Assembly (NCBI GenBank): GCA_903861005.1 | Contig: CAIOSP010000206.1 | Span: forward strand, 1 to 34,762 | Source: an uncultured Pseudomonadota bacterium | Lineage (GTDB): Bacteria; Myxococcota_A; UBA796; GCA-2862545 | Length of the DNA: 34,762 bases | Reading direction: 5' to 3' | Part shown: piece after piece, positions 1-34,762 of the stretch | Layout of the letters: the number at the start of each line of letters is the position of its first letter | Numbering within the stretch: the stretch's first letter is position 1 | Made by a program: the position numbers and the translations under genes | The notes under the pieces: generated by a model | What the model saw: the letters and a program-made list of their open reading frames with translations, nothing else | Told to the model about the DNA's origin: nothing | The model's database searches: none

Positions 1-350
1 GGCACGGCGTCCGCAGGCGGCGGCGCGGCGGCATCCGGCGTCGGCGCGGCCGGGGCGGCGCCGTCGGGCGCGGGGCCACCCGCCGGCGGGGTGGCGAACA
101 TGTCGTCGAGCATCGCGTCGTCGGCCGACTTGGGCTTCGCGTCCGCGCCGATCTTGTCGACGTCGCACTCGGGCGGCTTCGGGTCGTAGCGGATCTCGGA
201 GTAGCCGGGCCACGTCTGCTCACCGACGGCGAGCATGCGGGCTTGGACGACCTCGGACGTGCCCTGCGCGACGGCCAGCAGCAGGACGAGGAGCGCAGGG
301 AGGGTGCTGAGCCAGGTGCGGACGGGGCTCGGTGCGGCTTCGTGGGACAA
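1..350 (-). CDS. N-terminal part of a TRAP-type large-permease-like membrane protein (partial, TTG start)
   Basis: An open frame starts at a TTG (348-350 on the minus strand), 12 nt after the stop of the lipoprotein gene, with a GGAG ribosome-binding site just before it. It runs off the left edge after 116 codons. Seen: a hydrophobic segment at about residues 14-30, then an extracytoplasmic stretch containing GEQTWPGY, then an Ala/Pro/Gly-rich linker from about residue 88. As I recall the family, AdeT/TatT-linked TRAP large permeases have such an N-terminal extension before the multi-spanning DctM-like domain. That domain would lie outside the window, so the permease assignment rests on operon context and this short N-terminus only. 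The frame, start and co-transcription with the next two genes are better supported than the function. Confidence 0.55.
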   Translation of the reverse strand, partial: MSHEAAPSPVRTWLSTLPALLVLLLAVAQGTSEVVQARMLAVGEQTWPGYSEIRYDPKPPECDVDKIGADAKPKSADDAMLDDMFATPPAGGPAPDGAAPAAPTPDAAAPPPADAV

Positions 351-362
351 GGGCTCTCCGTC

Positions 363-1367
363 CTACTTCAAGATGTCGTTGAACATGTCATCGTCGACCT
401 TGGTGTCGTCGACGGTCACGTCATCGGGGAAGGTGCCGAACGCGTCGGTGGGCGTGCGGTAGCCCACCTTGGCGGTCCAGATGCGGTCTGACTCGTTGCG
501 CACGATGGCGGTGGCGTAGCGATCGAGCATCGCCCACTTGGGGTCCATCGGCGTGGCGTTGAGCGAGCCGACATGGGACTTCACGGCCTTGCGGAGCTCG
601 GCCTCGTGGCCGGTGGACGAGGCGGTCTGCGCGAGGAAGGCGCCCGCGAGGCGAACGCCCGCGGTCTGGCCCTTGGCCACGCTCTGGCCGAACAGCGCCC
701 ACGGATCGCCCACGTCCGGGCTGCCCTCCATCAGCGCCCAGATGGCGGCCTTCATGGCGTTGGGCGCGCCCCACCACTTGTCGTCGTCCAGGCAGGCCGA
801 CGCGCGCACGACGCTCGCCGGGATCGACATCGGCACGCCGGCCTGGCCGCCTGCGCCCATGTCGTGCACCACGGCCAGCACGCCCGCCGACAGGCCGAGC
901 ATGTAGATCAGCTGGTCGCTGTCCTTCTTGAGGGTCGGGCAAGCGCCGTCCGGCTCCGGGACGCCGTACTCGTCGGCCAGGAGCGTCCAAGCCGAGAGGT
1001 AGCGGCGCGCGGCCACGGCGTGGGCGCGCTGGACGCGCTCGCTGGCGTCGTGGGCGCCCTCGGTGTCTTCGCGGCGAAGCGCGCGCGCCGTGTCGAGCTG
1101 CGCCTCCCACACGTCGTCCTCCAGGCACATGCCCGCGGACAGCATCGAGACGATCGACGTCTTGGCGGCGTGGTGGCTCGCGTCGTTGAACGCGCCGACC
1201 ATCGGGCCCAGGCCCTCGCCGACGGCGCACCCGACCCCGACGTCGCCCGAACGCATCACGTAGGGCATGACCAGCCGATCGGTGGATCCGGCGAGGGTGT
1301 TGCCGATCGCGCCGTTGCAGGCGGTGAGGACCGCGATGGCGATCGCGACAGGGACAAGGCGCGTCAT
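363..1367 (-). CDS. TatT-like (TRAP T-component) lipoprotein
   Basis: Predicted lipoprotein of 334 residues. The N-terminus is a short signal peptide with lipobox LTAC, giving a lipidated Cys17. The rest is alpha-helical in character, with conserved-looking blocks such as GVGCAVGEGLGP, SAGMCLEDDVWEA and KVGYRTPTDAFGTF. This resembles the TRAP-transporter T-component (TatT) proteins, helical periplasmic lipoproteins thought to assist substrate-binding proteins. The start at 1367 follows a GGGAGG ribosome-binding site. It lies between the solute-binding-protein gene upstream and the TTG-started membrane component downstream on the same strand, with spacers of 77 and 12 nt, consistent with one operon. 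The lipoprotein call is firm; the TatT assignment is from memory of the family and moderately sure. Confidence 0.7.
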   Translation of the reverse strand: MTRLVPVAIAIAVLTACNGAIGNTLAGSTDRLVMPYVMRSGDVGVGCAVGEGLGPMVGAFNDASHHAAKTSIVSMLSAGMCLEDDVWEAQLDTARALRREDTEGAHDASERVQRAHAVAARRYLSAWTLLADEYGVPEPDGACPTLKKDSDQLIYMLGLSAGVLAVVHDMGAGGQAGVPMSIPASVVRASACLDDDKWWGAPNAMKAAIWALMEGSPDVGDPWALFGQSVAKGQTAGVRLAGAFLAQTASSTGHEAELRKAVKSHVGSLNATPMDPKWAMLDRYATAIVRNESDRIWTAKVGYRTPTDAFGTFPDDVTVDDTKVDDDMFNDILK

Positions 1368-1444
1368 GTCTGGAGCCTCCCACAGGATTCAGGGCCCGGG
1401 GAGGCTACCACCGACAGCGGCGCGATGCACCCGACTTGACGGGC

Positions 1445-2443
1445 TTACTCCTTGGCCTCGGCGCACTCGGCGCGGGCGGCGTCAGAGGCGCAGCGCACGC
1501 GGCGCATCAGGCCGAGGATCGTGCTGTCGTAGACGCCGCCGTCGCGCAGCGTGAGGCGGACCTTCTGAAACAGCGTGTCGTAGCCGGGCTTGTCGGCGTC
1601 GGGGATGGTCAGCAGCTTCGTCGCGACCTTGGCCTCGGACTGCTTGACGACGGCGAGCGCCTTGTCGAAGTAGTTGTAGGCGTACTCGCGCGCCCACTGG
1701 CCAAAGCCCGCCGGGAAGCGGTCGGCCCGCAGGACCACCTGCAGGGTGAGCTGCGAGAGCGTGAAGTTGATGATGCCGCCGGTGGTGCCGATGCCGCGGT
1801 ACAGCTCGAGCGGCTCGTAGGCGGTGGCCGGGGCGTAGATGGTGTCGACCGAGTGGCTGTTGAACATGGGGCCGAAGGTCGCCGTGGTCGCCGACTTGGT
1901 GGACATGCCCACGGTGCGGGCCATGGTCTCAGCGGCCTTGTCGGCGCTGATGATCGCGATGGACTTGCCAGCCAGGTCGGTGGACTTGCGCCAGGCCTTG
2001 TCGCGGCCGTAAAGCATGACCGCCCCGGCCGGGTAGATGCCGCCGTTCTCGTACGCGCCCGACTTCATCTTGGCCGCCATGCGCGGGTCCTTGAGGTAGG
2101 CGAGCGTGGACTTGAGCCAGTCGTAGCGGGGCAGGGCGCCGATCGCCTCGACGGTGGCAGAGGCCAGGCCGAAGCCGCGGGCCGAGATGCCGGTCACCAG
2201 GATGGCGTCACACTTGCCGGCGACCAGGTCGTCGGCGGCGGTGCGCTCCTCGACGTCCGCGCGCAGGGTGAACGAGACACCCTTGGCGACGGCCTCGATC
2301 GCCATGGCCTGAGCGTTCTTGTAGGCGGGGCCGTTGGTGCCCATCGGGTCGTAGACGCACAGCGTGCGCGTGTCCGCGGCGAGCGAGGTCTGGCTGAACA
2401 GCAGGGCGGCGGCAACGGCGACGGCGGACAAGGTGCGCAACAT
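1445..2443 (-). CDS. AdeT1/2-like periplasmic solute-binding protein
   Basis: Predicted secreted protein of 332 residues with a classical signal peptide (LRTLSAVAVAAALLFSQ, then cleavage near SLAADT). The mature part begins RTLCVYDPMGTNGP and resembles the AdeT1/AdeT2 family of putative solute-binding proteins, which are TRAP-like periplasmic receptors. The substrate cannot be read from sequence. Two ATGs lie at 2446 and 2443; the GGAG at 2450-2453 is better spaced (6 nt) for the second, which is chosen here. An open frame extends upstream to 2500, but that part precedes the ribosome-binding site and does not look like protein. First gene of the three-gene minus-strand operon. AdeT proteins were originally linked to aminoglycoside efflux, but the fold points to solute capture. 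Confidence 0.75.
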   Translation of the reverse strand: MLRTLSAVAVAAALLFSQTSLAADTRTLCVYDPMGTNGPAYKNAQAMAIEAVAKGVSFTLRADVEERTAADDLVAGKCDAILVTGISARGFGLASATVEAIGALPRYDWLKSTLAYLKDPRMAAKMKSGAYENGGIYPAGAVMLYGRDKAWRKSTDLAGKSIAIISADKAAETMARTVGMSTKSATTATFGPMFNSHSVDTIYAPATAYEPLELYRGIGTTGGIINFTLSQLTLQVVLRADRFPAGFGQWAREYAYNYFDKALAVVKQSEAKVATKLLTIPDADKPGYDTLFQKVRLTLRDGGVYDSTILGLMRRVRCASDAARAECAEAKE

Positions 2444-2584
2444 CATCGACTCCAGTCGAAGGTAGAAGGGGGTTCCGCGGAACGGGCAGCCGTATAGCAC
2501 GGGAGCGCGGCAGGTATTCCACGCCGCGTCATGGATCCGTCGAATGGCGATTCGAGGCTCCAGAATCCGGGCGAGGCCACGCGC

Positions 2585-2722
2585 CTAGTGCGCGACGACG
2601 TCGTCGTCGGCGGTCGGCTCGTGGTCCAGGGCGCGACCTACCCGCAGCGGGGCGTTCGCGATCCGGGCGAGCACGAGGCTGGACACCACGCAGAAGATCA
2701 CGGCTAAGGTATCCCACATCAT
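2585..2722 (-). CDS. possible small single-span membrane protein
   Basis: Candidate 45-residue protein starting MMWDTLAVIFCVVSSLVLAR, with one hydrophobic segment at about residues 4-19, followed by a basic then strongly acidic tail ending in ADDDVVAH. No good ribosome-binding site precedes the ATG pair, and the frame is open upstream to 2914 without a convincing alternative start. It lies 139 nt upstream of the binding-protein gene on the same strand. No family is recognised. The TM-plus-charged-tail pattern is the only positive evidence. Confidence 0.3.
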   Translation of the reverse strand: MMWDTLAVIFCVVSSLVLARIANAPLRVGRALDHEPTADDDVVAH

Positions 2723-3043
2723 CGGACGCTCGCAGAGTCCGTATAAATAGACCGGGAGCGGCTGCGGTTTGTCACGCACGTGTAACTTCGGCATTTCCCA
2801 CCCGATCGGGGGCGGCAGGTGTCGGACAGTCTGACGGCCTCCGACGGTCCGGCTCCGGGGGCCTTTGTGCACGACTAATCCCGAAGATAACACAGCTTTG
2901 CTTCGTTGCCTCATGCAGGTTCTCGTCCGACATGTCGGCGGGGCCGCTATTCGCCAATAGTCGCCCTCAAAACAAACTTATCCTGGTATTCGGCTCGTCC
3001 GGCACGGTGCTGGCCATGACCTCTTCCCGAGCGGAGGTGGTCG
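2723..3043. other. intergenic region between divergent transcription units
   Basis: About 320 bp with lower GC than its surroundings and no convincing gene. It holds an inverted repeat GTCGGA/TCCGAC (2821-2826 and 2840-2845), a perfect 12-bp palindrome CCGACATGTCGG (2927-2938) and a small hairpin CTATT-CGCC-AATAG (2947-2960). It must carry the promoter for comM on the plus strand and probably one for the minus-strand TRAP operon, but no clear -35/-10 pair could be picked. Confidence 0.5.
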
Positions 3044-4540
3044 ATGTCGGTGCGGGTTCACAGCGGGGCGATCGTAGGTGTGGACGCTGTCCCGATCGAG
3101 GTCGAGGTCGACCTGCTTCGTCGGCTCCCCGGGGTCTGCGTGGTCGGTCTGGCGGCCGGCGCGGTGCGCGAGTCCGCCGAGCGGGTCCGGTCGGCGATCG
3201 TCGCCGCGGGCTTGGAGTTCCCCCGCAAGCGCGTCGTGGTGAACCTGGCGCCCGCGGGGCTTCGCAAGGACGGCGCGGCGCTGGATCTGCCGATCGCGGT
3301 CGGCGTGCTCGCCGCGGAGGGCTTGGTCCCGGAGGCGGGCCTGGAGGAGCTGCTCTTTGTGGGCGAACTGTCGTTGGCCGGTCGGACCCGCGCGGTCCGC
3401 GGCGCGGTCGCCCTGGCGCACTTGGCGCGGGTGACGGGTCGAACGCTGGTGCTGCCGACCGAGATGGCGGCGCAGGCGGCGGCCGCGCGTGACGTGAACG
3501 TGCTCGCCGCGGACGACCTCGGGTCGGTGATCGCGCACCTCCGCGGGGAGCGACCACTGCCGTCGGGCGCGGCGTGGGAGGGGAAGGCGCGGGATCGGCT
3601 CGTCGATCTGGCGGAGGTCCGCGGGCAGGCGCTGGCGCGGCGTGCGCTCGAGATCGCGGCGGCGGGCGGGCACCACGTGCTGCTGATGGGGCCGCCGGGT
3701 TGTGGCAAGTCCATGTTGGCCCGTCGGTTTCCGACGATCCTCCCGCCGTTGCACGAGCACGAGGCCCTCGACGTCACCCGCATCCATGGGGCCGCTGGCC
3801 TCCTGTCCTCCGACGCGGGCCTGATCCGCGAGCGCCCCTTCCGCGCGCCGCACCACTCCGTCAGCGTCGCCGGCATGGTCGGCGACCGTACGCTGCGCCC
3901 TGGCGAGGTGAGCCTCGCGCACCAGGGCGTCCTGTTCCTCGACGAGGCGACCGAGTTCTCGCGGCCCGCGATCGAGGTGCTGCGTGGCCCGCTAGAGGAC
4001 GGCGTCGTCCAGCTGACGCGGGCCGAGGGCACGGTGACCTACCCGGCCGAGGTGATGCTGGTGATGGCGGCCAACCCGTGCCCGTGCGGCATGCGGGGGA
4101 GCGCCACGCCGTGCCGGTGCACCGACACCGAGGTGCTCCGCTACCGGCGCAAGCTGTCGGGTCCGATCTTGGACCGCATCGACCTGCACGTCGAGTTGCG
4201 GCCGGTGCCCGCGGACCAGATCCTCGGCGGCGCGCCCGGCGAGTCGTCGGCCGACGTCCGCGACCGTGTGGTGTCGGCTCGACGCGCGCAGGCCGCCCGT
4301 GGGCAGCACGCAGTGAACGGGCGCCTGGAGCGCGCGGAGCTCGACCGGCTCGCGTCTCCGGAGCCCGAAGCGGCCAAGCTGCTCGGCGACGCCGTGCACC
4401 GCCTTGGGCTGTCCGGTCGCGCCACGACGCGGCTGCTCAAGGTCGCGCGCACCATCGCAGACCTGGAGGGCGCGGCCGACGTCGCGCCCCACCACGTCGC
4501 CGAGGCGCTCGGCTTTCGGCCGCTGGCGCCGGTGGACTGA
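3044..4540 (+). CDS. comM: ComM/YifB family Mg-chelatase-like AAA+ ATPase
   Basis: A 498-residue protein with the YifB/ComM architecture. The N-terminal ChlI-like domain begins VHSGAIVGVDAVPIEVEVDL. Walker A is GPPGCGKS (residues 216-223), Walker B is GVLFLDEATEF, followed by a four-Cys insertion (NPCPCGMRGSATPCRC) and a C-terminal helical domain. ComM is a hexameric helicase that promotes branch migration during natural-transformation recombination; family members without known competence are common. The start is supported by GGAGG 6 nt upstream of the ATG. recA follows 83 nt downstream on the same strand, so two recombination genes are side by side. Confidence 0.92.
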   Translation: MSVRVHSGAIVGVDAVPIEVEVDLLRRLPGVCVVGLAAGAVRESAERVRSAIVAAGLEFPRKRVVVNLAPAGLRKDGAALDLPIAVGVLAAEGLVPEAGLEELLFVGELSLAGRTRAVRGAVALAHLARVTGRTLVLPTEMAAQAAAARDVNVLAADDLGSVIAHLRGERPLPSGAAWEGKARDRLVDLAEVRGQALARRALEIAAAGGHHVLLMGPPGCGKSMLARRFPTILPPLHEHEALDVTRIHGAAGLLSSDAGLIRERPFRAPHHSVSVAGMVGDRTLRPGEVSLAHQGVLFLDEATEFSRPAIEVLRGPLEDGVVQLTRAEGTVTYPAEVMLVMAANPCPCGMRGSATPCRCTDTEVLRYRRKLSGPILDRIDLHVELRPVPADQILGGAPGESSADVRDRVVSARRAQAARGQHAVNGRLERAELDRLASPEPEAAKLLGDAVHRLGLSGRATTRLLKVARTIADLEGAADVAPHHVAEALGFRPLAPVD

Positions 4541-4583
4541 ACTTCTCCGTCTTGGCCGGCGGGTGGTCCGTCGGTCTTCCGTC

Positions 4584-4602
4584 GTGGGCGCGGTTCGCCC
4601 AC
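4584..4602 (+). promoter_or_regulatory. 7-bp perfect inverted repeat between comM and recA
   Basis: GTGGGCG (4584-4590), 5-nt loop CGGTT, CGCCCAC (4596-4602), ending 21 nt before the recA ATG. No T-run follows, so it is a poor intrinsic terminator. It could be an operator or an RNA hairpin in the recA leader. No Escherichia- or alphaproteobacterial-type SOS box was recognised nearby. Confidence 0.45.
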
Positions 4603-4623
4603 AATTCGAGTTGAGGTGATGTG

Positions 4624-5631
4624 ATGAACGAGCTGAAGAACGACGATCGGGTCAAGGCCCTGAGCTCCACCCTGGACGGGCTGGACAAGCGCTACGGCAA
4701 GGGCTGCGTGATGCGCCTGGGCGAGCGCCCCGCCGCCGAGGTGGACGTGATCCCCACCGGGTCGATGACGCTCGACGAGCTGCTGGGCATCGGCGGCTGG
4801 CCGCGCGGTCGCGTGGTCGAGGTGTACGGACCGGAGTCGAGCGGCAAGACGACCTTGGCGCTCCACGCGGTCGCCGAGGTGCAGGCGATGGGCGGCACCG
4901 CGGCCTTCATCGACGCGGAGCACGCGCTGGACGTGATCTACGCCGAGAAGCTGGGCGTCGACACCAGCGCGCTGCTGGTGTCGCAGCCGGACTCCGGCGA
5001 GCAGGGCTTGGAGGTCGCCGAGGCGCTGGTGCGCTCCGGCGCGGTCGATCTGATCGTCGTGGACAGCGTCGCCGCGCTGGTCCCCCAGGCTGAGCTCGAG
5101 GGCCAGATGGGCGACCCGCACATGGGCCTTCAGGCGCGCCTGATGTCGCAGGCGCTCCGCAAGCTGACGGCGATCACCCACCGCACCGGCGCGATCGTGA
5201 TCTTCCTCAACCAGGTCCGGCAGAAGATCGGGGTTGTCTTTGGCAACGCCGAGGTCACCCCCGGCGGAAACGCGCTGAAGTTCTACGCGAGCATCCGCAT
5301 GGAGATCCGCCGCGTGGGCGCCCTGACGGCGGGTGAGGAGCAGATCGGCGCGCGCACGCGCCTGAAGGTCGTGAAGAACAAGCTCGCGCCGCCCTTCCGC
5401 TCCGCCGAGGTCGACATGCTCTACGGGCGCGGCATCAGCCAGGAGTCCGAGATCATGGAGCGCGCCGAGAAGGCGGGCGTGATCGCGCGCTCTGGCTCGT
5501 GGTTCGCGTTCGGCGACGAGCGGCTGGGCCAGGGCAAGGACAACGTCCGCGACCGCCTGCGCGCCGAGCCTGACCTGCGCGCCCGGCTGGTGGACGCGCT
5601 CCGCACCCAGGTGGCCGCGGAGGCGAAGTAG
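4624..5631 (+). CDS. recA: recombinase RecA
   Basis: A 335-residue RecA. It forms the ATP-dependent strand-exchange filament on single-stranded DNA and triggers LexA self-cleavage where an SOS system exists. Seen: Walker A GPESSGKT (residues 69-76), the Walker-B region [13 protein letters not shown], loop L1 ([22 protein letters not shown], interrupted here only for length) and the loop L2 region ending [17 protein letters not shown], where many RecAs have TTGG. The frame opens at a GTG (4621), but the ATG at 4624 is better spaced from GAGG (4613-4616) and is chosen. The C-terminus is short and basic, without a long acidic tail. Convergent with the AT-hook gene downstream. Confidence 0.97.
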
Positions 5632-5645
5632 ACATCGCGGTCGTC

Positions 5646-5681
5646 GGGTCCGCGCGCAGGCCTCATGCCTGGAGCGGACCC
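5646..5681 (+). terminator. strong hairpin between convergent recA and the AT-hook gene
   Basis: An 8-bp outer stem (GGGTCCGC, 5646-5653, with GCGGACCC, 5674-5681) encloses a 5-bp inner stem (CAGGC/GCCTG) with loop CTCAT. It starts 14 nt after the recA stop and would fold on either strand. There is no T-run, so intrinsic termination is uncertain. Confidence 0.45.
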
Positions 5682-5730
5682 GGCGAGCTGGGTGCGCAGC
5701 CTGCCATCGTCGGCGGCGCGCCCATGGGGC

Positions 5731-6447
5731 TTAAACGGCGTCGTCCCCGCGCGGGCGGCGCTTGGTCTTCACTTCACGCCTCACCGTCTCGAACTCAGGC
5801 TCGGCGGCGTCGGCGCTGGTGTCGGTGACCATCAGGATCCGGCCCTTCTCGATGCCGGCGAACTTTAGGAAGCCGATGACGATCGCCTGCTCCGGCTGGC
5901 GGGAGGACATGACCTGACGCGCCTGGAGCCGCGCGATCTCTTCGCCGAGCTGCACGCGCGTGAAGGCGCGGTCCGCGAACTGGCCCTTGAGGTGGTCGAA
6001 CAGCGCGAGGTTGTTGCCGTTTCGGAAGGGGTTGTCGCCGATGATGCGGTAGCTGGCCGTCGGCAGGTAGCTGAACGTGGCCGGCGCCTTCTTCCGGCGG
6101 GCGGGCTTGGCCGGCGCCGCGGTGCCCTTGCGTGGCCGCCCGGGGCCGCGCTTGGCCACGGGCTCAGCCGACGGCGTGGGCGTGGCGACCTCCACCGGCA
6201 CCGTCGTTCGGGCGCGGCGGGGCGGCGCAATGTACTCCTCCACCTCGTCGTCGGTTTCGGGCGCCGCGACCTCGACCCTGGCGATCGCCGTCGATGCTGC
6301 CCCGATCGCTGCCGGAAACGCCGGAGTTGACGGTACCGATTTCAACCTCGGGGCGTCGTACTGCATCAGGCGGACCATGGCGGCGAGGCTTCCCAGCTCC
6401 GCCTGGATGTAGTTGATGCGGTCAAGCAGCGACGAGGGGTGGGTCAT
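5731..6447 (-). CDS. AT-hook-containing putative DNA-binding protein, unknown family
   Basis: A 238-residue protein. Residues 8-30 form a likely helix or short coiled coil (LLDRINYIQAELGSLAAMVR). Residues 31-97 are Ala/Pro-rich and partly acidic. Residues 100-107 are an AT-hook core (RGPGRPRK), followed by a basic Lys/Arg/Ala stretch. Residues 125-208 look like a compact folded domain (SYRIIGDNP, ALFDHLKGQF, VQLGEEIARLQ, FLKFAGIEKGRI), and the tail is basic (KTKRRPRG). The AT-hook predicts minor-groove binding at AT-rich DNA. The C-terminal domain might be winged-helix-like, which is a guess. AAGGA precedes the ATG. Divergent from the methyltransferase at 6642. No specific function is assigned. 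Confidence 0.75.
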   Translation of the reverse strand: MTHPSSLLDRINYIQAELGSLAAMVRLMQYDAPRLKSVPSTPAFPAAIGAASTAIARVEVAAPETDDEVEEYIAPPRRARTTVPVEVATPTPSAEPVAKRGPGRPRKGTAAPAKPARRKKAPATFSYLPTASYRIIGDNPFRNGNNLALFDHLKGQFADRAFTRVQLGEEIARLQARQVMSSRQPEQAIVIGFLKFAGIEKGRILMVTDTSADAAEPEFETVRREVKTKRRPRGDDAV

Positions 6448-6600
6448 GGCGTCCTTTTACCTTCGAGTTGGGGTCTCGGGTGTGCGCGGTGGTATCGTGG
6501 GGCCCGGCGGGGCGCAGGCGACGTTGCGGGTTAAACGATCGATTGGTTTTCGGACGGACGTTCGACTTAGGACGCGCCCCCGCGGACGTGTGAGGAGGCG

Positions 6601-6616
6601 ACCGTCGCGCGACGGT
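6601..6616. promoter_or_regulatory. 16-bp perfect palindrome upstream of the methyltransferase
   Basis: ACCGTCGCGCGACGGT reads identically on both strands and ends 25 nt before the methyltransferase ATG, in the 194-bp divergent spacer shared with the AT-hook gene. A perfect 16-bp palindrome at this place is a good operator candidate for a dimeric repressor. As RNA it would fold only into a tight hairpin. No T-run follows. Confidence 0.5.
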
Positions 6617-6641
6617 GCGCCTGCGGCCTGCAGAGGATCCG

Positions 6642-7466
6642 ATGTCTGACTTCGACACCACCCGACGATCCTGGAACAACGCGACGCGCAACCACAACGC
6701 GCACAAGGGCGATCAGGCCGCGCTCCTCCGAAGTGGCGCGGATGTGTTGTTTGCTGAGGAGCTGGAGCTGCTCGGCGACCTGACGGGGAAGCGGCTGGTG
6801 CACCTGCAGTGCAACGCGGGGCAGGACTCGCTCGGGCTCGCGCGGCGTGGCGCCACCGTGCATGGCGTCGACCTCTCGGACGAAGCGATCGCGTTCGCGC
6901 GTCGACTGTCCACGGACTCCGGTGTGCCCGGCACGTTTGAGCGCGCCGAGCTGCTCCATTGGCTCGCCACCACCGACCAGCGCTTCCAGGTGGCCTTCAC
7001 GTCTTATGGCGCCACCGGCTGGCTGCCGGACCTGGACGGGTGGGCGCGTGGTGTGGCGCGCGTGCTGGAGCGCGGTGGATCGCTGGTCTACGTCGAGTTC
7101 CACCCGCTTGTCTGGAGCGTAGGTGAGACCTTTGGCCTGGACCGCGACGACTACTTCACCCGCGAGACGTTCCACGAGCCGGTCAGCGACTACGTTCGCG
7201 CGTCCGGATCCGCGCTCGGCGTGGTGGAGTTCGCGGACGTGCTGGACAACGACGTGCCCGCCGTCTCCTGGCAGTGGACGCTCGCGCAGATCGTCGACGC
7301 GATCGCGCGCGCGGGGCTGCGGCTGGAGCGCCTGCGCGAGTACCCCTACGCCAACGGCTGCCTGGTGCACCCGGGGCTGGTCTCGACCGAGGGGCGCCGG
7401 TGGGCTTGGCCGGACGGCGTCGCCAAGGTGCCGCTGATGTTCGGACTGCGCGCGACCAAGGACTGA
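6642..7466 (+). CDS. class I SAM-dependent methyltransferase, substrate unknown
   Basis: A 274-residue predicted cytosolic methyltransferase. SAM-binding motif I with following beta-2 is at residues 53-80 (VHLQCNAGQDSLGLARRGA, then VHGVDLSDEAI). The LQCxxGQDSL form is common in a group of uncharacterised small-molecule methyltransferases. A later block (RVLERGGSLVYVEFHP) matches the motif after beta-4/5. The frame opens at 6615, but the ATG at 6642 is preceded by GAGG (6633-6636) and begins MSDFDTTRRSWN, a more natural N-terminus. It is a single gene, divergent from the AT-hook gene and convergent with the MopE-repeat gene. The substrate is not predictable. Confidence 0.85.
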   Translation: MSDFDTTRRSWNNATRNHNAHKGDQAALLRSGADVLFAEELELLGDLTGKRLVHLQCNAGQDSLGLARRGATVHGVDLSDEAIAFARRLSTDSGVPGTFERAELLHWLATTDQRFQVAFTSYGATGWLPDLDGWARGVARVLERGGSLVYVEFHPLVWSVGETFGLDRDDYFTRETFHEPVSDYVRASGSALGVVEFADVLDNDVPAVSWQWTLAQIVDAIARAGLRLERLREYPYANGCLVHPGLVSTEGRRWAWPDGVAKVPLMFGLRATKD

Positions 7467-7498
7467 CGGCGCGTCCGCTGCAGCGCGCGACCAAGGAC
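7448..7498 (+). repeat. 16-bp direct repeat across the methyltransferase stop
   Basis: GCGCGCGACCAAGGAC occurs at 7448-7463 (the last codons of the methyltransferase) and again at 7483-7498 (downstream). The copies start 35 bp apart. It looks like a small local duplication of the gene's 3' end. Confidence 0.6.
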
Positions 7499-7541
7499 CG
7501 CCGCCCCCGATGTCGCGGCGATCCACAGGGTCAGCGCCCGA

Positions 7542-8621
7542 TCAGGCCCGGCGACGTCGCAGGGCGAGCAGGGCGAGGGCGCCCGCGAGGACGGATCCCG
7601 CGCCGTTCGTGGTGGCGCAGCCGGTCTTGGCCGACGGCGCGGTGCACTCGGTCAGCTGCGTGGCGTTGGAGTCGTTGCAGTCGATCTTCTCGGAGTCCGG
7701 CAACCAGTTGCCGTCCGTGGGGACCGAGCAGCCGGGGTGCGTGATGTTCGGGTTGATGTACCCGTCCTCGTCCCAGTCCGCGTAGAAGATCTGGGCGTCG
7801 ACCGCCTGATCCTCGTCCACGATGCCGTCGCAGTTGTTGTCCGCGCCGTCGCAGACCTCGTCCGCCTCGGGGGAGATCTCCGCGGAGGAGTCATCGCAGT
7901 CGCCGCCATTGGCGATCGTCTTGGCCGGGTGGGAGCAGGTGTCCACCGCCGCGGCCTCTTCGCCGTAACCGTCCTTGTCCGCGTCCGGGTACCAGGTGTG
8001 GGTAGGCAGACCGTCGTCGACCAGGCTGTTGCAGTCCTGGTCGAAGTTGTCGCAGACCTCGGTCGCGTTGGGGTGCACGCCGTCCGCGTTGTCGTTGCAA
8101 TCGTCCATGGACGCCACGTACATGGCCGGCGCACACGCCGTGGACACGGTCAGCGTCTCGTCGTCGCTGCCGTAGCCGTCGTTGTCGAAGTCCGGGTGCC
8201 AGTTCTGCGCCGGGATGCCCTCGTTGATGTTGCCATCGCAGTCATTGTCGAGGCCGTCGCAGATCTCGGGCAGACCGGGCGACATGTTGGCGTTGGTGTC
8301 GAAGCAGTCGCCGTTCTCCAGCGACCAGGTCCCGGTGTTGATCGGCGGGAGCGGGTCGCCCGGACAGACCCGGCGCGTCTCGCTGTTCACGCCGTAGCCG
8401 TCGCTGTCGCGGTCGGCGTACCAAGTCTGCTTGGTGGGATCGGTCGTCCCGTCACAGTCGTCGTCGACGCCGTTGCAGACATCGGTGGCGCCCGGGTTGA
8501 TCGCCGGGTCATTGTCGTCGCAGTCGACGGCCGAGGAATACCCGTCACCGTCGGAGTCAGCGACGGCCCACGCGACCGACTGGATAGCGAAGGTGGCGAG
8601 GATGAGAGCGCTGCGGAACAT
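7542..8621 (-). CDS. secreted MopE-type metal-binding-repeat protein with MYXO-CTERM-like tail
   Basis: A 359-residue predicted exported protein. Signal peptide: FRSALILATFAIQSVAWA. It carries four full and one partial repeat of the putative metal-binding (MopE) type: an aspartate-rich D-x-DGDGY segment, a C-D-D-x-D block, then P-x-A-x-E/D-V-C-(D/N)-x-x-D-x-(D/N)-C-(D/N)-G. The Asp-rich loops resemble thrombospondin-type-3 calcium loops, and paired cysteines probably form disulphides. The C-terminus has Gly-Cys, a hydrophobic stretch (SVLAGALALLAL) and RRRR, as in MYXO-CTERM sorting signals of Myxococcota surface proteins. The start at 8621 is chosen over 8633 because GGAGG lies between them at correct spacing. 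Likely cell-surface; its ligand or role is unknown. Confidence 0.88.
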   Translation of the reverse strand: MFRSALILATFAIQSVAWAVADSDGDGYSSAVDCDDNDPAINPGATDVCNGVDDDCDGTTDPTKQTWYADRDSDGYGVNSETRRVCPGDPLPPINTGTWSLENGDCFDTNANMSPGLPEICDGLDNDCDGNINEGIPAQNWHPDFDNDGYGSDDETLTVSTACAPAMYVASMDDCNDNADGVHPNATEVCDNFDQDCNSLVDDGLPTHTWYPDADKDGYGEEAAAVDTCSHPAKTIANGGDCDDSSAEISPEADEVCDGADNNCDGIVDEDQAVDAQIFYADWDEDGYINPNITHPGCSVPTDGNWLPDSEKIDCNDSNATQLTECTAPSAKTGCATTNGAGSVLAGALALLALRRRRA

Positions 8622-8890
8622 CCGAACCTCCATTCTGCGGAAATACCACAGGTTGCGGCTGAGTGCCTGTCAAATCTCACGGTGGCCGACGTTTCTCCGC
8701 GAAGGGGCGCGGTTGGCGAGGCGACCGTGACACAAATGTCCTGGTTTGCCATGAGGCCAGACGATCCCGCGGTGGACGGGCTCCTCGGGCAACTTGAGGG
8801 CGGCGCCTACGGCGAGCAGCCCTGACAGCCCCGCCAGGATGGCAGGGCGCGCGGGCTCCTCGGTTTGCGTGGCTGTTTCTGGAAATGGTG
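8622..8890. other. intergenic region upstream of the MopE-repeat gene
   Basis: This stretch should carry the promoter of the minus-strand MopE-repeat gene. A minus-strand frame at 8670-8903 (77 codons) contains one hydrophobic stretch (PAILAGLSGLLAVGAALKL), but it has no ribosome-binding site and unusually AT-rich first codons. I regard it as unsupported. Confidence 0.4.
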
Positions 8891-8900
8891 TAGGATAAAT
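8891..8900 (+). promoter_or_regulatory. candidate -10 element of the orphan unit
   Basis: TAGGATAAAT is an AT-rich block in otherwise GC-rich DNA and resembles a sigma-70 -10 element. A possible -35 (TTGCGT, 8865-8870) is 20 nt upstream, which is longer than ideal. It would place a transcript start near 8905, about 245 nt before the end of the terminator. Confidence 0.3.
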
Positions 8901-8952
8901 CATGGGTTGCTTCGGTTCGGTCCTGGTTTGGACCTAGACCACCGCGACATGG

Positions 8953-9084
8953 ATGTCGCGATCTCGATGGGGAGAGCGCCGCTGCGAGAGGTCGCCCGAT
9001 CTATCGAAGGGCGAAACGATCGGTTTTAGCGTGATCGTGATGGCTGGCACGGCGTCTGCAATCGTCGCCCACGGAGACGCTTGA
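8953..9084 (+). CDS. possible small open frame inside the orphan transcript
   Basis: An ATG frame of 43 codons starting MSRSRWGERRC and ending ASAIVAHGDA, with its stop 30 nt before the terminator stem. There is no ribosome-binding site, and the start lies inside a predicted hairpin. It is recorded because it is the only plus-strand frame that could explain the terminator as the end of a coding gene. Confidence 0.15.
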   Translation: MSRSRWGERRCERSPDLSKGETIGFSVIVMAGTASAIVAHGDA

Positions 9085-9114
9085 GGCAGGGCACTGGCCC
9101 ACCGCAAGATCAGC

Positions 9115-9150
9115 GCGCCCGGTCCTTTGACCGGGCGCTCTTTCTTTCTG
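9115..9150 (+). terminator. Rho-independent terminator upstream of the FAD-oxidase operon
   Basis: GCGCCCGGTC (9115-9124), loop CTTT, GACCGGGCGC (9129-9138): a perfect 10-bp stem followed by TCTTTCTTTCT. The T-rich tail is only on the plus strand, so it ends plus-strand transcription arriving from about 8900-9110. Confidence 0.85.
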
Positions 9151-9225
9151 GCCTCGCGCTGCGGATGTCGCGCGACGTCGATGGATCCAGTGGTCCGGGG
9201 GCGAGGTGCTGCGCTAGAGCGCGCC

Positions 9226-11343
9226 ATGACCTTTCCAGACACCGTCGCCTCCAGCTCGTCTCCCCTCGATCGTCGCGCCGCCTCGCGCGATCTGCTGCCC
9301 AGCGGCACCCTCCACATGTGGCAGGATGAACCTCTGCCCGAGCCGGATCGCGTGTTCTGGCCCGAGGACGAGGCGGAGGTCGAGCAGGTGCTTCGCGCGG
9401 CCTCCGCGGCGGGCAAACCGGTCATCGCGTTCGGCGCGGGCAGCGGCGTGTGCGGGGCGGCCGCGGGTCGCGCCGGATCCTGGGTGGTCGATCTCAAGCG
9501 CCTGGATCAGATCGGGTCTGTGGATCCCACGACGTGGACCGTCGAGGTGGGCGCGGGCGTGAACGGGCAGGTGCTCGAGGACGCGCTCGCCGCTGCCGGC
9601 TGGACGCTCGGGCACTCGCCGTCGTCGATAGGCTGCTCGACGGTGGGCGGCTGGATCGCCGCGCGCAGCGCGGGCCAGTTCAGCGGAAAGTACGGCGTCG
9701 TCGAGGACATGGTCGTCGGCGTGGACGCGGTGTCGGTGGGCGAGGGCGCCTTCCACGTGGGCGTCGCCGGGAGCCAGAGCCCGTCACGCCGCGGGCCCGA
9801 CGCCTGGATGGATCTGCTGCTTGGATCCGAGGGCACGCTGATGGTGATCACGCGCGCGCGGCTGCGCGTCCGGCCGATCGCCAAGGCGCGCTGGCTCCGC
9901 GGCTACCGCATGCCGTCGGTCGAGGTCGCGTTCGACGCCATGCGCGAGCTGATGCAGGCCGAGCTTTGGCCCGCCGCGGTCCGCCTCTACGATCCGGTCG
10001 ACACCCTGATCGGCGGGCGCACCAAGCCCAAGGCCGACCACGGCGCGGCGGAGGACCACGAGTCCTTCCTGCGGAGCTGGATCAAGTCGGTCGACGGCAT
10101 CGACGGGATCCACAAGCGCAGCCTGGTGCTGCCGCTCTCGCTGCCTGGTCTGCTCAACAAGGTCGCGAATCGCTTCGCCACCGGCTGCCTGCTGATCGTC
10201 GGCTGGGAGGGCGAGCCCGGCGTGGTCGAGGCCGCGTCGACCGTCGGCCACAAGCTGATCTGCGCGCACGGCGAGGACCTGGGCCACGAGCCCGGCCAGC
10301 GCTGGTACGACTCGCGCCACGCGGTCTCCTACAAGCTGATGCCGGTGTTTCAGCGCGGCGGCTTCGCGGACACCATGGAGGTCGCGGCCCGCTGGTCGGT
10401 GCTGCCGCGGACCTACCACGCGGTCCGAAAGGCCGTGTCGCCGCACGCGTTCGTCATGGCCCACTTCAGCCACGTCTACCCTGAGGGGGGCAGCATCTAC
10501 TTCTCCTTCGCGGCGCGCGGCGATCAAGGTACCTACGCGCGCGTGTGGGCGGCGGCGATGGACGCCGTGCTCGCGAGCGGCGCCACGGTCACCCATCACC
10601 ACGGCGTGGGCTCGCTCAAGGCCAAACACGCCGCGAGCGAGGTCGGCCCGGCGATCGTCGGCTGGAAGCAGGCGCGCGCGCAGCACGACCCGCAGGGCGT
10701 GATGAACCCGGGCCGTCTGTTCGTGGAGGGTGAGCCGACGCCGCCGCCGTCGCTGGCGCTCGACCCGTCGGACGGGCTGATCTTCACGGCGCCCGGGCCC
10801 CAGGACCCGTCCATTCAGGCGCGCGCGCTCTGGCCGTGGACCCACCTGCCGAGCCCCCCGCGTTGGCAGCGTCACGCGTGGCAGACCGGCTGGGTGGACG
10901 TGACAGGACAGATCGGTGGCGTCGCGTGTGCGCTCGGACGAGGGCCGCGCAGCGCCACCGGGCCGGACCTTCGCCCGACGCTGGCGGAGCACGGCGCCGA
11001 GCTGGCGTGCACCGTGGGCCTCGCCGTCGACGGGCCCCGCTGGATGGGCGAGACGCGCGGGGCGTCCCCCTGGGCGATCGCGCAGGCCATCCTTCGCGCC
11101 GACCTGCGGCCCTCCATGATGGGTGTGGTGGACGGCGCGCTGCTCGTGGGCTTCCGCGGGCCCGCGGCCGCGGCCTTTGGCGCCCTGGCGTCGTCGGTGG
11201 TGGCGGGAGGCCTGTCGGAGCGCGCGTGGACGGTCGTGCCGATCCCCGCGGAGACCCTGTTCCCCTGCGAGGCTGGTGATCCCCGCGTGACCTGGGTGAC
11301 GTCCGAGCGGGCCTTCCGCCCGCGCGAGGTGGCCGATGTCTGA
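9226..11343 (+). CDS. FAD-linked oxidase, alkylglycerone-phosphate-synthase/GlcD-like, with C-terminal extension
   Basis: A 705-residue flavoenzyme. The N-terminal PCMH-type FAD domain contains VIAFGAGSGVCGA, then SPSSIGCSTVGGWIAARSAGQFS and GKYGVVEDMVVG. A FAD-oxidase C-terminal domain follows, with HHHGVG (residues 457-462) and the closing motif DPQGVMNPGRLF. The SSI-CST-GGWIA-RSAGQ block and the triple His resemble alkylglycerone-phosphate synthase, which makes the ether bond of ether lipids. GlcD and D-lactate dehydrogenases share the fold. After a Pro-rich linker at about residue 503 comes an unassigned domain of about 200 residues. The ATG at 9226 is chosen; the frame is open to 9127, but that part overlaps the terminator. 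It overlaps the Fe-S gene by 8 nt. An ether-lipid role is inferred from motif and from the lipid kinase in the operon. Confidence 0.8.
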   Translation: MTFPDTVASSSSPLDRRAASRDLLPSGTLHMWQDEPLPEPDRVFWPEDEAEVEQVLRAASAAGKPVIAFGAGSGVCGAAAGRAGSWVVDLKRLDQIGSVDPTTWTVEVGAGVNGQVLEDALAAAGWTLGHSPSSIGCSTVGGWIAARSAGQFSGKYGVVEDMVVGVDAVSVGEGAFHVGVAGSQSPSRRGPDAWMDLLLGSEGTLMVITRARLRVRPIAKARWLRGYRMPSVEVAFDAMRELMQAELWPAAVRLYDPVDTLIGGRTKPKADHGAAEDHESFLRSWIKSVDGIDGIHKRSLVLPLSLPGLLNKVANRFATGCLLIVGWEGEPGVVEAASTVGHKLICAHGEDLGHEPGQRWYDSRHAVSYKLMPVFQRGGFADTMEVAARWSVLPRTYHAVRKAVSPHAFVMAHFSHVYPEGGSIYFSFAARGDQGTYARVWAAAMDAVLASGATVTHHHGVGSLKAKHAASEVGPAIVGWKQARAQHDPQGVMNPGRLFVEGEPTPPPSLALDPSDGLIFTAPGPQDPSIQARALWPWTHLPSPPRWQRHAWQTGWVDVTGQIGGVACALGRGPRSATGPDLRPTLAEHGAELACTVGLAVDGPRWMGETRGASPWAIAQAILRADLRPSMMGVVDGALLVGFRGPAAAAFGALASSVVAGGLSERAWTVVPIPAETLFPCEAGDPRVTWVTSERAFRPREVADV

Positions 11344-12103
11344 GCCGCTCTCCACCTGCGCGCTCTGCCCGCGCCTGTGCCGCTTCGCCTGCCCAGTGGC
11401 CAACGGCACCAGCCGCGAGGCCGCCGTGCCCGGCACGATCGCCGGCGTGCTGCTCGCGTGGTCGCGCGGCACGGTCGACAACGCGATCGCCCGCGAGGCG
11501 GCGCTGCTGTGCTCGGACTGCGGTCGGTGCCAGCACGTCTGCCATCTGCACCACCCGCTGCCCGATCTGATCGCCGAGGCGCGAGCGAGCTTGGCGCCCG
11601 TAGTGGTGTCGGGGATCGGCTCGGTCGAAGGCGAGGGAGCCCTGGTCGCGATCGAGACCGACGACCGGGCCTGGTCCGCCGCGCTGGCGTCGCGCCTGGG
11701 TGAGCCGGTCGCGAAGCTCCGCACGCCGGACGCGCTCGGCGGCGAGGCGCGTCGGGCGCAGGGCTGGGAGGCGCGGCGGGACTCGCTGCGCGCGCAGCTG
11801 AAGGGACGCACCGCGGTCGTGGCGCATGGCGCTGCGGCCCGCGTGCTCGACGAGGCCGGCGTGACCTGGCGCTGGCTGCACGACGCCCTGGGCGTGCCGG
11901 CCGCGCCAAGCTGCGTGGGCGGCGCGTTGACCTGTTGCGGAGGCGCGGACGCGCTACAGACAGGTCATTCCGCCGATGCGACGCGGCTTGCGTCGCGGTG
12001 GGGCGTGGACGGCATCCTGGCGGATGCGCGCTGCGGCGCGCACCTCAAGGCCAAGGGGCGTGTGGTGGTGGACGTGATCGACCAGCTGCTGGAGCGCACA
12101 TGA
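11336..12103 (+). CDS. Fe-S cluster protein with GlcF-like N-terminus
   Basis: A 255-residue protein with two Cys groups near the N-terminus: CALCPRLCRFACP (C-x2-C-x3-C-x3-CP) and CSDCGRCQHVCHLHHP (C-x2-C-x2-C-x3-C). They can ligate two [4Fe-4S] clusters as in GlcF or heterodisulfide-reductase-type electron carriers. A C-terminal CVGG-x4-CCGGAD segment followed by DARCGAHL looks like a single degenerate CCG-type motif. It is much shorter than GlcF (about 400 residues). It is translationally coupled to the FAD oxidase (8-nt overlap; GAGG 6 nt before the ATG) and overlaps the lipid kinase (ATGA). Likely the electron-transfer partner of the flavoprotein. Confidence 0.78.
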   Translation: MSEPLSTCALCPRLCRFACPVANGTSREAAVPGTIAGVLLAWSRGTVDNAIAREAALLCSDCGRCQHVCHLHHPLPDLIAEARASLAPVVVSGIGSVEGEGALVAIETDDRAWSAALASRLGEPVAKLRTPDALGGEARRAQGWEARRDSLRAQLKGRTAVVAHGAAARVLDEAGVTWRWLHDALGVPAAPSCVGGALTCCGGADALQTGHSADATRLASRWGVDGILADARCGAHLKAKGRVVVDVIDQLLERT

Positions 12104-13041
12104 CCGGACCCGTGGTGCTCGTGGTGAACCCCCAATCGGCGGCGGGCCGCACCGGTCGTCGGCTGCACGAGCTGGAGGCGCTCGCCAAGGCGGCGTTCGG
12201 CTCGGCCGACGTGCGCGCCACGGTGGGCCGCGGGGACGGGCGACGCCTGGCGATCGAGGCGGTCCAGGAGGGCGCAGAGCTGGTGATCGCGGTCGGCGGT
12301 GACGGCACGGCGAGCGAGGTCGTCGACGGGCTGATGCTGGCCGGCGCGCGCGACACCGCGTTCGCGTTGATCCCCGCGGGCACCGGGTCCGATCTAGCGA
12401 AGACGCTGGGGATGCCCAAGAAGTGGCCCGCGGCGGTGAAGGCCATCCAGCAGTCCACGGCCGTCCCGACCGACGTGCTGTTCGGCAGCTTCTCACAGCC
12501 GGACGGCTCCACGCGCACGCGGCACGGCATCAACGTGATCGGCGTAGGCATGGCCGGTGAGGTGGTGCGCCGCGTGAACGAGGGCACCAAGGTGCTCGGC
12601 GGTCAGGTCACGTTCCTCGCGGCCACCGTGCGCACGATGCTCGCGTGGAACGCGCCCGAGGTCAGCTTTCGCTGGGTCGACGCGGACGGCGTCGAGGGCT
12701 CGTGGAACGGCAAGCTCACCAACGCGTTCATCGCGAACGGCCGCTACTGCGGCGGCGGCATGCTCGTCGGCCCGCAGTCCACCATGCGCGACGGCCTGCT
12801 CGACATCATCGTGATCCCCGACATGCCGGTGGCGCGCTTGATCGCGAACACGGCGGGCCTCTACAACGGGCAGATCGCCAAGACGCCGGGCGTGCTGTCG
12901 ATGCGCGTGAAGAAGTTCAGCGCCACGACGCGCGGCCGCTTCGTCCCCTGCGACATTGACGGCGAGCAGCCCGGAGGCCTCTCGATGGAGGTCGAGGTGC
13001 TGCGTGACGCGCTGCGCGTGCGCGCGCCCGGCAACCCGTAG
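12100..13041 (+). CDS. diacylglycerol-kinase-family lipid kinase
   Basis: A 313-residue protein of the DAGK-catalytic/YegS-BmrU family. It starts TGPVVLVVNPQSAAGRTGRR, with the nucleotide-binding VGGDGTASEVVDGL motif, then IPAGTGSDLAKTLGMP, and a C-terminal domain with NGRYCGGGMLVGP and the ending CDIDGE motif. These enzymes phosphorylate diacylglycerol, related lipids or sphingoid bases at the inner membrane face. The ATG at 12100 overlaps the previous stop (ATGA), with GGAG 5 nt upstream. The operon with an AGPS-like flavoenzyme suggests it handles alkyl- or diacyl-glycerol lipids, but the acceptor cannot be read from sequence. Confidence 0.9.
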   Translation: MTGPVVLVVNPQSAAGRTGRRLHELEALAKAAFGSADVRATVGRGDGRRLAIEAVQEGAELVIAVGGDGTASEVVDGLMLAGARDTAFALIPAGTGSDLAKTLGMPKKWPAAVKAIQQSTAVPTDVLFGSFSQPDGSTRTRHGINVIGVGMAGEVVRRVNEGTKVLGGQVTFLAATVRTMLAWNAPEVSFRWVDADGVEGSWNGKLTNAFIANGRYCGGGMLVGPQSTMRDGLLDIIVIPDMPVARLIANTAGLYNGQIAKTPGVLSMRVKKFSATTRGRFVPCDIDGEQPGGLSMEVEVLRDALRVRAPGNP

Positions 13042-13398
13042 CTGACGCGATCCTGACGCGGCGGGGAACCTCATCGTTCATCGCCGAAACGAGCGCGGCT
13101 CGTGCAGCGATTCGTGTCTTTGATCGGCCTTCAACGCCGTTGTTCGTAGTCGTCTGATCTGCGAGGATCGCGGCAGATACGCCATCCTCGCGGTGTATAC
13201 GTGGAATTGCGACGCCGGAGCGGAAAAAAACTTCCCCTTCGGACTTGCCGAAAGCGGCGGGGCTCCGTACATACGGCCCGCCCCGGGGACACGCTCGCGG
13301 GCGCCTGCAACCCAGACTTCTCGGCGTGATGTCGCGGCGGTCCTGCGGGCGCACTCGGTTCCACGCAACGTCCCCATTACCCTGGAGCACGACTCTCG
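13042..13398 (+). promoter_or_regulatory. upstream region of the HU genes with inverted repeats
   Basis: A 357-bp region with no convincing gene. It holds an 8-bp perfect inverted repeat GCGAGGAT/ATCCTCGC (13161-13168 and 13184-13191), a CGGAGC/GCTCCG pair (13216-13221 and 13262-13267) enclosing an A7 tract and a TTCGG/CCGAA hairpin. HU genes are often strongly expressed and autoregulated. No clear -35/-10 pair was found. Confidence 0.45.
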
Positions 13399-13674
13399 AT
13401 GAACAAGGCCGACCTGACCGAGGTCCTCGCGGAGCGCGCCGGCATCCCCAAGGTGCGCGCAGCCCACTACATCAACATCCTCACCACGACGATCCAGGAC
13501 GCCCTTGTCCAGGAAGAGAAGGTGACGATCTCCGACTTCGGCACGTTCACCGTGTCCAAGCGCCGTGGCTTCAAGGGCCACAACCCCAAGAACGGCGACG
13601 CGATGCAGGTGCCCGAGCGCCGCATCCCCGTGTTCCGCGCCGGCAAGGCCCTCAAGAAGGGCCTGAACGACTGA
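13399..13674 (+). CDS. HU-family nucleoid DNA-binding protein, copy 1
   Basis: A 91-residue HU/IHF-family protein. It starts MNKADLTEVLAERAGIPK and has the dimer-core segment EEKVTISDFGTFTV followed by the DNA-contacting arm KRRGFKGHNPKNGDAMQVPERR and the closing PVFRAGKALKKGLND. HU dimers bend and compact DNA without much sequence preference; the arm lacks insertions, and the length is standard. GGAG lies 11 nt before the ATG. A paralogue follows 70 nt downstream. The spacer contains a GCGAGCG/CGCTCGC inverted repeat (13678-13684 and 13704-13710) that may modulate read-through. Confidence 0.95.
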   Translation: MNKADLTEVLAERAGIPKVRAAHYINILTTTIQDALVQEEKVTISDFGTFTVSKRRGFKGHNPKNGDAMQVPERRIPVFRAGKALKKGLND

Positions 13675-13744
13675 TCCGCGAGCGGTCGCTAGACGGCCGC
13701 ACGCGCTCGCTGCTCCCTGAACTCACACCCTCGATGGAGATCTT

Positions 13745-14020
13745 ATGAACAAGGCGGACCTCACTGAAGTCCTCGCGAACAAGGCTGGCATCCCCAAGGT
13801 GCGCGCGGCCAGCTACATCAACATCATCACCGACGCGATCCAGGACGCGCTGAAGAACGACGAGAAGGTCACGATCTCCGACTTCGGCACCTTCACCGTC
13901 TCGCAACGCCGCGCTTTCTCGGGCCACAACCCCAAGAACGGCACCGTGATGAAGGTCCCGGCTCGTCGCATCCCCGTGTTCCGTTCAGGCAAGGGCCTGA
14001 AGGGCGCGCTGAACGCGTGA
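13745..14020 (+). CDS. HU-family nucleoid DNA-binding protein, copy 2
   Basis: A 91-residue paralogue of the preceding HU, sharing the N-terminal helix, the EKVTISDFGTFTV core and the closing RRIPVFR motif. It differs mainly in helix 2 (NIITDAIQDALKNDE) and the arm (RRAFSGHNPKNGTVMKVPARR). GGAG lies 5 nt before the ATG. Tandem duplication is the simplest origin; the two could form homo- or heterodimers. A strong terminator follows. Confidence 0.95.
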   Translation: MNKADLTEVLANKAGIPKVRAASYINIITDAIQDALKNDEKVTISDFGTFTVSQRRAFSGHNPKNGTVMKVPARRIPVFRSGKGLKGALNA

Positions 14021-14025
14021 TCTCC

Positions 14026-14098
14026 GCGGGGGCTCACGCTCCCGTTCGTCCCGCGAGCCCCCGCCGGTCTTTGGACCGCGCGGGGGCTTTCGTCTTTC
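14026..14098 (+). terminator. terminator of the HU operon with a competing upstream hairpin
   Basis: The terminator stem runs from AGCCCCCGCCGGTC (14056-14069), loop TTTG, to GACCG-(bulged C)-GCGGGGGCT (14074-14088), about 14 bp, followed by TTTCGTCTTT. Upstream, GCGGGGGCTC (14026-14035) can pair instead with GAGCCCCCGC (14055-14064), the 5' arm of the terminator. The two structures are mutually exclusive. Confidence 0.8.
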
Positions 14099-14223
14099 AG
14101 GGACTGTTTGCCGAGTTCGTCGCGGCCTGTCGCTGGACCTTCTTTTTCTGTCCCTCCGCGTGCAGGGCGTGGAACGGCGCGACGGGCCGATTAAGAGTCC
14201 CGCTTGGTTCCAGGGAGGTCCCG

Positions 14224-14847
14224 ATGTTGAACGGTGTACGGCTCGTTGCGGCTGAGACCGACACGCGCCACGTGCGTCTCGCCGCAGAGGCGCGCCTTCC
14301 TTCTCGCTTCGGCACCTTCAAGGTCGTCGGGTTCGAGTCGGAGGACGGCAAGGAGCACGCGGCCATCGTGAAGGGCGACGTGCGCGGCGCGAGCCACGTG
14401 CCGCTGCGCGTGCACAGCGAGTGCTTCACCGGCGACGTCATGGGATCGCTCAAGTGCGACTGCCGCGACCAGCTCCAGGCCGCGCTGACCTTCATCGAGG
14501 GCCAGGAGTGCGGCGTCGTGCTCTACCTGCGCCAGGAGGGCCGCGGCATCGGCCTCACCAACAAGATCCGCGCCTACGCCCTGCAGGACTCCGGTATGGA
14601 CACCGTCGAGGCCAACCATGCGCTCGGCTTCGCGGACGACCTCCGCCGCTATGACGTCGCCGCCGACATGATCGCCGAGCTCGGCATCGAGTCGATCGTG
14701 CTGATCACGAACAACCCGAACAAGGTCGACGGCCTGCGCGGCTACGGCGTGAACGTCGCGGACCGCATCCCGCTCAAGATCGAGGCCAACGCCCACAACG
14801 CGTTCTACCTTGACACCAAGAAGCGCCGCTCCGGCCACCTTCTCTAG
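14224..14847 (+). CDS. ribA: GTP cyclohydrolase II (riboflavin biosynthesis)
   Basis: A 207-residue RibA. It converts GTP to 2,5-diamino-6-ribosylamino-4(3H)-pyrimidinone 5'-phosphate, the first step of flavin synthesis. Seen: the zinc ligand region HSECFTGDVMGSLKCDCRDQ with three Cys, the catalytic stretch LYLRQEGRGIGLTNKIRAY, and TNNPNKVDGLRGYGV. It is a stand-alone enzyme without the RibB (DHBP synthase) half found in many bacteria. The frame opens at 14017, but the ATG at 14224 follows GGGAGG at proper spacing and matches family length. No FMN riboswitch was recognised upstream. Convergent with rsmE. Confidence 0.93.
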   Translation: MLNGVRLVAAETDTRHVRLAAEARLPSRFGTFKVVGFESEDGKEHAAIVKGDVRGASHVPLRVHSECFTGDVMGSLKCDCRDQLQAALTFIEGQECGVVLYLRQEGRGIGLTNKIRAYALQDSGMDTVEANHALGFADDLRRYDVAADMIAELGIESIVLITNNPNKVDGLRGYGVNVADRIPLKIEANAHNAFYLDTKKRRSGHLL

Positions 14848-14910
14848 AGCACCGGACGGACACCCGGCTCCCGGCGACGCGCTCGGCTCGGTCGGTCCTC
14901 AGGCCTCCGG

Positions 14911-15591
14911 TCACCACACCGACGCGACGGCCACCGCCGCGGCCGTCAGGCCGCGCAGCACGAAGGGACCGAGGCCGATGGGCGCGAAGCCCGCGCGCTC
15001 GGCCAGGGACTGCTCTGCGTCCGACAGCCCGCCCTCCGGCCCGATGAGCAACGCGACGGGGCCCTTCGCAGCGACGCCACGCGGGCCGCCTGGCGTGGCC
15101 ACCCGCCGGTCCGGCACGCCGTCGAGCCGCGCGAACGCCTCGGTCAGCGAGACGATCGGGTAGACGACCGGCACGTCGGCCCGGCGGCACTGCTCGCACG
15201 CCGACACCAGGATCCGCTGCCAGCGCTCGGGGCGCTCGCCCTTGGGCACCGCGTGGGTCGTGGCGAGCGGGTGCAGGTGGGTCATGCCTGCCTCGGTCGC
15301 CATGCGGACCGCGTCGTCCATGGCCGGGCCCTTCAGCACCGCCAGCAGCAGGTGGACGTGGTGCGGGGCGCGCACCTCGCGCAGCGCGCCCGTGACGCGC
15401 GCCAGGGCGACGTCCTTGCTCGGGCCCTTCTCCAGCGTCGCCTCGACCTCAAACCCTTCGCCGTCGAACAGGGTGAGGACCTCGCCTGGCCGCATGCGCA
15501 TCACGCGCAGCACGTGGGTGGAGCTCTCGTCGTCGAGCACGACCGCCTCACCGTGAGCGGGGAGGGGAGCGGCGACGCGCGCTCGGGTCAC
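14911..15591 (-). CDS. rsmE: RsmE-type 16S rRNA (U1498-N3) methyltransferase
   Basis: A 226-residue SPOUT-class methyltransferase. The N-terminal PUA-like part includes HVLRVMRMRPGEVLTLFDG, and the knot domain has LLIGPEGGLSDAE and LGPFVLRGLTAAA. RsmE methylates U1498 of 16S rRNA. The last motif normally reads LG-x-R-I-LRTETA; here RTETA is RGLTA, so a conserved Glu is replaced. The start is the GTG at 15591, which overlaps the prmA stop (GTGA). Last gene of the minus-strand smpB-prmA group. Confidence 0.88.
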   Translation of the reverse strand: MTRARVAAPLPAHGEAVVLDDESSTHVLRVMRMRPGEVLTLFDGEGFEVEATLEKGPSKDVALARVTGALREVRAPHHVHLLLAVLKGPAMDDAVRMATEAGMTHLHPLATTHAVPKGERPERWQRILVSACEQCRRADVPVVYPIVSLTEAFARLDGVPDRRVATPGGPRGVAAKGPVALLIGPEGGLSDAEQSLAERAGFAPIGLGPFVLRGLTAAAVAVASVW

Positions 15592-16457
15592 GCCCGGGCC
15601 CCGACCATGTAGTGCAGGCAGACCCACTCGCCGTCCACGTCGCGCACCGGCTCGCCCAGGATGGGGTCGAAGGCCGCGCGGACGATCGCCTCACGCGTGC
15701 CCAGGATGCCCGCCAGCACCAGGTGGCGGCGCGTCAGGCGGATCAGATCGGTCGACAGCGCGGCGAGCGTCTCGGCGAACAGGTTGGCCAGCACCAGATC
15801 CGCGGGCTCGGTGACCTGCTCGATCGGGTCGGTGGAGAAGGCGATGGCGCGGCCGTTGAGCCCGGCGTTGTGCACGGCGTTCTCGATCGCGGCGGCGTCG
15901 ATGTCGATCCCGCGCACCTCAAGACCAAACTGGGCGGCGACCAGCGCCAGGATGCCCGAGCCGCAGCCCACGTCGAGCGCGGTGCGCAGGGTGTCGTCCG
16001 CGGTGAGCGCGTCGATCGCGCGGCACACGGCGGCGGTCGTCTCGTGCGAGCCGGTGCCGAAGCCCTGGCCCGGATCGATCACCACCGCGCCCTCGACCCG
16101 ATCCCACGGGGGCGCGATGACCACGCGCGGCGACAGGTGGAGCACCGGGAAGGCGGCGTGCCAGGACGTCTCCCAGTCCACGTCCTCGACGTCGGTCCAC
16201 TGGGAGGCCGGGCCGAACGCGCGCGCGACGCCCGCGTCGACGGACGCCTCGTCCGGGTCCTCGAACCACGCCTTGAGCGACACGTGGGAGGGGAGCGGAC
16301 CCTCGGGGCCGTCGTCCCACGGCTGGCGGGGCGGGGGAGCCTCGCCGGGGAGCCAGTCCTCCTGCACGCCGGACGCGCCCAAGCCCACGAGCACCGCGCT
16401 CAGGGACTCAGCCGCCGCGCGATCCACGGGGGCGAGCTCTAGCTGACGCCAGGTCAT
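15588..16457 (-). CDS. prmA: ribosomal protein L11 methyltransferase
   Basis: A 289-residue PrmA-family methyltransferase. The N-terminal substrate-recognition domain is followed by VVIDPGQGFGTGSHETT, the SAM motif LDVGCGSGILALVAAQFG and the NLFAETL motif (NPPF/NIL-type position). PrmA trimethylates lysines and the N-terminus of L11. The start at 16457 (MTWRQLELAPVD) matches the family; the longer frame upstream overlaps the previous gene. It lies 7 nt after the VKOR-DsbA stop and overlaps rsmE by 4 nt, so all are likely co-transcribed. Confidence 0.9.
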   Translation of the reverse strand: MTWRQLELAPVDRAAAESLSAVLVGLGASGVQEDWLPGEAPPPRQPWDDGPEGPLPSHVSLKAWFEDPDEASVDAGVARAFGPASQWTDVEDVDWETSWHAAFPVLHLSPRVVIAPPWDRVEGAVVIDPGQGFGTGSHETTAAVCRAIDALTADDTLRTALDVGCGSGILALVAAQFGLEVRGIDIDAAAIENAVHNAGLNGRAIAFSTDPIEQVTEPADLVLANLFAETLAALSTDLIRLTRRHLVLAGILGTREAIVRAAFDPILGEPVRDVDGEWVCLHYMVGARA

Positions 16458-16464
16458 GCGCCGA

Positions 16465-17802
16465 TCACGGGTCGGGGACGGGCTGCGTGGGCAGGGGCAG
16501 GTCGACGTGGTCGTCCTTCGCCTCAGCCAGCTGGATGACCGCGTCAAAGCCGCGGGTGAGCTGGATCCAGCCGTCGCCGACCAGGCCGCGCACGAACAGG
16601 GTGGGCGTGCCGTACACGCCGGCGGCGTCGCCCGACACGGCGGCCGCGACGACCGTGGCCTTGGTGGCCGGGTCCGCGAGGCAGGTCTCGAACTTGGCCA
16701 TGTCCAGGCCAATGTCGTTGGCCATGAAGCGCAGCTGCTCCGGGGCGAACGCCCCCTGGTTGGTGAACAGCTGCGTGCTCATCTCGTAGAACTTGTCCTG
16801 CTGGCGCGCGCACTCAGCGGCGTAGGTGGCGTCGCACAGCGCGCCGCGCTCGTCGGGCTCACCCAGGGCCGGGTGGCAGTTGGAGCTGCGCGGGAAGTAC
16901 TTGTAGGCGATGCGGACGTCCGGGCGCGCCTGGAGCAGGCCCTTGACCTCCTTCCACGCGTGGGCGCAGTGGGGGCAGCCGTAGTCGGCGTACTCGACCA
17001 CCGTGATCGGCGCGTTCGGGTTGCCGAGGATGGGCTCGTTGCCGACCAGCTCGACGGGGCCCGTGGGCTTGCCGTAGAGCGCCGAGTAGTCCTTGTGGCC
17101 CTGGGCGTCGGTCTTGGGCTTGCTGGCGTCCTCGGGCTTCATCGAGTTGAGGCCGACGAACGTGATGGCGAACACGACCACGATGGTGCCGGTGTCCGAG
17201 CTGGACACAAAGCCGGCCAGGTCCGTGATCGAGCGGTTGTGCTGCTTGAGGCCCTGGCGCCCCGCGAACCACAGGATCAGGTTCGACAGGTAGATGGTGA
17301 TGCACATGACGCAGAACGCGCCCAGCACCTTGGACTCGTAGGCCAGATAGATGGAGAACACCACCGCGGGCCACGAGAAGATGGCGACGGCCTGGTCGAA
17401 CCGGCCTTCGTCTTTTTCGCCCTTCTTGGCGGTGAGGCCCGCGATGATCAGGCCCGCGTAGAAGCCCACGCCGAACACCGTCACGGGGACGCCGGCCAGC
17501 ATGGACGCGTCCGAGCTGTTGACCTTGTCGCAGTCGAAGGTGGCGTTGATCGAGCAGATCGACGGACCGGCCGCGGCGTCGAGCTTGTGCTTGAGCAGGT
17601 AGGCGTTGCACGCGAGCGCCAGCGCCGCGGTGAGGATGATGCCCCAACGGCGGTCGCGCTGCGTGATGCCTGCGGCCACCGCGACGGCGGCGCCCAGCAG
17701 GCCCATGATCGCGTACTCGTTGCCCTGGGCGTTCAGCACACCCCAGACGACCACGCTCACACCAGCCAGAACGAAGAAACCGAACTTGCTTAGGAAGTCC
17801 AT
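16465..17802 (-). CDS. VKOR-DsbA fusion, thiol oxidoreductase of the membrane/periplasm
   Basis: A 445-residue protein. The N-terminal VKOR domain has several membrane segments, the loop cysteines Cys83 and Cys91 (eight residues apart, as in VKORs) and the quinone-site CVMC (164-167). After a further membrane span, a DsbA/thioredoxin-like domain carries CPHC (276-279) in YADYGCPHCAHAWKEV. The VKOR part passes electrons from the thioredoxin-like domain to quinone, so the fusion should introduce disulphides into exported proteins, as DsbB plus DsbA do. The start at 17802 (MDFLSKFGFF) follows GGAG 9 nt upstream. It sits between smpB and prmA on one strand. It could serve the Cys-rich MopE-type surface protein nearby, which is inference. 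Confidence 0.9.
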   Translation of the reverse strand: MDFLSKFGFFVLAGVSVVVWGVLNAQGNEYAIMGLLGAAVAVAAGITQRDRRWGIILTAALALACNAYLLKHKLDAAAGPSICSINATFDCDKVNSSDASMLAGVPVTVFGVGFYAGLIIAGLTAKKGEKDEGRFDQAVAIFSWPAVVFSIYLAYESKVLGAFCVMCITIYLSNLILWFAGRQGLKQHNRSITDLAGFVSSSDTGTIVVVFAITFVGLNSMKPEDASKPKTDAQGHKDYSALYGKPTGPVELVGNEPILGNPNAPITVVEYADYGCPHCAHAWKEVKGLLQARPDVRIAYKYFPRSSNCHPALGEPDERGALCDATYAAECARQQDKFYEMSTQLFTNQGAFAPEQLRFMANDIGLDMAKFETCLADPATKATVVAAAVSGDAAGVYGTPTLFVRGLVGDGWIQLTRGFDAVIQLAEAKDDHVDLPLPTQPVPDP

Positions 17803-17929
17803 CGGTGACGGCTCCGACGCGAAGACCGTGGCGCTGAGGTGGCCACGGCGATCGGGCGCGTGGGTATCCCAAGGATCGCCCCGCGGCCACGCTCGCCGGG
17901 GCGTGGGGGAGGGTGATCCGGCGGACCGG

Positions 17930-18382
17930 TCAGCGGAACTCGCGGACCTCGCGCTTGGCGTCCCGGTCCTTTTGTGTCGCACGCTTGTCGTGGAGCTTCT
18001 TGCCCACGGCGATCGCGATCTCGATCTTCACCCAGCTGCCCTTGAGGTAGATTCGGACGGGTACGATCGTCTTGCCCTTGATCGTGATCGCCTTCTTCAG
18101 CTTGGCGATCTCTTGGGCGTTGAGCAGCAGGCGGCGCTCGGCCAGCGGCTCGTGGTTGTTTCGGTTGGCCTTGTCGTAGTGGGAGATGTGGCAGCCCACC
18201 AGCCAGGCCGAGCCCTTTTCCAGGCGCACCCAGGCCTCTTGCAGGTTGGCGTTGCCGGCCCGCAGGCTCTTGACCTCGCTGCCACGCAGCTCGATCCCCG
18301 CTTCGTAGCGGTCCTCGAGGTGGTACTCGAAGCCCGCTTTGCGGTTGGACACCAGGTTTCGGATCGTGTCGGGCGCGGCCAC
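17930..18382 (-). CDS. smpB: SsrA-binding protein SmpB
   Basis: A 150-residue SmpB. It binds tmRNA and delivers it to stalled ribosomes for trans-translation. Seen: NRKAGFEYHLEDRYEAGIEL, GSEVKSLRAGNANL, the HISHYDKANRNNHEP block and the basic C-terminal tail ATQKDRDAKREVREF that enters the decoding channel. The start is the GTG at 18382, supported by GGAG 5 nt upstream and by the family N-terminus. The open frame continues to 18556 through Pro-rich sequence that is not SmpB. The tmRNA gene itself was not found in the window. First gene of the minus-strand group and divergent from mraZ. Confidence 0.95.
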   Translation of the reverse strand: MAAPDTIRNLVSNRKAGFEYHLEDRYEAGIELRGSEVKSLRAGNANLQEAWVRLEKGSAWLVGCHISHYDKANRNNHEPLAERRLLLNAQEIAKLKKAITIKGKTIVPVRIYLKGSWVKIEIAIAVGKKLHDKRATQKDRDAKREVREFR

Positions 18383-18693
18383 CGCGTCTCCAGGGAGCGG
18401 CGCCCCGTAACCCGGTCCTCCCACCGCTCCCCCCCTTGCGCCCCGGAACCCCACCAGCCCCCCCGAACGGGCAGGGGATGGCCTGGGGATAACCCCCGGG
18501 TACTGGACTGAGGCGTCCGGCGGAGGTGTCGTTGGTACGGCCGGAGGTAACGGCATGATTTGGCGCCGCGCCCGTACTTGTGGGTCTTGTTCGAAGGTTT
18601 GTTCAACTTGTGGAACAAAAGGGTTGAACGTGGGGCAAAATGGTGTTCAAGTGGATCCACGTGGAGACGATGTGCTCCACCAGAGGTCTCCAC
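18383..18693. other. divergent smpB-mraZ intergenic region
   Basis: 311 bp. The smpB-proximal part (about 18400-18500) is a C-rich stretch on the plus strand. The mraZ-proximal part is notably AT-richer and full of repeats: phased TGG motifs (18581-18664), a GTTCAAC/GTTGAAC inverted repeat (18601-18607 and 18623-18629), a GTGGATCCAC palindrome (18651-18660) and the large repeat at 18658-18696. No gene is seen. It should hold the main dcw promoter, but I could not choose -35/-10 boxes with confidence. Confidence 0.6.
18581..18664 (+). promoter_or_regulatory. array of phased MraZ-box-like repeats
   Basis: TGG-type motifs start at 18581 (TGGG), 18611 (TGGA), 18621 (GGGT, degenerate), 18631 (TGGG), 18641 (TGGT), 18652 (TGGA) and 18662 (TGGA). 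Six of these are consecutive at 10- or 11-bp steps. MraZ is known to bind tandem TGGG repeats with about 10-bp period upstream of its own gene, so this is a likely autoregulatory operator. Most units are imperfect. Confidence 0.6.
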
Positions 18694-18696
18694 GTG
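18658..18696 (+). promoter_or_regulatory. inverted repeat that can sequester the mraZ start
   Basis: CACGTGGAGAC (18658-18668) pairs perfectly with GTCTCCACGTG (18686-18696). The 3' arm contains the GTG start codon (18694-18696) and touches the GAGG ribosome-binding site (18683-18686). In mRNA this is an 11-bp stem with a 17-nt loop over the initiation region. Confidence 0.55.
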
Positions 18697-19146
18697 CTGG
18701 GTGTTCGGACACAGGCTGCGCTCACGCTGGACGACAAGGGTCGTCTCGCGGTGCCGTCTGAGCTCCGCAAGGCGTTTGACGTCGCCCGCATCCACAGCCT
18801 CGTGTTTACGGCGTACCAGGGCTCGATCTGGGGCGTGTCGCATGAGACCGCCTCGGCCATGGAGCAGCGCCTCGCCGCGCTCGACCCGTTCAGCCAGGAC
18901 GCGCTCGACTTCACGCACGCTGTCCTGGGCGCGAACGAGGAGGTCACGATCGACAACAACGGCCGCATCCGCATCCCGACCGAGCTCCGGGAGCTGGTGG
19001 GCATCGGCCGTGAAGTTCGCCTGATCTCGGTGCTGGATCGCATTGAGCTGTGGGAGCCCGAGCGGTGGAAGCGGCGCATGCGTGAGGCGCAGGAGCGCGT
19101 CGCGTCCATGGGCGGCATGCCTCGTGCAGTCGGAGAGGCTGCGTGA
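18694..19146 (+). CDS. mraZ: MraZ, transcriptional regulator of the dcw cluster
   Basis: A 150-residue MraZ with two AbrB-like halves: LTLDDKGRLAVPSELRKAF near the N-terminus and VTIDNNGRIRIPTELRELV in the second half. It forms ring-like oligomers that bind upstream TGGG repeats and regulate the dcw operon. Frames open at ATGs 18640 and 18670, but the GTG at 18694 has GAGG at 7-nt spacing and places the first DxKGR motif at residue 13, close to the family position (about 11). The longer starts add residues unlike MraZ. It overlaps rsmH by 4 nt (GTGA). Confidence 0.9.
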   Translation: MLGVRTQAALTLDDKGRLAVPSELRKAFDVARIHSLVFTAYQGSIWGVSHETASAMEQRLAALDPFSQDALDFTHAVLGANEEVTIDNNGRIRIPTELRELVGIGREVRLISVLDRIELWEPERWKRRMREAQERVASMGGMPRAVGEAA

Positions 19147-20051
19147 ACATGACTTGGCCACACCAGAGCGTTCTGCTCGCCGAAACCCTCGCCGCGCTTG
19201 CCCCCAAGTCGGGTGAGCGCTTCGTCGATTGCACTGCTGGAGCCGGCGGTCACGCGGAGGCGCTGCTCGACGCCGCCGACTGCGCCGTTCTCTTGATCGA
19301 TCGCGATCCCAACGCGCTCGCGATCGCGCGTGAACGCCTCGCCCGATTCGGCGATCGAGCAAAGTTTTCACAGGGATCGTTCGGTGATCTGAAGATGATC
19401 CTGGACGAAGCCGGGTGGAGCACTGTAGACGGCATTCTAGCGGACCTCGGTGTCTCGTCGATCCAGCTCGACACACCCGGCCGCGGCTTCTCTTTCCGAC
19501 TCGACGGCGCAGTAGACATGCGGATGGACCCATCCGCGGAACTCTCTGCGTCGGACCTCGTCGAGACTTGGACTGAGGAGGACCTGACCCACGTCATCGC
19601 GACTTACGGGGAGGAGCGGCACGCACGACGGATAGCCCGCGCGATTGTTCAGAAGCGACCCTTCAAGAACACGCTCGAGCTCGCTGCAGCCATCGCGGCT
19701 GTGGTGCCGACGCACGGCCCGCCTCGCATCCACCCCGCCACGCGGACGTTCCAGGCCCTTCGCATCCAGGTGAACGACGAGCTGGGACAGCTGAACAAGC
19801 TCCTCCCGGCCGCGGTCGAGGCCCTCCTCCCCGGAGGGCGCATCGCCATCCTCTCCTTCCACAGCCTCGAAGACCGGATCGTCAAGCAGTTCCTCGCTCT
19901 TGAGTCTGGTCGCACCGCCCCTCGGAATGCCTACGGGCATCCCGTCACTGCCCCCCGCCTCTCCGCCCCCCCCTCGCAGATCCCCTCTGCAACTGATCCC
20001 AACCCCCGTGCACGGTCCGCCCGGCTCCGCACGGGCGTGAGGTTGCCGTGA
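19143..20051 (+). CDS. rsmH: 16S rRNA (cytosine1402-N4) methyltransferase RsmH
   Basis: A 302-residue RsmH (MraW), which methylates C1402 in the ribosomal P-site. Seen: WPHQSVLLAETL, the SAM motif VDCTAGAGGHAEALL, GILADLGVSSIQLD, ATRTFQALRIQVNDEL and LSFHSLEDRIVK. The GTG at 19143 overlaps the mraZ stop and has GGAG 7 nt upstream; the ATG at 19149 is an alternative. The C-terminal 40 residues are Pro/Arg-rich. Codon use here has more T and A at third positions than the neighbouring mur genes. Confidence 0.95.
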   Translation: MNMTWPHQSVLLAETLAALAPKSGERFVDCTAGAGGHAEALLDAADCAVLLIDRDPNALAIARERLARFGDRAKFSQGSFGDLKMILDEAGWSTVDGILADLGVSSIQLDTPGRGFSFRLDGAVDMRMDPSAELSASDLVETWTEEDLTHVIATYGEERHARRIARAIVQKRPFKNTLELAAAIAAVVPTHGPPRIHPATRTFQALRIQVNDELGQLNKLLPAAVEALLPGGRIAILSFHSLEDRIVKQFLALESGRTAPRNAYGHPVTAPRLSAPPSQIPSATDPNPRARSARLRTGVRLP

Positions 20052-20419
20052 TGAACCTCTTCCCCAGCGCGCGCGCTGCGTCCTCGACGCGTGACGCGCT
20101 TGTCTCCGAGATCTCGACCTCGCTCCGGCCGCTCGTCCCGCTCTGGCGGTACGGCGCCTGGTTCGGCGCGTTCGTGGTGCTCATGGCCGCCAACCTGACG
20201 GTGCGACTCTGGTCGCAGTCGTACCTGGCCGACGTGCGCACCTACGAGCACCGCGCGGAAGGGGCGCAGACCGAACTCGGTCAGCTCGCGCTCGAGCTGG
20301 ACGTTCGCCGCGGCGCGTCGCACCTTCAGCAGGCCGCCACGCTCTACGGGCTCACCGCGCCCGTGGCGCTCGAGACGGTCGCCGTCGCCAACACCAACCT
20401 GGACGTGGGCACGCCGTGA
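20051..20419 (+). CDS. ftsL: FtsL-like bitopic division protein
   Basis: A 122-residue protein in the ftsL position, between rsmH and ftsI. It has an N-terminal cytoplasmic tail of about 30 residues, one membrane span (about 33-52, WFGAFVVLMAANLTVRLW) and a periplasmic helical segment (HRAEGAQTELGQLALELDVRR) that could form the coiled coil FtsL uses with FtsB. FtsL sequences diverge widely, so identification is by size, topology and place. Its ATG overlaps the rsmH stop (TGATG) and its stop overlaps the ftsI GTG (GTGA). Confidence 0.8.
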   Translation: MNLFPSARAASSTRDALVSEISTSLRPLVPLWRYGAWFGAFVVLMAANLTVRLWSQSYLADVRTYEHRAEGAQTELGQLALELDVRRGASHLQQAATLYGLTAPVALETVAVANTNLDVGTP

Positions 20420-22581
20420 AGCACACGCCGCCTGACAGCTCGCTGCCGCGCCCGCGCATCGCCACTGAGGATGCGTCGGTGGTGCGCGCGCGCGGTCGGC
20501 AGCGCGCGGGCATCGTGGGCGCCGTGCTTGCGGTGTTCATGGGCGGCATCGGCCTGCGCGGCGTGCAGCTGGCGCTTGACCCGGACGCGCGCGTCCTCGA
20601 CATCGCGGCCGAGAAGCGCTGGAAGAATGTGTCGACGCAGGGCCCGCGCGGCACCGTGCTCGACCATGACGGCAACGTGCTCGCTGAGTCGGTGAAGCAG
20701 CCCGCCATCTCGGTGGACCCGGTCGCCATGCGCGAGCGCGCGTTCGAAGCGGTCAAGCTCGAACACTTGAAGGACAGGCTGGATGAAGCCACCCTCAAGC
20801 GCGTGGCGGACGAGGGGGCGCGCGTGGCGCTCGACCAGACCGGCAAGGACCTCGCGGGCGTGCTGGTGCTCCCGCTCGATGAGGTGCTGTCCGTCCTGCA
20901 CAGCGAGCGTCGCTACGTGCGCCTCGCGCGCAACGTGCACCCTGAGGTCGCAGACCAGATCCGCGATCTCGGCCTGCTCGACAAGGGCGTGATCATCGAG
21001 GAGAACTACCGGCGCTTCTACCCGCAGGGTGGGTTCGCCGCGCAGCTCGTCGGCTTCGTGGACGACAACGGGATCGGTCGTCAGGGCCTGGAGCAGCACT
21101 TCGAAGAGGAGCTCGCCGGCAGCTCGCTGGAGACCGTGCACCGCGTGAACCGCTGGGGCAGCCTGCTCGAGCTGTTCCGCCGCGACGAGCGCACCGCGGG
21201 CGGTCACGCGATCAAGACGACGATCGACCACACCATCCAGCAGGCGCTCGAGCGCAGCCTGGCGGTGGTGATGGAGCAGAGCAAGCCCATCTCGGCGACC
21301 GCCGTCGTGGTCGAGGTCCGCACGGGCCGCATCGTCGCCATGGCGACCGGCCCCCAGTTCGACCCGAACCACCTCACGGACGACTTCACCAACACGCACA
21401 ACATCGCCGTCGGCAACGCCACTGAGCCGGGCTCGGTGCTCAAGCCGTTCACCATGGCCGGCGCGCTGACGGCGGGCGTGGTGACGCCGGACGACATCAT
21501 CGAGACCAGCTCGCCCTACCAGATGTACGGCGTGTCCATCTCCGACGATCATCCGCATCCGGCCTTGACTGTGTCGGAGATCATCAAGTACTCCTCGAAC
21601 ATCGGCGCCTCGAAGATCGCGGCCAAGATGGGCGGCGAGGTGCTCTACGCGTCCATGGAGTCGTTCGGCTTCGGCGCGCGCTCGGAGATCGAGACCCAGG
21701 GTGAAGCGGTCGGCGTGCGTCACCCCTGGGGCAAGCCCGGCCCCGTCGAGCTGGCCACGGTCAGCTTCGGCCAGGGCTGCACGGCCACGCCGCTTCAGCT
21801 CGCCATGGCCACGGCCACCATCGCGAACGGCGGCGTCCGGATGCGCCCGATGATCATCGACGAGATCGACGACGCCTTTGGTCGCGTGGTCCGCAAGTCC
21901 GAGCCCATCGAGGTCCGCCGCGTGGTCTCCGCGCAGGTCGCCGCGCAGGTCACGCGCGCCATGGAGATGGTGATCGAAGAGGGCGGCACCGGCACGCGCG
22001 CCGCCATCCCTGGCTACAAGGTCGCGGGCAAGACGGGCACCGCGCAGAAGCCCAAGAACGGCACCTACTCGGCGGCCCGCTACTCCAGCTTCATCGGCTT
22101 CGCGCCGTCGAACGACCCGGTCTTCGCCATGGCGATCGTCGTCGACGAGGCCACGGTCGGCAGCCGCTACGGCGGCGTCGTCGCGGCCCCCGTGTTCGCC
22201 GAGGTGATCGGCGAGGCGCTGCGGCTCTACCATGTGGCGCCGGACCCCGCGCTGCTGCCGGTGCCCAAGGCCACGCACGTCAACGCGCCCGCGCTGGCCC
22301 CGAGCCTGCTGCTGGTCGACGCCAACGTCCCCGAGATCCCCGCCGCGCTCGCGCGCGTCGAGGACGAGGACGCCCCGAATTCGCCGGTGCGCATGTCCTG
22401 GATGGACGGCGCGTGGGCGCTCCCTGATCTCAACGGTCGCCCGATGCGCGACGTGCTGGCCGGTCTGCAGAGAAGCGGACTGACGCTGCACGTCGAGGGC
22501 ACGGGCCGTCTCGCCAGCATGGATCCGATGCCAGGCACCTGGGTCGTCCCCGGCGAGACCGTTCAGCTCCGCTTCCAGTAG
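20416..22581 (+). CDS. ftsI: septal peptidoglycan transpeptidase FtsI (PBP3) with C-terminal PASTA-like domain
   Basis: A 721-residue class B penicillin-binding protein. It has an N-terminal membrane anchor (about residues 32-50) and a PBP-dimer domain (GPRGTVLDHDGNVLAESV onward). The transpeptidase domain has SxxK at Ser340-Lys343 (EPGSVLKP), SxN at Ser393-Asn395 (YSSN) and KTG at 539-541 (AGKTGTAQ). The last 55 or so residues (ALPDLNGRPMRDVLAGLQRS to VVPGETVQLRF) look like one PASTA domain. It cross-links septal peptidoglycan with FtsW. The GTG at 20416 overlaps the ftsL stop. A 167-nt GC-rich spacer separates it from murE. Confidence 0.95.
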   Translation: MKHTPPDSSLPRPRIATEDASVVRARGRQRAGIVGAVLAVFMGGIGLRGVQLALDPDARVLDIAAEKRWKNVSTQGPRGTVLDHDGNVLAESVKQPAISVDPVAMRERAFEAVKLEHLKDRLDEATLKRVADEGARVALDQTGKDLAGVLVLPLDEVLSVLHSERRYVRLARNVHPEVADQIRDLGLLDKGVIIEENYRRFYPQGGFAAQLVGFVDDNGIGRQGLEQHFEEELAGSSLETVHRVNRWGSLLELFRRDERTAGGHAIKTTIDHTIQQALERSLAVVMEQSKPISATAVVVEVRTGRIVAMATGPQFDPNHLTDDFTNTHNIAVGNATEPGSVLKPFTMAGALTAGVVTPDDIIETSSPYQMYGVSISDDHPHPALTVSEIIKYSSNIGASKIAAKMGGEVLYASMESFGFGARSEIETQGEAVGVRHPWGKPGPVELATVSFGQGCTATPLQLAMATATIANGGVRMRPMIIDEIDDAFGRVVRKSEPIEVRRVVSAQVAAQVTRAMEMVIEEGGTGTRAAIPGYKVAGKTGTAQKPKNGTYSAARYSSFIGFAPSNDPVFAMAIVVDEATVGSRYGGVVAAPVFAEVIGEALRLYHVAPDPALLPVPKATHVNAPALAPSLLLVDANVPEIPAALARVEDEDAPNSPVRMSWMDGAWALPDLNGRPMRDVLAGLQRSGLTLHVEGTGRLASMDPMPGTWVVPGETVQLRFQ

Positions 22582-22748
22582 TTCGTCCAACCCGACTCCC
22601 CGTCGGGACCGTCGCCCTCCCCGCCGCGCCGCACCCCCCAAGGGTGCGTCGGTAGGGGCCCGGATCCATCCCCGCGCGGGGGACCGTCTTCCCATCCTGG
22701 GCGGACGCCCCTGCGGGTCCGGTGCCCCTCCGCGGGTTAGCGCCGCGC
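22582..22748 (+). other. GC-rich spacer with three hairpins between ftsI and murE
   Basis: An otherwise tightly packed operon is interrupted here by 167 nt with no gene. Perfect hairpins: CCCGAC/GTCGGG (22591-22607), GCACCC/GGGTGC (22631-22647) and the palindrome CCCCGCGCGGGG (22670-22681). No T-runs follow, so termination is not evident; mRNA processing or stability roles are possible. Confidence 0.5.
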
Positions 22749-24203
22749 ATGCGTCTTCAGACCTTGCTCGGCTCTCTGGACTCCGCGTCTGCCCCCTCGG
22801 CGGACGTGGACGTGGACGTGGACGTGGTGCGTGTCACGCGCGACTCGCGCGGGGTGGCGTCGGGCGACGTGTTCGTCGCGATCCCAGGCACGCAGCGTGA
22901 CGGCCACGCGTTCATCGCCGGGCTGCCGCCGGGCGCGGTCGCCGTGGTTGAGCGGCCCACGGAGGCGCCGCCGGGCGTGATCGTCGTGAGGGTGCCGGAC
23001 GCCAAGGCGGCGCTGTCGCGGCTGTCGGCAGCGGTGGTCGGCTTTCCGGCGCGTGACCTCTCGGTGATCGGCATCACCGGCACCAACGGCAAGACGACCA
23101 CCAGCACCTTGGTGACGACCGCGCTCGAGCAGCTGGGCCGCACCGTCGCGCGCATGGGCACCACCGGCACGCGGCTGGCGGGGCAGGATCTGCCCGGCAT
23201 GTTGACCACGCCCGAGGCGCCGGAGCTGCACGGCGTGTTGGCGCGGCTGCGTGACCTGGGCGGTCGCGTGGCCGTGATGGAGGTGTCGTCGATCGGGCTG
23301 ATCCAGCATCGGGTCGACGACGTCCCGTTCGCGCTTGCCGTGTTCACCAACCTCACCAGGGATCACCTGGACTTCCATGGTTCTATGGAGGCTTACGCTG
23401 AAGCCAAGGCGACGCTCTTCACGCATCGCCTGAGGGATCCGGGCGGCTTGCCGCGCGCGCTCTTGCAGGGGGACGACGGGACATGGACGCAGATGCAGCC
23501 CCCATCGGATCGCTGGCTCTACGGCTTTGACGCGGACTCGGACGTGCGGATCACGTCGTGGATCCCGCGCGCGGACGGCGCCACGCTGCGCGTCGAGACA
23601 CCCCTTGGATCCGCCGTGATCGACACACCTCTCTTGGGCCGCCACAACGCGTACAACCTCGCCGCCGCGCTCGCGATCGGGGCGATGACCGGTGAGGCCC
23701 CGCAGGCCATGGCGGACGCCTTGCGCGGCGTGGTCGGCGCGCCGGGCCGCCTGGAGCCGGTGCCCAACGCCACCGGCGTCGCGGTGCTGGTCGACTACGC
23801 CCACACCCCCGACGCCTTGTCCGCGGTGCTGGCGTCGGTGCGCGCGAGCACGAAGGGCCAGGTGTGGGTGGTGTTTGGCTGCGGCGGCGATCGCGACCGC
23901 GGCAAGCGCCCTGAGATGGGCCGCGCCGCGCTCGCGGCAGACCGCGTGATCGTCACGTCGGACAACCCGCGTTCGGAAGACCCAAACGCGATCCTCGCCG
24001 ACATCCTTGAAGGCATCCCTCAAGGATCGGCGGTGGTGGAGGTCGACCGTGCGACGGCGATCCACCTCGCCATTCGCGAGGCCTCGCCGGGTGACGTCGT
24101 GCTGCTCGCGGGCAAGGGCCACGAGGACTACCAGGAGATCGCCGGCGTGAAGCACCCGTTCGACGACCGACGTGTGGCTGCCGAGGCGCTCGCGGCGCGG
24201 TAG
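22749..24203 (+). CDS. murE: UDP-MurNAc-L-Ala-D-Glu:meso-diaminopimelate ligase MurE
   Basis: A 484-residue Mur ligase adding the third stem-peptide residue. The ATP loop is GITGTNGKTTT (108-118). LVDYAHTPDAL and the DNPR motif at 405-408 (DNPRSEDP) follow; the Arg of DNPR selects meso-diaminopimelate over lysine. The closing motif AGKGHEDYQ is present. The frame opens at a GTG (22722), but the intervening segment uses the rare TTA codon and does not look like MurE, so the ATG at 22749 is used. The ribosome-binding site is weak. The N-terminal region carries a DVDVDVDV stretch encoded by a hexanucleotide repeat. Confidence 0.93.
   Translation: MRLQTLLGSLDSASAPSADVDVDVDVVRVTRDSRGVASGDVFVAIPGTQRDGHAFIAGLPPGAVAVVERPTEAPPGVIVVRVPDAKAALSRLSAAVVGFPARDLSVIGITGTNGKTTTSTLVTTALEQLGRTVARMGTTGTRLAGQDLPGMLTTPEAPELHGVLARLRDLGGRVAVMEVSSIGLIQHRVDDVPFALAVFTNLTRDHLDFHGSMEAYAEAKATLFTHRLRDPGGLPRALLQGDDGTWTQMQPPSDRWLYGFDADSDVRITSWIPRADGATLRVETPLGSAVIDTPLLGRHNAYNLAAALAIGAMTGEAPQAMADALRGVVGAPGRLEPVPNATGVAVLVDYAHTPDALSAVLASVRASTKGQVWVVFGCGGDRDRGKRPEMGRAALAADRVIVTSDNPRSEDPNAILADILEGIPQGSAVVEVDRATAIHLAIREASPGDVVLLAGKGHEDYQEIAGVKHPFDDRRVAAEALAAR
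22803..22826 (+). repeat. hexanucleotide tandem repeat within murE
   Basis: Four perfect GACGTG units encode Asp-Val repeats near the MurE N-terminus. The unit is a multiple of three, so copy-number slippage would change length without a frameshift. Confidence 0.7.
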
Positions 24204-24454
24204 CGCCAGACGCGCCGAACGTGGCTCGGGGGCGCGACGGACCCCGCGTCGAGACGGGGCCGGGAGTCGCGCGGAGAGGTGCTCCAGGACGCGCTCTTCG
24301 CGGTGGGTTTGGGAAACTTGATCCGACCCTGCGTTGGGCCATTGCCCGCGGGCGAACGCGGGGGGTAGAAGGGAAGTTGCCCCCCCTCCATGGCGCCGCC
24401 CGGCGCTGTGACCCCGCCCCGCTCCGCTGCCCTCCAAAGCCCCCCAGGCTCCCC
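24204..24454 (+). other. spacer between murE and murF
   Basis: 251 nt without a recognised gene. The murF frame stays open through it, but the encoded Arg/Gly/Pro-rich sequence has no MurF character. A TTGATC at about 24319-24324 resembles a -35 box, but no matching -10 follows at 16-18 nt. No terminator was seen. Confidence 0.4.
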
Positions 24455-25846
24455 ATGAAGTTCTCCGGCCTGCAGATCGCTCAGGCGACGCGTGGCGTGC
24501 TGCATCAAGGCGACCACGTCGGCCCGCTCGGCACCGACACGCGCGCGCTCCCCGCGGACGCCTGGTTCGTCGCGCTCGCCGGTGAGCGCTTCGACGCGCA
24601 CGACATGCTCGACGCGGCCGCGGCCGCGGGCGCTGGCGGCGCCGTGCTGTCGCGACAGGCGGGCTGGACGGGGCCGTGGGTTCAGGTCGCAGACACCACG
24701 GTGGCGCTTCAAGACCTGGGCCGCTGCGCGCGCACCCGTCTGAACGGCCCCGTCGTCGCGCTGACGGGCAGCAGCGGCAAGACCACGACGCGCGCGCTCA
24801 TCGCCTGCGCGCTGTCGCCCATGGGGCTGGTGCACCAGACGGTCGGCAACCTCAACAACCACCTGGGCGTGCCGCTGACGCTGTGCGCCGCCCCGCAGAG
24901 CGCGGCGGTGACGGTGGTGGAGATGGGCACGTCCTCGCCCGGCGAGATCGCGTTCCTGGCGGAGATGGCCACGCCCGACGTGCGCCTGGTGATCAACGTG
25001 GGCGCCGCGCACCTGCAGGAGCTGGGCGGGTTGTCGGGCGTGGGCGACGAGAAGAGCGCGCTGCACCGCTCGGCGCGCCCTGGCGACACCTGCATCACCA
25101 ACGCCGATGACCCGAACCTGCGCGACCGCGCCTTCCCCGGCCGTCGCCTGTCGTTCGGCGTGGCCAAGGACGCCGACATCCGCGTGTCGGATGTGGTGGT
25201 CGACGCCGACGCGTGGTGCACGCGCGCCCGCTTCCACACGCCCGCGGGCGTCGTCGACGCGGTGATCCCCGCGCCCGGCACGCACATCGCGCTCGACGCG
25301 GCGGCGGCGCTCGCGGTGGCCTACGCGCTGGAGGTCGACCTGCACGAGGCGGCCGCCGCGCTCGCCAGCTACGCGCCGGTCGGCATGCGCTTCAAGCCCG
25401 TCCCGCTGCCCAACGGTGCGCTGGCGATCAACGACGCGTACAACGCCAACCCGCAGTCGATGCGCGCCTCGCTCGACACGCTCGCCGCCATGGACGGACG
25501 CCGCGTGGCGGTGTTGGGCGACATGCTGGAGCTGGGCGACGGCGAGGCGGCCCTGCACCAGGAGCTGGTCGCGCACGCGTGCTCGCTCGGGCTGGACCTG
25601 GTGGCGCTGGTCGGGCCGCGCATGGTCGCCGCCGCCCAAGCGAACGCGGCGTGTCTCGGTCAGGCGGAAGGCCAGGCCGGTGTGCTGGAGCGCTTGATGG
25701 TCGCAGACGACGGCGTGACGATCGCGTCGCCGATCGCGGCCTTCCTCAAGCCCGGCGATCGGGTGCTGTTCAAGGGAAGCCGTGGCGCGCGCGTCGAGCG
25801 TGTGCTGGACGCGGTCGTCGATGCGTTGAAGACGGAGGCGTCTTGA
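24455..25846 (+). CDS. murF: UDP-MurNAc-tripeptide:D-Ala-D-Ala ligase MurF
   Basis: A 463-residue Mur ligase that adds D-Ala-D-Ala to complete the pentapeptide. It has the N-terminal MurE/F-type domain (GTDTRALPADAWFVALAGERFDAH), the ATP loop GSSGKTTT (105-112), TVGNLNNHLGVPLTL, INDAYNANPQSMRASLDTL and LGDMLELG. The ATG at 24455 begins MKFSGLQIAQAT, as in the family; the ribosome-binding site is weak. Its stop overlaps the mraY TTG (TTGA). Confidence 0.95.
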   Translation: MKFSGLQIAQATRGVLHQGDHVGPLGTDTRALPADAWFVALAGERFDAHDMLDAAAAAGAGGAVLSRQAGWTGPWVQVADTTVALQDLGRCARTRLNGPVVALTGSSGKTTTRALIACALSPMGLVHQTVGNLNNHLGVPLTLCAAPQSAAVTVVEMGTSSPGEIAFLAEMATPDVRLVINVGAAHLQELGGLSGVGDEKSALHRSARPGDTCITNADDPNLRDRAFPGRRLSFGVAKDADIRVSDVVVDADAWCTRARFHTPAGVVDAVIPAPGTHIALDAAAALAVAYALEVDLHEAAAALASYAPVGMRFKPVPLPNGALAINDAYNANPQSMRASLDTLAAMDGRRVAVLGDMLELGDGEAALHQELVAHACSLGLDLVALVGPRMVAAAQANAACLGQAEGQAGVLERLMVADDGVTIASPIAAFLKPGDRVLFKGSRGARVERVLDAVVDALKTEAS

Positions 25847-26955
25847 TCTACCACCTGCTGGTCCCGCTCTCCGACGCCATCCCGGGCACGAACGTGTTCC
25901 GGTACCTGACCTTCCGCACGGCGTGGGGCCTGATCACCGCGCTGGTGCTCGCCTACGTGATCTTCCCTGCGTTCATCGGCTGGATGAACAAGAAGAAGCT
26001 CGAGCAGATCATCCGCGAGGACGGCCCGGACTCGCACCGCGCGTCCAAGGTCGGCACGCCCACCATGGGCGGCGTGGTGATCCTGGCGGCGGTCGCCATC
26101 TCCACGCTGCTGTGGGCCCGGCTCGACACGCCCACCACGTGGATGACCCTGTTCGTCCTGCTCGGCTACGGCGCGATCGGCCTGCTGGACGACTGGAAGA
26201 AGGTGATGGAGAAGTCCACCGCCGGTCTGTCCGGTCGCTACAAGATCCTCGGCCAGCTGGCGATCGGCGGGGCGGTGCTGATCTACGGGCACCTGTCGGG
26301 CGTGATCGAGCCCGTGCTGCCGCTGCCCTTCTTCAAGGACGCGGCGATCGACTTCCGCGAGCTGTGGACGGGCGCCCCCGACATGCTCGGCTGGCTCTAC
26401 CCGGCGGTGGCGCTGTTCATCCTGGTGGGCGCGTCGAACGCGGTGAACCTGACCGACGGCCTGGACGGCCTGGCGATCGGCCCCGTGATGACGTCCGCCG
26501 CCACCTACGGCGTGATCGCCTACGTCACCGGCAACGCCAGGTTCGCGAGCTACCTGGAGATCGCCTACGTGCCGGGCGCCGGTGAGCTGCTCGTGCTGTC
26601 CATGGCGCTCGTTGGCGCGGGCCTGGGCTTCCTTTGGTACAACGCCTACCCGGCGTCGGTGTTCATGGGAGACGTGGGATCGCTCGCGCTCGGCGGCGGC
26701 TTGGCCATGCTCGCCATCCTCACCAAGCACGAGATCCTGCTCGCGCTGATCGGCGGCGTCTTCGTGGTCGAGACGGTGAGCGTGATGCTCCAGGTCTTCT
26801 GGTTCAAGCGCACCGGCAATCGACTCTTCGCCATGGCGCCCATCCACCACCACTTCGAGAAGCGTGGGTGGAGCGAGCCCAAGATCATCGTCCGGTTCTG
26901 GATCATCAGCGTCATCCTCGCGCTGGTGGCGCTCTCCACCCTCAAGCTGCGGTGA
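25843..26955 (+). CDS. mraY: phospho-MurNAc-pentapeptide translocase MraY
   Basis: A 370-residue polytopic membrane enzyme forming lipid I from UDP-MurNAc-pentapeptide and undecaprenyl phosphate. Seen: NVFRYLTFRTAWGL, KVGTPTMGGVVIL, the catalytic-site LLDDWKK, NAVNLTDGLDGLA, NAYPASVFMGDVGSLALGG and the MAPIHHHFE loop. About ten membrane spans. The start is TTG (25843), overlapping the murF stop, with GGAGG 4 nt upstream; the N-terminus IYHLLVPLSD fits the family. Overlaps murD (GTGA). Confidence 0.95.
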   Translation: MIYHLLVPLSDAIPGTNVFRYLTFRTAWGLITALVLAYVIFPAFIGWMNKKKLEQIIREDGPDSHRASKVGTPTMGGVVILAAVAISTLLWARLDTPTTWMTLFVLLGYGAIGLLDDWKKVMEKSTAGLSGRYKILGQLAIGGAVLIYGHLSGVIEPVLPLPFFKDAAIDFRELWTGAPDMLGWLYPAVALFILVGASNAVNLTDGLDGLAIGPVMTSAATYGVIAYVTGNARFASYLEIAYVPGAGELLVLSMALVGAGLGFLWYNAYPASVFMGDVGSLALGGGLAMLAILTKHEILLALIGGVFVVETVSVMLQVFWFKRTGNRLFAMAPIHHHFEKRGWSEPKIIVRFWIISVILALVALSTLKLR

Positions 26956-28280
26956 ACGACGTGGGCATCCTCTCCGGTCAGCGCGTGGTGGTGATGGGGC
27001 TCGGCAAGTCCGGGCGCTCGGCCGCGCGCTTGGCGCTGCGTGAGGGCGCCGAGGTGATCGCGGTCGACCTCAACGTGAACGCCGATCCGGTGCCGGGCGC
27101 GCGCATGGAGCTGGGGCCGCACAAGGTCGAGACGTTTACGTCGGCGAACGTGATCGTCGTCTCGCCTGGGATCGCCGCCGCCACGCCGGAGATCGTCGCG
27201 GCGCAGCAGGCGGGCGTCGACGTGGTGGGGGAGCTGGGCTTCGCGCTGCGCTTCATCCACGCGCCCGTGATCGCCATCACCGGCACCAACGGCAAGTCCA
27301 CCGTCACGCACTTCACGGGCACGCTGATGGCGGCCACGGGCAAGCGCGTGTTCACCGGCGGCAACCTGGGCACGCCGTTGTCCGACGCCGCGTTCGGGTC
27401 CTCGCCCGAGGTGCTGGTGCTCGAGGTCAGCAGCTACCAGTTGGAGCTGCCGGGCGAGCTGGCGCCGGTCGCCGCGGTGATCCTCAACCTGACCCCCGAC
27501 CACCTGGGCCGACACGGCACCATGGACGGCTACGCCGCGGCCAAGGCCAAGGTGTTCGCGCGCATGGGCGATGGCGGATGGGCCTTCCTGCCCGCGGGCG
27601 ACGAGCGCCTGCTCGCCGCGTCCAAGGGCGTGGGTCGCGCGCACCGCGCCTGGCTGGGCGCCCACCCGGGCGTGCTGCGCCAGGGCCGCACCGCGCATGT
27701 GCTGCTCGGCCACCACCAGGCCACCTTCGACCTGTCGGGCGTGGCGGTGCAAGGCGCGCACAACCTGGACCACGCGGCCACGGCGGCGGCCCTGTGCTTC
27801 GCGGCGGGCGCGTCGCCGGTGGCCATCCAAGCGGCGCTGCCCACGCTGTCGGCGCTGCCGCACCGCGTTCAGCCGGTGATCGAGCGCGACGGCGTGCTGT
27901 GGATCAACGACAGCAAGGCGACCAACGTCGCGTCGACCAGCGTGGCGGTGGCGGGCATCGACCGCCCCTGCGTGGTGCTGCTCGGCGGTCTCTCCAAGGA
28001 GAACGACCCGTTCGAGCCGCTGGCGAACGATCTCAAGCGCCACCGCGCGGTGATCGGGTTCGGCGCGTCCGGCCCGGCGATCGCCGCCGACCTGGCTCGC
28101 TTTGGCGTGGACGTGATCGTGGTGCCGACGATGCGTGAGGCGTGCGCGCGCGCCGCCCAGCTCGCGCGGCCCGGTGACGCCGTGCTCCTGTCGCCCGCGG
28201 GCGCCAGCTTCGACGAGTTCAAGAACTTCGAGCACCGGGGCGACGTGTTCGCCGCGGTCGCGCGCGGGGAGGTCCTATGA
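26952..28280 (+). CDS. murD: UDP-MurNAc-L-alanine:D-glutamate ligase MurD
   Basis: A 442-residue Mur ligase. The N-terminal Rossmann-like domain has VVVMGLGKSGRSAARLAL, the ATP loop is TGTNGKST (110-117), followed by EVSSYQLE, NLTPDHLGRHG, WINDSKATN and the C-terminal LSPAGASFDEFKNFEHRGDVF. It adds D-Glu to UDP-MurNAc-L-Ala. The start is GTG 26952, overlapping the mraY stop; a second GTG lies at 26961. Its stop overlaps the ftsW ATG. Confidence 0.95.
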   Translation: MNDVGILSGQRVVVMGLGKSGRSAARLALREGAEVIAVDLNVNADPVPGARMELGPHKVETFTSANVIVVSPGIAAATPEIVAAQQAGVDVVGELGFALRFIHAPVIAITGTNGKSTVTHFTGTLMAATGKRVFTGGNLGTPLSDAAFGSSPEVLVLEVSSYQLELPGELAPVAAVILNLTPDHLGRHGTMDGYAAAKAKVFARMGDGGWAFLPAGDERLLAASKGVGRAHRAWLGAHPGVLRQGRTAHVLLGHHQATFDLSGVAVQGAHNLDHAATAAALCFAAGASPVAIQAALPTLSALPHRVQPVIERDGVLWINDSKATNVASTSVAVAGIDRPCVVLLGGLSKENDPFEPLANDLKRHRAVIGFGASGPAIAADLARFGVDVIVVPTMREACARAAQLARPGDAVLLSPAGASFDEFKNFEHRGDVFAAVARGEVL

Positions 28281-29488
28281 GTGTCGTGGCCGATCGTCCG
28301 GTTCCGGCGTCTGCCCGCAACAAGGTCGCGGAGCGCGCCGAGGGCTCAGGCTGGGATCTCTGGCTGCTCGGATCGGTCGCCGGTCTGATCAGCATGGGCT
28401 TCCTGTACGTGCTGTCGGCCAGCGGCCCGTTCGCCACGCACGCGTTCGACGATCCCTGGTTCTTCACCAAGCGGCAGGTCGCAGGCCTGGTGCTGGGCGT
28501 GCTCGTCGCGCTCGTGCTGCTGGCCACGCCGTGGCGCTGGTACCGTCGTGCGGCCTACCCGGCCTACGGCATCACGGTGTTGATGGTGTACATGGTGCAC
28601 CTGCCGTTCATCGGCCACGCCGCCAAAGGCGCGCCGCGCTGGATCGACATCGGCCCGTTCAACATCCAGCCGTCCGAGCTCGCCAAGCCGGCGCTCGCGC
28701 TCGCCATGGCCAATTACCTGGCACGCAACGAAGGCCACCTCAAGGACTTCATGGGCGTCGTCGCCATCCCGATCGGCCTGGGGCTCGCGCCCATGCTGCT
28801 GGGCATCGCGCTGCAGAGTGACCTGGGCGCGCTGGCGCTGATCGTCGGCATCGTCGGTGTGGGTGTGTTCGTCGCGGGCATCGAGTGGAAGTGGCTGGTT
28901 GCGCTTGGCCTGGTGATCGGCGTGCTCGTCGCGGGCCTGGTGCTGATGGAGCCGTACCGCATGGCGCGCATCGTCGGCTTCCTCGACCCGCTCGGTGACG
29001 CGCAGGGCGACGGCTACCAGGTGGTGCAGGGATGGGTCGCGTTCGCGGAGGGCGGCCTGTTCGGCAAGGGCCTGGGGCAGGGCGTCGCGCAGCAGGGCTT
29101 CCTGCCCGAGGCGCACACCGACATGATCTCCGCGGTGGTGGCCGAGGAGCTGGGCGTGTTCGGCTGGTCGCTGCTGATCGTGTTGTACGCCATCATGCTG
29201 TGGCGCGGCACGCGTATCGCCATGAACGCCAAGGGCCTGTTCGAGATGGTGCTGGCGTCTTGTCTGTCGGCGGTGCTCGCCGCGCAGGTGGTGGTCAACC
29301 TGGGCGTGGTCGCGGGCCTCGTGCCGCCCAAGGGCCTGGTGCTGCCGTTCATGTCCTACGGCGCGTCGGCGCTCATCTCGCACATGGTGATGATCGCCAT
29401 CCTGCTGCGGGTGGGGCTGGAGACACGTCGAACTGAGATCGCGGCGGAGCAGGCCGTCCAGCGCGCCCCCGCCCGCGCGGGAGCCTAA
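28277..29488 (+). CDS. ftsW: septal SEDS glycosyltransferase FtsW
   Basis: A 403-residue SEDS-family membrane protein with about ten spans, polymerising lipid II at the septum with FtsI. Seen: AKGAPRWIDIGPFNIQPSELAKPAL, QSDLGALALIVGI, GDGYQVVQGWVAFAEGGLFG, KGLGQG, FLPEAHTDMISAVVAEELG and LVLPFMSYGASALISHM. The first 25 residues are a charged cytoplasmic tail. The ATG at 28277 overlaps the murD stop and follows GGAGG. Its TAA is directly followed by the murC ATG, with no murG in between. Confidence 0.95.
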   Translation: MSVVADRPVPASARNKVAERAEGSGWDLWLLGSVAGLISMGFLYVLSASGPFATHAFDDPWFFTKRQVAGLVLGVLVALVLLATPWRWYRRAAYPAYGITVLMVYMVHLPFIGHAAKGAPRWIDIGPFNIQPSELAKPALALAMANYLARNEGHLKDFMGVVAIPIGLGLAPMLLGIALQSDLGALALIVGIVGVGVFVAGIEWKWLVALGLVIGVLVAGLVLMEPYRMARIVGFLDPLGDAQGDGYQVVQGWVAFAEGGLFGKGLGQGVAQQGFLPEAHTDMISAVVAEELGVFGWSLLIVLYAIMLWRGTRIAMNAKGLFEMVLASCLSAVLAAQVVVNLGVVAGLVPPKGLVLPFMSYGASALISHMVMIAILLRVGLETRRTEIAAEQAVQRAPARAGA

Positions 29489-30870
<1,382 letters not shown>

Positions 30871-30874
<4 letters not shown>

Positions 30875-31662
30875 CCGAGCGCGCCCCCGGCTTTGTGCTG
30901 CGCCGTGACGAGCCGATGGCCCGTCACTCGCCGTGGCGCGTGGGCGGGCCGGTGGACGCGTACATGGTGGTGACCCGCCGCGACGGCCTAGCCGACGCGC
31001 TGTCGGTGTGCCGCGAGCACCAGTGGAAGCGCAACGTGATCGGCGCGGGCACCCGCACGGTGTTCCGCGACGGTGGATCGGGCGGCGTGGTGCTGCGGCT
31101 GGGCTCCGCGTTCGCGGGTGTGACCGAGGTCGAGCAGGGGTGGTGGATTGGTGCCGCGGCCCCGCTCGCGCTGATCGGCGCGCGCTTCGTCGGCGGCGCG
31201 CCCAAGACCACGCTGTCGACGCTGCGCTTCGCCGCCGGATCCGTCGGCGCCTCGCTGGCGACCGACGAGGGCTGGGAGCCGTGGGTCGAGTCGGTGAAGT
31301 GGATCCAGCGGTCGCAGGAGCACACCTGCCCGCTGCATGAGGTGCCAGGGAAGGGGAGCGTGGTGTTCACCGAGGTGCTGATCCGTCGCACCCCGCGTGA
31401 GAAGGCGCGCCCGCCGGTGGTGCCACACGGCTGGTTCAAGGCCGAGGACGACGACGCCGCCGAGCTGCTGCGCGACACCGGGCTGTCCGCCACGCGCCTG
31501 CGGGGCGTCCTGCTGCCCTCGGCCGAGCCCGACCTGCTGGTCAACCTGGGCGACGGCAATGCGAAGGACTTCGCGCTGCTGCACAAGTCGATCGTCGAGA
31601 AGATCCAGGACAAGCGCGGCGTCTCGCTTCAAGACGCGATGACGTGGATCGGGAGGCCTTGA
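30871..31662 (+). CDS. MurB-like protein with degenerate active site
   Basis: 263 residues in the usual murB position, GTG start overlapping the murC stop. MurB reduces UDP-enolpyruvyl-GlcNAc to UDP-MurNAc using FAD and NADPH. The layout matches: SPWRVGGPVDAYMVV for the N-terminal (S/T)-x-(R/G)-x-GGPAD, VIGAGTRTVFRDGG for LGGGSN-LLV-x-DGG, FAAGSVGASL for the AGIPG-x-VGGA segment, and a C-terminal NLGDGNAKDFALLHKSIVEKI helix. Key residues are missing: the NAGAYG segment is deleted, GSxFKNP reads HGWFKAE (catalytic Ser lost), the closing LE-x-EV reads LQDAM (catalytic Glu to Ala), and no Arg fits the YR-x-S position. It is also shorter than typical MurB (about 300). Intact and overlapping both neighbours, so not an obvious pseudogene. 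A non-catalytic or altered role is inferred. Confidence 0.75.
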
Positions 31663-32570
31663 TGTCGTTTGCCAAGTCGGTGAAGGTGGGCGTGCTGCTC
31701 GGCGGCATGTCGTCGGAGCGGCCGATCTCGCTCAAGAGCGGGCACGCGGTCGCGGACGCGCTGCGCGAGCGCGGCTGGGACGTCGTGGAGATCGACGTCG
31801 GGCGTGACCTGGCCGAGCAGCTCCGCGCGCACAAGGTCGACGTCGCGTGGATCGCGCTGCACGGCCGGTTCGGCGAGGATGGCTGCGTGCAGGGCCTGCT
31901 AGAGGTCCTGGGTATCCCGTACACGGGGTCTGGCGTGCGCGCGAGCGCGGTCGCCATGGACAAGATCACCACCAAGCGGCTGATCGCGGGCAAGCCCGGC
32001 ATCCACCTGGCGGCGGACGCGGTGTCGGTCGCGGGCGATCCGCCGCCGCCGCTTCGCTTCCCGGTGATCTGCAAGCCTGCGACCGGTGGATCCACCGTGG
32101 GCACGCGCAAGGCCGCCGACGCGAGCGAGTGGGCGGACGCGCTGGCCGCCGCCGTGGCGGAGGGCGGCGAGGTGATCGTCGAGGAGGTGATCGTCGGCGA
32201 GGAGATCACCGTGGCCGTGCTCGACGGCGTGCCGCTGCCGGTGGTGCGCATCGTGCCGGACTCCGGCTTCTTCGACTTCGAGGCCAAGTACACCAAGGGC
32301 CTGACCCGCTACGAGGCGCCCGCCGCGCTCCCCGCCGCCGTGACCGAGGCCGCGCAGGCCGCCGCGGTGGTGGCGTACAAGGCGGTCGGCTGTCGAGGCC
32401 TCGCGCGCGCCGACTTCATCGTGGAGGCCGACGGCACGTCTGTCTTTCTGGAGATCAACACGATCCCCGGCATGACCGCGACCAGCCTGTCGCCCATGGC
32501 CGCCGGGTGCGTGGGCATTGACTTTCCGACCCTGGTCGAGCGCCTGTTGCAAGCAGCCCGTCTGGACTGA
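31662..32570 (+). CDS. ddl: D-alanine:D-alanine ligase
   Basis: A 302-residue ATP-grasp ligase producing D-Ala-D-Ala for MurF. Seen: VLLGGMSSERPISLKSG, ALHGRFGEDGCVQGLLE, GIPYTGSGVRASAVAMDK, the grasp motif KPATGGSTVGTRK, ARADFIVE and EINTIPGMTATSLSP. The frame opens at 31644, but the ATG at 31662 follows GGGAGG and overlaps the previous stop (TGATG). A promoter-like element lies in the 143-nt gap before ftsQ. Confidence 0.95.
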   Translation: MSFAKSVKVGVLLGGMSSERPISLKSGHAVADALRERGWDVVEIDVGRDLAEQLRAHKVDVAWIALHGRFGEDGCVQGLLEVLGIPYTGSGVRASAVAMDKITTKRLIAGKPGIHLAADAVSVAGDPPPPLRFPVICKPATGGSTVGTRKAADASEWADALAAAVAEGGEVIVEEVIVGEEITVAVLDGVPLPVVRIVPDSGFFDFEAKYTKGLTRYEAPAALPAAVTEAAQAAAVVAYKAVGCRGLARADFIVEADGTSVFLEINTIPGMTATSLSPMAAGCVGIDFPTLVERLLQAARLD

Positions 32571-32591
32571 GAGAACGCACCGCGGATCGTC

Positions 32592-32620
32592 TTGATCCGG
32601 CGTGGCGATCGGTGTAGCTT
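32592..32620 (+). promoter_or_regulatory. candidate sigma-70 promoter for ftsQ-ftsZ
   Basis: TTGATC (32592-32597), 17-nt spacer, TAGCTT (32615-32620), giving a transcript start near 32627. It sits just after ddl, where the operon's tight overlaps end. Matches are partial (TTGACA and TATAAT expected), so this is a candidate only. Confidence 0.35.
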
Positions 32621-32713
32621 GGGGCACCCTCCAGCGTGCGTCTCCCCGACGTGCGCCCGCCTCCCCGGCACCCGACCCTCCGCATGCGCCTCCCCGGCGC
32701 GGCAAAGTCCACC

Positions 32714-33589
32714 ATGAACCGCGTTCGTTCCATCCTGCTCGCGTTGGCTGCTGTCCCGGCGATCATCCTCGTGATCGTCCGGCCGGATCAGTTCTACGTG
32801 GAGCGCGTGGACTTCGTCGGCAACCACCACGCCACCAACGCCGAGCTGCGCCACCTGTCGGACCTGCGCAACGGCACCAGCCTGTGGGGCGCGGATCTGG
32901 CGGCGGTGTCGGCGGGCGTGCAGCGTCACCCTTGGGTCCAGTCGGTTGAGGTCGAGCGCCGCCTCCCCAACCGCATCGTCGTCACCGTGCACGAGCACGA
33001 GCCGGTCGCGCTGCTCGCGTTCACGGACGGCCTGTACTACGTCGACCAGGAGGGCACGCCCTTCCTGCGCGCCACGTCGGAAGACCTGGACCACCCGCTG
33101 ATCACGGGCGTGGACGCGACGCTCGAGAAGTCGCACCCGGCGCTGCCGCGGCTGGCCATCCGCGACGCCCTGTGGATCCTAACCGAGCTCGACAGCCATC
33201 AGGTCATCCCGCTCAGCCAAGTGTCTGAGATCCGCTTCGAGCGCACCCGCGGCTGGACCATCCAGACGTCGGGCGGCACCGCCAAGCACCCCACGGCCGA
33301 GGTCCTGTTCGGCTTTGGCGACTACGACCAGCAGATCGCGCGCCTGGCGGCCCTCATCGGGCGCGGCGTCGACCTGACCCAGCCGCTCCACGTGGACGTC
33401 GCGCCTGAGCGCGTCGCCATCGTCCGTCCGCTGGGCGCGCCCGACGCGCCCGTGCTCGCGGTGGATCCGCTGCTCGCCCAGGCCGAGGCGCTCGCCGCCC
33501 CGGTGGACGACGCCGCGGTGGACGCCAACGCCTCTCACGTTGATCCCTCTGCGCCGGTGGACCCTCCGCCGAGCGCTCCTCATCCTTGA
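32714..33589 (+). CDS. ftsQ: cell-division protein FtsQ
   Basis: A 291-residue bitopic protein. The short N-terminal tail and membrane span ([16 protein letters not shown]) lead into a POTRA domain beginning [20 protein letters not shown] and containing [26 protein letters not shown], then the FtsQ beta domain with [10 protein letters not shown]. FtsQ links FtsL/FtsB to the divisome. The frame opens at 32636, but the ATG at 32714 places the membrane span as expected; the ribosome-binding site is weak for every candidate. The last 40 or so residues are Ala/Pro/Asp-rich. ftsZ follows after 79 nt, where ftsA would be expected. Confidence 0.88.
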
Positions 33590-33668
33590 GTCGCGGCCTC
33601 CCAGGCTTCGCTCACCCCGCACGCCCGCCCCTCACTCTGCCCGCCATTTCCGCCCCCCGGAGGACTCC

Positions 33669-34762
33669 ATGATCGAGATCGTCGAAGAAGAAGCGCCCGT
33701 TGGTGCCCGCATCAAGGTCATCGGCGTCGGCGGTGGTGGCGGCAACGCCATCAACACGATGATCGCGGCTGGCCTCTCCGGCGTGGAGTTCATCGCGATG
33801 AACACCGACGCGCAGGATCTTCGTCGCAGCCTGGCACCCCGTCGCTTCCAGCTCGGCGCGCAGCTCACCAAGGGCCTCGGCGCCGGCGCCAACCCCGACG
33901 TCGGCCGCGAGGCCGCGCTCGAAGATCGCGACAGGATCGCGGAGCTGGTCGTGGGCGCGGACATGGTCTTCATCACGGCCGGCATGGGCGGCGGCACGGG
34001 CACCGGCGCGGCTCCGATCATCGCGCAGGTCGCGCGTGAGTGCGGCGCGCTCACCGTCGGCGTCGTCACCCGTCCGTTCGGCTTCGAGGGCGCCCGTCGC
34101 CGTCGTCAGGCCCAGTCCGGCATCGAGGCGCTCTCCGCCAACGTCGACACGCTGATCACCATCCCCAACCAGCGCCTGATCGCCATGTCCAACGACCGCA
34201 CCAGCATGAAGGACGCCTTCCGCATCGCGGACGAGGTCCTCCTGCAGGCGGTCAAGGGCGTCAGCGACCTGATCAACTACCAGGGCGAGGTCAACGTCGA
34301 CTTCGCCGACGTCCGCACCATCATGTCCGGCAAGGGCGTCGCGCTCATGGGCGTGGGCCACGCCAAGGGCACCCACAAGGCCGCCGAGGCCGCCCAGGTC
34401 GCCATCAGCTCGCCGCTGCTCGACGACATCTCCATGGTCGGCGCCACCAGCGTCCTGATCAACATCACCGGCGGCTCGGGCCTCACCCTGTACGAGGCGC
34501 ACGAGGCGCTCACGCTCATCCAGGAAGAGGCGCACGAGGACGCGCAGGTCATCTTCGGCTGGGTCGTCGACGAGACCCTGGGCGACGAGGTCCGCGTGAC
34601 CGTCATCGCCACGGGCTTCGAAGAGGCGCGCCAGGTGCAGACGGCGTCGATCGAGCGCGTGGTGAACGAGCGTGTGTTTCCGCGGGCGGCGGTTGGCGGG
34701 CGGCGGGGCCGGGAGCTGACGAGCGGGATTGATCGGATGCATGATGACTACGACATCCCCAC
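33669..34762 (+). CDS. ftsZ: cell-division GTPase FtsZ (partial, 3' end cut by window)
   Basis: 364 residues are present and the frame runs off the right edge. It polymerises into the cytokinetic ring. Seen: [17 protein letters not shown], the tubulin signature GMGGGTGTG (105-113), [15 protein letters not shown], the synergy-loop motif [11 protein letters not shown] and [12 protein letters not shown]. The GTPase core ends near residue 318 (ATGFE). An Arg-rich linker of only about 40 residues then leads to DDYDIP at the edge, which looks like the start of the conserved C-terminal peptide (D-x-IP-x-FLR). So only a few codons are probably missing. GGAGG precedes the ATG. Confidence 0.96.

Follow-up and report, generated by a model that had tools for sequence, protein, structure and literature searches.

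The dcw cluster in the window, the whole 34,762-nt stretch of DNA that was analysed, carries a gene (psi-murB) for a MurB homologue of 263 amino acids that lacks the catalytic set of the enzyme. We consider its product to be a MurB-derived pseudoenzyme that probably serves as a partner or regulator of the MurB–MurC step, and we give this reading a probability of about 0.6. The broader statement, that psi-MurB is not a MurB reductase and has been selected for a non-catalytic role, is strongly favoured by the sequence comparisons described below. MurB is usually regarded as a plain essential flavoenzyme. The order to which the window belongs appears to have moved the reaction to another gene and kept a dead dcw copy next to murC under strong selection. 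This arrangement points to another role for the MurB fold, separable from catalysis, and such a role in the Mur pathway thereby becomes directly testable. The non-catalytic job that psi-MurB would do in cell-wall precursor synthesis is probably undescribed; our search of the open-licence literature for MurB pseudoenzymes or paralogues returned nothing relevant, and a study in B. subtilis is said to have dealt with the position of murB in the dcw cluster.

On the forward strand, psi-murB runs from a GTG start codon at 30871 to a TGA stop codon ending at 31662 (30871..31662). The upstream gene, murC (29489..30874, forward strand), overlaps it by 4 nt at the sequence GTGA. Downstream, ddl, which encodes D-Ala-D-Ala ligase, occupies 31662..32570 of the same strand if translation begins at the ATG, giving a 1-nt overlap at TGATG, and an alternative in-frame GTG at 31644 would lengthen this overlap to 19 nt. 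The earlier note described an uninterrupted reading frame that overlaps its neighbours murC and ddl on either side, and this is accurate for the 263-amino-acid ORF. A sequencing error is an unlikely source of the unusual protein, because a second species of the genus encodes a product with 99% identity and 45 more distant full-length homologues carry the same losses. The organism itself is documented solely by metagenome assemblies.

Standard family models recognize psi-MurB only at their margins. It scores 28 bits against the Pfam MurB_C model, for which the cut-off is 27, and 25.9 bits against FAD_binding_4, slightly below the cut-off, and its best score of 80.5 bits does not reach the NCBIfam MurB equivalog cut-off of 259. 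A profile built from 30 psi-MurB orthologues matches MurB crystal structures with E-values of 2e-44 (4pyt) and 6e-32 (1hsk), and its comparison with a profile of catalytic MurBs by hhalign gives a probability of 100% and an E-value of 1.7e-45 over 266 aligned columns. The alignment extends across the FAD-binding and substrate domains, covering nearly the whole length of the protein. By these profile comparisons psi-MurB is a true homologue of MurB, and the MurB layout proposed in the earlier note is confirmed by the same matches. AlphaFold2 gave a mean pLDDT of 37 for the single sequence and 43 for a model made from a nine-row alignment with phage MurBs that was mis-registered in its middle part; the claims made here for psi-MurB rest on no structure model.

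Active-site positions were assigned by use of the profile–profile alignment and a 116-sequence alignment. Where catalytic MurBs carry the proton-donor Ser of GSxFKNP, codon 187 (31429..31431, forward strand) encodes Gly, and codon 256 (31636..31638, forward strand) encodes Ala in place of the catalytic Glu of LExEV. The Tyr-Arg pair of YRxS, whose Arg lies near the flavin, falls within a deletion in both alignments. All three catalytic losses that had been suspected from the sequence are thus seen at aligned positions. In addition, D132 replaces the Asn of the NAG motif, and the HAN motif is absent. The NAGAYG segment had been thought to be missing; it is instead present in degenerate form as codons 123–134 (GSVGASLATDEG; 31237..31272, forward strand), which are the counterpart of PGTxGGAxxMNAG, and a net loss of approximately 27 residues lies further on, where the spacing between the NAG and Ser columns has a median of 59 residues versus 86. 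What is left of the pyrophosphate loop for FAD, GxGSN, is seen in codons 58–62 (GAGTR; 31042..31056, forward strand), and PGxxGG reads GSVGA. The proposed degeneration of the first motif holds for its Asn, which has become R62, but not for its GxG part, which the window protein retains.

Of the characterized enzymes, psi-MurB most invites comparison with the type IIa MurBs (S. aureus 1HSK and 4PYT), to which it is homologous over its full length, without the insertions of type I, and its gene holds the dcw position that catalytic murB occupies in other families of the phylum. It differs from them in having no Tyr-Arg, Ser, Glu, NAG Asn or HAN motif, and it is about 40 residues shorter than the catalytic MurB that its own genome encodes elsewhere. 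Type IIb MurB (T. caldophilus 2GQT) has a Cys donor, whereas psi-MurB has neither Ser nor Cys at this position.

To establish how widely this gene occurs, we searched 58 relatives, the class, and 285 genomes of the phylum. All 34 genomes of the order with a completeness of 90% or more, drawn from six families, contain a degenerate dcw MurB. Wherever the flanks could be read, murC always lies upstream, and the downstream gene is ddl, or ftsQ where there is no ddl match; the latter arrangement was observed in G002, G047, G054 and G059. Among 47 full-length copies, Arg, Ser/Cys and Glu are all absent from 30, and no copy retains more than one of them at the aligned position. Retention is 0% for Tyr175, 2% for Arg176, 0% for Asn139, 6% for Glu294, 2% for His257 and 6% for Asn259, with Glu at the catalytic Glu position in three of the 47 orthologues and the YRxS Arg aligned in one. 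Positions of the fold are kept in the same copies (Gly34 and Gly130 100%, Gly299 96%, Gly288 98%, Leu291 85%). A Ser or Cys occurs near the old Ser column in 13 copies, never together with Arg or Glu, so the loss of that single residue is not universal. In the FAD loop, GxG persists in 17 of 20 copies from the window's family (f1) and is lost in families f2–f6, which makes FAD binding an unlikely candidate for the conserved function.

Purifying selection acts on the dead copy. Between two species of the genus, its dN/dS is 0.029, a value derived from about two amino acid changes; the corresponding ratios are 0.025 (MurC) and 0.136 (catalytic MurB). Eight other pairs give ratios from 0.049 to 0.218 for the dead copy, mostly a little higher than that of MurC. 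These ratios lead us to reject pseudogene decay. Selection had originally been suggested from the intact, overlapping frame, and the ratio within the genus now shows it; the gene has also been retained throughout the well-completed genomes of the order. Divergence is nevertheless fast, with identities of 25–45% across the order, and a small number of residues stand out. Within codons 14–23 (EPMARHSPWR; 30910..30939, forward strand), all 47 copies share E14, H19 and R23 without exception. R76, in codons 76–78 (RLG; 31096..31104, forward strand), is likewise found in 47 of 47 copies and in approximately 50% of catalytic MurBs. The same invariance holds for R209 in codons 209–211 (RLR; 31495..31503, forward strand), where R211 stands at a conserved Gly of the catalytic enzymes. 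G78 (98%), R244 (94%), P98 (91%) and P220 (83%) are also conserved. In catalytic MurBs most of these positions match at 0–80%, and most of the invariant residues are already frequent in the catalytic dcw MurBs of the phylum.

If psi-MurB does not catalyse the reductase reaction, the real MurB would be expected at another locus, as the earlier note predicted, and a search of the same genome recovered a complete MurB at contig 75:38893-39801 with the motifs YRHS, GSTFKNP and LEREV. This copy rules out the alternative of a genome without any working MurB. A catalytic MurB is present at another locus in 31 of the 34 well-completed genomes of the order. The search of these 34 genomes, each at least 90% complete, found none in G015, G048 and G061; the three misses are unremarkable at 91–94% completeness, and assembly gaps could, but need not, explain them. 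The second MurB is of type II in most genomes and of type I (SAGSFF) in G002, G005, G022 and G031; in two families of the order, such a type I MurB at another locus replaces the second type II MurB. Phylogenetic analysis prefers a separate origin for the second type II MurB and does not reject duplication within the order (AU p 0.13).

Neighbouring orders offer some indication of how this arrangement came about. Two genomes of the same class but of another order (G063 and G066) carry a single dcw MurB in which Cys takes the place of Ser, as in type IIb, and the NAG and YR motifs are intact. Type IIb MurBs use Cys as the proton donor (PMC3689657), and the sequence of this single dcw MurB fits that type. 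A Cys-type dcw MurB is probably close to what the ancestor of the class had. G064 and G065, which belong to the family of G063 and G066, and G062, from another family, combine a degenerate dcw copy with a type I MurB at a different locus. Catalytic loss in the dcw copy thus accompanies the presence of a second MurB, and it has probably occurred repeatedly; in a tree with long branches, all dead copies group together (99%). Beyond the class, most genomes of the phylum yield one MurB match, and Ser-type catalytic motifs were present in all 20 of the phylum sequences inspected. Some genomes leave no room for murB, with murC followed directly by ftsQ or ddl (G072, G107 and G150 of f15, G076 of f19, and G127 of f28); these genomes give either no MurB match or a weak best one, of the kind that type I copies give. 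The dcw murB is gone from the genomes sampled in f15, f19 and f28, and its retention in the window's order is therefore not automatic.

An inactivated active site, conservation and purifying selection together mark psi-MurB as a pseudoenzyme, and the suggestion in the earlier note of a retained pseudo-enzyme draws support from the loss of the catalytic set, the second MurB, selection and order-wide retention. We propose that psi-murB is the old dcw murB. A second MurB, mostly of type II and in some lineages of type I, would have taken over the reduction of UDP-GlcNAc-enolpyruvate, after which the dcw copy would have stopped catalysing and been retained for a non-catalytic job. We infer that psi-MurB folds as a shortened MurB and binds a cytoplasmic partner of the Mur pathway, most likely MurC, the product of the overlapping upstream gene. 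In this role it would steady or regulate the hand-over of UDP-MurNAc from MurB to MurC, much as CwlM acts on MurA. A partner in the MurB–MurC step is favoured because murC is the constant, overlapping neighbour, because ddl may be missing, and because Mur enzymes are thought to operate as complexes (PMC4929429). MurC is favoured over Ddl since psi-murB keeps its place beside murC even in clusters that show no ddl. The choice of MurC specifically is tentative and is drawn from gene order and overlap. It is conceivable, at somewhat below even odds, that psi-MurB represents a regulatory subunit of a new class in peptidoglycan precursor synthesis: a pseudoenzyme derived from MurB, present throughout the order and partnering MurC, which arose more than once in the class, each time in a genome with a second MurB.

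There are precedents for relatives of peptidoglycan enzymes with such functions. CwlM, a mycobacterial homologue of amidases, activates MurA in the cytoplasm, and its enzymatic function is not needed for this (PMC4946905). The likeness is that of a peptidoglycan-enzyme relative acting on a Mur enzyme, which for psi-MurB is a hypothesis by analogy; CwlM differs in belonging to an amidase family, in being controlled by a kinase, in having MurA as its target and in having been demonstrated experimentally. EnvC, which resembles peptidoglycan hydrolases but lacks their catalytic residues and serves as an activator of AmiA and AmiB (cited in PMC4946905), is likewise a degenerate peptidoglycan enzyme retained as a regulator, but it belongs to an unrelated family and acts on amidases rather than on a Mur enzyme.

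Other explanations account for parts of these data. The invariance of the charged residues E14, H19, R23, R76 and R209 over 47 divergent copies, and the GxG retained by most f1 copies including that of the window, could indicate a ligand-binding sensor, or an enzyme with new chemistry, that binds a nucleotide (FAD, NADPH or UDP-MurNAc) and uses a new Arg/His/Glu set. We regard this as unlikely, given that the GxG loop is gone in f2–f6, that the polar residues of the substrate domain are gone everywhere, and that the invariant residues are mostly common in catalytic dcw MurBs and so may be structural. The new-chemistry alternative raised in the earlier note appears less likely for the same reasons, namely loss of the FAD loop in five of six families and the prior frequency of the invariant residues in catalytic relatives. 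Far less probable still is a MurB that remains active with its catalytic residues relocated within the fold. Conserved Arg and His residues exist, and in some copies a Ser or Thr stands close to the former Ser column, but the Tyr-Arg region is deleted, the Glu is replaced, there is no conserved pair of Ser/Cys and Glu, and 31 of 34 genomes encode a catalytic MurB at another locus. With no conserved set of residues to be found, relocation was rejected.

A partner in the same cluster other than MurC, for example the catalytic MurB, MurA, MurG, FtsQ or FtsZ, also seems improbable. It would accord with the description of MreB and MurG as scaffolds for Mur ligases (PMC4929429) and with the apparent lack of ftsA in the order, which makes its division machinery unusual; against it, murC is the tight, overlapping neighbour, and G062, G064 and G065 have ftsA and yet carry a degenerate dcw MurB. 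The overlaps of 4 nt and 1 nt might also be taken to mean that psi-murB is a non-functional relic kept as a spacer gene through translational coupling to ddl. This is very unlikely, since dN/dS values of 0.03–0.22 and residues invariant over six families need selection at the protein level; moreover, the gene was simply lost in other lineages of the phylum, and it persists where no ddl match follows. A pseudoenzyme acting at the MurB–MurC step is thus the reading that we prefer, and with it comes a caution for annotation: a dcw 'murB' in these genomes should not be taken for the reductase, and any model that treats it as one will be wrong.

Several further observations were made in the course of these searches. 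ftsA is missing from the window cluster, where the gap between ftsQ and ftsZ spans 33589-33671. None of the 24 genomes of the order that were searched has an FtsA match above the TIGR01174 cut-off, the best being a weak actin-fold match of 65 bits, and ftsA is present in neighbouring orders at 433–464 bits (G062, G064, G065 and G066); the pattern suggests that ftsA was lost across the order. In G217, which belongs to another class, murC occurs with a Ser-type MurB at two separate loci; the genome may have a pair of incomplete dcw clusters, or the assembly may be mixed. A contig scan for psi-MurB homologues recovered the sister species only, plus one stretch that is not a usable homologue. Dead copies were absent from the phage MurBs found by a viral scan, which carry Ser/Glu-type motifs, and two further viral scans produced no matches. 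Viral contigs (IMG/VR) do encode MurBs, several of them shorter than 270 amino acids and with Ser-type SAGxxF motifs, and some phages may therefore encode a MurB of their own.
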